This document shows, piece by piece, positions 1 to 43,577 of a stretch of DNA of 43,577 nucleotides. This stretch comes from Bacteroidales bacterium (GTDB lineage: Bacteria; Bacteroidota; Bacteroidia; Bacteroidales; Dysgonomonadaceae), in contig JAAYGM010000141.1 in the NCBI GenBank assembly GCA_012727735.1, forward strand, positions 1 through 43,577. Reading direction: 5' to 3'. Numbering within the stretch: position 1 is the first letter of the stretch; every line of letters starts with the position of its first letter. Below the pieces are notes generated by a model that saw nothing but the letters and a program-made list of their open reading frames with translations, was not told the DNA's origin and did no database searches. The position numbers and the translations under genes are program-made.

Positions 1-842
1 GTACTGAGATGGGACAGTCATTCGCAGGCCTGGGATCGAAGGTGATCATCATTGAGATGATGGACCGCATCGTGCCCACCCTCGATCTGGAGGTCTCGGC
101 CGAGCTGAACAAGATCATTCAGAAGAAGGGGATGAAGGTGATCACCAATGCCCGTATCACTGAGATCGTGGACAAGGGTGATAAGCTGGAGATACGTATC
201 GACGGCAAAGAGTCGGTGATCGCCGACAAGGCGCTGATTTCCATCGGCCGCGTACCTGACCTGGACGGTGTAGGTGAGGTGAAGCTGGAAACAGAGCGGG
301 GTAAGATAAAAGTGAACGCTTTCATGGAGACCAGCGTGAAGGGGATTTATGCACCCGGCGATGTAAATGGCATCAAGATGCTAGCACACGTTGCCTTCCG
401 CATGGGAGAGGTGGCTGCAGAGAATGCAGTCAAGGGCAATCACCGCGAGGTGAAGTTGCTCTCTGCACCCTCGGTGGTCTACACCTCACCAGAGGTGGCT
501 CAGGTGGGACTCACCGAAGAGCAGGCACGTGAAAAGTATGAGGATATCCGTATCGGACGGTTCAGCTTCGCCGCCAATGGGCGCGCACTGGCATCGGGTG
601 ATGCGGTAGGGTTTGTGAAGGTGATCGCCGACAACCGGTACGGTGAAGTGCTCGGTGTGCATATCATCGGCCCTTCGGCTGCTGAGATTATCACACAGGC
701 ATCGCTGATCATGGAGATGGAGATCACGGTGGATGAGGTGGTAAACACCATCTACGGACATCCCACCTATTCTGAAGCACTTGCCGAGGCGTTTGCCGAT
801 GTGTTGGGAGAGGCGATACATATCCCGAAGAAAAAGAAATAG
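1..842 (+). CDS. lpdA: Dihydrolipoyl dehydrogenase, 5'-truncated by the window edge
   Basis: C-terminal about 280 residues of a flavin disulfide reductase, read in the frame whose first full codon is base 3. The ATG at base 9 is internal: the reading frame is open to the window edge and the sequence begins inside the NAD-binding domain. Visible are the FAD-binding segment GIYAPGDVNG, the SIGRVPD loop and the C-terminal HPTYSEALAEA, which carries the His-Glu pair that serves as the active-site base in dihydrolipoamide dehydrogenase. The FAD fold and redox CxxxxC pair lie upstream, outside the window. The enzyme reoxidises protein-bound dihydrolipoamide with NAD+ in 2-oxoacid dehydrogenase or glycine cleavage complexes. 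The next gene is lipoate-protein ligase, which supports lipoamide rather than mercuric or glutathione reductase function. Confidence 0.93.
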   Translation, partial: TEMGQSFAGLGSKVIIIEMMDRIVPTLDLEVSAELNKIIQKKGMKVITNARITEIVDKGDKLEIRIDGKESVIADKALISIGRVPDLDGVGEVKLETERGKIKVNAFMETSVKGIYAPGDVNGIKMLAHVAFRMGEVAAENAVKGNHREVKLLSAPSVVYTSPEVAQVGLTEEQAREKYEDIRIGRFSFAANGRALASGDAVGFVKVIADNRYGEVLGVHIIGPSAAEIITQASLIMEMEITVDEVVNTIYGHPTYSEALAEAFADVLGEAIHIPKKKK

Positions 843-861
843 GTAATTAATATCAGTAATT

Positions 862-918
862 GCGGGTTTCGGAGTGTGAAAAAAGATTTGAAAGATTTTT
901 TACGCTTTTGAAACCCGC
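862..918. repeat. 9-bp inverted repeat in the lpdA-lplA gap
   Basis: GCGGGTTTC (862-870) and GAAACCCGC (910-918) are perfect complements separated by 39 bases, just upstream of lplA. In an lpdA-lplA transcript this would form a stem whose foot is about 17 bases before the lplA start. No T-run follows, so it is not an ordinary terminator. Confidence 0.5.
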
Positions 919-935
919 CTTCATTTAGAGTGACT

Positions 936-1931
936 ATGATTTATATCATCAACAGATCCAATAAACCTGATTATAATATTGCCCTTGAGGAGTACTGTTT
1001 CAAGAACCTGAGACAGTTTGATAAGATCTTCATCCTCTGGATCAACGAGCCTGCCATCATTGTGGGTAAGCACCAGAACACGCTGGCGGAGATCAACGCC
1101 CGCTATGTGGAAGAGAACGGTATCCATGTGGTACGGCGTATCACCGGCGGGGGTGCGGTCTATCACGACCTGAACAATCTGAACTATACGATCATCTCTG
1201 ACGATGAGGAGGGTGAGGATGAGTTTGATTTCAAGACCTTCTCACAGCCAGTGATAGAGACGCTGGCAGAGCTGGGGGTGGAGGCGACGTTCTCGGGACG
1301 GAACGATATCACCATCGACGGGAAGAAGATCTGCGGTAACGCACAGGCTTATGCCGATGATCGGGTGATGCACCACGGCTGCCTTCTGTTCGATACCGAC
1401 CTGACGGTGCTGTCCAATGCCCTGGAGGTGTCGGGGGAGACTATAGGCTCCAGGGGGGTGAAGTCGGTGCGCAGCCGTGTGGACAACATCCTGCCTAACC
1501 TGCCTGTAAAAATCACCGTGCATCAGTTTGCAGAGAGGATCCTGGCACAGATGAAACGGAGGTTCCCCGGGATGAGAGAGTATCGTTTCAGTGAGGCAGA
1601 GGAGGCGGCCATAGAGCAATCTCGTCGGGAGAAGTTCGGCAACTGGGAGTGGAACTACGGCATGAACCCCGCTGCAGAGGTGGTACGCGAGAGGCGCTTC
1701 CCTGCCGGTAAAATGCAGGTGTTCCTCAACCTCAGTAAGGGGAAGATTGCCGATATCCGTTTCTTTGGTACCTTCTTTGGTAAGAACAGCGACCTTACGG
1801 AGGTGCAGGAGGCACTGAAAGGGGTGAAATACGCCCTTGAAGAGGTGAGGAGTGTGCTTACGCAACTCGACACCTCCCGCTATTTTGCAGGTTTCTCCAT
1901 AGAGGAACTGACAGAAACGATCGTAAGTTAA
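936..1931 (+). CDS. lplA: Lipoate--protein ligase A
   Basis: About 331 residues. It activates lipoate with ATP and transfers it to the lysine of E2/GcvH lipoyl domains in the cytoplasm. The family signature RRITGGGAVYHD is at about residues 67-78. The conserved lysine region GKKICGNAQ is near residue 130, followed by the C-terminal accessory domain (from about residue 240) typical of bacterial LplA. The ORF track starts at a GTG (930). The ATG at 936 fits the family start MIYII better, so I use it. It lies 93 bases after lpdA and is probably cotranscribed, pairing lipoyl attachment with the enzyme that recycles dihydrolipoamide. A strong terminator follows. Confidence 0.92.
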   Translation: MIYIINRSNKPDYNIALEEYCFKNLRQFDKIFILWINEPAIIVGKHQNTLAEINARYVEENGIHVVRRITGGGAVYHDLNNLNYTIISDDEEGEDEFDFKTFSQPVIETLAELGVEATFSGRNDITIDGKKICGNAQAYADDRVMHHGCLLFDTDLTVLSNALEVSGETIGSRGVKSVRSRVDNILPNLPVKITVHQFAERILAQMKRRFPGMREYRFSEAEEAAIEQSRREKFGNWEWNYGMNPAAEVVRERRFPAGKMQVFLNLSKGKIADIRFFGTFFGKNSDLTEVQEALKGVKYALEEVRSVLTQLDTSRYFAGFSIEELTETIVS

Positions 1932-1970
1932 ACGCTTCCACTATTCTATCTCTCTTTTTGTAAATATGTT

Positions 1971-2003
1971 ACCGGCGATGTTCCCATCGGCCGGTTTTTT
2001 TTG
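1971..2003 (+). terminator. Rho-independent terminator after lplA
   Basis: ACCGGCGATG (1971-1980), loop TTCC, then CATC-G-GCCGGT with one bulged G, followed by eight or nine T residues. It closes the lpdA-lplA unit. Confidence 0.8.
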
Positions 2004-2070
2004 TGCCTGAAACACTCCTCCTCCGCGCGCTCTGTTAGATTTATGCCGATATAAATATATCAGAAAATAA

Positions 2071-2102
2071 TTTGCATAGTGAACATATGTTCATTACATT
2101 TG
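2071..2102 (+). promoter_or_regulatory. Bacteroidetes-type promoter of the NifX/DUF5320/Mrp operon
   Basis: TTTG (2071-2074), a 20-base spacer and TACATTTG (2095-2102) match the phylum consensus TTTG-N19-21-TAnnTTTG exactly. Transcription should start near 2107-2110, so the mRNA would begin with the small hairpin at 2108-2126. The spacer is almost filled by a perfect palindrome (separate entry). Confidence 0.7.
2080..2093. promoter_or_regulatory. Perfect palindrome TGAACATATGTTCA, ArsR/SmtB-like operator
   Basis: TGAACA-TA-TGTTCA is a perfect 6-2-6 dyad between the -33 and -7 elements. This core resembles the imperfect 12-2-12 operators (TGAA/TTCA half-sites) of ArsR/SmtB metal-sensing repressors. 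Bound protein would block RNA polymerase. No ArsR gene lies in the window, so the regulator is inferred only from the site. Confidence 0.55.
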
Positions 2103-2107
2103 TTGCG

Positions 2108-2126
2108 GCTGTAAAAATATTACAGC
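2108..2126 (+). other. 5'-end mRNA hairpin of the NifX/Mrp operon
   Basis: GCTGTAA (2108-2114), loop AAATA, TTACAGC (2120-2126): a perfect 7-bp stem at the predicted transcription start. It is flanked by longer complementary arms TATATCAGA (2056-2064) and TCTGATATA (2145-2153). It may protect the 5' end of the message or be a second protein-binding dyad. Confidence 0.4.
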
Positions 2127-2167
2127 GAAAATTATTCAGTATTATCTGATATAAAACGGAGGTAATT

Positions 2168-2377
2168 ATGCCAGGATTTAACAAAAAAGGACCTGCCGGA
2201 GCGGGCGCCGCGAGCGGAAGAGGACGGGGAGGTTGTAACCCGGCCAGGAAAGGGAGAAACAACGTAGAATCGCAGGGGAGAACTGATTTGGATACTCCTT
2301 TTCAGCAAGGCTTCGGGAGGGGTTTGAGACAGAATCAGAGAAAAAGAGACGGATCCGGCAAAAGTAGATTTGCATGA
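2168..2377 (+). CDS. DUF5320-like small glycine/arginine-rich protein
   Basis: 69 residues. It begins MPGFNKKGPAGAG and continues GRGRGGCNP, the pattern of the small DUF5320-type proteins (typically MPxFDGTGPMGxGPMTGRGRGxC) encoded next to NifX/NifB-like metal-cluster proteins and Mrp ATPases in many anaerobes. No enzymatic domain is visible. One conserved cysteine follows the GRGRGG stretch. The function of the family is unknown. A strong Shine-Dalgarno GGAGGT (2158-2163) precedes the ATG, which is unusual in Bacteroidetes and may reflect acquired origin or high expression. Its stop overlaps the next start by four bases (ATGA), so the two are translationally coupled. Confidence 0.72.
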   Translation: MPGFNKKGPAGAGAASGRGRGGCNPARKGRNNVESQGRTDLDTPFQQGFGRGLRQNQRKRDGSGKSRFA

Positions 2378-2712
2378 AACAGGTGATCGCAATTCCCCTG
2401 GAAGGGGGCAGGATTTGCCAGCATTTTGGCCATTGTCAGCAGTTTTCCATTATCGAGGTTGAGGATGGAGTCATCCTGAAAGAGTCCTTTGTAACGCCAC
2501 CGCCTCATCAACCCGGTTTACTGCCTGCATGGCTGTCGGAGAGAGGCGTCACCGAAGTGATTGCAGCCGGGATAGGACAGAAGGCGATAGCGTTGTTTCA
2601 GCAGCAACAGATCAAGGTACATATAGGTGCTGAATATAAGAACCCGCGTGAGCTGGTTTCCGACCACTATCGGCAGTCGCTTGTCTCAGGAGCAAACGCT
2701 TGTAATCACTGA
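2374..2712 (+). CDS. NifX/NifB-type iron-molybdenum cluster-binding protein
   Basis: 112 residues, a single Nitro_FeMo-Co domain (PF02579). It starts IAIPLEGGRICQHFGHCQQFSIIEVEDG, with the family's HFGHC metal-site segment at about residues 19-23, then the conserved block AWLSERGVTEVIAAGIGQKAI at about residues 52-72. Related proteins carry or transfer iron-molybdenum or other metal-sulfur clusters; here no nitrogenase genes are present. The domain stands alone, as in the dinitrogenase-cofactor-like and orange-protein families often encoded with Mrp-type ATPases, one of which lies at the end of this operon. Coupled by a 4-base overlap to the upstream DUF5320-like gene. The bound metal cannot be read from the sequence. 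Confidence 0.85.
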   Translation: MKQVIAIPLEGGRICQHFGHCQQFSIIEVEDGVILKESFVTPPPHQPGLLPAWLSERGVTEVIAAGIGQKAIALFQQQQIKVHIGAEYKNPRELVSDHYRQSLVSGANACNH

Positions 2713-2787
2713 AAAGGCAGAAAAAGGAAAAAGTAGATTCAGATTACAGATGTTATTTTTGCTTTGCCCGTGTTTTTGAGAAGATGA

Positions 2788-3081
2788 TTGCCAAGCTCGC
2801 TCGCTCTCCCGGAAAAGAAAGAGCTGGCCACAGAGAATGGTAACGATGTCCCCTCAATGATGCTGGATCGTAGCTCTGTCGCGTTTCAGGATCTCTTCGA
2901 CAAGGCGGATCTTGTCATCTCAAACGGTCAGGGAAACCTGGAGGGGTTGATAGCGGTGGAGAAGAGCGCTCTCTTTTTCCTGCTGATGGTGAAGTGTGAT
3001 GTGATTGCCGATTTATTGGGAGTGAAGAAAGGAGGCTTCATCTGCTACGAAAAAGAAGGAAGCAATAACAACAATAATTAA
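2788..3081 (+). pseudogene. C-terminal fragment of a DUF89/ARMT1-like metal-dependent phosphatase
   Basis: The 97-codon ORF matches only the last third of DUF89 (damage-control phosphatase) proteins. From about residue 17 it reads NGNDVPSMMLD, then DKADLVISNGQGNLEGL and FFLLMVKCDVIADLLGVKKG, which carry the family's conserved C-terminal Asp, the GQGN turn and the KCxVxAxxLG block. Full-length proteins are close to 280-300 residues. The missing N-terminal part is not found in any frame in the 75 bases back to the NifX-like gene, so this is a 5' deletion rather than a simple frameshift. Homology becomes recognisable near base 2830; upstream bases look unrelated. The ATG at 2788 is probably not a real start. 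The fragment ends in an Asn-rich tail coded by AAC/AAT repeats. Confidence 0.72.
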
Positions 3082-3148
3082 TAGAATTTTCGCATGTTCA
3101 TATTGAAATGAATACAGAGCAAGCAAAAATTGCATAAATAAGAAGCGT

Positions 3149-3667
3149 ATGATTGTACCTATCCTACTGTATGGCTCACAGATGCTCCGGCGCAACACCT
3201 CTGATGTGGTTGAAGAGGACAGGCCCGGAGAGATCTCAAGAAACATGTTCGAGACGCTTAAAAGAGCGGAGGGGATAGGATTGGCGGGACCTCAGGTAGC
3301 CATCTCAAAAAAGATATTTATTATTGATACCACGCCGATGCATGGAGGTGATCCTTATTTCAAAGCGGTGGAGAAGGTTTTTCTTAATCCTCAGATTGTT
3401 GAGATTGAAGAGGAAGAGGTGGCCTTTAACGAGGGATGTCTCAGCATCCCCGGGATATTCAGTGAACTTCAGAGACCGGATAAGATTTATGTGAAATATC
3501 AGAACCTGGCTTTTGAGACGGTGGAAGAGGAGCTGCAGGGGTTGGAGGCGAGGATCTTTCAGCATGAGTATGATCATCTCGACGGTATCCTCTTCATTGA
3601 CCATATGTCCGGTTTACAAAAACGATTGATACAGGGAAAACTAAAAAAAATAAAGAAAAGAAGATGA
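3149..3667 (+). CDS. def: Peptide deformylase (divergent, probably second copy)
   Basis: 172 residues. It removes the formyl group from nascent N-terminal methionine and needs a bound Fe2+ or Zn2+. All three motifs are present: motif I as GIGLAGPQ (residues 42-49), motif II EGCLSIPG (95-102, Cys97 a metal ligand) and motif III QHEYDHLDG (138-146, His139 and His143 ligands, Glu140 catalytic). Motif I is normally GxGLAAPQ; the second Ala is Gly here. The gene is coupled to the downstream mrp gene by a 4-base ATGA overlap and sits in a metal-cofactor cluster rather than beside fmt or ruvX-like housekeeping genes. This suggests a paralogue, but the rest of the genome is not visible. A C-terminal Lys/Arg tail (KKIKKRR) is present. 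Confidence 0.9.
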   Translation: MIVPILLYGSQMLRRNTSDVVEEDRPGEISRNMFETLKRAEGIGLAGPQVAISKKIFIIDTTPMHGGDPYFKAVEKVFLNPQIVEIEEEEVAFNEGCLSIPGIFSELQRPDKIYVKYQNLAFETVEEELQGLEARIFQHEYDHLDGILFIDHMSGLQKRLIQGKLKKIKKRR

Positions 3668-4701
3668 ACGTAAAAAGCAAAACAGCAAAAGCGGCTTTTG
3701 AAAAGACGAAGCTGCCTCATATAAAAAACATCATCATCGTGGCATCCGGAAAGGGAGGAGTAGGCAAATCGACCGTGGCGGCAAGCCTCGCTCTGTCGCT
3801 GGCCAGAGAGGGCTATGCTACCGGACTGCTGGATGCCGACATCCATGGGCCCTCGGTACCCACCCTCTTCAACCTGAATCATCAGCGTCCGCTCTCGATC
3901 GAGAAAGAGGGGAAGACCTGGATTGAGCCTTTCGACCGCAACGGGATCAGGGTGATCTCAATCGGTTGCTTTATCGACCCCTCACAGTCTCTTCTCTGGC
4001 GCGGTCCCATGGTGACGAATGCGCTGAAACAGCTGCTCAATGATACCGACTGGGGAGTACTGGATTATCTGATCATCGACACACCTCCCGGCACCGGTGA
4101 TGTGCATCTCACCCTGCTGCAGTCTTACGAAATCACGGGGGCTATCGTGGTGACCACCCCGCAGGCTATTGCGCTTGATGATGTAGTCAAGGCCATCGGG
4201 ATGTTCAATAACAAGAATGTGGCGGTGCCTGTGCTGGGGATCGTGGAGAACATGTCCTGGTTCACCCCTACACTGCATCCCGAAGAGCGCTATTTCCTGT
4301 TTGGGGAGGGCGGAGGTGAGAGACTGTCACAGCGGTTTCATATCCCCCTGATCGCACAGATCCCGATGAATGAGCATATACGACAGAGCTGCGATGAGGG
4401 CTCACTCGATTCGCTCTTTCAGGATGAGCAGATCCGCCGGTCATTCACCGGCTTGGTGGAGTCGGTACTGGCTCAGCGGGATTTAAACATCTTAGAGAAT
4501 ACGACAAAGAGAGCCAACGCTACGCCCCCCCAGGAAAACGTAAAGCATCGGCCTCTTCTCTTTCACGCCTCCCTAGAGGGAGAGCGTGTAGGTGATGATC
4601 CCCTCTGCAAACTTATGAATGAACAGTCCCGTTGCAGCCAGGAAACCGGAGACGATACTGATACTGAAGGTGACCGCATAGATGATGCCATCTATAAATG
4701 A
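3664..4701 (+). CDS. Mrp/NBP35-type P-loop ATPase with a non-homologous antisense-derived tail
   Basis: 345 codons. Residues about 20-275 are an Mrp/ApbC-type Fe-S carrier ATPase: deviant Walker A GKGGVGKST (residues 29-37), LLDADIHGPSVP (55-66), IDTPPGTGDVHLTL (138-151) and VENMSWF (194-200). The N-terminal DUF59/MIP18 domain of housekeeping Mrp is absent, and no CxxC cluster-bridging motif is present after NMSW. It therefore looks like an accessory Mrp paired with the NifX-like protein. From about residue 277 (base 4492) the tail is hydrophilic, resembles no Mrp, and lies exactly antisense to a ZIP transporter remnant. The original stop seems to have been lost and the frame runs through the remnant. 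The start overlaps the def stop (ATGA). Confidence 0.85.
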   Translation: MNVKSKTAKAAFEKTKLPHIKNIIIVASGKGGVGKSTVAASLALSLAREGYATGLLDADIHGPSVPTLFNLNHQRPLSIEKEGKTWIEPFDRNGIRVISIGCFIDPSQSLLWRGPMVTNALKQLLNDTDWGVLDYLIIDTPPGTGDVHLTLLQSYEITGAIVVTTPQAIALDDVVKAIGMFNNKNVAVPVLGIVENMSWFTPTLHPEERYFLFGEGGGERLSQRFHIPLIAQIPMNEHIRQSCDEGSLDSLFQDEQIRRSFTGLVESVLAQRDLNILENTTKRANATPPQENVKHRPLLFHASLEGERVGDDPLCKLMNEQSRCSQETGDDTDTEGDRIDDAIYK

Positions 4702-4737
4702 GTGTATGATACAATGGAGAGTGCCGTTAAGCCCGAT
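4492..4737 (-). pseudogene. Remnant of a ZIP-family divalent metal transporter
   Basis: The minus strand read from base 4737 downward gives about 54 codons with clear ZIP features. These include HCIIHSFIDGIIYA (histidine-rich transmembrane helix IV with the HSxxDG signature), a Gly/Ala-rich helix, and LFIHKFAEGIITYTLSL (helix V with the HKxxEG signature). An in-frame TAG (4573-4575) interrupts it. Then GGVKEKRPMLYVFL continues the family pattern before a stop at 4492-4494. Both ends are missing compared with a full ZIP of roughly 250-270 residues. The remnant lies under the 3' end of mrp on the opposite strand, and 60 bases downstream of pnuT on the same strand. The ORF track misses it because of the stop codon. 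Confidence 0.68.
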
Positions 4738-4796
4738 TTAAATTTAATATTTTTTAAACTGGTAATGTTTCCCAAACTGCTATCTGAATAATAAAG

Positions 4797-5360
4797 TCAC
4801 GAGATCGTTCTCATCATATGCTTCCATTTGTAATAACCAAAAACAGAGATGACTGAGTAGATGGCGAACAGGGCGGCAGTGGGGTGGAGTCCTTTCCAGA
4901 TATATAACCCACATGAGATGAGGTTCACCACGAACCACAACCACCATTGCTCCACATATTTCTGTGCCAGCATCCACATACCCAGGATGCTCAGGGCAGT
5001 GGTGAGGCTGTCGCCCGGGGCCACCGCGCTGTCAGTATAGCGTATAAGTATAAGAAGAATCACGCCAAAGAGTACCAGACCGAACACCGTCAGGGGAAGT
5101 ATAAACCGTTTCGGTGTATGGGTGATGGGTAATCCCGTCCCCTCATTTTTATCTCTGTTCCATCTGATCCAGCCGTAGATGCTGGCGAAAAAATAGTAGA
5201 TGTTGATGCCCATATCGGCATAGAACTTGCTTTGGAAGAAGATCCATACATAGAAAACGGGCATCAGCACACCCACGGGCCAGAGCCACTTGCTGGCCCT
5301 GTACTCCAGGAAGAGATAAAGAAGGCCTATGACGGCGCCGATGATTTCGATGGTTTGCAT
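4797..5360 (-). CDS. pnuT: PnuT-type thiamine transporter (PnuC family)
   Basis: 187 residues with about seven hydrophobic helices. The PnuC-family pattern is visible: EIIGAVIGLLYLFLEY at the N-terminus, WLWPVGVLMPVFYVWIFFQSKFYAD, then YYFFASIYGWIRW, and the C-terminal WWLWFVVNLISCGLYIWKG with conserved Trp/Asn. PnuC proteins move nicotinamide riboside. The subgroup that sits under a TPP riboswitch next to an outer-membrane receptor is predicted to carry thiamine (PnuT), and the context here is exactly that. It starts 3 bases after the receptor gene. The thiamine pyrophosphokinase gene often found third in such operons is not present; the ZIP remnant follows instead. Confidence 0.82.
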   Translation of the reverse strand: MQTIEIIGAVIGLLYLFLEYRASKWLWPVGVLMPVFYVWIFFQSKFYADMGINIYYFFASIYGWIRWNRDKNEGTGLPITHTPKRFILPLTVFGLVLFGVILLILIRYTDSAVAPGDSLTTALSILGMWMLAQKYVEQWWLWFVVNLISCGLYIWKGLHPTAALFAIYSVISVFGYYKWKHMMRTIS

Positions 5361-5363
5361 AAA

Positions 5364-7658
5364 TTAAAATGAGATCGTGTACCGGGTCATGATGTTGCGC
5401 GTCGCCTGTGGGTAGTAGCCAATCCAGTTGATGCTGCTACCGTCTGCGAAGGTGTCGGTCGCGGCCCATCCGTTGGCAACATACTCGCTGTCAAAGAGGT
5501 TGTTCACAAACAGCTGTAGGCTGATCTCTCCCAGTTTCGTCTTGCGGAAGGTGTAGCCGGCAGAGAGGTTGCTCACGAAATAGGCATCGATCGATTTGGC
5601 CTCATCGGAGGTGTTGTCCAGAAACTGTTTACTCACATACTTACCCAGCAGGTTCATGTAGAAGGGGGTGACAGGCTGCCAGGTGAGACTCACGGCACTG
5701 ACCACATCGGGTGAGAAAGAGATGTTTGTTGTGCCATACTCTTTGGAGATCTGGCCTACCCACGCATAGTTGTCGGGATGATCATACTGATCGAACCAGG
5801 CGGTGTAATTGCTGATCCTGTTGCGGCTGAAGGTGGTGTTGGCATCGAGCCGCAGTTTGTCCTGCCACAAAGGTACGGCAAGTTCCAGTTCAATCCCCGC
5901 ACGGTAGCTCTCCCTCACGTTCTCCATCAGCTTGTAGCCAATGTCTGTCAGCTTCCCGGTCTGCACCATCTGATTGTCATAATCCATATAATAGATGTTC
6001 GCACCCAGCAGCAGACTGTTCTTGTTATAGCGGTATCCCAGCTCGTAATCGATCATCCTCTCAGCCCGGATCGGGTTCACCGCTCCACCCTTGATCCCAT
6101 CTTTCAGGTCCGCACGCAACGGCTCCCGCTGTCCCACTGCTGCAGAGGCGTAGAGGCTGGTTGCCTCATTCAGCTGATAAAACAGTCCTGCTTTAGGGTT
6201 AAAGAAGTTGTAGTTGAAATCACCCGTCAGATCCATCAGGTCATCATCCATGCCGCTGAAACGATAGCCTACATTACGGTACTGCAGATCGCCGAAAAGG
6301 GAGAGTTGCTCCGTCAGCTGGTATTCCGCCTTGGTGAAGAGGCTCACTTCCGATTTCCTGCCCAAATTGCGGTACCATTCGTAGTCCGCCGGTATATTTT
6401 GCGAATGTTTAATCCACGGTAGCCTGCCGTAATGATCACCGTCGTAGAAGCTGTAAAGGCCTCCGAAGTTGAGCTTCAGTGCATTTCTGCTGTAACCGAC
6501 CCCGACATTGGCCACGTAGAAATCATTCTCCATCAGCTTACGACGGATAAAATCAGAGCTGTCGTAGGTCTCACCTTCCATCGTTTGTGGTTCCAGGCCG
6601 AAATCAGTGAAATTATTATCTTCCCTGTAGTTCTCGTAGTATCCATATCCGTAGTTGTAACTGATTCCGGCGTTGAAGGAGAGATAACTTGTGAGCTCCC
6701 TGGAGAGGGTGAGCTGGAGGATATCAGAATAGTAGTTGTCGGTCTCATTACCGTAATAAAGACGGTTGCCCGTATCGTCTTCATATTCACCTGCAGGATT
6801 ATAACGGCGCCCATACTCCTCATCCTGCATCTGCTCTTCCGACACCCCCTCCCAGGTGATACCTGTATGTTGTATTCCTTTCAGGTAGCTGAGCCGCAGA
6901 ATCTGACTGTCGCTATAGTGTGACATGACGGCATAGAGGTTGGAGTGGTTCACCGTGCCATTGCGAACATACCCTTCACCCAACACCCGCGAGAAGCGGG
7001 CATCGAAAGAGAGCCCGTTCTGCAGTATCCCTGTGCCGGCGGCAATGCTGGAGGAGAAAGTGCCGTAGCTGCCTACTGCTGTGGAGGCCTCGCCGTAAGC
7101 CTCTGAGCGGGCGCCCCCACTCTTCAGCGAGATACTGGCTCCGAAAGCGCCTGAACCGTTGGTGGATGTACCCACACCCCGCTGAATCTGAATGCTCTGC
7201 AGCGAGTTGGAGAGGTCAGGAAGATTGACCCAGTAGACCTCCTGGCTCTCGGGGTTGTTCAGCGGCATCCCGTTGAGGGTGACATTGATGCGTGTGGCAT
7301 CTGTACCGCGGATTCTGAAATAGGTGTTACCCACACCCAGGCCATCCTCCGTGAAGGAGACAAGTGATGGTGTGGTCTGGAGAATGGCCGGGATATTCCG
7401 TCCGGCATTTTGTTTTTTGATATCTGAGGATGTGATATTAGTGTAGGATACCGGTGTCTGGAGGCCTGCCCGCGTACCGGAGACAATCACCTCTTCCAGC
7501 TGAATAAATTCCAGACTGTCTGCAGGTGCTTCCTGTGTGTCAGATGTAACCTGCATCTGCTGCGCACGTTGCGCAATTTCTTTCCTCTGCGCACCCTGTG
7601 CACCTGCTTGATAACCGAAAGCCAACGTGATTGTCAGCCATAAAAAAGCCTTTTTCAT
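5364..7658 (-). CDS. TonB-dependent outer-membrane receptor, probable thiamine uptake (Omr1-like)
   Basis: 764 residues. It has a Sec signal peptide (about residues 1-20, ending AGAQG), a plug domain at about 50-175 (EEVIVSGTRAG as the likely TonB-box region, IRIRGTDATRINVTLNGMPLN-type plug motif, GVGTSTNGSGAFGAS) and a 22-strand barrel ending in aromatic RYTISF. It lacks the N-terminal carboxypeptidase-like domain of SusC proteins, and no SusD gene is adjacent, so it is a simple ligand receptor. The substrate is inferred from the TPP riboswitch about 110 bases upstream and the co-directional pnuT 3 bases downstream. It would bring thiamine or a thiamine phosphate across the outer membrane using TonB-ExbBD energy. 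Confidence 0.88.
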   Translation of the reverse strand: MKKAFLWLTITLAFGYQAGAQGAQRKEIAQRAQQMQVTSDTQEAPADSLEFIQLEEVIVSGTRAGLQTPVSYTNITSSDIKKQNAGRNIPAILQTTPSLVSFTEDGLGVGNTYFRIRGTDATRINVTLNGMPLNNPESQEVYWVNLPDLSNSLQSIQIQRGVGTSTNGSGAFGASISLKSGGARSEAYGEASTAVGSYGTFSSSIAAGTGILQNGLSFDARFSRVLGEGYVRNGTVNHSNLYAVMSHYSDSQILRLSYLKGIQHTGITWEGVSEEQMQDEEYGRRYNPAGEYEDDTGNRLYYGNETDNYYSDILQLTLSRELTSYLSFNAGISYNYGYGYYENYREDNNFTDFGLEPQTMEGETYDSSDFIRRKLMENDFYVANVGVGYSRNALKLNFGGLYSFYDGDHYGRLPWIKHSQNIPADYEWYRNLGRKSEVSLFTKAEYQLTEQLSLFGDLQYRNVGYRFSGMDDDLMDLTGDFNYNFFNPKAGLFYQLNEATSLYASAAVGQREPLRADLKDGIKGGAVNPIRAERMIDYELGYRYNKNSLLLGANIYYMDYDNQMVQTGKLTDIGYKLMENVRESYRAGIELELAVPLWQDKLRLDANTTFSRNRISNYTAWFDQYDHPDNYAWVGQISKEYGTTNISFSPDVVSAVSLTWQPVTPFYMNLLGKYVSKQFLDNTSDEAKSIDAYFVSNLSAGYTFRKTKLGEISLQLFVNNLFDSEYVANGWAATDTFADGSSINWIGYYPQATRNIMTRYTISF

Positions 7659-7782
7659 TTACGTAATTTTTAGGATGAACAATGCCAATGGCGTTGTACA
7701 TCGATTGTTAGTGAAATAAAAAAGGGGATTTAAAATAAGATGTATACCTGAAGAGCCACCCTTAGGTGAGCTTCTCTTTATT

Positions 7783-7852
7783 CCCTCCGCCGGCATTATC
7801 CGGATCAGGTGATTTGGGTATGATCTCAGCCCGATAATTGGGCACCCCTGTT
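7783..7852 (-). ncRNA. TPP (THI-box) riboswitch
   Basis: On the minus strand the conserved aptamer blocks appear in order: GGGGTGCCC, GGGCTGAGAT, ATACCC, CACCTGATCCGGATAATGCC and GGCGGAGGGA. These are the P1/P2, CUGAGA pyrimidine-sensing loop and pyrophosphate-sensing arm of the thiamine pyrophosphate riboswitch. A possible expression-platform hairpin follows at about 7752-7778, pairing GCTCACC with GGTGGC. It lies about 125 bases upstream of the TonB receptor start and should repress the receptor-pnuT operon when TPP is plentiful. Confidence 0.95.
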
Positions 7853-7863
7853 GATTGAAGAAA

Positions 7864-7871
7864 CAAAGATA
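7864..7871 (-). promoter_or_regulatory. -7 element of the thiamine-uptake operon promoter
   Basis: Minus-strand TATCTTTG fits TAnnTTTG exactly and lies about 12 bases upstream of the riboswitch, so transcription would start at the aptamer's 5' edge. No convincing -33 TTTG is at the right distance. Confidence 0.5.
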
Positions 7872-7993
7872 GTTGATTTTTGTTCAAAAATGAGCAGCTA
7901 TTGTAAAAATTAACCCCGAAGTGATTTTTTCTCTGGATTTATTCGTATTTTCGTTTGATATATACGCAAAAATATAAAGGGGTTTTACACAAT

Positions 7994-10279
7994 ATGAACG
8001 ACGAAGAAAAATTGATTGCTGAAGATCAATTGATTGAAGATGAATTTCAAGGTCTTCTCAATGATTACCTGAACTCCAATCACCGGCGGAAAGTGGATAT
8101 CATCACCAAGGCTTTCAACATGGCAAAGGAGGCCCATAAAGGGGCGCGTCGTCGTTCGGGAGAACCTTATGTGATGCACCCGCTGGCTGTAGCCCGCATT
8201 GTCTCGAGAGAGATGGGGCTGGGTTCCACCTCCATCTCTGCATCCCTGCTGCATGATGTGGTTGAAGACACCGAATATACAGTTGAAGATATACGTGCGT
8301 TGTTTGGTGATAAGATCGCGGTGATTGTGGAAGGGTTGACGAAGATATCGAGCGGTATGTTCGGTGAGAACGTGTCGGCGCAAGCAGAGAATTTTCGCAA
8401 GCTGCTGCTTACCATGTCGGATGATATCAGGGTGATCCTGATAAAAATTGCCGACAGATTACACAACATGCGTACCCTTTCCTCCATGAGTCCTACCAAG
8501 CAGTTCAAGATTACCGGTGAGACACTCTACATTTACGCACCACTGGCACATCGCCTCGGTCTGTTCGCTATCAAGACCGAGCTGGAAGAGCTCTGTTTTA
8601 AATATGAACATCCGGAGGTGTTCACCGATCTCGCCAACAAGATTGAAGAGACCGCACCGGAGAGAAATAAGATTTACGAACATTTTGCCGTACCAGTTGT
8701 AAAGTCACTCGATAAGATGAATATCGAGTATGAGATGCGGGCACGTGTTAAATCGATCTTCTCCATCTGGAACAAGATGCAGACAAAAGGGATTGAATTC
8801 AGTGAGGTGTATGATCTGTTTGCCGTGCGTATTATCTTTGAGGTCTTTCCCGGGATGGATGAAAAGAAACAGTGCTGGGACATCTATTCGGCTATCACCG
8901 ATATCTACAAACTTCGTCCCGATCGTATTCGCGACTGGGTGAGCCACCCAAAATCCAACGGTTACCAGGCGCTGCACCTTACCGTGATGGGGCCTGACGG
9001 TAAATGGATTGAGATACAGATACGCAGCCGTCGCATGGATGATATTGCCGAAAAGGGGTTCGCTGCTCACTGGAAATACAAGGAGAACAGGATTGAGGAA
9101 GACAATGAACTGGATAAGTGGCTGAAGACGATCCAGGAGATCCTCTCCAACCCGAATCCGAACGCTATCGATTTCCTGGATACAGTGAAGATGAACCTTT
9201 TCTCCTCAGAGATATTTGTCTTCACCCCCAAAGGTGATATACGCACATTGCCTCAGGGTGCCACGGCACTCGATTTTGCCTATTCTATCCACACAAGGAT
9301 TGGTGATCACTGCCTGGGTGCCAAGGTGAATCACACCCTGGCACCGCTCAGCCAGAAGCTGCACAGTGGTGATCAGATTGAGATACTCACCTCCCAGTCG
9401 GTTTATCCACAGCCCGAATGGATCAATTTTGTCACCACTGCAAAAGCGAGAACCAAGATAGAGGCATCGTTACGCCGTCAGCGGCGTCGTGTTGCAGAGA
9501 AGGGGAAGAATATGCTCGATCTGCTGTTTAATAACGAACCGATTGATAACACACTTTTTAACAGGATACTCCAGTCATACAAAGCCGAAAATAAAGAGGA
9601 TCTTTATTATATGATTGGTAATGATGAAGTACAGTTGCCATCCGATAAGGAGGCATTCTTTAAACTGAAGGCTGAGCCGCAGAAGCAGGACAATTTGTTT
9701 GTGCGGTATGTGAGACAGGCAATGAGTGCAATAAAAAAATCACCTGGCGAAACAAAAAAAACAGAGGAGGATGAAGAGAAGAGAGTAATTGTCCCGGTTG
9801 AACCGGAAACGGTTAAAATTGACAGGAAAGAGATTCATCCGCTTACTGAAACGAATTTTCGGAAGAATTTCATCTTCTATTCCTGCTGCAACCCGCTGCC
9901 GGGTGACGATGTGTTTGGTTATGTGACCGAAAAAGAGGAGGTTGAAGTACATAAGCGTTCCTGTCAGACCGGGCTGAAGCTGAAGTCAAACTATGGCGAT
10001 CGGATTATCTCTGTCGCCTGGGGCGACTACCGGCAATACTCCTTTCTGGCATCCATCGTATTCACCGGAATTGACCGTGTGGGTATCCTGGGGCGTATCC
10101 TGTCCAAGCTGGCTGAGGATGTGGTGGTGAACATTCAGAGTGTGAATGTTTCTTCCAAAGATGGTATTTTCGAAGGTGTTTTCAACGTGCACGTGCATAG
10201 TGCCGAAGAGGTGAATCAGCTTTGTGCCAAGATAGCAAAAGTGGACGGTATAAGTACCGTCCACAGATCTACTATTTGA
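7994..10279 (+). CDS. Bifunctional (p)ppGpp synthetase/hydrolase (Rel/SpoT)
   Basis: 761 residues from the ATG at 7994. The ORF track's TTG start adds 13 unlikely residues. Order of domains: HD hydrolase (about 25-200) with intact HDVVEDT (His87-Asp88, Glu91-Asp92); synthetase (about 240-365) with RIRDWVSHPKSNGYQALH; TGS (about 405-465, IFVFTPKGDIRTLP); a conserved Cys/His-containing region with YSCCNPLPGDDVFGY; and ACT (about 685-760). The R-x-R-D charge pattern in the synthetase domain, rather than E-x-D-D, together with the intact HD site indicates a bifunctional enzyme that both makes and degrades the alarmone. It overlaps the convergent gene at its 3' end by 8 bases. Confidence 0.95.
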   Translation: MNDEEKLIAEDQLIEDEFQGLLNDYLNSNHRRKVDIITKAFNMAKEAHKGARRRSGEPYVMHPLAVARIVSREMGLGSTSISASLLHDVVEDTEYTVEDIRALFGDKIAVIVEGLTKISSGMFGENVSAQAENFRKLLLTMSDDIRVILIKIADRLHNMRTLSSMSPTKQFKITGETLYIYAPLAHRLGLFAIKTELEELCFKYEHPEVFTDLANKIEETAPERNKIYEHFAVPVVKSLDKMNIEYEMRARVKSIFSIWNKMQTKGIEFSEVYDLFAVRIIFEVFPGMDEKKQCWDIYSAITDIYKLRPDRIRDWVSHPKSNGYQALHLTVMGPDGKWIEIQIRSRRMDDIAEKGFAAHWKYKENRIEEDNELDKWLKTIQEILSNPNPNAIDFLDTVKMNLFSSEIFVFTPKGDIRTLPQGATALDFAYSIHTRIGDHCLGAKVNHTLAPLSQKLHSGDQIEILTSQSVYPQPEWINFVTTAKARTKIEASLRRQRRRVAEKGKNMLDLLFNNEPIDNTLFNRILQSYKAENKEDLYYMIGNDEVQLPSDKEAFFKLKAEPQKQDNLFVRYVRQAMSAIKKSPGETKKTEEDEEKRVIVPVEPETVKIDRKEIHPLTETNFRKNFIFYSCCNPLPGDDVFGYVTEKEEVEVHKRSCQTGLKLKSNYGDRIISVAWGDYRQYSFLASIVFTGIDRVGILGRILSKLAEDVVVNIQSVNVSSKDGIFEGVFNVHVHSAEEVNQLCAKIAKVDGISTVHRSTI

Positions 10280-10655
10280 TTTTTCTCTTTTTTCTGCCGA
10301 AAATCACCGAAGTGGCCTTTTTAACCGCGAAGGCTAAAATGGCAGGTTTCGTTAATTTCCATGTCACAGAACTGATAAGAGGCAGATTAGACATCGCGAA
10401 GTTAACCCAGGGGTTGGTCCTTCTTGTCACGAATGGTGTGACCGAGTAGGAAGAGCCGCTTGATATATTATCAACCGTTTCTGCAAATTTTGATTTGACA
10501 GATGAGGCGAGACCTTTGGTGAGCATCGACCCCCAGTTATCGTTTAAATACTGCAGTTGATAGGAGAGGCGCTGACTAGCAATTGTCCGTTCCTCACTCA
10601 GCCGTTTCTTCTCCAAACGTAATTCTTCTAGAGGAGTTAATTTATATGTGCTCAT
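10272..10655 (-). CDS. Conserved hypothetical protein of the YtxH/DUF1469 cluster
   Basis: 127 residues; I do not recognise a named domain. The N-terminal third (MSTYKLTPLEELRLEKKRLSEE) is charged and likely helical or coiled-coil. A moderately hydrophobic stretch (WVNFAMSNLPLISSVTW) lies near residue 88, and the C-terminus is strongly basic (GRKKRKIK). It overlaps the upstream DUF1469 gene by four bases (start and stop share ATGA), so it is translationally coupled and probably functions with it at the membrane. Its 3' end overlaps the convergent rel gene by 8 bases. Confidence 0.75.
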   Translation of the reverse strand: MSTYKLTPLEELRLEKKRLSEERTIASQRLSYQLQYLNDNWGSMLTKGLASSVKSKFAETVDNISSGSSYSVTPFVTRRTNPWVNFAMSNLPLISSVTWKLTKPAILAFAVKKATSVIFGRKKRKIK

Positions 10656-11032
10656 TTGCTGTTGTTTTTATCATCTTTGTCATCATTCTCCATCAGGAAG
10701 TGTACAACCATGTTGGTCACTTTCTTCTTAAAAGGCTTCCCTACAAACAACATAATCAGCACCAGGAGCAGAGCAAAAGCTGCCACAATTCCGAAGCCAG
10801 CCCAGCTACTCTGAAGTAGTTCTCCCAGATAGAGTCCGAGTGTTATAAAAATGAACAATAGTGCAAAAAGGGTAACCCCGGCGATGATTAACCCGTAAGT
10901 AATTGCCGATGAACCTAAACTAACCTTTTCATACACTTCCAGTTTTCCGAGTTCAAGCGTGCTGGTGATGAAGTTGGATACATCATCCCTCATTTCCTCG
11001 AACAGCGTACTTACTTTTTTATCTTCCATCAT
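10652..11032 (-). CDS. DUF1469 / phage-holin-superfamily-like membrane protein
   Basis: 126 residues. An N-terminal amphipathic helix (LFEEMRDDVSNFITSTLELGKLEVYEKV) is followed by two strong transmembrane helices (about 42-67 and 76-97), a basic GKPFKKKV turn and an acidic Asp/Asn/Lys tail. This matches the DUF1469 (PF07332) family, named holin-like by topology but generally chromosomal and associated with envelope stress genes such as YqjD/YqjE homologues. No phage genes are nearby. It follows the YtxH-domain gene by 21 bases and overlaps the next gene. Alternative start codons ATG-ATG occur in tandem. Confidence 0.82.
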   Translation of the reverse strand: MMEDKKVSTLFEEMRDDVSNFITSTLELGKLEVYEKVSLGSSAITYGLIIAGVTLFALLFIFITLGLYLGELLQSSWAGFGIVAAFALLLVLIMLFVGKPFKKKVTNMVVHFLMENDDKDDKNNSK

Positions 11033-11053
11033 TCAGGTCAATTAGCGTTTGCG

Positions 11054-11296
11054 TTATTGTTTTGCCAGTTCTTTTTTTGCTATTTCAGCAATATCGTCAA
11101 TATCCTCCTTGAGATCATGTACTTCGCTTTTACCTTTGTATACGGCAGATTTAACGTTCGCTCTTACTTTATCTGCGAACTCATTCGCCTGTTCCAGCCA
11201 CTCTTCTTTTCTGTCAGTACCCATGATATAGCCTACCGCTGCGCCAAGTGCCACGCCAATACCTAATCCCAATAATAATTTTGCTTCTGATTTCAT
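11054..11296 (-). CDS. YtxH domain-containing protein
   Basis: 80 residues. A single N-terminal glycine-rich membrane segment (LLLGLGIGVALGAAVGYIMGTD, about residues 6-27) is followed by a charged amphipathic helix (EEWLEQANEFADKVRANVKSAV, then EDIDDIAEIAKKEL). This is the usual layout of YtxH/gas-vesicle-protein-like small envelope proteins, thought to be stress-induced. First gene of a three-gene minus-strand unit with the DUF1469 protein and an unknown basic protein. No TAnnTTTG promoter was found in the 150 bases upstream. Confidence 0.85.
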   Translation of the reverse strand: MKSEAKLLLGLGIGVALGAAVGYIMGTDRKEEWLEQANEFADKVRANVKSAVYKGKSEVHDLKEDIDDIAEIAKKELAKQ

Positions 11297-11448
11297 AATT
11301 TTTGCGTTTAATTGTTAGTAGTTTCTTTTAATCCAGGTTGATTCTTATCGTACGGACCCCGTTGTCTTTATCCGATTGAGGGTCCCTGCATTAAATTAAA
11401 CGTTTGATAGGCGAAATTGTTTAGGATAAACCTGTGAATAGGCTGATG

Positions 11449-12798
11449 TTATTCAGCTGGTAATGATTCACCCAATAGGGTGGCTGAGGTGAAGCCGGTG
11501 ACTTTTACTTTTACGAAATCACCTATACGATGATGCTTTTTGTCGAATATAAGCACCTTGTTCTGGTCGGTACGACCAAAGAGTTGTTCTCTGGATCTTT
11601 TTGAGAACCCTTCCACCAGCACCTCGAACACTTTGCCCAGGTCTTTCTCGTTGCTTTGGTGTGACAGCTCCTGCTGAAGCTGAATGATATCCTGCAATCG
11701 CCTGTTTTTGACCTCTTCCGGTACATCGTCCTCCAGTTTCTTAGCTGCATAGGTCCCCGGACGTTCCGAATACTTGAACATGAAAGCTGAGTCGAAACCC
11801 ACTTCACGCATTAAAGAAAGTGTCTCCTGATGATCCTCCTCCGTCTCGGAATGAAAACCGCACATGATATCGGTGGAGAGCCCGCAATTGGGGATGATCC
11901 GTTTGATGGCGGCAATCCTTTCCATATACCACTCCCTGTCATATCTTCTGTTCATCAGCTTCATCATGCGTGAGCTGCCGGACTGCACAGGGAGGTGAAT
12001 ATAATTGCAGAGATTGCTGTATCCGGCGATCGTCTCCAGTGTCTCATCGTTCATGTCCCAGGGGTGGGAGGTGGTGAAACGGATACGCATGCCGGGAGCT
12101 TCCTCTGCCACCATCGCCAGTAGTTCATGAAATTCGATTTGTCTCTCCCCATCCTGATAATGGTATGAGTTCACATTCTGTCCCAGCAGGATGACCTCCC
12201 TGAAACCTTTCCCGCGCATGTTGCGCAGTTCGTTGAGAATGCTTTCAGGCTCACGGCTTCGTTCACGTCCGCGGGTGAAGGGGACGATGCAATAGGTGCA
12301 AAACTTGTCACATCCGCGCATGATGGAGATATATCCCGATATATTGCTTCCTTCCATCTTGAGAGGGATTACATCTTTGTATGTCTCCGTTTTGGAGAGT
12401 TCGATATTCATCACTTTCTCTCCCCGTTCAGCTGCTCCCACCAGGTTGGGCAGATCGAGATAAGCATCGGGACCTACCACCACGTCCACATGGTGATTGT
12501 CGATCAGGTCAGACTTAACCCGCTCGGCCATGCATCCCAGCACACCTACGATGAGGTGGCCTTTGCTTTTTCTCTTCAGTGAATTGAAGTATTCCAACCG
12601 CTGTATCACCTTCTGCTCTGCATTATCTCTGATGGAGCAGGTGTTGACGAAAATGGCATCTGCTTCCCTGTCGTTGTCCGTGAGGCTGTAGCCATCCATC
12701 TCCATGATGGATGCAACTACTTCACTGTCTGCCACATTCATCTGGCATCCGTAAGTCTCAATAAAAAGTTTTTTCTCTTTGGTTATGTCTGAATTCAT
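11449..12798 (-). CDS. miaB: tRNA-2-methylthio-N6-dimethylallyladenosine synthase MiaB
   Basis: 449 residues. A radical-SAM methylthiotransferase that adds a methylthio group to i6A37 of tRNAs reading UNN codons. The N-terminal UPF0004 domain carries three cluster cysteines in YGCQMN, NTCSIRD and VLGCMAE. The radical-SAM site RGCDKFCTYCIVPFTRG is at about residues 160-176, and a TRAM RNA-binding domain occupies about 380-445. Length and motif order are normal. It is MiaB rather than MtaB or RimO because of the YGCQMN start and the NTCSIRDNAEQKV block. It stands alone; the upstream region to 13020 contains a separate predicted short RNA on the other strand. Confidence 0.95.
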   Translation of the reverse strand: MNSDITKEKKLFIETYGCQMNVADSEVVASIMEMDGYSLTDNDREADAIFVNTCSIRDNAEQKVIQRLEYFNSLKRKSKGHLIVGVLGCMAERVKSDLIDNHHVDVVVGPDAYLDLPNLVGAAERGEKVMNIELSKTETYKDVIPLKMEGSNISGYISIMRGCDKFCTYCIVPFTRGRERSREPESILNELRNMRGKGFREVILLGQNVNSYHYQDGERQIEFHELLAMVAEEAPGMRIRFTTSHPWDMNDETLETIAGYSNLCNYIHLPVQSGSSRMMKLMNRRYDREWYMERIAAIKRIIPNCGLSTDIMCGFHSETEEDHQETLSLMREVGFDSAFMFKYSERPGTYAAKKLEDDVPEEVKNRRLQDIIQLQQELSHQSNEKDLGKVFEVLVEGFSKRSREQLFGRTDQNKVLIFDKKHHRIGDFVKVKVTGFTSATLLGESLPAE

Positions 12799-12870
12799 TT
12801 TCTTTACTTTCAGCTGTGTTAGATAAGAATATGTCTAAAATGTTAAATTACCCATTTTTAGGGGAGAATA

Positions 12871-12902
12871 GTTGTTTCTTTCTCATTCTTGAACTATATT
12901 TG
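12871..12902 (+). promoter_or_regulatory. Bacteroidetes-type promoter upstream of a predicted short RNA
   Basis: GTTG (12871-12874), a 20-base spacer and TATATTTG (12895-12902) match the consensus well. It points away from miaB and towards a terminator only about 45 bases further on. Confidence 0.6.
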
Positions 12903-12908
12903 CTCGGG

Positions 12909-12985
12909 AAAAATAAAAATTTTTCATAGTTAAGGTTTTGGTTAAATGTTCGGGAGTGACTGTGAAGTTACTCCTGAAATTTTTA
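12909..12985 (+). ncRNA. Candidate small RNA (or terminated leader), about 75 nt
   Basis: Begins about 7 bases after a near-consensus promoter. It contains a small AT hairpin near its 5' end (GAAAAAT / ATTTTTC around a 4-A loop). It ends in a strong hairpin: TTCGGGAGTGAC (12949-12960), loop TGTGAA, GTTACTCCTGAA (12967-12978), 12 consecutive pairs with two G-U, followed by a T-run. No ORF of useful length is inside. The next gene (13053) has its own -7 element after this terminator, which favours an independent transcript over a simple leader. I do not recognise a known RNA family. Confidence 0.42.
12949..12984 (+). terminator. Strong terminator hairpin upstream of the 13053 gene
   Basis: A 12-bp stem with a 6-base TGTGAA loop, then AATTTTTAT. 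It lies in a non-coding gap, about 45 bases after a promoter and 70 bases before the next start codon. Confidence 0.65.
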
Positions 12986-13020
12986 TATCTCCAAATGCCA
13001 CTTAATTCGCGAAAAATCAT

Positions 13021-13028
13021 TATTTTTG
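13021..13028 (+). promoter_or_regulatory. -7 element for the 13053 gene
   Basis: TATTTTTG fits TAnnTTTG, with the ATG 24 bases downstream. The -33 position shows no clear TTG, so the call rests on one element. Confidence 0.35.
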
Positions 13029-13052
13029 TCAAGTCACAAAATTAATCAAATT

Positions 13053-13556
13053 ATGGAGTTTGGAGACATCATTTATTTTATCCTTCTGGTATTTTTCATG
13101 ATATTGGGTTTTTTTAATGATTCCAGGAAGAAGAAAAATCTGCAGAAAAAACAGACCGGGACAAATGCTGTACCTGTTCCGGATAAGATAGACGAGACTT
13201 TTTATCAAAAAATGGAGCGTCAGAGAAATAAGCTGGGCAACGAAAAAACCACCCCCCCACCTGCGCTCCCTCCCACCTATTCCGGAAAAGAGGTGCATAC
13301 GCAATTCCAGTCATCCATGGATTTGGTGACCGATTTCAAGAAAGAATCATCCCTGAAGAGCTCAATTTTCGTATTTGATGCAGATTCATCTTTTGCACAG
13401 GAGAGTGACTCCTCAGATGATTTTAATTCAAAACGCCCGGCTGTTCAGAAAGGCAGTTCTGTACATCCTCTTGTCCGAGATTTGTTAACGGACGGAGGTA
13501 TGGAAGAACTTAAAAAGGGCCTGATTTACGGTGAGATTCTGCAACGCAAGTACTGA
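13053..13556 (+). CDS. Hypothetical membrane-anchored protein
   Basis: 167 residues from the ATG at 13053. The ORF track's TTG start would place coding sequence inside the promoter element. One transmembrane helix lies at the extreme N-terminus (DIIYFILLVFFMILGFF, about residues 4-20). It is followed by a basic stop-transfer stretch (DSRKKKNLQKKQ), a low-complexity Pro/Ser/Thr/Lys-rich middle, and a more conserved-looking C-terminus (HPLVRDLLTDGGMEELKKGLIYGEILQRKY). The topology suggests an N-terminal anchor with a cytoplasmic tail. I recognise no domain. It sits 46 bases upstream of the CoA-transferase gene and may be cotranscribed with it. Confidence 0.72.
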   Translation: MEFGDIIYFILLVFFMILGFFNDSRKKKNLQKKQTGTNAVPVPDKIDETFYQKMERQRNKLGNEKTTPPPALPPTYSGKEVHTQFQSSMDLVTDFKKESSLKSSIFVFDADSSFAQESDSSDDFNSKRPAVQKGSSVHPLVRDLLTDGGMEELKKGLIYGEILQRKY

Positions 13557-13602
13557 AACCGGTTCAGTCATTATCGCACACACATAAAAAAAATCAATTT
13601 AT

Positions 13603-15099
13603 ATGGCTTTAAAATTTATTAGCGCTGAAGAAGCTGCCGCTCTTGTAAAAAATGACGACAACGTAGGCTTCAGCGGTTTTACCCATGCCGGATGCCCTAA
13701 AGTGGTGCCGGTAGAGATTGCAAAAAGGGCCGAGGAGGAGCATGCAAAAGGAAATCCGTTTAAGATTGGTGTATTCACTGGTGCCTCTACCGGTGACTCC
13801 ATCGATGGTTCACTCTCCCGCGCCAGGGCAATTAAATTCCGTACCCCTTACCAGACAAACAAGGATATGCGGGAAGCACTCAACAAGGGTGAGTTTGATT
13901 TTTTCGACCTGCATCTCTCCCAGTTAGCCCAGGAGATACGTTACGGCTTTCTTGGCAAGATAAATATTGCCATCGTAGAGGCATGTGATGTGACGGAGAG
14001 TGGTGAGATCGTCCCAACAAGTGGTGTAGGCATCACCCCCACCATCTGTCGGCTGGCAGATATCGTGATTGTGGAGCTGAATAAAAAAGTGCCCGCAAAG
14101 CTGAGAGGTCTGCACGATCTGTATGAGTTGCAGGATCCTCCCAAACGGCGTGAGATCCCTATTTTTGAAGTACAGCATCGTGTGGGGCTGGAATATGTGA
14201 AGGTTAACCCCGACAAAATATTTGTCGTTGAAACAGACAAAGAGAGTGAAGGTGGTGGTTTCGCTCCCCTCGATGATGTTACTGCCCGTATCGGGAATAA
14301 TGTGGCGGAATTCTTCGTCGTGGAAATGAAAGCCGGTCGCATCCCAGCCCATTTCCTGCCCATCCAGTCAGGTGTGGGCAACATCGCCAATGCTGTACTG
14401 GCATCCATGGGCAACAACCCCGATATACCACGCTTCGAGGTGTTCACTGAGGTGATCCAGGATGCGGTGATTGATATGATGCAGAAGGGAAATATCTCTT
14501 TTGCCAGCGGCTGTTCACTCACAGTAAGCAATGAGGTGCTGAACAAGTTTTATAATGATCTCGATTTCTTTAAAAACAAGCTTGTGCTGCGACCCTCTGA
14601 GATTTCCAACAACCCCGGACTTGCCCGTCGCCTGGGTATCATCGCACTGAATACAGCTATTGAGGTAGATATATTCGGCAGTGTCAACTCTACGCACGTG
14701 AATGGTACCAAGATGATGAACGGTATCGGTGGCTCCGGTGACTTCACCCGCAACTCTTACCTCTCCATCTTTCTCACACCTTCAACAGCCAAGAACGGAG
14801 CTATCAGCTGTATTGTGCCGAAGGTGACGCACGAAGATCATAACGAGCACTCGGTGAAGATTATGGTGTCGGAATATGGTGTGGCTGATCTGAGGGGTAA
14901 AGGACCGAGGAACCGTGCCATAGAGATCATTGAGAAGTGTGCACATCCCGATTATCGTCCGTTGCTGCATGAGTACATCAATCGCGGTGTAAAGGGGCAT
15001 ATTCCGCAGGATCTCTACTCCTGCTTCGCCTTCCATCACGCACTGCAGGAGACAGGAAGTATGATGAACACCGATTTCTCGAAGTATAAGAAAGGATAA
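13603..15099 (+). CDS. Acetyl-CoA hydrolase/transferase family: acetate/succinate CoA-transferase
   Basis: 498 residues, the class I CoA-transferase type also called succinyl-CoA:acetate or propionyl-CoA:succinate transferase. The N-terminal FSGFTHAGCPKVVP and the FTGASTGDSIDG loop are typical. The catalytic glutamate lies in VFTEVIQDAVI at about residue 283. The glycine-rich IGGSGDFTRN and SEYGVADLRGKGPRNRA blocks are the C-terminal signatures. The enzyme forms a glutamyl-CoA intermediate and exchanges CoA between short carboxylic acids. In a fermentative Bacteroidetes it most likely works in the succinate-to-propionate or acetate pathway, fitting the oadGAB genes at the other end of the window. 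Exact substrates cannot be fixed from sequence. A clear terminator follows. Confidence 0.9.
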   Translation: MALKFISAEEAAALVKNDDNVGFSGFTHAGCPKVVPVEIAKRAEEEHAKGNPFKIGVFTGASTGDSIDGSLSRARAIKFRTPYQTNKDMREALNKGEFDFFDLHLSQLAQEIRYGFLGKINIAIVEACDVTESGEIVPTSGVGITPTICRLADIVIVELNKKVPAKLRGLHDLYELQDPPKRREIPIFEVQHRVGLEYVKVNPDKIFVVETDKESEGGGFAPLDDVTARIGNNVAEFFVVEMKAGRIPAHFLPIQSGVGNIANAVLASMGNNPDIPRFEVFTEVIQDAVIDMMQKGNISFASGCSLTVSNEVLNKFYNDLDFFKNKLVLRPSEISNNPGLARRLGIIALNTAIEVDIFGSVNSTHVNGTKMMNGIGGSGDFTRNSYLSIFLTPSTAKNGAISCIVPKVTHEDHNEHSVKIMVSEYGVADLRGKGPRNRAIEIIEKCAHPDYRPLLHEYINRGVKGHIPQDLYSCFAFHHALQETGSMMNTDFSKYKKG

Positions 15100-15122
15100 A
15101 TCCAGTAGAGAAAATATCTCTT

Positions 15123-15154
15123 TAAGCCGCTTTATTCAGAGATAAAGCGGCTTA
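15123..15154 (+). terminator. Terminator after the CoA-transferase
   Basis: TAAGCCGCTTTAT (15123-15135), loop TCAGAG, ATAAAGCGGCTTA (15142-15154): a perfect 13-bp stem, AT-rich flanks. Confidence 0.75.
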
Positions 15155-15196
15155 TCTATTCTGTGCCTCTTACGTCAACAGATTGATAACAGAAAA

Positions 15197-15228
15197 AAAG
15201 CACCTGCGAAATAAATCGCAAGTGCTTT
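15197..15228 (-). terminator. Terminator of the tRNA-Pro gene
   Basis: On the minus strand AAAGCACTTGCGA pairs with TCGCAGGTGCTTT (one G-U), followed by a run of T residues (complement of the A-run at 15193-15199). It lies 12 bases past the tRNA 3' end. Confidence 0.72.
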
Positions 15229-15240
15229 ATTTTCAATGAG

Positions 15241-15316
15241 TCGGGATGACTGGATTCGAACCAGCGACCACTCGCCCCCCAGACGAGTACTCTAAACCGG
15301 ACTGAGCTACATCCCG
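15241..15316 (-). tRNA. tRNA-Pro (anticodon GGG)
   Basis: 76 bases on the minus strand. The acceptor stem is CGGGATG/CATCCCG with discriminator A. The D arm contains TAGCTCAGTCCGG, the anticodon stem CTCGT/GCGAG encloses loop CTGGGGG (U33, anticodon GGG), and the T arm is CTGGTTCGAATCCAG. CCA is not encoded. The GGG anticodon reads CCC and CCU proline codons. Confidence 0.95.
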
Positions 15317-15327
15317 AAAAAGTGACG

Positions 15328-15359
15328 CAAAATTAGTACATTATTTTCAATCTCACAAA
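15328..15359 (-). promoter_or_regulatory. Consensus Bacteroidetes promoter of tRNA-Pro
   Basis: On the minus strand TTTG (15359-15356), exactly 20 bases, then TAATTTTG (15335-15328). It is a textbook match to the phylum's primary sigma consensus and would start transcription about 5 bases before the tRNA. The gap from here to lpxD (15565) shows only AT-rich sequence with two TTAATTTG near-matches. Confidence 0.72.
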
Positions 15360-15564
15360 TTAACTTTACTCTTCCTTTAAACTATATTATGATTTAATTT
15401 GTGAAAGGATAAAAAATAAGTTGTTAATTTGCACTCAAATTGATAATTAGGAGGCTGTTTATAATTCTTTCTTCAAGCAAAATAAACAGATTTTAAATGA
15501 GTTATTCTCTGGATGGCTTATTCTAAGGAGTTTAGATGACCTCTGCGAAAAATATTCACAATAG

Positions 15565-16611
15565 ATGATTTTTACTGCAAAACAAATAGCCGATTTTTTG
15601 AATGGTGAAATAATCGGCAATCCCGATGTGTCAGTTTCCAGTTTCTCAAAGATTGAAGAAGGAATACCCGGCACAATCACATTCCTCGGTAATCCCAAGT
15701 ACACCTCCTACATCTATGGTACCAAAGCCGATATCGTTCTTATCAATGATGATTTTGTGCAGGATAAACCAATCAAAGCAACACTCATCAAAGTACCGAA
15801 CGCTTATGCCGCACTGGCGTCACTGATGGAGATGGTCAATCAAAACAGACCCGTAAAGAGTGGTACCGAAGCGATGAGTTTCATTTCACCTTCAGCAACA
15901 CTGGGTGTGAACGTATATGTGGGTGCATTCGCCTACATCGGAGAGAATGCGGTGATTGGCGACAACAGCAAGATATATCCACAGACATACGTTGGAGATA
16001 ACGTGAAAATTGGGAAGAACAGCGTGCTCAGTCCGGGGGTGAAGATATATCACGACTGCACTATCGGTGATAACTGCATTCTGCACGCCGGCACTGTCAT
16101 TGGAGCTGATGGGTTCGGCTTCAGTAATGAGAACGGAATCTATCATAAGATACCTCAGATGGGTAACGTACTCATAGAGGATGATGTGGAGATTGGTGCC
16201 AACACAACCATCGACCGTGCTGTGATGGGATCAACAGTGATTCACCGGGGGGTGAAACTTGATAATCTGATTCAGATCGCCCACAACTGTGAGATTGGTG
16301 AAAATACCGCCATGGCCGCACAGGTGGGGATTGCCGGCTCTACCAAAATTGAGGAGAATTGTGTATTTGGTGGACAGGCAGGTATCGGCGGACATATCAC
16401 CATCGGGAAAAACAGCCAAATAGGTGCCCAAGCCGGCATTATCAGTAATACCAAAGAGGGATCAGCTGTGATTGGATCACCGGCTTACCCCGTGAAAAGT
16501 TTCTTTAAAACGAGCATCATACTACCCAAGCTGCCTGATATGTACAGGCAGCTGAATGCGTTGGAGAAAGAGCTGGCTGAACTGAAGAAAAAGCTTACAC
16601 CCAACGGATAA
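15565..16611 (+). CDS. lpxD: UDP-3-O-(3-hydroxyacyl)glucosamine N-acyltransferase
   Basis: 348 residues. Third enzyme of lipid A synthesis, adding the N-linked 3-hydroxyacyl chain from acyl-ACP to UDP-3-O-acylglucosamine. The N-terminal substrate-binding domain (about 1-100) includes [16 protein letters not shown]. It is followed by a left-handed beta helix of hexapeptide repeats (about 108-310) and a short C-terminal helix ([15 protein letters not shown]). The catalytic histidine lies in [32 protein letters not shown] is the conserved pantetheine-contact region. It heads the lpxD-lpxC/fabZ-lpxA series, with a 116-base gap before lpxC that carries its own -7 element. Confidence 0.96.
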
Positions 16612-16679
16612 ACAATCGTTTTCAGTAGTTATAAGTGGAATCTATACACAAAAATGAAGGAGTTTTGTGTTTTTGGTTG

Positions 16680-16687
16680 TATATTTG
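16680..16687 (+). promoter_or_regulatory. -7 element ahead of lpxC-fabZ
   Basis: TATATTTG matches TAnnTTTG, 41 bases before the GTG start. It supports a separate promoter for lpxC-fabZ-lpxA. No good -33 element. Confidence 0.42.
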
Positions 16688-16727
16688 CCCACATATTAGC
16701 GTAATGAGTAATTAATATTAAGAGATA

Positions 16728-18110
16728 GTGAAACAGAGAACATTACAAAACAGCTTCACTTTAAGTGGTACCGGACTTCACACAGGACTTGATATTGTGG
16801 TCACGTTCAACCCTGCACCTGTAGATCACGGAATTAAGATTAAAAGAGTCGATCTTGAAGATCAACCTGTGATAGATGCATTGGCTGAATATGTAGTCAA
16901 TACGCAGCGGGGTACTGTTTTAGGGAAAGGGGAGATAACCGTCAGCACCATTGAACACGGTTTTGCAGCGTTATATGCCCTTGGAGTCGATAACTGCCTG
17001 ATTGAGGTCAACTCATCCGAGTTTCCCATTCTCGATGGCAGCGCAGCGGATTATGTGAAAGCTATCAGGGAGGTAGGTACCGAAGAACAGGAGAAGGATA
17101 AGGACTTCTATGTTGTTCGCAATAAGATTGAGGTGACCGATCCCGAAACAGGTTCTAAACTCACGTTGTTACCCGATGATGCTTTCTGCATCAACTCATT
17201 TATAGAATTCGATTCACAATATATCCCAAATCAGTCCGCCTCGATGGACACCATGACCGATTTTGAGACAGAGATTGCACCTGCGCGTACCTTTGTATTT
17301 GTACGCGAGATACAGCAATTACGCCATGCCGGACTGATCAAGGGAGGTAATCTGGATAATGCCATCGTCATCTACGAAAGAAAACTGTCGCAGAAAGAGC
17401 TGGACGACATCGCCGATGAGCTGAAAGTGCCCCACCATAGTGCCGACGAGCTGGGTTACCTGAATCATCGCAAGCTGGCATTTCCCAATGAACCGGCACG
17501 ACATAAGCTGCTTGACATCATCGGTGATATGGCGCTCATCGGGAAACCGATCAAGGGACGGCTAATCGCCACACGTCCCGGTCATAAGATCAACAACAAA
17601 CTTGCAAGGCTTATCCGCAAGGATATAAAACTGAATGAGGTGCAGCCTCCGATCTATGATATGAAAGCGGAACCGGTGATGGATAACATACGTATCCGTG
17701 AATTGCTGCCCCACCGCTATCCTTTTCTGATGGTGGATAAGATTATTCAGATGACCGATAATTTTATTGTCGGTGTCAAAAATATTACAACCAACGAGCC
17801 CTATTTTTCGGGACATTTTCCTCAGGAACCGGTGATGCCGGGTGTTCTGCAGGTGGAGGCAATGGCACAAACAGGTGGATTGTTCGTCCTGGCCAGACTT
17901 GATGAACCGGAAAGATACTCAACCTATTTTCTGCGGATTGACAACGTGAAATTCCGGCATAAGGTGGTGCCGGGTGATACCATCATTTTCAGGGTGGAGC
18001 TGACAAGCGAGATGCGCAGAGGTATCGCTACCATGCGCGGTTTGGCATTCATTGGAGATAAAGTGGTCTCTGAAGCCGATTTCACAGCGCAGATAATCAA
18101 AAACAAATAA
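16728..18110 (+). CDS. lpxC-fabZ: Fused LpxC deacetylase / FabZ 3-hydroxyacyl-ACP dehydratase
   Basis: 460 residues in two domains. Residues about 1-305 are LpxC, the zinc-dependent committed step of lipid A synthesis. The first zinc histidine is in STIEHGFAALYALG; HKLLDIIGDMALIG supplies His/Asp ligands; PGHKINNKLAR contains the catalytic C-terminal histidine. Residues about 318-460 are FabZ, with LLPHRYPFLMVDKI (catalytic His) and GHFPQEPVMPGVLQVEAMAQ (catalytic Glu), removing water from 3-hydroxyacyl-ACP. The fusion is characteristic of Bacteroidetes and joins two enzymes that compete for the 3-hydroxyacyl pool. The start codon is GTG; no upstream in-frame ATG fits the family's N-terminus better. 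Confidence 0.96.
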   Translation: MKQRTLQNSFTLSGTGLHTGLDIVVTFNPAPVDHGIKIKRVDLEDQPVIDALAEYVVNTQRGTVLGKGEITVSTIEHGFAALYALGVDNCLIEVNSSEFPILDGSAADYVKAIREVGTEEQEKDKDFYVVRNKIEVTDPETGSKLTLLPDDAFCINSFIEFDSQYIPNQSASMDTMTDFETEIAPARTFVFVREIQQLRHAGLIKGGNLDNAIVIYERKLSQKELDDIADELKVPHHSADELGYLNHRKLAFPNEPARHKLLDIIGDMALIGKPIKGRLIATRPGHKINNKLARLIRKDIKLNEVQPPIYDMKAEPVMDNIRIRELLPHRYPFLMVDKIIQMTDNFIVGVKNITTNEPYFSGHFPQEPVMPGVLQVEAMAQTGGLFVLARLDEPERYSTYFLRIDNVKFRHKVVPGDTIIFRVELTSEMRRGIATMRGLAFIGDKVVSEADFTAQIIKNK

Positions 18111-18131
18111 CTTATTAATCGATCAGAATAT

Positions 18132-18920
18132 ATGAACAGTGTTTCATCCATGGCTTTTGTGCATCCTGAAGCCAGGCTTGGCGATAATGTGATTGTAGAA
18201 CCATTTGCATATATCGACAGCAATACAGAAATAGGCGACGGAACGCGTGTGATGACACAGGCAACCATCCTCTATGGTGCCCGGATCGGAAAGAACTGCA
18301 CCATCTTCCCTCATGCTGCAATCGCAGGTATTCCGCAGGATCTCAAGTTCCAGGGTGAAGATACAACAGCGATCATAGGTGATAACACCATCATACGTGA
18401 ATGTGCCACCGTGAACAGAGGTACCTCCTCGAAAGGGTTTACCAGGGTGGGTGACGACTGCCTTATCATGGCATACAGTCATGTGGCACACGATTGCGTA
18501 CTGGGTAACCATGTCATTCTGGGTAACACCACACAGCTGGCAGGTGAGATAGAGATTGATGACTATGCGATCATCAGCGGCGGCTCACTGGCGCACCAGT
18601 TTTCAAAAATAGGTGCGCATGTGATGATCCAGGGAGGATCACGGATCTCCAAGGATATCCCTCCCTTCGTGATGGTGGGACGTGAACCAATCACATACGT
18701 GGGACTGAATATTGTAGGGCTTAAGCGGAGAGGCTTTAGCCGCGATCGTATCAACTCCATTCAGGAAGTTTACCGTTATCTCTACATGTCAGGGTATAAC
18801 ATCTCGCAGGCTGTAGAACGAATAGAACAGGAGCTGCCTGTGACGGATGACCGTGAACTGATCCTTAATTTCATCCGTTCCTCAAGCCGGGGGATCATCC
18901 GGGGTAATATGGAAGGATAG
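18132..18920 (+). CDS. lpxA: Acyl-ACP--UDP-N-acetylglucosamine O-acyltransferase
   Basis: 262 residues. First step of lipid A synthesis, moving a 3-hydroxyacyl chain from ACP to the 3-OH of UDP-GlcNAc. Hexapeptide-repeat beta helix over residues about 1-190, with catalytic histidine in MAYSHVAHDCVLGNHVILGN, the GGSLAHQFSKIGAH segment, and the C-terminal helical domain (GLKRRGFSRDRINSIQEVYRYLY) that distinguishes LpxA from LpxD. It lies 21 bases after lpxC-fabZ and 3 bases before the agmatine deiminase gene. Confidence 0.96.
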   Translation: MNSVSSMAFVHPEARLGDNVIVEPFAYIDSNTEIGDGTRVMTQATILYGARIGKNCTIFPHAAIAGIPQDLKFQGEDTTAIIGDNTIIRECATVNRGTSSKGFTRVGDDCLIMAYSHVAHDCVLGNHVILGNTTQLAGEIEIDDYAIISGGSLAHQFSKIGAHVMIQGGSRISKDIPPFVMVGREPITYVGLNIVGLKRRGFSRDRINSIQEVYRYLYMSGYNISQAVERIEQELPVTDDRELILNFIRSSSRGIIRGNMEG

Positions 18921-18923
18921 CTT

Positions 18924-19946
18924 ATGCCGGGGATTGTTTTTCCTGCAGAGTGGTACCCGCAAAGCGGTGTACAGATAACATGGCCGCATCGAGGGAGTGA
19001 TTGGGCAGATATTCTTGAAGAAGTAACCCAGTGCTATCTCTCTTTTTCCAGAGAGATACTCAAGCGGGAGAAGCTGCTTATAGTGGTCCCCGAAAAAGAG
19101 GACGTGACAAAATATTTCTCGAAGGAGGAACAGAAGAATCTCATCTGTGTAGCTATACCCAGTAACGATACCTGGGCACGTGATCACGGAGCAATCTCCC
19201 TCATTATAGACAACAGACCGACGGTGGTAGATTTCGGCTTCAATGCATGGGGTTTAAAGTTTGCAGCCAATTTTGATAACCGGATTACAGGTAACCTGTT
19301 CAAAGAGGCTGTTTTTCAGCCTGGTGTTGATTATCAGAACAGACTCAATTTCATCCTGGAGGGTGGGGCTGTTGAGTCTGACGGAGAGGGAACCATCCTC
19401 ACCACCTCCCGGTGTCTGCTGGCACCCAACCGCAACCAGCCTATGGATCAGCGGGCGATTGAAGAATCATTGAAAAAAATGTTGGGTGCCACAAGAATAC
19501 TTTGGCTTAATCATGGCTATCTGGCTGGGGATGATACGGACAACCACATCGATACGCTCGCCCGTTTCTGTGATGAGAATACCATTGCTTATGTGCAATG
19601 CGATGATGAAGGGGATGAGCATTACAGTGCGTTGAAAGAGATGGAAAAAGAACTACAATCATTCGTCACCCGAGAGGGAGCGCCCTATCACCTGATCACA
19701 CTGCCAATGGCAGATGCAGTATATGACAATGATTGCCGCCTGCCTGCAACATACGCCAATTTTTTAATTATCAACGGAGCAGTATTGTTGCCATTTTATG
19801 GTACACGAAAGGATGAGATTGCCCGTCAACAACTGCAAAAAGCCTTTCCCAACCGGGAAATAATTGGTATCGATTGTAAACCCCTGATCAAACAGCACGG
19901 TTCTCTGCACTGCGTTACCATGCAGTTCCCTGAAGGTGTGTTGTGA
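18924..19946 (+). CDS. aguA: Agmatine deiminase
   Basis: 340 residues. Converts agmatine to N-carbamoylputrescine in the cytoplasm. Guanidine-modifying fold signatures are all present: FPAEWYPQSGVQITWPH at the N-terminus, NDTWARDHGAI (substrate Asp region, about residue 76), LEGGAVESDGEGTI, GDDTDNHIDTLARF (catalytic His/Asp), NDCRLPATYANFLIINGAVLLP and HGSLHCVTMQ with the nucleophilic cysteine about 10 residues from the C-terminus. It starts 3 bases after lpxA, so it is probably read from the lipid A transcript. The next step of the pathway follows directly. Confidence 0.93.
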   Translation: MPGIVFPAEWYPQSGVQITWPHRGSDWADILEEVTQCYLSFSREILKREKLLIVVPEKEDVTKYFSKEEQKNLICVAIPSNDTWARDHGAISLIIDNRPTVVDFGFNAWGLKFAANFDNRITGNLFKEAVFQPGVDYQNRLNFILEGGAVESDGEGTILTTSRCLLAPNRNQPMDQRAIEESLKKMLGATRILWLNHGYLAGDDTDNHIDTLARFCDENTIAYVQCDDEGDEHYSALKEMEKELQSFVTREGAPYHLITLPMADAVYDNDCRLPATYANFLIINGAVLLPFYGTRKDEIARQQLQKAFPNREIIGIDCKPLIKQHGSLHCVTMQFPEGVL

Positions 19947-20027
19947 ATTTCAGTTGTCGGTTGTCAGCTGTCAGGAATCAATAGTAAGCTATCAGCTTTC
20001 TGTCTAAATCAATCATGAGTAAAAAAA

Positions 20028-20906
20028 ATGAAAATAGGAATTATTCAACAAGCCAACAGTAGCGACAGGGAGGAGAATCTCTCCCGGCTGCAGTCGAAAA
20101 TAAGACGACTGGCCACTCAGGGTGCAGAGCTGATTGTCATGCAGGAGTTGCACAACGGTCTCTACTTCTGCCAGACCGAAGAGACAGCTGTCTTTGATCA
20201 GGCGGAACCCATTCCCGGTCCTTCAACCCATTCTTTTGGGGAGCTGGCAAAAGAACTCAAAATTGTGATTGTACTCTCTCTCTTTGAGAGACGTGCTCCG
20301 GGACTCTATCACAACACTGCCGTGGTGATTGAGAACGACGGTGCCATCGCGGGAAAATACCGGAAGATGCATATCCCTGATGATCCAGCCTATTATGAGA
20401 AATTCTACTTTACTCCCGGTGATTTGGGTTTCCATCCCATTGATACCTCCGTCGGTCGGTTGGGGCTGCTTGTCTGCTGGGACCAGTGGTACCCTGAGGC
20501 AGCACGGCTCATGGCTCTTGCCGGTGCCGAGATGCTTATCTATCCCACTGCCATCGGGTGGGAGTCGTCAGACATGGAAGCGGAGAAGCAGCGTCAGCTG
20601 GATGCATGGATCACGTTGCAGCGCGCTCATGCCGTAGCAAACGGTATACCTGTTGTCTCTGTGAACCGAACGGGCTTCGAGGCCGATCCGTCGGGACAGA
20701 CCAAAGGCATTCAGTTCTGGGGAAACAGTTTTGTCAGCGGACCACAGGGTGAAATTCTCTACCGTGCGTCAGCTGAGGAAGAGACGGAGCAGATCATTGA
20801 GATCGATAAGAAACGGACAGAGAATGTGCGTCGCTGGTGGCCTTTCTTCCGCGATCGGCGGATTGATGCATATGGCAATCTGACAAAACGATGGATTGAT
20901 GAATAA
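20028..20906 (+). CDS. aguB: N-carbamoylputrescine amidohydrolase
   Basis: 292 residues, nitrilase superfamily. Hydrolyses N-carbamoylputrescine to putrescine, CO2 and ammonia. The Glu-Lys-Cys triad is visible: Glu40 in IVMQELHNGLYF, Lys113 in GKYRKMHIPDDP and Cys150 in LGLLVCWDQWYPEAARLMAL. The YFTPGD loop and the C-terminal RRWWPFFRDRRIDAY are typical of plant- and bacterial-type AguB. It lies 81 bases after aguA; the gap holds a short TGTCAG-like tandem stretch with no clear role. A bidirectional terminator follows. Confidence 0.94.
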   Translation: MKIGIIQQANSSDREENLSRLQSKIRRLATQGAELIVMQELHNGLYFCQTEETAVFDQAEPIPGPSTHSFGELAKELKIVIVLSLFERRAPGLYHNTAVVIENDGAIAGKYRKMHIPDDPAYYEKFYFTPGDLGFHPIDTSVGRLGLLVCWDQWYPEAARLMALAGAEMLIYPTAIGWESSDMEAEKQRQLDAWITLQRAHAVANGIPVVSVNRTGFEADPSGQTKGIQFWGNSFVSGPQGEILYRASAEEETEQIIEIDKKRTENVRRWWPFFRDRRIDAYGNLTKRWIDE

Positions 20907-20907
20907 A

Positions 20908-20943
20908 ACAGAAGAGGTCACCCAAATGGGCGACCTCTTCTGT
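20908..20943. terminator. Bidirectional terminator between aguB and the DUF6600-like gene
   Basis: ACAGAAGAGGTC (20908-20919) pairs with GACCTCTTCTGT (20932-20943), a 12-bp stem with an inner CCC/GGG extension. Convergent genes flank it. Confidence 0.75.
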
Positions 20944-20961
20944 ATACACACCTTAAAATAC

Positions 20962-22314
20962 TTATCTGCGTCCGGATGATCTTTCAGTTCTGGCGTTCTG
21001 CGTTCTGCTGCTGGAGGAAGTGGCACTTCTGTTACTGCTTCTTGCAGTACTTTGTGATCTTACCGTAGCACTCCTGTTGCTTGTGGCACTTCTCTGCGGG
21101 CTCACTGTGGCACTTCTCGTATTATTCTTTGTAGTGCTCTGTGATCTTACGGCAGCATTCCTGTTGTTTGTAGTGCTTCTCTGCGGGCTCACCGTTGTGT
21201 TTCTGGTAGTGCTCTGCGATTTTACTGTGGCATTACGGTTGTTTCCGGTGGTTGCCTCTGTAGCATTCCTCTTCACGTTCTGCTCCCTGGTGGTAGTAGA
21301 CCTTTCCACTGCACTTCTGGAAGCGCGTGATTCACTGTTGGCAGGAGTCACCGTCGTGGCTCTCTGATTGTTGCTGCGGGTGTTCTCATTACCGATGCTC
21401 CTGGTGGTGGCAGCTCTGCTGTTAGCATTGCTCCTGGTGGTGGCACTCCTGTTGTTTACATCGCTCCTGGTGCTGGCAGCTCTCTCATTGACTGTTGCTC
21501 TGGAGTTAGCGCTTCGTTCCCTTGATACTTCAGGACGATAGACACTTACTGCGTTATTGCTCACTCTGGTTGATCTGCCTGAACGGTTGTTCGTGCTTTC
21601 CAGCCTGCGTACTGTCGCTTTTCTGCCTGTTTCGCGCTGGTAGTCACCTGCACTCGGTCCGCTGTAATAGCGGTTGTCATTGTATACATATGTATTGTTG
21701 ATGATCGTTGTACGGTTGTAAATGTTCGGGCTGTACCTGTTATAGTATCTGTGCATGTTGCGGTGATACATATACCTGTTGGGAAGGAATGTCCAGAAAA
21801 TTGAAGGAACATTCACGTGGATGTTGATATTTACTCTCGGTCCCATGGGAGCCCAGCCGTAATAACCGCCCCCGCTTCTCCATGATACCCATGCGGGTGC
21901 CCACTCGTAACCCGGAATCCAGGCCCAGCCGTAATATTCGTCATGGAACCATCTGCCGTAATGGAAGGGAGCCCAGCCCCAGGAGTAGTCCGAGACCCAT
22001 GTATTTCCGTAGTCGGTCATCGCCCAGTAACCATTGGTGGCATAGGGGTGGAAATTGTTCCCCACGTTGGGAACCCAGACACGACCGTAGTTGCGGTCAT
22101 TGATCCATCTGCCGTGAGGTCTTAACTCATTGTAGAAGACATTGAAGCTGATGCCGCTGTTGTTATTGTTGTTGTAATTGTCATCGTAATAACCATAATC
22201 TGCGTCATAATCGTCGTAATACTCACCTTGGGAATATGCGCTCCTGGAAGAATAGCAAGACGATAGCAGCAGAACGACTATCGTAAGGAAGAAGGGTTTG
22301 TTTAAAGCTTTCAT
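20962..22314 (-). CDS. Tryptophan/tyrosine-rich lipoprotein, DUF6600-like, with a repetitive Ser/Thr/Arg/Asn tail
   Basis: 450 residues. Lipoprotein signal with lipobox LLSSC (Cys20), then an acidic Tyr/Asp/Asn-rich linker (about 30-53). A compact aromatic domain follows at about 55-200: FYNELRPHGRW, VPNVGNNFHPYATNGYW, WGWAPFHYGRW, WAWIPGYEWAPAWVSWR, YYGWAPMGPR. This is the pattern of DUF6600/YXWGXW-type envelope proteins of Bacteroidetes. From about residue 235 to the end the protein is low-complexity and very basic, dominated by SATVRSQSTT-like repeats. It is probably anchored in the periplasm or at the outer membrane, with a disordered, positively charged tail that could bind nucleic acid or LPS; function unknown. 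No strong promoter was recognised upstream. Confidence 0.78.
   Translation of the reverse strand: MKALNKPFFLTIVVLLLSSCYSSRSAYSQGEYYDDYDADYGYYDDNYNNNNNSGISFNVFYNELRPHGRWINDRNYGRVWVPNVGNNFHPYATNGYWAMTDYGNTWVSDYSWGWAPFHYGRWFHDEYYGWAWIPGYEWAPAWVSWRSGGGYYGWAPMGPRVNINIHVNVPSIFWTFLPNRYMYHRNMHRYYNRYSPNIYNRTTIINNTYVYNDNRYYSGPSAGDYQRETGRKATVRRLESTNNRSGRSTRVSNNAVSVYRPEVSRERSANSRATVNERAASTRSDVNNRSATTRSNANSRAATTRSIGNENTRSNNQRATTVTPANSESRASRSAVERSTTTREQNVKRNATEATTGNNRNATVKSQSTTRNTTVSPQRSTTNNRNAAVRSQSTTKNNTRSATVSPQRSATSNRSATVRSQSTARSSNRSATSSSSRTQNARTERSSGRR
21007..21243 (-). repeat. Three imperfect 25-29 codon tandem repeats inside the DUF6600-like gene
   Basis: Residues 358-382, 383-411 and 412-436 share the plan NNRNATVRSQSTT...SATVSPQRSTT. 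The DNA units are about 75-87 bp and imperfect. A second, shorter repeat family (about 11 residues, RAATTRSxxN) lies at residues about 277-315. Confidence 0.65.
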
Positions 22315-22478
22315 ATTCGTAATTTTTAAAGGGTGTAACTTCTTTAATTTAACACTATGACCCTATTTTAACGTAATGGTTTAACTCCTGTCATGCCTAA
22401 ACAGACATTAATAACAAAAAGATAAAAAATAGTGTCTTGAATCCCCCGTTTCATTACGATTGACCGCTTATCGCTTAT

Positions 22479-23063
22479 TTATTTAAAAACCTGGTCGATT
22501 CCGGAGAAGCCCATGAATGCCATGGCGATGATGCCGGCCGTGATCAATGCGATTGGCATACCCTGCATTGCTTTCGGGACTTTTGTGAGCGACAACTGTT
22601 CTCGCACGCCGGAAAAAATAATCAGCGCCAGGCCAAAACCGATAGAGGTGGCCACTGCATAGACAACCGATTCAAGCAGGTTGAAATCTTTCTGAATCAC
22701 CAGCAGGGCCACACCCAGGATGGCGCAGTTAGTGGTGATAAGGGGAAGGAATACACCCAGTGCCTGGTAGAGCGACGGGGAGATCTTCTTCAGGATGATC
22801 TCGACCATCTGCACGAGTGCTGCGATTACCAGGATAAAAGAGATGGTCTGCAGGTACTGCAGGCCGAAAGGTTCCAGAAGGCTCTTGTAGAGAAGGAAAG
22901 TAACCAGCGTGGCGATGGTGAGCACGAATGTTACGGCAGCGCTCATGCCAATGGCTGTATCTACCTTCTTGGAGACACCCAGGAATGGACAGATCCCCAG
23001 GAATTGCGAGTAAACAATGTTATTTACAAAAATGGCAACAATAATAATTCCAATATATTCCAT
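22479..23063 (-). CDS. rnfA: Rnf electron transport complex subunit A
   Basis: 194 residues with six predicted membrane helices. Family signatures NNIVYSQFLGICPFLGVSKK (N-terminal, with a cysteine used as iron ligand in the membrane [2Fe-2S] centre shared with RnfE), TNCAILGVALL (second cysteine region) and GFGLALIIFSGVREQL are present. Part of the ion-pumping ferredoxin:NAD+ oxidoreductase. Last gene of the rnfBCDGEA series, 19 bases after rnfE. The 164 bases between it and the DUF6600-like gene hold nothing clear. Confidence 0.95.
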   Translation of the reverse strand: MEYIGIIIVAIFVNNIVYSQFLGICPFLGVSKKVDTAIGMSAAVTFVLTIATLVTFLLYKSLLEPFGLQYLQTISFILVIAALVQMVEIILKKISPSLYQALGVFLPLITTNCAILGVALLVIQKDFNLLESVVYAVATSIGFGLALIIFSGVREQLSLTKVPKAMQGMPIALITAGIIAMAFMGFSGIDQVFK

Positions 23064-23082
23064 ATGATGCGATTGCTATGAT

Positions 23083-23676
23083 TTAACCTGCTTTATTTTG
23101 TAACCTGTTGAAAATACCAATCAGGTACCCCAGTACGATGAATGCTCCCGGTGCCAGCACGAAGAGTAACGATCCGTATTGCTCGGGGTAGATCTGCATT
23201 GAGAAAACTTTCCCTGTGCCGAGCAGCTCGCGTGAAGCACCCAGCAGCGTAAGTGCGAGGGTGAACCCCAGTCCGATGCCCACACCATCGAAAATGGAGG
23301 AGAGCACGCTGTTCTTGGAAGCGAACGATTCGGCGCGCCCCAGCACGATGCAGTTGACCACGATGAGAGGAATGAAGATACCCAGGCTGTCGGCCAGCGC
23401 GGGAACGTAAGCGTTCATCATCATCTCAATAATGGTCACGAAGGTGGCAATGACCACGATGAATGCGGGTATACGCACCATGTCGGGGATCAGGTTCTTC
23501 AACAGTGAGATCACAGCGTTGGAGCTGATCAACACAAACATCGTTGCCAGTCCCATGCTCATCCCGTTGATGGCCGAGCTGGTTGTCGCCAGAGTTGGGC
23601 ACATCCCCAATAGCAGCACAAAAATGGGGTTCTCTTTAATGATCCCGTTTACAAGTACTTTGAAATTTTTATTCAT
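23083..23676 (-). CDS. rnfE: Rnf electron transport complex subunit E
   Basis: 197 residues, six membrane helices, homologous to RnfA with inverted topology. Signature segments NPIFVLLLGMCPTLATTSSAINGMSMG (N-terminal cysteine), VNCIVLGRAESFASKN (second cysteine) and GIGLGFTLALTLLGASRELLG are intact. With RnfA it forms the membrane core that holds the bridging iron centre. It overlaps rnfG by 8 bases. Confidence 0.95.
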   Translation of the reverse strand: MNKNFKVLVNGIIKENPIFVLLLGMCPTLATTSSAINGMSMGLATMFVLISSNAVISLLKNLIPDMVRIPAFIVVIATFVTIIEMMMNAYVPALADSLGIFIPLIVVNCIVLGRAESFASKNSVLSSIFDGVGIGLGFTLALTLLGASRELLGTGKVFSMQIYPEQYGSLLFVLAPGAFIVLGYLIGIFNRLQNKAG

Positions 23677-24334
23677 CTTTCTCTCCCTCCGCTTCTGTTA
23701 TTTCCTTATCCTCTTTATCTGCTGCAACTGTTGCGCCTGAGAGCGCATCCTCCCTGCTGCCGCTGTAGGCGGTATAAGCTCTGTTCACCGCCTCCATGAA
23801 TGCCCTTGAGGTGATGGTCGATGCGGTGATGGCATCCACTTCACCTCCATCCTTCGAGACGGAGAGCACTCCCTGAGAGAGATCTCTTCCCACGACTGAT
23901 TGTCCCGGTCTGGTGATATCCCTGAACCATTCTGTCATCTTCGACCCCAGACCGGGTGTCTCCGCATGTTGCAGCACGGCGTAGTTCACTATCTTATGCT
24001 CCATATCAAAACCTACCATGATGCGGATTGTTCCGCTGAATCCGTTGTTCGAGAAGCTGTTAAGCGCGAATCCCATCAGCTCGTCGCCGCTCCTGGCAGG
24101 ATAGACAAGCAGTGAGTCTCCCATGCCGTCGGGCATCAGGTAAGCCTCTGCCACAGGATCGTTGTCGAACGGTGGCACCACCTCACTGATTGCGTTTTGC
24201 AGCTTCATCGCCCTGGCATCGGCAATGGGCTCCGCGGTCATTTTGTTCACCTGTGCCAGCAACAAGGCCACCGTGAGGCAGATGACCGAAAGCGACAGGA
24301 ACATGTTTTTGAATGATGATTGTAATTTAGCCAT
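23669..24334 (-). CDS. rnfG: Rnf electron transport complex subunit G (FMN-binding)
   Basis: 221 residues. One N-terminal membrane helix (about 11-28), then a periplasmic FMN-binding domain. The covalent flavin site, normally SGAT, reads VDAITASTITSRA, so the phosphoester threonine would be Thr173 within T-A-S-T. HAETPGLGSKM is the conserved substrate-side loop. The C-terminus has an unusual acidic extension (DKEDKEITEAEGEKDE). Overlaps rnfD and rnfE by 8 bases each. FMN attachment would need an ApbE transferase encoded elsewhere. Confidence 0.93.
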   Translation of the reverse strand: MAKLQSSFKNMFLSLSVICLTVALLLAQVNKMTAEPIADARAMKLQNAISEVVPPFDNDPVAEAYLMPDGMGDSLLVYPARSGDELMGFALNSFSNNGFSGTIRIMVGFDMEHKIVNYAVLQHAETPGLGSKMTEWFRDITRPGQSVVGRDLSQGVLSVSKDGGEVDAITASTITSRAFMEAVNRAYTAYSGSREDALSGATVAADKEDKEITEAEGEKDE

Positions 24335-25295
24335 GTTTCACTACCTCCCCGAATCGTTTTGGTGTTGTGTAATTATTGATAAGCGGTGTAAAGGCGTTCA
24401 TCAGCAGGATGGCGAACGAGACTCCCTCGGGATAAGCTCCCCAGAGACGTATCGCCACGGTGATGAAACCGATTGCACTGCCATAGATTAGCATCCCTCT
24501 TTTTGTGAGAGGTGAAGTGACGTAGTCCGTGGCCATAAAGATTGCTCCCAGCATCAATCCTCCCGAAAAGAGATGGATCAGTGGATGGTAAAGAGGGACA
24601 GGATTGAAGAGATAGAGCAGACCGGTGAAAAGTGCTACGGTAGCGAGTATTGATACAGGGATGTGCCATGTGATCACCCTCTTCCAAAGCAGATAGATCA
24701 AGCCGAGGAGCAGTGCAGCAACGCTCATCTCCCCAAGTGAGCCCGGTTCTGTACCCAGGAACATCTCCATCAGTGATGGCATTGTTTCGGGAGCAAACTT
24801 CAAAGCACCCAGTACAGTGGCTGAGCTGACAGCATCGGTTGTGGCGGCTGTTGTTTCCGGGGCAGCCCAGGTGGTCATCTGTGCCGGGAAAGAGATCAAC
24901 AGGAATATGCGGCCCGCGATGGCGGGGTTGAAGATGTTGTTCCCCAGTCCCCCGAATGTGAGCTTCACCACTCCTATGGCGAAGAGACTTCCCAGTGCCA
25001 GGATCCATACAGGCAGGCCCGTCGGTACGTTGAACGCCAGCAATACACCGGTGATGATTGCGGAGCCGTCGAGGATGGAGGGCTCTTTCTTCAGAATGAA
25101 TCGGACGATAAGATATTCAAAGCCCACGCAGAAAAGTACAGCGAGGGCAGTGATAATCAACGCATCAAGACGGAACACATAGAGTGCCACCAGGAACGCA
25201 GGTATCAGCGCGATGAGGACGGCGTACATGTTTTTTTGAATCGTGTCTCCACTGTGCACATGAGGCGATGGTGAGACAATCAGTTTGTTTTCCAT
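24327..25295 (-). CDS. rnfD: Rnf electron transport complex subunit D
   Basis: 322 residues, about nine membrane helices, NqrB/RnfD family. The N-terminal SPSPHVHSGDTIQKNMYAV and GLGNNIFNPAIAGRIFLLISFP blocks are diagnostic. The flavinylation motif reads DAVSSATVLG, a variant of SGAT with the acceptor at Thr160. MATDYVTSPLTKRGMLIYG is the conserved C-terminal segment. Starts 20 bases after rnfC. Confidence 0.95.
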   Translation of the reverse strand: MENKLIVSPSPHVHSGDTIQKNMYAVLIALIPAFLVALYVFRLDALIITALAVLFCVGFEYLIVRFILKKEPSILDGSAIITGVLLAFNVPTGLPVWILALGSLFAIGVVKLTFGGLGNNIFNPAIAGRIFLLISFPAQMTTWAAPETTAATTDAVSSATVLGALKFAPETMPSLMEMFLGTEPGSLGEMSVAALLLGLIYLLWKRVITWHIPVSILATVALFTGLLYLFNPVPLYHPLIHLFSGGLMLGAIFMATDYVTSPLTKRGMLIYGSAIGFITVAIRLWGAYPEGVSFAILLMNAFTPLINNYTTPKRFGEVVKHG

Positions 25296-25315
25296 AATCT
25301 TTTATTCCCTTTGCG

Positions 25316-26647
25316 TTAATTTTTCCTTGCCCTGACGATACCCATCACCTTGCCTTTGCCCAGCCTGATATAATCGAGCAATGGCCTGTCGGCAGGACAA
25401 GTGTAGCTGCAGGAGCCACATTCAATACAATCGGTGATGCCGTTCTTTTCGGCTCTGTCCCATACTTCATATTCCGTGAGGTTCATCAGCAGGGTGGGGT
25501 TCAGACCCATGGGGCAGACATCCACACATTTGCCGCATCGGATGCAATCTTTCATCGCCTTGCGTTTCGCCTCCAGCGTGGGGACGATCAGTACTCCCGA
25601 TGTGCCCTTCGTTACAGGGATATCGATGCTCGCCAGCGCTTTTCCCATCATGGGACCACCGCTGATCACCTTCCCTGTTGTCTCCGGCACACCGCCGGCC
25701 ATGGCAATCAGGTTGTTCAACGGGATGCCCACACGCGAAAGGATATTGCAGGGTTGTTTCACATCTTTTCCCGTGATGGTGACTACCCGTTCCACCAGTG
25801 GCTTGTTCTTCTGTACTGCTTCATACACCGCGAATGTGGATCCCACATTCTGCACTACCGCTCCCACTGAGATAGGCAGTGCACCACTGGGCACCTGACG
25901 TCCTGTCAGCGCGTCAATCAGCTGTTTCTCCCCTCCCTGGGGGTACTGCACCTTCAGTGCCTCTACGGTAATGCCGGGATATGCTTTCGCCTTCTGCCTG
26001 AATTGCTCTATGGCGTCTCTTTTGTTGTTCTCTATGCCTATGATGGCTTTCTCCACGTTCAGCGCCTTCATCACGATGGTGATGCCCACCATGATTTCAT
26101 CGCTCTTCTCCATCATCAGCTGATGATCGGAAGTGAGATAAGGCTCGCACTCCACAGCATTGATGATCAGCAACTCTGCTTTTGTACCGGGGGGGGGAGT
26201 CAGCTTCACATGCGTAGGAAACGTGGCGCCACCCATGCCCACGATGCCGGCTGCGGCAATCTTGTCTAGGATCTCTTTTTGTGTGAGCCTGCATTCACTC
26301 ACAAGTGACAGAGAGCGGTCGACTGCAGGTTCCCATTCATCCCCTTCCACCTTGATGAATACCGCATCTCGTTTGTACCCACTTGCGTCAAGTGCTTTGT
26401 CAATCTTTACCACTGTTCCGGAAACGGATGAATGGATGTTGGCCGATACGAAACCCACTGCTTTGCCAATGAGCGTGCCGGCTTTCACCTTGTCGCCTTT
26501 CTTCACTACGGGCTGACAGGGTGCTCCAATATGCTGGGAGAGCGGGATGATCACCTCGCCGGGGATAGCAATGGTTTGTATTGCCATGCCGGCCGAAAAC
26601 TTGTTCTCTTTCGGGTGAATACCGCCAATTCGGAATGTTTTTAACAT
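25316..26647 (-). CDS. rnfC: Rnf electron transport complex subunit C
   Basis: 443 residues. Soluble subunit holding FMN, an NADH site and two [4Fe-4S] clusters. N-terminal RnfC barrel-sandwich (GGIHPKENK, QHIGAPCQPVVKKGDKVKAG), Complex1_51K-like Rossmann domain at about 130-290 (GIVGMGGATFPTHVKL, INAVECEPYLTSDHQLM, YPQGGEKQL), SLBB domain, then two ferredoxin motifs CIRCGKCVDVCP and CIECGSCSYTCP at about 368-415. The C-terminal Ala-rich extension found in gammaproteobacterial RnfC is absent. It lies 15 bases after rnfB. Confidence 0.96.
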   Translation of the reverse strand: MLKTFRIGGIHPKENKFSAGMAIQTIAIPGEVIIPLSQHIGAPCQPVVKKGDKVKAGTLIGKAVGFVSANIHSSVSGTVVKIDKALDASGYKRDAVFIKVEGDEWEPAVDRSLSLVSECRLTQKEILDKIAAAGIVGMGGATFPTHVKLTPPPGTKAELLIINAVECEPYLTSDHQLMMEKSDEIMVGITIVMKALNVEKAIIGIENNKRDAIEQFRQKAKAYPGITVEALKVQYPQGGEKQLIDALTGRQVPSGALPISVGAVVQNVGSTFAVYEAVQKNKPLVERVVTITGKDVKQPCNILSRVGIPLNNLIAMAGGVPETTGKVISGGPMMGKALASIDIPVTKGTSGVLIVPTLEAKRKAMKDCIRCGKCVDVCPMGLNPTLLMNLTEYEVWDRAEKNGITDCIECGSCSYTCPADRPLLDYIRLGKGKVMGIVRARKN

Positions 26648-26662
26648 ATGTTTTTTTTGATC

Positions 26663-27532
26663 TTATGCGGTTACTGTGGCCTCCTCCCCTTTCGGGGCAG
26701 GGGGAGTCTCTTTCCTCGGCGGAAAGTTCAGTTCCAGAATGGAGTTGGTAGGGCAGACAGGCACGCACTTGCGGCATAGCCGGCACTTGTCATCATCTAT
26801 GAAGGCCAGGTTGTTTTCTATCGTGATGGCTTCGAACGGACAGACCTGCTGGCATTTGGTACACCCTATGCAGGCTACGTTGCACGCTTTCTTGGCTACT
26901 GCTCCTTTGTCCTTGTTCACGCAGCTCACGTAGATGCGGCGTGACTTGGGCCCCACTTTACGTAACTCGATGATATCTTTCGGGCAAGCTTTCACGCAGG
27001 CACCGCAAGCAGTGCATTTATCTTCCACCACCTCGGGGAGCATTGTCTCAGGGTTGATATGGATGGCATCGAAAGCACAGGAGTCCACGCAATCGCCCAG
27101 ACCGAGGCAGCCAAAGGAGCAGCCGGTATCACCACCGTAGAGAGCGGCTGCGACAGCACAGTTGGAGGCTCCGTCGTAGAGATTGAGTCGCGGGCGCTCA
27201 TCGCATGTACCGCTACAGCGGACCACCGCCACTTTTTTTGCAGATACGGAGGCCTTCCTTCCCAGGATTGCTGCCACATGATCCATCGTCTCCTGTCCCC
27301 CTACGGGGCAGTTCAGTCCATCAAGGGTCTCAGCCTTCACGCAGGCAGCAGCGAAAGAAGCACATCCGGGGAAGCCGCAACCGCCGCAGTTGGCTGCGGG
27401 CAGCGCATCCTGCACCTCCTGAATGCGGGGGTCTTCCTCTACCTTGAATTTTTGACTCACCAGATACAGGATGGCTGCGCTACCAGCACCTATGGCGCCC
27501 AATGTTGCAACAGCAGTAATTAATACACTCAT
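26663..27532 (-). CDS. rnfB: Rnf electron transport complex subunit B (ferredoxin-type)
   Basis: 289 residues from the ATG at 27532; the ORF track's TTG start at 27559 adds nine residues before the natural hydrophobic N-terminus. One N-terminal membrane helix (about 1-25), then the RnfB Fe-S domain with CGGCGFPGC, followed by cysteine-rich ferredoxin segments: GCLGLGDCVDSC, CTACGACVKACP, GCTKCQQVCP and CRLCRKCVPVCP. It receives electrons from ferredoxin. The proline-rich tail (PPRKETPPAPKGEE) after the last cluster is short. It follows the rseC-like gene by 62 bases. Confidence 0.95.
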   Translation of the reverse strand: MSVLITAVATLGAIGAGSAAILYLVSQKFKVEEDPRIQEVQDALPAANCGGCGFPGCASFAAACVKAETLDGLNCPVGGQETMDHVAAILGRKASVSAKKVAVVRCSGTCDERPRLNLYDGASNCAVAAALYGGDTGCSFGCLGLGDCVDSCAFDAIHINPETMLPEVVEDKCTACGACVKACPKDIIELRKVGPKSRRIYVSCVNKDKGAVAKKACNVACIGCTKCQQVCPFEAITIENNLAFIDDDKCRLCRKCVPVCPTNSILELNFPPRKETPPAPKGEEATVTA

Positions 27533-27594
27533 ATTTTCATTAAAGTTAGTCGTTGTCAATGCTCATTAAACAGATAATTCGGTCCTTTCTCCGA

Positions 27595-28023
27595 TTAATG
27601 AATAACGTCTGAAAAATTAGTTCTTTTTATATTGAATTTGAAACTGTTCGCCATTTTGTTTCTCAACAGATAGAGCATGAAGTAGTAGGGTACAAGAGCG
27701 GTCATGGCGCTTATGGCTGCCTCCGTCTCGGTGAAGTTCCATGTGTTTGTGGTTAATACAAGCATCACGATGAGGATGATAAGGGGAAGAACAAACGCCC
27801 AGAAGACCGCCTTGTAACCAATCGATTCCCTACCTTCTATGATTACCCTTTCGTTCTCAGAGAACCGGCCCGTGATGTCAGTTATATCCACCCGTTTTTC
27901 TTTCGAGTCGGCAGCCATGCATGCTCCTTTGGCGTGGCATGTACTGCAGGCCGACTGTTTTGTAATACGTACGGTGATCTGATCGCCGCTTATTTTCTCG
28001 ATGACTCCTTCGTGTTCAATCAT
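27595..28023 (-). CDS. RseC/SoxR-reducing-system family protein
   Basis: 142 residues. N-terminal cytoplasmic part carries the cysteine cluster SACSTCHAKGACMA (about residues 24-37), then two membrane helices (about 70-93 and 105-121), the RseC_MucC (PF04246) layout. Family members sit at the head of rnf operons in Bacteroidetes and are linked to Rnf-dependent reduction of SoxR or to assembly; the precise role here is inference. First gene of the seven-gene rnf operon. Confidence 0.9.
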   Translation of the reverse strand: MIEHEGVIEKISGDQITVRITKQSACSTCHAKGACMAADSKEKRVDITDITGRFSENERVIIEGRESIGYKAVFWAFVLPLIILIVMLVLTTNTWNFTETEAAISAMTALVPYYFMLYLLRNKMANSFKFNIKRTNFSDVIH

Positions 28024-28060
28024 GAAACAAATTCTAATTCTCCTCTTTCTCCTTGGTGTG

Positions 28061-28068
28061 CAAAGTTA
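28061..28068 (-). promoter_or_regulatory. -7 element of the rnf operon promoter
   Basis: Minus-strand TAACTTTG fits TAnnTTTG, 38 bases upstream of the rseC-like start. The -33 position has only a weak TTT. Between this and the aconitase promoter lies a dyad CCGGAT (28115-28120) / ATCCGG (28134-28139) that could be a shared regulatory site; otherwise the 317-base divergent gap shows no gene. Confidence 0.48.
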
Positions 28069-28245
28069 AGGATTATTTTCGGGATATGTAAAAGATTTCC
28101 GAACTTAACAGACCCCGGATATGTTAATATCTGATCCGGCCTACAGACTCTTATTTGCTTCTTTTCTCACCTGCAAAACACCCGTAAATCTTATATGGGT
28201 AATAAATGGAGTCTATAGAGCAACTTAATCGTGATATTGACCTCT

Positions 28246-28275
28246 TTTGCCCGAACATTTACCCCTGTAAATTTG
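28246..28275 (+). promoter_or_regulatory. Promoter of the aconitase-citrate synthase cluster
   Basis: TTTG (28246-28249), 18 bases, TAAATTTG (28268-28275). Predicted transcription start near 28282 leaves a leader of about 60 bases to the ATG at 28341, and rules out the ORF track's start at 28206. Confidence 0.55.
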
Positions 28276-28340
28276 TTAAAAAGTTTATTACAGACCAAAA
28301 GCAAATTTTTTTAATAACATACTTAATACGCTACATCCAT

Positions 28341-30596
28341 ATGATTTTCGACATTGAAATGATCCGTAATGTTTATGCGAATCTACCTCAAAAAATTAAA
28401 AAGGCAAAAGATCTGTTGCAACGTCCTCTAACCCTTACAGAGAAGATCCTATACTCCCATTTGTCACCCGGTGTACCCCTGATCAACTACAAGCGGGCTG
28501 CCGATTATGTGAACTTCGCTCCCGACCGTGTGGCCATGCAGGATGCCACCGCACAGATGGCGCTGCTGCAGCTGATGAACTCAGGTCGCAAGAGCGTGGC
28601 AGTACCTTCCACCGTGCATTGTGATCATCTCATCCAGGCTTATAAGAACGCCGAGAAAGACCTTGATACTGCGAATGTAACCAACAGGGAGGTGTACGAA
28701 TTTCTACGCGATGTATCCAATAAATTTGGTATCGGATTCTGGAAACCAGGTGCAGGGATCATCCATCAGGTGGTGTTCGAGAATTACGCGTTCCCCGGCG
28801 GGATGATGGTGGGGACCGATTCCCACACACCCAATGCGGGTGGACTGGGCATGATCGCCATAGGTGTGGGTGGTGCCGACGCGGTGGATGTGATGGCCGA
28901 CCTGCCCTGGGAGCTGAAGATGCCCCAGCTCATCGGTGTGAAGCTGACAGGGAGGCTCTCGGGATGGAGTGCACCCAAGGATGTGATACTGAAAGTGGCG
29001 GGTATCCTTACCGTGAAGGGTGGTACCAACGCCATCATAGAATATTTCGGCGAGGGAGCAGCATCGCTCTCGGCCACAGGTAAAGGAACCATTTGCAACA
29101 TGGGTGCTGAGGTGGGTGCTACCACATCCATCTTCCCCTTCGATGAGAAATCGGCGCAATATCTGGAGAGCACAGGCAGGAAAGATGTGGCGGACGAAGC
29201 GCGCAGGATCATGGAGCATCTGCAGCCCGATGCTGAGGTGATTGCCCACCCCGAGCTGTACTACGATCAGCTGATAGAGATTGACCTCTCTCAGCTGGAG
29301 CCGCATATCAACGGTCCCTTCACCCCCGATGCAGCGTACACCATATCGGAGTTTGCCGACGCGGTAAAAAAGAACAACTACCCCCGCAAGATGGAGGTGG
29401 GGCTGATAGGGTCATGTACCAACTCATCGTATGAAGATCTCACCCGTGCTGTCTCAATCGTGCGGCAGGCACGTCAGGAGAGTGTGCCGGTGAAGGCACA
29501 GTTCCTCATCAATCCCGGATCGGAACAGATACGCTTCACCGCTGAGCGTGATGGCATCCTGGGAGATTTCGAGAAGGTGGGTGCAACCATTATCGCCAAT
29601 GCGTGCGGACCCTGTATCGGACAGTGGAAGCGTGAAGATGAGGTAGAGAACAGACCCAACTCCATCGTCACCTCCTTCAACCGCAACTTTGCCAAGCGCA
29701 ACGATGGCAACCCCAACACCCATGCCTTTGTCACCTCACCCGAGCTGGTGGCAGCTTTCACCATTGCTGGTGATCTCTGCTTTAACCCCTTGACAGATAA
29801 ACTTCTGAACGAGAGGGGAGAAGAGGTGAAGCTCAATGAGCCTACCGGTTTTGAGATGCCGCCCAGGGGATATGATGTGAAAGATGCAGGTTATCTGGCT
29901 CCCTCGCCCGGAGCAACGGACGTCGACGTAAGCATCGATCCTCAGTCGAATCGCTTGCAGAAACTGGCACCGTTCGCTGCATGGGATGGGAAGGATTATA
30001 TAGGATTACCGCTGCTTATCAAGGTGAAAGGGAAGTGTACCACCGATCATATCTCGATGGCAGGACCATGGCTCCGTTACCGCGGACATCTCGATAATAT
30101 TTCCGATAACATGCTGATAGGGGCATTCAATGTGTTCAACGATCAGACCAATGCGGTGCTCGATCCCGAATCAATGGAATATATGGCTGTGCCTGCACTG
30201 GCGCGGAAATTCAAGTCTAAAGGTGTGGGGTCAGTTGTGGTAGCCGAAGAGAATTACGGCGAAGGATCAAGCCGTGAACATGCAGCCATGGAGCCGCGTT
30301 TTCTTAACGTGAAGGCGATCCTGGTAAAATCGTTCGCGCGAATACATGAGACCAACCTCAAAAAACAGGGGATGCTGGCTCTCACCTTCGTCAACAAGGA
30401 TGACTACGATAAAATACAGGAGAGAGACAAGATCAGCCTGCTTGGACTGGAAGCGTTCGCTCCGGGGAAGAACCTGATCATTGAACTGCTTCATGCTGAC
30501 GGCACAAAGGATCGGTTTGAGGCAGCCCACACTTATAATGAACAACAGATAGAGTGGTTCAAAGCTGGCAGCGCCCTGAATGCAATGAGGAAGTGA
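28341..30596 (+). CDS. acn: Aconitate hydratase
   Basis: 751 residues, mitochondrial-type aconitase interconverting citrate and isocitrate. The start [12 protein letters not shown] matches Bacteroidetes aconitases; the 45 extra codons in the ORF track contain the promoter. The [4Fe-4S] ligands lie in [11 protein letters not shown] and in [10 protein letters not shown]. Substrate-binding signatures [37 protein letters not shown] and the C-terminal swivel-domain [19 protein letters not shown] are intact. First gene of a co-directional set with isocitrate dehydrogenase, citrate synthase and a second isocitrate dehydrogenase. Confidence 0.96.
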
Positions 30597-30620
30597 TATA
30601 AACCCTGTAATGATGAATCC

Positions 30621-31877
30621 ATGCAAATAACCAAACAAGCGGATCGGCTTATCGTTCCCGATCATCCACTGATCCCGTTTATTGAGGGTGACGGAATAGG
30701 TGGGGAGATCACTCCTCACGTACAGCGTATTGTCGACAGTGCCGTAGAGAGATCATACGGCGGACAACGTAAGATCGAGTGGAAAGAGGTGCTGGCAGGT
30801 GAGAAAGCTTTTAACAAAGTAGGCAGCTGGTTGCCTGAGGAGACAATGGAGGCATTCAGGAGCTGCATGGTAGGGATCAAGGGGCCGCTCACCACACCCA
30901 TTGGGGAGGGTATACGTTCGCTCAATGTGGCCTTGCGCCAGGAGCTGGATCTCTATGTCTGCCTGCGGCCGGTAAGATGGTTCAAAGGCGTGGTGACACC
31001 GTTGCTGCATCCCGAGAAGGTACATGTGACCATCTTTCGTGAAAACACGGAGGATATCTACGCCGGTATTGAGTGGGCTGCGGGTACTCCCGAACTGAAG
31101 AAGGTGTTGAAATTTCTGAAAGAGGAGATGGGTGTCGCCAAAATTCGATTCCCCGAAACCACCTCTATCGGTATCAAGCCGGTATCGGTGGAGGGTACGG
31201 AACGTCTGGTACGTGCAGCCATTGTTTATGCCCTGGAGCATCATCTGCCCTCGGTGACGCTGGTGCATAAGGGAAACATCATGAAGTTCACCGAAGGGGG
31301 GTTCAAGAAATGGGGATATGCCCTCGCCGAGCGCGAGTTTCCCGATCAGACCTTCACTGAACATAAATTCAAGCAGATAGAAGAGGAGCGTGGTCTCGAG
31401 AGGGCGGTGGAAGCGTATAATCACGCCGTTGAATCGGGAAAGGTGTTTATCAAGGATGTGATTGCCGACGCTTTCCTGCAAAATACGCTCCTCAAACCGG
31501 AAGAGTATTCGGTGATTGCCACCCTCAACCTGAATGGCGACTATATCTCCGATCAGCTGGCGGCAATGGTGGGTGGCATCGGTATTGCACCCGGGGCCAA
31601 CATCAACTACAACACCGGTCATGCCATCTTCGAAGCGACCCACGGAACAGCCCCCGATATTGTAGGAAAAGGACTGGCCAATCCCTGTTCCATGCTTCTT
31701 TCTGCTGTGATGATGCTGGAGTATATGGGATGGCCAGAAGCGGGGAGGCTGATCACCTCATCGCTTGAGAAACTCTTCGAAGGCGGGTATGGGACCTCTG
31801 ATCTCACACGGTTCATGGAGAAGGGGAAGGCATTGTCAACCGCGGAGTTTTCTCAAAGAGTGATTGATCACCTCTGA
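30621..31877 (+). CDS. icd: Isocitrate dehydrogenase, type I (E. coli Icd-like), predicted NAD+-dependent
   Basis: 418 residues. Oxidatively decarboxylates isocitrate to 2-oxoglutarate. Isocitrate-binding residues are the same as in E. coli Icd: TPIGEGIRSLNVALRQELDL, CLRPVRWF, RENTEDIYAGIEW and KGNIMKFTEG. In the coenzyme loop, E. coli HGTAPKYAGQDKVNP is here HGTAPDIVGKGLANP, so Lys344, Tyr345 and Val351 become Asp, Ile and Ala. Those are the substitutions that define NAD+ use in this family. Tyr391 is Ser; Arg395 is kept. NAD+ preference is therefore a strong inference. It lies 24 bases after acn. Not isopropylmalate or homoisocitrate dehydrogenase, because the SLNVALR substrate block is intact. 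Confidence 0.92.
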   Translation: MQITKQADRLIVPDHPLIPFIEGDGIGGEITPHVQRIVDSAVERSYGGQRKIEWKEVLAGEKAFNKVGSWLPEETMEAFRSCMVGIKGPLTTPIGEGIRSLNVALRQELDLYVCLRPVRWFKGVVTPLLHPEKVHVTIFRENTEDIYAGIEWAAGTPELKKVLKFLKEEMGVAKIRFPETTSIGIKPVSVEGTERLVRAAIVYALEHHLPSVTLVHKGNIMKFTEGGFKKWGYALAEREFPDQTFTEHKFKQIEEERGLERAVEAYNHAVESGKVFIKDVIADAFLQNTLLKPEEYSVIATLNLNGDYISDQLAAMVGGIGIAPGANINYNTGHAIFEATHGTAPDIVGKGLANPCSMLLSAVMMLEYMGWPEAGRLITSSLEKLFEGGYGTSDLTRFMEKGKALSTAEFSQRVIDHL

Positions 31878-31988
31878 GAATAGCCGTGAAGGTAAACAAA
31901 AAAGGTGTGATTTATGTTAAATAAACAGCGATAACTGAAACCGGTCAAAAGAGAATCATAACAAATAAACAATAAAAATATATCAAAA

Positions 31989-33344
31989 ATGAATAACGAG
32001 GAAATTACAAAAACTTTATCAGATTCCGTAACATTTACGAGCAATATCGATAAAGAACTCTTTGCGAAAATGGGGGTAAAACGCGGACTCCGTAACGAGG
32101 ATCACTCAGGTGTACTTGCCGGTCTGACCCGTGTAGGTGATGTGGTGGGTTACGAACGTCAGGAAGACGGGACACTGAAGCCGGTACCCGGTAAGCTCTA
32201 CTATCGGGGGATGGATGTGGAAGAACTGGTGAAGGGTATTCAGTCAGAGAACAGACTGGGTTTTGAAGAGACCGCATTCCTTCTGCTGTCGGGTAAGCTG
32301 CCCACCAAAGAGGAGCTGGATGCTGTCAATGATCTCATCGCTCATACCATGCCGCTGAACCATAAGGCCACGATGAATATCCTCTCACTGAAAGGAAAGA
32401 ACATCATGAATATCCTTGCAAGAAGCGTGCTGGAGCTTTATGCCTATGATGAGAACCCCGACGATATCTCGCCCGATAACCTGGTGAAACAGTCGATCAA
32501 CCTGATTGCCAAGTTCCCCACCATCATCGCCTATGCCTATCAGGTGTTGCGTCACGATCAGATGGGACGTTCACTGCATATCCGTCACCCATATGAAAAT
32601 CGTTCGGTAGCTGAGAACTTCCTTTTCATGATGAAGGGGCGTGATAACTACACCGAACTCGATATCAGGATTCTCGATCTGGCTCTGATTCTTCATGCAG
32701 AGCACGGAGGAGGTAACAACTCTACATTCTCTGTCCGTGTGACCAGCTCAACCGAGACAGACACCTACTCTGCCATCGCTGCAGGCATAGGATCTCTGAA
32801 GGGCCCGTTGCACGGAGGTGCCAATATCAAGGTGCAGGGTATGCTCGAGGATATGAAGAAGAATGTGGACGACTGGACGAACGTTGAGCAGATCGATGCC
32901 TATCTGATGAAGATATTGAAGAAGGAGGCTTACGACCGCACCGGCCTGATCTATGGTATCGGACATGCTGTCTACACCGTCAGCGACCCGCGTGCCGACC
33001 TGTTGAAAGAGATGGCTCGTGATCTGGCCAGAGAGAAAGGGCGTGAGGAGGAGTTTAATTTTATGGAACTGATAGAAGAGCGTGCCGTTGAGGTGTTCCT
33101 CGATTTCAAGAAGCTGACCGCCAAATCAAGAACCTGTATCAATGTCGATTTCTACTCGGGATTTGTCTATGATGCAATTGGCTTGCCATCGGAAGTGTTC
33201 ACACCGCTGTTTGCCATGGCCCGTATCGTGGGCTGGTCGGCACACCGCATCGAGGAGATGAACTTTGCCAGCAAGCGGCTGATTCGTCCTGCTTACAAGA
33301 ACGTACGTGAGAAACAGGATTTTGTGGCGATGAATGAAAGATAA
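31989..33344 (+). CDS. gltA: Citrate synthase
   Basis: 451 residues. Condenses oxaloacetate and acetyl-CoA. Catalytic residues lie in [14 protein letters not shown] (His), [11 protein letters not shown] (His) and CINVDFYSG (Asp). The N-terminus is longer than in the short 2-methylcitrate synthase type and includes [29 protein letters not shown], typical of the citrate/methylcitrate synthases of Bacteroidetes and Clostridia. Specificity for acetyl- over propionyl-CoA is inferred from its place between aconitase and isocitrate dehydrogenase genes. The 111-base gap before it is AT-rich without a clear promoter. Confidence 0.93.
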
Positions 33345-33348
33345 TAAG

Positions 33349-34575
33349 ATGCAGAAGATAAAAGTAGTGAATCCCGTCGTTGAACTTGACGGGGATGAAA
33401 TGACCAGAATTATCTGGTCATTTATCAAAGAACAGTTGATCCTCCCTTATCTGGATCTGGATATCAAATATTACGACCTGAGTATCGCACATCGCGATGC
33501 CACAGATGACCAGGTGACGGTGGATGCTGCCGAAGCAATCAACCGGTACAATGTTGGCATCAAGTGCGCCACTATCACCCCCGATGAAGCCCGTGTGGAG
33601 GAGTTCGGGCTGAAGAAGATGTGGCGGTCACCCAACGGCACCATCCGTAATATCGTCGGTGGTACCGTTTTTCGTGAGCCGATCATCTGCCGCAATATCC
33701 CGCGCTACGTGCAGGGGTGGACCGAGCCGATCATCATTGGCCGTCATGCTTACGGTGATCAGTACCGGGCCACCGATACCGTCATCAAAGGAAGAGGGAA
33801 GCTTACCATGTCCTTCACCGATGAGAAGGGGGAGACCACCAGCTGGGAGGTTTTCAACTTCAGGGGTGATGGTGTGGCCATGGCAATGTACAACACCGAT
33901 GAGTCGATCTACGGTTTTGCCCGTTCCTCCTTCCAGATGGCGCTGACAAAAGGGTACCCACTCTACATGTCGACGAAAAACACCATCCTTAAAGCATACG
34001 ACGGTCGCTTCAAGGATATCTTCCAGGAGGTATATGAGAAGGAGTTCAAAGAGGCGTTTGCGAAAGCAGGCATCACCTATGAACATCGGCTGATCGATGA
34101 TATGGTGGCCTCAGCCATGAAATGGAATGGTGGTTTTGTCTGGGCCTGTAAGAACTACGACGGCGATGTGCAGTCGGATACCGTGGCGCAGGGCTTCGGC
34201 TCGCTGGGGATGATGTCCTCCGTGCTGGTGACTCCCGACGGTAAGACGGTGGAGGCAGAAGCCGCCCACGGAACGGTGACACGTCATTACCGTCAGCATC
34301 AGCTGGGAAATGAGACCAGCACCAACCCCATCGCATCCATCTTCGCATGGACACGCGGTCTCGCACACCGCGGCAAGCTCGACGGGAACCAGGCGCTGAT
34401 CGATTTCTGCGGGAAGCTGGAGCAGGTGTGTGTGGAGACAGTGGAAGGTGGCGAGATGACCAAAGATCTTGCATTGCTTGTGCATGGCAATGATGTTACT
34501 CGCGACAACTGGTTGACTACGCAGGAGTTCCTGCATGCGCTGAAACGGAATCTGGAGAATAGCTATAAGCAATAA
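33349..34575 (+). CDS. idh: NADP-dependent isocitrate dehydrogenase, type II (eukaryote-like)
   Basis: 408 residues from the ATG at 33349; the ORF track's ATG at 33334 would overlap citrate synthase. It belongs to the subfamily of human IDH1/IDH2, not to that of E. coli Icd. Signatures include [40 protein letters not shown] (substrate Thr/Ser/Asn/Arg), [38 protein letters not shown] (Mg2+ Asp residues) and [11 protein letters not shown], whose Arg-His pair binds the NADP 2'-phosphate. It follows citrate synthase by 4 bases, so both isocitrate dehydrogenases belong to one cluster. Confidence 0.95.
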
Positions 34576-34636
34576 GGTTTTAGCAATCAGCAATCAGCTT
34601 TCAACAGTCAGTTTTTGCGGAGTAAGATAAAAAACA

Positions 34637-34664
34637 GAAGGGCAGTCCAAACGGGCTGCCCTTC
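34637..34664. terminator. Bidirectional terminator between idh and the EF-G-like gene
   Basis: GAAGGGCAG (34637-34645) pairs with CTGCCCTTC (34656-34664) around a 10-base loop; A-rich on one flank. It separates convergent genes. Confidence 0.7.
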
Positions 34665-34703
34665 GTCATAATCAGTGAAAGACCTCAATCGGGGGGTCAG
34701 ATG

Positions 34704-36860
34704 TTAATCCTCTTTCTCCTGCTCCTCGTAAGTCTTCAGCAGCTTCTCCTGCACATCTGAAGGTACCAGCTCATAGCTGGCGAACTTCATGGTGAAGGAG
34801 GCCCTGCCGCCTGAAAGAGAGCTTAATGAGGTGGAGTAAGAGCTCATCTCTTTCAAAGGTACTTTGGCCTTCAGCATCTCAAAACCTTTCTCACTCTCCA
34901 TCCCCATGATCATGGCACGACGTCCCTGCAGATCACTCATCACATCCCCCATAAACTCACCCGGGACGGAGACGGTCACATCATATACCGGTTCAAGGAT
35001 CTTGGGTCCGGCATTCTTGAACGCGGTACTGAACGCATTCCTGCCGGCAAGCATAAAGGAGATCTCGTTGGAGTCCACCGGGTGCATTTTGCCGTCGTAG
35101 ACGATCACCCGCACATCACGGGCATAAGATCCGGTGAGTGGCCCCTGTTCCATGCGTGCCATGATTCCTTTCATGATGGCGGGCAGGAAGCGAGTGTCGA
35201 TGGCGCCGCCCACGATGCTGTTCACGAAAACCAGCTTACCACCCCAGTCCAGTTCAATCACCTGCGTGTCGCGGTTCTGGATCTTGAATTCCTGACCGTT
35301 AAAGCGATAGATCTCCTGCACGGGCATGCCATCGGTGTAAGGCTCTACGATGAGGTGTACCTCACCGAACTGACCGGCACCACCCGATTGTTTCTTGTGG
35401 CGATAATCGGCGCGTGCTGACTTGGTGATGGTCTCACGGTAGGGTATCTTTGGTTCGATAAATTCAATCTCAATCTTATCATTGTTTTCGAGGCGCCATT
35501 TCAATGTGCGCAGGTGAAATTCACCCTGCCCCGAGACGATGGTCTGCTTCAATTCTTTGGAGATCTCCACCCTCCATGTAGGATCTTCCTCTTTCATGCG
35601 GGTGAGCGCCTCATTCAGTTTCTCGGTGTTGGCTTCGTTCAATGCTTTGATCGCCCTGCGGTAACGTGGCTCGGGATATTTAATGAAATTGAACCTGTTC
35701 TCGGTTCCTTTAATATTCAGTGTGTTGCCGGTGCGTACATCCTTCAGCTTCACTGCTGCCCCAATGCTTCCTGCATGTAGCTCTTCGGCCTTGGTACGTA
35801 TCTGTCCGGCTACGGTATAGAGTTGTGCGAGACGTTCTTTCGAGTTGCGGTCGGCGTTGGTCATATCATCACCCTCCTTCACTGTTCCCGACATCACCTT
35901 GAAGTAAGATACCTCACCGATGTGTGGTTCAACGGTTGTCTTAAAAAAGAAAAGAGATGTGGGGGCGGCAGCATCGGGTTGAATCTCTTCTCCGTCACTG
36001 TTCACCGGAGCAGGCACATCGGTAGGCGAGGGTGCTACCATGTTCAGGAAGTTCATGATGCGGTGCACCGCCATATTTTTTTCGGCTGAGGAGCAGAAGA
36101 GCGGGAAGAGTGAGTGACTGATCATCCCCTTGTGGATACCGTCGCGCATCTCCTCTTCTGTAAGCGAGCCCTGGTCGAAGTACTTTTCCATCAATCCTTC
36201 GTCGTTCTCTGCTGCCGCTTCGAGCAACACCTGATAATATTCCCCGGCTCTCTCTTTCTCACTCTCCGGTATCTCCAGCACCTCGGGTGCTGTGGCCCCC
36301 GGCGACCATTGATATAGTTTTTGTTTCAGCACGTCCACGATGCCATTGAAGGAGCTGCCGCTGCCCACAGGATACTGTACAGGCACTATTTTGCTGCCAT
36401 ACAGATCTTTCATGCTGGCCAGGGTGTTGTCGAAATCAGCTTTCTCATGATCCATCTGGTTCACCAGCAGCACGATCGGTTTCTTCATCTTATCCACATA
36501 ACGGAACTGGTTAATGGTTCCCACCTCCACGCCATTGGCAGCGTTGATAAGCATAAGCGCCATATCGGTCACATTGAGGGCCGAGATCACCCCTCCTACA
36601 AAATCATCCGATCCCGGACAATCGATGAAATTCATCAGCTTCTCTTTCCATTCATACGAAAAAACAGTGGAGAAAACAGAATAACCATAATCTTTCTCCA
36701 CCGGGAAATAATCACTTACGGTATTCTTTCCATTCACTGAACCACGTCGTTTTATAAGACCACACTCGAAAAGCATTGCTTCTGCGAGAGTGGTCTTACC
36801 TGATCCGGCATTGCCAATAAGGGCAATGTTCTTAATTTCGTTTGTTTTGTAAACTTTCAT
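34704..36860 (-). CDS. EF-G2-type elongation factor G paralogue
   Basis: 718 residues with the five-domain EF-G layout. G1 is GNAGSGKTT (residues 16-24), G4 is NQMD and domain IV/V blocks (GGAGQFGEVHLIVEP, DSNEISFMLAGRNAF, GEFMGDVMSDLQGRRA) are intact. The G3 motif, normally DTPGHVDF, reads DCPGSDDF (residues 80-87): the catalytic histidine is replaced by Ser84. Switch I RGITI is also changed (YGYSV). It thus resembles the EF-G2 of Bacteroides thetaiotaomicron, reported to support translation without GTP hydrolysis and to matter during starvation in the gut. It is not a tetracycline-resistance protein, which would keep DTPGHMDF. Stands alone, with a long structured upstream gap. Confidence 0.9.
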   Translation of the reverse strand: MKVYKTNEIKNIALIGNAGSGKTTLAEAMLFECGLIKRRGSVNGKNTVSDYFPVEKDYGYSVFSTVFSYEWKEKLMNFIDCPGSDDFVGGVISALNVTDMALMLINAANGVEVGTINQFRYVDKMKKPIVLLVNQMDHEKADFDNTLASMKDLYGSKIVPVQYPVGSGSSFNGIVDVLKQKLYQWSPGATAPEVLEIPESEKERAGEYYQVLLEAAAENDEGLMEKYFDQGSLTEEEMRDGIHKGMISHSLFPLFCSSAEKNMAVHRIMNFLNMVAPSPTDVPAPVNSDGEEIQPDAAAPTSLFFFKTTVEPHIGEVSYFKVMSGTVKEGDDMTNADRNSKERLAQLYTVAGQIRTKAEELHAGSIGAAVKLKDVRTGNTLNIKGTENRFNFIKYPEPRYRRAIKALNEANTEKLNEALTRMKEEDPTWRVEISKELKQTIVSGQGEFHLRTLKWRLENNDKIEIEFIEPKIPYRETITKSARADYRHKKQSGGAGQFGEVHLIVEPYTDGMPVQEIYRFNGQEFKIQNRDTQVIELDWGGKLVFVNSIVGGAIDTRFLPAIMKGIMARMEQGPLTGSYARDVRVIVYDGKMHPVDSNEISFMLAGRNAFSTAFKNAGPKILEPVYDVTVSVPGEFMGDVMSDLQGRRAMIMGMESEKGFEMLKAKVPLKEMSSYSTSLSSLSGGRASFTMKFASYELVPSDVQEKLLKTYEEQEKED

Positions 36861-37286
36861 GATTAGAAATTATTTAATGTATAAAATGTTCTTTCACTGC
36901 ATTAAAAAGAGATTCCTCTCACCTTCCCTTCGCTGAGAATGAGAAGTCATGGAGCGTAAATGTATTAAAAATGACTTTGTGTCTGCTGGGAGAGCGACAA
37001 AGTCATACTATCATTAATAGTGTTGCAATTTATGAAAATCGCATGACAAAGAAAAATGTAACGTTTATGTTATAAAACATAAATGGAGGGGTTCTCCGTG
37101 AATAGCTGAAAATGTTAAACATTTTTACCTGTCGGTTGTTTATTTACGACACAGTGGTACATGATTTATAAACGATACATGGCGGATGAAAGAAGGAGCA
37201 GCCAGGCACTGCTCCCCTTATCTGTTGTTGTGCCCTTACTGCCTTGAAACGATTCAAATAATACAATTTATAATTTTCAGATAAGT
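36861..37286. promoter_or_regulatory. 426-base divergent intergenic region with four dyad-symmetry elements
   Basis: No gene of reasonable size. Four inverted repeats are visible: ATGACTTTGT/ACAAAGTCAT (36971-37006, 16-base loop, T-run on the minus strand, so attenuator-like for the EF-G2 gene), TTTATGTT-ATAA-AACATAAA (37064-37083), AAAATGT-TAA-ACATTTT (37109-37125) and GGAGCAG/CTGCTCC (37195-37215, 7-base loop). The two middle dyads share an ATGTTA...AACAT core and may bind one regulator. No full TAnnTTTG promoter was found for either gene. Confidence 0.5.
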
Positions 37287-39959
37287 ATGGATCACTATTA
37301 CAACCAACCTATTGACGATCTGTTGCAGCAATTCAATGTTACTTCCGATACCGGTCTCAGTGACGAAGAGGTGAAGAGACGAATTGAAGAACATGGGCCG
37401 AATCAACTTGAATCGACAAAGCAAAAATCACTCCTCTCCATGTTTTTTGATCAGTTCAAGAGCAGCATGGTTGTGATCCTCTTAATTGCCGCCATTATAT
37501 CGGGTGTGATTGGTGTGATGCATAACGAGGGGCTGGTGGAGAGCTTTGTGATTCTCGCTATTCTGATTATCAACGCGATCATAGGTACGATACAGGAGAT
37601 GAAGGCGCAATCATCGCTCGAAGCGCTGAACAGGATGAGCTCCCCCCACACGAAAGTGTTGCGTGGCGGACAGGTCGCCGAGGTGGTCTCCACCGAGATT
37701 GTGCCGGGTGACATTGTGATACTCGATACGGGTGATATCATCCCTGCCGATCTGCGCCTGATTGAAGCGGTGAACCTGAAGATCCAGGAGTCGGCACTCA
37801 CGGGTGAATCGGTGCCGGTAGAGAAAACCGATGCGCTGCTGGAAGCGAAAGAGATACCACTGGGTGACCGGGACAATATGGCTTTCTCTACCAGCACGGT
37901 CACCTATGGCCGCGGAAAAGGAGTGGTGGTGGGTACCGGCATGCAGACCGAGGTGGGTAAGATAGCCCACATGCTTCAGCATACCGAGGCGACGGAGACA
38001 CCCATGGGCAAGCGCCTCCAGCAGTTGGGGAAGGTGCTGGGTTATGTTGCTCTTGGAATCTGCGCTGTGATTTTCATCGTGGGCGTCTCCTATGGCAATG
38101 ACTGGATGGATATGCTGATGATGGCAGTCAGCCTGGCAGTAGCAGCCATCCCCGAAGGACTGCAGATCGTCTCAACGATTGTGCTGGCGATAGGTGTGCA
38201 GCGTCTGGTGAAGCTGAATGCCATTGTCCGCACGCTGCCATCGGTGGAGACGCTGGGAAGCACCACAGTGATCTGTTCCGATAAGACGGGGACACTCACA
38301 CAAAACAAGATGACGGTGGTGGAGGGATGGACCGGCGGTAACCGTGTCGATTTCCGTAATCCGCCGCTGCCCGAAGAGCTGGACAATGATGAGAAGCGAT
38401 TACTGCACACCTCACTGCTCTGTACCGATGCACATCTGAAGTTGACGCCTGACAGTAAGCATGAGACCTCCGGCGATCCTACCGAGACCGCCATCGTGGA
38501 TGTTGCTTTGTCGCTGAAAATAAATAAGGTTGCACTCGAAGAGCAGTTCCCCCGTGTGGAGGAGGTTCCTTTCGACTCAGAGAGAAAACGGATGGCCACC
38601 ATCAACAGGATGGAGGAGGGTCAGCTGCGGGTGAATGTGAAAGGTGGTCTTGATGAGGTGCTGAGTGTATCCACGCAGATTCTTATTCACGGAAAGGTAC
38701 GCCCCATCACCGAGGAGGACAGGGTGACCATCAGGGAGGATAATCATCGCATGGCACAATCAGCCCTGCGTGTGCTTGCGGTCGCCTATAAAGATATTGA
38801 TGCCCTCCCCGCTGAGGTGAGTGCTGAGACTGTGGAGCAGGAGCTTGTCTTTGTCGGTCTCCTCGGGCTGATCGATCCGGCCCGTCCCGAGGTCGTGGAA
38901 GCGGTGAAGAAGTGTAAGACAGCCGGTATCCGTCCCGTGATGATCACCGGTGATCATAAGGTGACAGCAGTGGCTATCGCAGAAGAGATCGGCATCTTTC
39001 AAGAGGGTAGTAAAGCAATAACAGGCACCGATCTGGTGGAAATGACCGATGAAGCGCTCTACCGTGATGTGCAGGATTACGCGGTCTATGCCCGTGTAGC
39101 ACCCGAGCACAAGGTGCGTATCGTAAAAGCATGGCAGTCGCAGGGTGAGATTGTCGCGATGACCGGCGACGGAGTGAACGATGCGCCGGCACTCAAGCAG
39201 GCCGATATAGGTGTAGCGATGGGTATCGTGGGTACGGAGGTGGCGAAGGATGCTTCCGATGTGATCCTGACAGACGATAACTTTGCTACCATCGTCGGTG
39301 CTGTGGAGGAGGGACGCCGTATCTATGACAATATTCTGAAAGCGATCCAGTTCCTTCTCTCAGCCAATGTGGGTGAGGTGCTGCTGATTTTTATCGCTTC
39401 CATCTTCAATATAGGCAACCCGCTCACCCCGATCCTTATTCTCTGGATCAACCTGGTGACCGACAGTCTTCCTGCACTGGCACTGAGCATGGACCCGGCT
39501 GAGAAGGACATCATGACCCGCAAGCCGAGAGATCCCAGGAAAGGGTTCTTTTCAAAGGGGATGATCTGGCGCATCATCTATCAGGGGGCCACCATTGGGT
39601 TGATCTCTCTGGCAGCCTATCTGATCGGTTTCAGGGATGGCGGTCAGCCGCTGGGACAGACCATGGCCTTTGCCGTGCTCGGATTCTCTCAGTTCTTTCA
39701 TATCCGCAATCTGCACTCCAACAGACGCTCCTCTTTCCGCACAAGCATTTTTAGCAACACGGCTCTGCTTGGTGCCATTTTCATCTCGGCCCTGTTCCTG
39801 CTGGCGGTATTGATGATACCTGCGGTAAGAAATATCTTCGGTGTGGTTGAAATGGATTCTGTACACTGGATCTATGTGGGTGCACTCTCACTCGTTCCTA
39901 TCGTCGTGGTTGAACTGGTCAAGCTGATGCGGGTTAATCACACAAAGGATGAGTATTGA
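37287..39959 (+). CDS. Calcium-translocating P-type ATPase (P2A, SERCA/LMCA-like)
   Basis: 890 residues. N-terminal cation-ATPase domain, actuator loop TGES (about residue 172), phosphorylation site DKTGTLT, hinge TGDGVNDAPALK and about ten membrane helices. The Ca2+ site residues known from SERCA are kept: AAIPEGL in helix 4, NVGEV in helix 5 and NLVTDSLPA in helix 6. It therefore should export Ca2+ from the cytoplasm, probably in exchange for protons; some relatives carry other divalent ions. Length is normal for bacterial members. Monocistronic in appearance, divergent from the EF-G2 gene. Confidence 0.92.
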   Translation: MDHYYNQPIDDLLQQFNVTSDTGLSDEEVKRRIEEHGPNQLESTKQKSLLSMFFDQFKSSMVVILLIAAIISGVIGVMHNEGLVESFVILAILIINAIIGTIQEMKAQSSLEALNRMSSPHTKVLRGGQVAEVVSTEIVPGDIVILDTGDIIPADLRLIEAVNLKIQESALTGESVPVEKTDALLEAKEIPLGDRDNMAFSTSTVTYGRGKGVVVGTGMQTEVGKIAHMLQHTEATETPMGKRLQQLGKVLGYVALGICAVIFIVGVSYGNDWMDMLMMAVSLAVAAIPEGLQIVSTIVLAIGVQRLVKLNAIVRTLPSVETLGSTTVICSDKTGTLTQNKMTVVEGWTGGNRVDFRNPPLPEELDNDEKRLLHTSLLCTDAHLKLTPDSKHETSGDPTETAIVDVALSLKINKVALEEQFPRVEEVPFDSERKRMATINRMEEGQLRVNVKGGLDEVLSVSTQILIHGKVRPITEEDRVTIREDNHRMAQSALRVLAVAYKDIDALPAEVSAETVEQELVFVGLLGLIDPARPEVVEAVKKCKTAGIRPVMITGDHKVTAVAIAEEIGIFQEGSKAITGTDLVEMTDEALYRDVQDYAVYARVAPEHKVRIVKAWQSQGEIVAMTGDGVNDAPALKQADIGVAMGIVGTEVAKDASDVILTDDNFATIVGAVEEGRRIYDNILKAIQFLLSANVGEVLLIFIASIFNIGNPLTPILILWINLVTDSLPALALSMDPAEKDIMTRKPRDPRKGFFSKGMIWRIIYQGATIGLISLAAYLIGFRDGGQPLGQTMAFAVLGFSQFFHIRNLHSNRRSSFRTSIFSNTALLGAIFISALFLLAVLMIPAVRNIFGVVEMDSVHWIYVGALSLVPIVVVELVKLMRVNHTKDEY

Positions 39960-40016
39960 AGCTGAAGAAAGATAAAAGCAAATTAAAAAAACTTTATTTT
40001 GCGCAATTTGGTGCTA

Positions 40017-40051
40017 TTTGTGCATCAAATGGAATTTTTTTTGTATTTTTG
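40017..40051 (+). promoter_or_regulatory. Probable promoter of the oad operon
   Basis: TTTG (40017-40020), 23 bases, TATTTTTG (40044-40051). The -7 element fits; the spacer is slightly long. Leader of about 90 bases to oadG. Confidence 0.42.
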
Positions 40052-40145
40052 ATTTTAAAATTTACACTCTTGTGTTAATTCCGTCCTATTTCTTTCATTT
40101 AGGTATTGTCGGGTTATCAATCGTCGGGGTAAAAAAAAACTGTTT

Positions 40146-40400
40146 ATGGAACATTTAAATGAAGCGTTGGGCTTACTCGCAGTAGGGATGATTATGGTAT
40201 TTTTCATTCTCCTCCTTGTTGTTGTTATCGGGAATGTGGTGATCATGCTCACCAACCGTTTTGTACCGGTAACGGATAAACCCGGCAAGGGAGGAGCTGG
40301 CGGGAAAAGCAACCATCCGAAGAAGCTGGCGGTCATCGCTGCAGTGGTTGATGTGATCACGCATGGCAAAGGCCGGGTGGATTCAATACAGAAAAAATAA
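40146..40400 (+). CDS. oadG: Oxaloacetate decarboxylase gamma subunit
   Basis: 84 residues. One N-terminal membrane helix (LGLLAVGMIMVFFILLLVVVIGNVVIML, about 8-36), a basic Gly/Lys linker (DKPGKGGAGGKSNHPKK) and a short C-terminal region (VIAAVVDVITHGKGR). This is the usual size and layout of the OadG/PccX-type small anchor that holds the biotin-dependent decarboxylase complex together. Its stop is 16 bases before the oadA start. The neighbouring genes confirm the call, since small gamma subunits are hard to identify alone. Confidence 0.88.
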   Translation: MEHLNEALGLLAVGMIMVFFILLLVVVIGNVVIMLTNRFVPVTDKPGKGGAGGKSNHPKKLAVIAAVVDVITHGKGRVDSIQKK

Positions 40401-40416
40401 AATTAAAATATATCAG

Positions 40417-42315
40417 ATGAAGAAAGAGATTAAATTCAGTCTTTTGTACAGAGACATGTGGCAGTCGTCGGGGAAATATGTTCCCACGGTAGAACAGCTC
40501 ACAGAGGTTGCACCTGCAATTATTGATATGGGTTGCTTTGCACGTGTGGAAACCAACGGCGGCGGGTTCGAACAGATCAACCTGCTTTTTGGAGAGAACC
40601 CCAACAAGGCAGTGCGCGACTGGACACAACCCTTCAACGATGCCGGTATACAGACACATATGCTGGAACGCGGACTGAACGGTATCCGTATGACACCGGT
40701 GCCGGCCGATGTGCGCAGGTTGATGTTTCAGGTGAAGAAGAAACAGGGCACCGATATTGCCCGTTCCTTCGACGGTCTGAACGACCCACGCAACCTGAAG
40801 AACTCTATTGAGTATGCCAAAGAGGCAGGCATGATCTCTCAGGCTGCGCTTAGTCTGACGGTCTCCCCGGTACATACGGTTGAATATTACACCGATCTGG
40901 CCGACACGCTTATTGAGATGGGTGCCGATGAGATCTGCATCAAAGACATGGCAGGTGTGGGTCGCCCCGCAACAATCGGTAAGATCATCAAAAATATCAA
41001 ACAAAAGCATGCAGCGATCCCAGTGACATACCACGGCCATGCCGGTCCCGGGTTCCAGATGGCCTCCATCCTGGAGGCAGCCTACGCGGGTGCTGAATAT
41101 ATCGATGTGGGCATGGAACCCCTCTCATGGGGTACAGGTCATGCCGATCTGCTGGCAGTGCAGTCGATGCTGAAGGATGCCGGGTTCAAGGTACCCGATA
41201 TCAATATGAAAGCCTACATGAAGGTGCGTTCGCTCACACAGAAGTTTATGGATGACTTCCTGGGTTACTATATCGATCCAAAAAACAGGCTGATGAACTC
41301 ACTGCTGATCGGTCCCGGACTGCCGGGAGGGATGATGGGGAGTCTGATGGCTGACCTGGAGAATAACCTCTCCTCACTCAACAGGTGGAAGGTAAAAAAC
41401 GGACAACCAGAGCTGACGCAGGACGACCTCCTGGTGAAGCTCTTCGATGAGGTAACCTACGTATGGCCCAAGGTGGGTTTCCCCCCGCTGGTGACACCCT
41501 ACAGCCAGTATGTGAAAAACCTGGCACTGATGAACGTGCTGCAGCTGGAGAAAGGGAAAGAGCGCTGGTCGATGATTGCCGACAATATCTGGGATATGAT
41601 CCTTGGCAAGTCGGGCAAGCTCCCCGGAGAGCCGGCAGTTGAGATTCTGGAGATGGCGAAGCAGCAGGGTCGTGCGTTCTACAACAGCAATCCGCAGGAG
41701 CACTATCCCGATCAGCTCGACCAGTTCCGTGCAGAGATGAAGCAGCACAACTGGCCGTTGGGTGAGGATGATGAGGAGTTGTTCGAACTAGCCATGCATC
41801 CAGAACAATACAGGGCCTACAAGTCGGGTGAAGCAAAGAAAGCATTCGAAGCTGATCTGGCGAAGAAGAAAGCGGAGAAAAATACAACCACAGCCCCGGC
41901 AGCTCCGGCAACAGAGACAGTCTCAAACGGGAACAACTTTCAGCCCAAAACAATGGTGGTGAACGTAGATAATGAAGAGTTTGTGGTGAATATCTCCTAT
42001 CCCGATGCCGACAACGGAGCCGTTCAGGCTGCAGAAACGGCTGTGACGACACAAAAGACAGCTGCCCCTGCTTCCAATGGCCGGGTGAAAGAGGTGATCT
42101 CACCGCTGGAAGGAAAGTTCTTCCTCACGAAAGACTCATCCGAGACAGCCCTGAAGGTGGGTGATTCACTGAAAGCGGGTGACCTGGTGGGTTATATTGA
42201 GTCGATGAAGACCTACAATGCCATTACCGCAGAAGAAAGCGGCAAGGTGGTGGAGATCTGTTTTGCCAACGGTGATTCAGTGGATGAGGATGATGTACTC
42301 ATTAAAATACAGTAA
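40417..42315 (+). CDS. oadA: Oxaloacetate decarboxylase alpha subunit (biotin carboxyltransferase, Bacteroidetes type)
   Basis: 632 residues from the ATG at 40417; the ORF track's extra 18 codons overlap oadG. Carboxyltransferase TIM barrel at about 1-290, where the usual LRDAHQS start is replaced by LLYRDMWQSSGKYV. The catalytic lysine is in ICIKDMAGVG, and the metal histidines are in YHGHAGPGFQ. The PYC_OADA domain spans about 300-480, an Ala/Pro/Thr-rich hinge lies near 500-520, and a biotinyl domain forms the last 75 residues. The biotin site reads YIESMKTYNAI instead of the usual EAMKM. The first domain moves CO2 from oxaloacetate to biotin; OadB then decarboxylates it. Pyruvate or methylmalonyl-CoA as substrate cannot be excluded. 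Confidence 0.9.
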   Translation: MKKEIKFSLLYRDMWQSSGKYVPTVEQLTEVAPAIIDMGCFARVETNGGGFEQINLLFGENPNKAVRDWTQPFNDAGIQTHMLERGLNGIRMTPVPADVRRLMFQVKKKQGTDIARSFDGLNDPRNLKNSIEYAKEAGMISQAALSLTVSPVHTVEYYTDLADTLIEMGADEICIKDMAGVGRPATIGKIIKNIKQKHAAIPVTYHGHAGPGFQMASILEAAYAGAEYIDVGMEPLSWGTGHADLLAVQSMLKDAGFKVPDINMKAYMKVRSLTQKFMDDFLGYYIDPKNRLMNSLLIGPGLPGGMMGSLMADLENNLSSLNRWKVKNGQPELTQDDLLVKLFDEVTYVWPKVGFPPLVTPYSQYVKNLALMNVLQLEKGKERWSMIADNIWDMILGKSGKLPGEPAVEILEMAKQQGRAFYNSNPQEHYPDQLDQFRAEMKQHNWPLGEDDEELFELAMHPEQYRAYKSGEAKKAFEADLAKKKAEKNTTTAPAAPATETVSNGNNFQPKTMVVNVDNEEFVVNISYPDADNGAVQAAETAVTTQKTAAPASNGRVKEVISPLEGKFFLTKDSSETALKVGDSLKAGDLVGYIESMKTYNAITAEESGKVVEICFANGDSVDEDDVLIKIQ

Positions 42316-42318
42316 AGA

Positions 42319-43527
42319 ATGCGTGAAATTTTTACCAACCTGACAGAGATGACCGGATTCAGCACCATGGGATGGGAGACCATCCTGATGTGGATGATCG
42401 CATTTCTGTTGCTCTATCTCGGTATCAAGAAACAGTATGAACCGCTCCTGCTCGTACCCATCGGTTTTGGTGTGCTGCTGGCCAACCTGCCCGGTGCAGG
42501 ACTGGGTGTCGTGGACAGCTCCCTGGTAGTGAATCCCGACGGCACCTATATGAGCCTGCTCGATATAGCCGATGAGCATGGCATCATGAACCTGCTTTAT
42601 TTCTCACTGATCAAGACAGGTATCCTGCCGCCCATCATCTTTATGGGTGTGGGTGTGCTGACCGATTTCGGTCCCATGCTGAGGAACCTGAAGCTCTCAC
42701 TCTTTGGCGGTGCTGCACAGCTGGGTATCTTCTCCGTACTGATTGGTGCCGTCTTGCTGGGCTTCACGCTGCCTGAGGCTGCCTCTCTCGGTATCATCGG
42801 TGGTGCTGACGGCCCCACGGCCATCTACACCACCATCAAGCTGGCACCGCACCTGCTGGGCCCGATCGCTATCGCTGCCTACTCCTATATGGCGCTGGTG
42901 CCGGTGATCATTCCCTTTATCGCCAAACTGCTGATGACGGAGAAAGAGTTCAAGATCCATATGAAGAAGATGGATCAGCAATTTCCGCCGAAGCATGAGA
43001 TCAAGAACCTGAAAACTGTCAAGATCATCTTCCCTATCGTATTGGGTGTGATTGTTTCGGTGCTGGTTCCTTCATCGGCACCGCTGCTGGGGATGTTGCT
43101 CTTCGGTAACCTGGTGAAAGAGATCGGCTCCAGTACGAGCCGACTGGCGGATGCCGCCTCCGGTCCCATCATGAACACAGCCACCATCTTCCTCGGACTG
43201 ACCGTGGGAGCCACTATGTCAGCGAATGTGTTCCTGACAGCACAGACACTGGGTATTATTGTAGGTGGCTTGCTTGCTTTCGGTGTTTCCGTGGCGGGAG
43301 GTATTTTCGCTGTGAAAACCTATAATCTCTTCTCGAAGAAAAAGATCAATCCCCTTGTGGGTGCTACCGGCCTGAGTGCCGTGCCCATGGCATCGCGTGT
43401 GGCGAACGAGGTGGCGTTGAGATATGACAAATCGAAGCATATCCTGCAGTACTGTATGGCCAGTAACGTTTCTGGTGTGATCGGCTCAGCCGTAGCGGCC
43501 GGCGTTCTGATCTCTTTCCTCGGATAA
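42319..43527 (+). CDS. oadB: Sodium-pumping oxaloacetate decarboxylase beta subunit
   Basis: 402 residues, about nine to eleven membrane helices. Decarboxylates carboxybiotin and exports Na+. The two functional regions are clear: GIIGGADGPTAIYTT with the Na+-binding aspartate (about residue 165), followed by YSYMALVPVIIPF, and the C-terminal CMASNVSGVIGSAVAAG with the Asn and Ser used for Na+ coupling. It starts 3 bases after oadA. The N-terminal WETILMWMIAFLLLYLGIKKQYEPLLLVPIGFG is typical. Together with oadG and oadA it completes the pump. The remaining 50 bases of the window hold nothing recognisable. Confidence 0.95.
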   Translation: MREIFTNLTEMTGFSTMGWETILMWMIAFLLLYLGIKKQYEPLLLVPIGFGVLLANLPGAGLGVVDSSLVVNPDGTYMSLLDIADEHGIMNLLYFSLIKTGILPPIIFMGVGVLTDFGPMLRNLKLSLFGGAAQLGIFSVLIGAVLLGFTLPEAASLGIIGGADGPTAIYTTIKLAPHLLGPIAIAAYSYMALVPVIIPFIAKLLMTEKEFKIHMKKMDQQFPPKHEIKNLKTVKIIFPIVLGVIVSVLVPSSAPLLGMLLFGNLVKEIGSSTSRLADAASGPIMNTATIFLGLTVGATMSANVFLTAQTLGIIVGGLLAFGVSVAGGIFAVKTYNLFSKKKINPLVGATGLSAVPMASRVANEVALRYDKSKHILQYCMASNVSGVIGSAVAAGVLISFLG

Positions 43528-43577
43528 GCGTGTTGAATTAAATATTGTGTGAAGTGTGCGGCAGCCTACCTGTCGCA

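Follow-up and report, generated by a model that had tools for sequence, protein, structure and literature searches.

Which protein reads the perfect 14-bp palindrome that occupies a promoter of this Dysgonomonadaceae genome, and what does it control there? In the window, by which we mean the whole 43,577-nucleotide stretch that was analysed, the palindrome TGAACATATGTTCA occupies positions 2080..2093 (no strand assigned) and is, from its sequence and from comparison, a predicted operator. On the plus strand it is preceded by a -33 element, TTTG (2071..2074), and followed 1 bp past its end by a -7 element, TACATTTG (2095..2102). The spacer between the two elements was measured at 20 bases (TTTG-N20-TAnnTTTG), and the arrangement described in the earlier note, a perfect palindrome inside the spacer of a consensus promoter, was confirmed on the sequence. 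The published sigma-ABfr consensus of Bacteroides is TTTG / TAnnTTTG (PMC7366714). Elsewhere in the window, no further exact or one-mismatch copies of TGAACATATGTTCA were found. A second dyad, GCTGTAA-N5-TTACAGC, at which the transcript had been suggested to begin, is present on the plus strand of the 5' leader (2108..2126, arms at 2108-2114 and 2120-2126) and could fold, but it is not kept in the orthologous leaders. As a conserved element it was rejected, and it is probably incidental.

The genes behind this promoter, all on the plus strand, were identified from profile matches. The first encodes a DUF5320 protein of 69 aa (2168..2377; PF17253, E 7.4e-07). It is followed by a NifX-like protein of the Nitro_FeMo-Co type that resembles the ORP domain of MrpORP (2374..2712; PF02579, E 3.1e-18; NF041136, E 2.5e-33), the C-terminal remnant of an ARMT1/DUF89 damage-control phosphatase (2788..3081; positions 235-308 only of the PF01937 profile), a peptide deformylase (3149..3667; PF01327, E 3.5e-46), and an Mrp/ApbC-type Fe-S carrier ATPase (3664..4701; PF10609, E 2.6e-86, residues 20-268). 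The NifX-like, Mrp and deformylase assignments made earlier from the letters agree with these matches. In relatives, the DUF89/ARMT1 orthologues are full length (285-339 aa), and the Mrp orthologues measure 274-279 aa, while the window Mrp carries an anomalous C-terminal extension past about residue 275. By eye only, a ZIP-transporter-like remnant can be seen on the minus strand at 4500-4760 (antisense HKFAEGIITYTLSL); the Mrp frame continues into it, giving the anomalous 70-residue tail.

Related genomes hold a longer version of this operon. Its order is NifX-DUF5320-NifX2-DUF89-MinD2-MinD1-radical SAM-PDF-Mrp, behind LpdA-LplA, with some loss and scatter of genes between genomes, and the orthologous operons of G336 and G343 contain the complete ORP-type set of MinD-like ferredoxin ATPases, Mrp and NifX/ORP. 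Compared with these relatives, the window copy keeps little of DUF89 and lacks the first NifX gene, the radical SAM gene and the two MinD-like ATPases. Judged by its gene content, the window operon is a shortened copy of an orange-protein-type Fe-S module.

The promoter has been conserved along with the module. In G352 and G336, the orthologous operons keep the frame TTTGC-N4-palindrome-T-TACATTTG; G333 and contig C163 of the same genome as the window keep TTTGC-N4-palindrome-T with TATATTTG as the -7 box; in G343 the palindrome and the -7 box are kept and the -33 element is altered. The TTTGC at the -33 position thus recurs at the orthologous promoters of C163, G352, G336 and G333. The earlier note had treated lack of conservation ahead of orthologous operons as decisive against its proposal; the palindrome is kept ahead of all five, which supports the view that an operator lies inside the promoter spacer of a metal-cluster or Fe-S operon.

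The genome-wide search for the 14-mer that had been proposed returned two exact copies in the same geometry, against about 0.01-0.02 expected for 3.02 Mb of this base composition, and a reversed-pattern control returned none in the same genome. The second copy is at locus L009 on contig C163, framed as TTTGCATAC-palindrome-T-TATATTTG, with genes for a DUF134 protein and for NifX-DUF5320 diverging from it on either side. Two one-mismatch copies occur on contig C55 (L010), one ahead of DUF5320-FeoA-FeoB-DUF134 and the other ahead of an MBL-fold gene. In the shorter form TGAAC-N4-GTTCA, the genome contains seven sites, with about three expected by chance. Four of them (the window, C163 and the two on C55) are promoters of DUF134, NifX, DUF5320, FeoAB or MBL genes; the remaining three, two in open reading frames and one between convergent genes, match the chance expectation in number. 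The window itself contains no DUF134 gene, the three copies in the genome all being on other contigs, and the third of them (C141) has TGAACATAAGTTTA upstream. The genome is a draft, metagenome-style assembly with an estimated contamination of 2.16%, and contig C163 might belong to a sister strain. The DUF134 proteins of L009 and of L019 (C141) are 86% identical, and the two loci have a common gene order: sugar hydrolase, peroxiredoxin, (FAD oxidoreductase, NifX, MBL), DUF134. They may be read either as paralogous loci or as a sister strain in the assembly.

The company that the site keeps in this genome is also found across the family and the phylum. Among 61 family genomes, there were eight exact 14-mers, all at promoters of DUF134, NifX or DUF5320 genes, and of the family DUF134 genes tabulated, 22 of 24 had a site of at least 11/14 within about 310 bp upstream; for the many DUF134 genes of family f18, a clear match was not found upstream. 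NifX-like and DUF134 genes also occurred together: both were present in 22 of the 61 genomes, NifX only in 1, DUF134 only in 3, and neither in 35 (Fisher 2e-12). The set of named Bacteroidota consisted of the 80 best query matches and is for that reason biased to close relatives. A perfect TGAAC-N4-GTTCA lay within 400 bp upstream of 51 of its 79 DUF134 genes, and a match of at least 9/10 was found for 66 of 79, the other 13 scoring 8/10 or less. First-order Markov resampling gave 0.045 on average and never more than 1. When all gapped palindromes with 5-base arms were ranked de novo, this pattern came first (51), the next unrelated one reaching 6-7, and once the proteins were grouped at 75% identity, it was still present upstream in 18 of the 23 clusters. 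Other parts of the same loci seldom had it (0.014 per 400 bp), and where they did, the site often preceded NifX, DUF5320, MBL, peroxiredoxin or Dps-like genes. One copy, adjoining a DUF134 locus (L191:1417), is followed after 226 bp by a gene recognised by eye as Dps-like. The position relative to the promoter recurs as well, since TAnnTTTG begins exactly 1 bp past the palindrome in 18 of 56 DUF134 upstream sites, as in the window; at numerous loci, it is the -7 box alone that adjoins the site, or a pair of sites flanks the -10 element. In the distant genome G087, two exact copies lie just upstream of a DUF134-DUF5320-NifX-ferredoxin operon. The exact 14-mer taken alone was discarded as a phylum-wide marker of DUF134: in a sample of 297 genomes, most of its matches fell in open reading frames such as gyrA or in unrelated places, as expected of chance.

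Based on these distributions, TGAAC-N4-GTTCA is the predicted signature of DUF134 (PF02001/UPF0251). We consider that the window palindrome is very probably the operator of a DUF134 helix-turn-helix protein, which is the best explanation of the site. Comparison shows the site itself, its position in the spacer, its conservation ahead of both orthologous Fe-S/ORP-type operons and DUF134 genes, and its co-occurrence with DUF134. A palindrome that arose by coincidence and is bound by no regulator would draw on the facts that a spacer of 20 bp has a chance of about 4e-4 of containing any perfect palindrome of 14 bp and that the window contains many promoters. That the palindrome returns at DUF134 genes and orthologous promoters far more often than in shuffles contradicts this explanation, to which we attach almost no weight.

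The palindrome had originally been assigned to ArsR/SmtB, whose metal-bound or metal-released dimer would repress the operon. ArsR/SmtB operators (SmtB, CzrA and ZiaR type) are perfect or imperfect inverted repeats in promoters, with TGAA/TTCA half-sites, and the window site has this form, which is not discriminating. ArsR genes are present in the genome, and one ArsR clade, including a member from this genome, uses TGAATATATGTTCA or TGAATGTATGTTCA, one or two bases from the DUF134 site. About a dozen family genomes have such a sister site, TGAATATATGTTCA, ahead of ArsR genes (e.g., L282:1727 and L283:2064), and TGAACAATTGTTCA is found 12-14 bp upstream of two ArsR-like genes among the DUF134 loci. 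The likeness seen in the earlier note was therefore real (one base separates TGAATATATGTTCA from the window type, besides the two TGAACAATTGTTCA cases), but it pointed to the wrong protein. Of 29 regions upstream of ArsR genes, from the family or this genome, none contained TGAAC-N4-GTTCA, and throughout the phylum the site accompanies DUF134 genes. It is DUF134 that the NifX operon follows, whereas almost every genome has ArsR (58 of 61), and the same palindrome precedes DUF134 in the distant G087. Flanks of the form ATAT...ATAT, seen by eye at an ArsR gene of the same genome (L012), are absent from the window site. What the two kinds of operator share is the TGAA/TTCA inverted repeat; they differ in the invariant C...G pair within TGAAC-N4-GTTCA, and the protein families are unrelated. 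We therefore regard ArsR/SmtB as a very improbable binder, although its cross-binding at the DUF134 site is possible because ArsR operators in the same genomes differ from it by one base.

A DUF134 reading of TGAAC half-sites agrees with what can be deduced about the protein. In profile scans, this uncharacterised family has a helix-turn-helix like that of sigma-70 region 4, and the members from the window's own clade end in a CxxC...CxxC (Cys4) tail. The closest solved helix-turn-helix by sequence, and the only solved relative by that measure, is that of Bacillus subtilis DeoR (E 1e-4), with SRPT in both proteins. According to its structure, DeoR reads the half-site TTGAACA in the operator ATTGAACAAAATTTCAAT...ACATATGTTCAA (PMC11229326). 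In motif and half-site, DeoR is an independent match for the predicted DUF134 helix and its DNA. The DUF134 structure model was confident for the helix-turn-helix only, and its Foldseek matches were weak (E above 0.04) yet consistent, namely sigma region 4 and DeoR, which is among the best matches by fold. The likeness of DUF134 to this SorC-family regulator ends there. The NagB-like sugar-phosphate effector domain of about 250 residues that characterises the SorC/DeoR family was absent from DUF134 proteins (about 93-257 aa) in Pfam scans, so that the helix-turn-helix alone is common to both; in DUF134 its place is taken by a Cys4 tail or by fusion to a NifX domain, and the predicted regulon is of the Fe-S/ORP type.

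The DUF134 family occurs widely among anaerobic bacteria and archaea, and related sites were found in other phyla. Upstream of DUF134 genes on plasmids from Clostridia, Negativicutes, a spirochaete and Gammaproteobacteria lie TTGACATATGTCAA or TGGCATATGCCA-like palindromes, often paired and often over the -35 element, with a CATATG core in common with the window site. Of 13 such upstream regions, 10 contained RCATATGY, compared with 0.4 in shuffles. The 8-base core ACATATGT is common to the window site and those of other phyla, and the outer bases differ. The recognition helix is SRPT in Bacteroidota DUF134 and of the SRQT or ARTT type elsewhere, where the half-site is also different. As a further observation, DUF134 is joined in one protein with a Nitro_FeMo-Co (NifX) domain in clostridia, selenomonads and treponemes (L201, L202, L203 and L208), which suggests that this domain may be a cofactor sensor. 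DUF134-NifX modules also occur on plasmids of Providencia, Dongshaea, Aeromonas and Morganella (L206, L209, L212 and L213), accompanied by paired CATATG palindromes and by genes for a SLAC1 anion channel, a PaaI thioesterase or both.

A possible mechanism can be outlined. A DUF134 dimer would insert one SRPTxTR recognition helix into each TGAAC half-site and, once bound, would cover the -33/-7 spacer and block sigma-ABfr RNA polymerase. With the spacer blocked, the operon would be repressed, and so, in many cases, would the gene for DUF134 itself. It is from the geometry alone that we infer repression rather than activation, and the geometry fits a repressor that occludes the promoter. DUF134 might instead bind the same site and activate, for instance by unwinding an over-long spacer in the manner of MerR, or act as a dual regulator. 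As in MerR promoters, the palindrome lies between the promoter elements, and the module is plausibly required under stress. However, a gap of 20 bases between TTTG and TAnnTTTG looks ordinary for Bacteroidota, so there may be no over-long spacer to correct, which would count against MerR-like activation. The DUF134 helix-turn-helix is sigma-r4/DeoR-like and has no MerR fold, the many sites that abut the -7 box only or flank the -10 in pairs are as occlusion predicts, and a site upstream of DUF134's own gene is an autoregulatory placement. Activation by DUF134 is thus unlikely, if less so than an ArsR operator.

For repression by DUF134, the nature of the signal can be suggested with less confidence. 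The Cys4 tail and the fused Nitro_FeMo-Co domain suggest a metal-cluster or redox cue, and redox or Fe-S sensing is equally as possible as the metal response proposed at the outset. The CxxC...CxxC tail, or in Clostridia the fused NifX-type domain, might sense iron, an Fe-S or Mo-Cu cluster or the redox state, and DNA might then be released when ORP-type maturation proteins are needed.

The module itself has a known counterpart. In Desulfovibrio, the orange-protein genes form two divergent operons whose transcription depends on sigma-54 together with a cognate regulator (PMC6345978). The ORP operons and MrpORP of Desulfovibrio vulgaris resemble the present case in placing Mrp/NBP35, ORP/NifX-like proteins and MinD-like ferredoxin ATPases in a controlled module, and differ in that sigma-54 acts there, whereas here there is a sigma-ABfr promoter with a predicted DUF134 operator. 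No operator, regulon, role or DNA site of DUF134/UPF0251 was described in the open-access literature searched. We hypothesize, tentatively and with slightly more doubt than conviction, that DUF134/UPF0251 is a phylum-crossing repressor family with a CATATG-centred operator, representing a cofactor-sensing class new to description. It would control the orange-protein-type Fe-S/Mo-Cu module together with FeoAB, peroxiredoxin and Dps-like genes in anaerobes, and would sense cluster or redox status via the Cys4 tail or the fused NifX cofactor-binding domain.

These results also carry a caution, in that unrelated regulators of one genome can have operators one base apart, as with ArsR TGAATATATGTTCA and the DUF134 site. 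The NifX-fused forms suggest that DUF134 may be a sensor of a metal-sulfur cofactor. With a predicted operator, a promoter geometry and a regulon, DUF134 would pass from an unknown domain to a testable regulator of Fe-S/ORP-type metal-cluster genes.

Follow-up and report, generated by a model that had tools for sequence, protein, structure and literature searches.

Promoter, predicted transcript, and terminator beside miaB

The window analyzed here is a 43,577-nucleotide stretch of DNA from a Bacteroidales bacterium of the family Dysgonomonadaceae. The intergenic region between miaB and a hypothetical gene carries a promoter and a terminator in close succession (Table 1). The original prediction placed a 75-nt small RNA (sRNA) here, transcribed from a promoter of the form GTTG-N20-TATATTTG and ended by a 12-bp stem with a T-run. 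We found the promoter at exactly the coordinates claimed. The stem and the T-run are likewise present, with a stem of 13 bp rather than 12. With +1 set five bases past the -7 box, the predicted RNA is about 80 nt long, close to the length first proposed. As claimed, no convincing plus-strand ORF was found from promoter to terminator, and the downstream gene has a -7-like element of its own, TATTTTTG, after the terminator. A 49-aa frame on the minus strand (12883-13032) is unsupported.

Table 1. Features at the miaB-proximal locus of the window
Feature	Position	Strand	Details and basis
miaB, divergent neighbor marking the syntenic site	11449-12798	-	Pfam UPF0004, Radical_SAM, TRAM
Promoter, sigma-ABfr type	12871-12902	+	GTTG 12871-12874, 20-nt spacer, -7 box TATATTTG 12895-12902; read from the sequence
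sRNA transcript, predicted, ~80 nt	12907-12986	+	Ends deduced from the -7 box and the T-run
Weak 5′ hairpin, possible	12908-12925	+	A-rich flank 12908-12914 pairing with U-tract 12919-12925; from folding
Unpaired core TTTTTCATAGTTAAGGTTTTGGTTAA, candidate seed, 26 nt	12920-12945	+	From conservation
Intrinsic terminator	12949-12984	+	Stem 12949-12961/12966-12978 (13 bp), GTGA (GNRA) loop 12962-12965, T-run 12980-12984
Hypothetical gene downstream	13021-13556	+	ATG 13053; own -7-like box TATTTTTG 13021-13028

The segment from 12904 to 12990 folds at -23.8 kcal/mol, compared to -12.6 for shuffled sequences (z = -4.2; 0 of 200 shuffles were as good). A scan of the 1-kb region returned three terminator-like sites against 0.9 expected; by scan alone the terminator is only mildly unusual, and conservation decides. 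At the 5′ end, 72 distinct flanks gave a mean minimum free energy of -2.6, versus -1.37 for shuffled flanks (z = -8.5, from related sequences that are not independent and hairpins that are each weak). This suggests that a weak 5′ hairpin could mask the U-tract.

Conservation of the core, stem, and promoter

We searched for the core, TTTTTCATAGTTAAGGTTTWGGTTAA, with up to three mismatches and found it in 40 of 295 Bacteroidales genomes, while the reversed-pattern control gave a handful of matches. There is one copy per genome, apart from three related genomes with two. The exact core is present in at least 118 contigs, and the genera named among the matches listed are Bacteroides, Parabacteroides, Barnesiella, Porphyromonas, Paludibacter, Proteiniphilum, Mediterranea, Massilibacteroides, and others; the Bacteroidales that carry it come from gut, oral, and environmental habitats. 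Distant blastn matches were to Parabacteroides distasonis, Phocaeicola massiliensis, and Bacteroides finegoldii. None were found outside the order: a sample of 297 genomes across the phylum gave matches only in the source genome and two others of the same order. A profile built from the miaB-linked RNA, profile R1, matched the window at 12900-12992 (87.8 bits, E = 1.3e-13 in the source genome) and scored at least 63 bits in 43 genomes; weaker matches are a mixture that includes FopS sRNAs. In four genomes of the same family this profile found no match with E at or below 1e-3; some close relatives have therefore lost the RNA or carry a diverged form.

In an alignment of 44 sequences picked for diversity, about 23 of the 26 core columns are invariant, a T/A position apart; the set was collected via the core, and this invariance therefore partly reflects how the sequences were chosen. 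The terminator stem behaves differently, its sequence being free to vary in the same alignment while pairing is kept. Both sides change at each of the 13 pairs, pairing holds in 92.8% of cells versus 68.4% when shuffled, and the covariation score is 0.814 versus 0.308, a value that 0 of 500 shuffles reached. The loop is GNRA (GTGA, GCGA, GGGA, GAGA, or GCAA) in 127 of 137 cases by a simple hairpin finder, which picked the wrong hairpin in most of the others. A -7 TTTG lies 8 to 32 nt ahead of the core in 132 of 136 non-redundant copies, compared to about 15 in shuffles, and TTG occurs in the -33 zone in 122 of these copies; a match in a Roseburia metagenome-assembled genome (MAG) that has no miaB was excluded from the set as odd. 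Since the core is fixed, the stem covaries, the loop is GNRA, and the TTTG recurs, the promoter-core-terminator unit is under selection as an RNA gene. An RNA gene spanning the predicted transcript, and not a local curiosity, is well supported by these sequence comparisons.

The chromosomal position is also retained. A divergent miaB lies upstream of 119 of 156 copies, mostly 90 to 430 nt away, and at some of the other copies the surrounding sequence is cut short; acetyl-CoA hydrolase is downstream of 89 of the 156. In the annotated records of two relatives the element has miaB on one side and, on the other, a hypothetical gene and then acetyl-CoA hydrolase, which is the order in the window; for the third blastn relative, a protein search gave the same placement of miaB and the hydrolase. 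In the window, the gene between the RNA and the hydrolase (13053-13556, plus strand) encodes a hypothetical protein of 167 aa with no Pfam match, and relatives likewise have hypothetical genes there.

Similarity to FopS and putative targets

The miaB-linked RNA resembles the FopS sRNAs (PMC11697453) in its sigma-ABfr-type promoter, its length (~70-80 nt), an unpaired 5′ segment with UUUUUCAU(A/G)GU ... AGGUUAA, a terminator hairpin with a GUGA loop, and complementarity to susC start regions. FopS RNAs shut down sugar-importer genes in Bacteroides: they pair with susC translation start regions and block translation, and RbpB counteracts this (PMC11697453). The base-pairing is backed by compensatory mutations, and RbpB, which prefers AU-rich single strands, was crosslinked to the 5′ portion of FopS (PMC11697453).

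We then compared the core with start regions. Against dinucleotide shuffles, complementarity to susC start regions of its own genome gave z = -2.6 to -3.1, compared to -0.8 for other genes and -0.6 for gene-internal controls. In a second genome, whose copy has a Bacteroides-type flank, the value for susC was -4.9; the positive control, FopS against susC, gave -4.0 to -6.8. Since susD start regions, which also tend to ATGAAA (MKK-type), yield nearly the same value (z = -2.1), SusC specificity is weak in the source genome, and the signal may reflect starts of secreted proteins generally. The complement of a 17-mer of the core, with up to two mismatches, showed no excess over the reversed-pattern control in 22 genomes once self-matches were removed, and the complement of a 23-mer matched only itself in the source genome. 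From this moderate complementarity we infer the targets.

We consider it probable that the RNA is a trans-acting, FopS-like translational repressor of about 80 nt whose core pairs with start regions, possibly under RbpB. RNA polymerase would start at the sigma-ABfr-type promoter and stop at the GNRA-capped terminator, as predicted from sequence and conservation, and the terminator stem may vary provided that pairing holds, as the alignment shows. The functional part would be the unpaired 26-nt core. Its 5′ half, UUUUUCAUAG, complements (CU)AUGAAAAA starts, and its 3′ half the A/C-rich sequence just upstream. The core would thereby pair with the start regions (AUGAAAA) of mRNAs for SusC-type and other secreted proteins and block translation as FopS does. 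Control by the RRM protein RbpB is possible; a single RbpB-like RRM protein is encoded in the genome, on contig C266. Repression at AUGAAAA starts is our favored mechanism, still unproven, and protein binding is its main rival.

Near-total conservation over 26 nt exceeds the need of one short seed and leaves room for protein binding or for several targets. The core could serve mainly as a protein-binding site, the RNA acting as a scaffold or sponge for RbpB or some other RNA-binding protein, with base-pairing secondary. This would fit 26 nearly fixed nucleotides with little target signal, the lack of an excess of near-complementary targets, the RbpB homologue in the genome, the crosslinking of RbpB to FopS, and its preference for AU-rich single strands. 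However, complementarity to susC starts rises above both shuffles and other genes, and the related FopS works by base-pairing, as its compensatory mutations indicate. We therefore regard a mainly protein-binding core as improbable, though it is the strongest competitor of translational repression.

A subfamily separate from FopS

The original prediction recognized no known family. This holds at Rfam thresholds: a gathering-threshold search of the window returned only a thiamine pyrophosphate (TPP) riboswitch aptamer (RF00059, 7765-7859, minus strand, 61.6 bits) and a tRNA gene (RF00005, 15241-15316, minus strand, 60.3 bits), and the miaB-linked RNA is absent from the Rfam catalogue. The statement has to be amended below threshold, where reciprocal model matches reveal a FopS relative. 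Under permissive settings, the FopS model (RF04319) scores 18.7 bits at the site, with a cut-off of 56, and 24.3 to 31.3 bits in three orthologues, the highest being that of B. finegoldii (31.3 bits, E = 0.003). Conversely, the next matches of profile R1 in the source genome after the window are three FopS copies (33.6 to 36.1 bits, E = 0.002 to 0.007). These lie on three contigs and score 77.7, 77.6, and 53.6 bits with the FopS model, two of them over the cut-off, while the core itself has one copy in this genome. FopS was reported within Bacteroidaceae (PMC11697453), and the three copies apparently fall outside that family. Other weak Rfam matches at the site (rli45, ceN114, snoR64, and enod40) are on the wrong strand or from the wrong kingdom, and we attribute them to chance.

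Unlike FopS, the miaB-linked RNA has (U)UAAGGUUUWGGUUAA and an extra A-rich 5′ flank. It carries both ends of the FopS seed (R1/R1′, UUUUUCAUGGUAUUAGAUUUAAGGUUAA) without AUUAGAU, and its core starts near +14, behind the flank, whereas the FopS seed is at the very 5′ end, a difference that counts against FopS-like repression. It is single copy at miaB, compared to 12 to 15 FopS copies per genome in Bacteroidaceae. Because the FopS score is far below the cut-off and the FopS seed insert is absent, we assign the RNA to a separate subfamily, with the FopS sRNAs as its closest relatives. Alternatively, it could be a diverged true FopS copy. The architecture is the same, the UUUUUCAU-RGU and AGGUUAA blocks are common to both, the loop is GNRA, and the models match reciprocally. 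Yet the scores stay low in the window and in the orthologues alike, AUUAGAU is missing, the genome has distinct FopS copies, and a single-copy, syntenic gene is unlike FopS; membership in FopS proper is thus decidedly unlikely.

GibS (RF04182) shares a 5′ UUUUUCAUAGU element, is associated with RbpB, and acts on start regions, but it is 145 nt long, with a second seed (R2), a PM2 promoter, and another locus; with an Rfam threshold of 115 bits, its model gave no match in the window even with E allowed up to 5. BTnc231 (RF04180) begins with UUUUUUUCAUAGAGAUUUAGAUUU and has a hairpin with a GUGA cap, but it is 154 nt long and has further hairpins. Its model scores 14.4 bits in the window, against a cut-off of 80.4, and 27.7 bits in the B. 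finegoldii orthologue (E = 4e-4 in a short search). MasB and BatR of Bacteroides thetaiotaomicron are also intergenic sRNAs (PMC10994844, PMC10861873). Both reportedly bind RbpB and act near start codons (PMC11697453); MasB is described as narrowly conserved, and BatR as conserved in Bacteroides species (PMC10994844, PMC10861873).

We propose a FopS/GibS/BTnc231-like superfamily marked by a UUUUUCAUAG start, an AGGUUAA-type end of the unpaired part, and a hairpin terminator, usually GNRA-capped. The miaB-linked RNA has all three. In this reading, FopS, GibS, and BTnc231 are the members that already have names, and the miaB-linked RNA forms an orthologous branch of its own. In other Bacteroidales families, profile R1 matches variants of TTTTTTCATAG..AGGTTAA plus a hairpin, sometimes in tandem; some are FopS by Rfam, and most are not. 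Tandem arrays of two to four units (TTTTTCATAGGTTAAG..TTTAGGTT plus a hairpin), ~180 to 520 bp apart, were seen at four loci in these families. Much more tentatively, the miaB-linked RNA might be the core member, single copy and inherited vertically, of a superfamily spanning the Bacteroidales (FopS, GibS, BTnc231, and the tandem arrays) that targets AUGAAAAA starts of outer-membrane transporters and secreted proteins. If true, it would be an order-wide posttranscriptional regulator of the cell envelope.

A stand-alone RNA rather than a leader

The original prediction left two choices, an independent sRNA or a strongly attenuated leader. Conservation, synteny, covariation, and promoter recurrence all strongly favor the former, and a stand-alone sRNA is strongly supported by the comparisons. 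In the latter, most transcripts would stop at 12985 and some would read through into the gene starting at ATG 13053. Indeed, the next gene in the window is on the same strand with the terminator preceding it, and a same-strand frame comes next at 90 of 107 loci. A leader is nonetheless disfavored, since the next frame is on the opposite strand at the other 17 of 107 loci (by a heuristic ORF call; several of these frames are 300 to 1167 aa, with 1167, 595, and 609 aa at three loci). Furthermore, the gene downstream carries a -7-like box of its own, and the protein it encodes lacks detectable similarity at most relatives' loci, where the RNA can still be detected. A cis-acting attenuator is expected to have a co-directional gene always and an anti-terminator fold; neither was found, the consensus fold being the terminator only. 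We judge a leader very unlikely.

A peptide, MKETLDFFIVKV*, was also rejected, as it fits Bacteroides-type sequences only. Every codon position of the core is fixed, and the genera have no start codon in common; the only upstream frame with a start codon, ATGAAAGAA..., is that of Bacteroides and is absent from other genera. A chance pairing of promoter and terminator with no RNA function would agree with scans only mildly above shuffles, but order-wide conservation, synteny, and covariation speak so strongly against it that we give it almost no weight.

Relation to known sRNAs and additional copies

To our knowledge, none of the classical sRNA chaperones (Hfq, ProQ, and CsrA) occurs in Bacteroidales, and we know of few Bacteroidales sRNAs with known roles. 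With the miaB-linked RNA, the FopS-type design reaches Parabacteroides, Dysgonomonadaceae, Porphyromonas, Barnesiella, and Paludibacter; its chromosomal position there is fixed, and its core hardly changes. Clean deletion of one syntenic, single-copy gene is far easier than that of 14 redundant FopS genes, which would allow a direct test of this RNA design in laboratory Bacteroides strains. Full-text literature searches turned up no article that names an sRNA at miaB in Bacteroidales. In B. thetaiotaomicron, 22 intergenic sRNAs are conserved in at least two genera (Ryan et al. 2020, PMC7366714), and the miaB-linked orthologue may be among them.

A phage origin was considered and rejected: no phage record matches, and two matches among viral_contigs look cellular, with miaB and the downstream genes present on them. 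In two Bacteroidales MAGs the miaB-linked RNA occurs as an adjacent pair, the copies 277 to 394 nt apart. Second copies with no miaB in range occur at four loci of Parabacteroides-like genomes, one of them P. distasonis.
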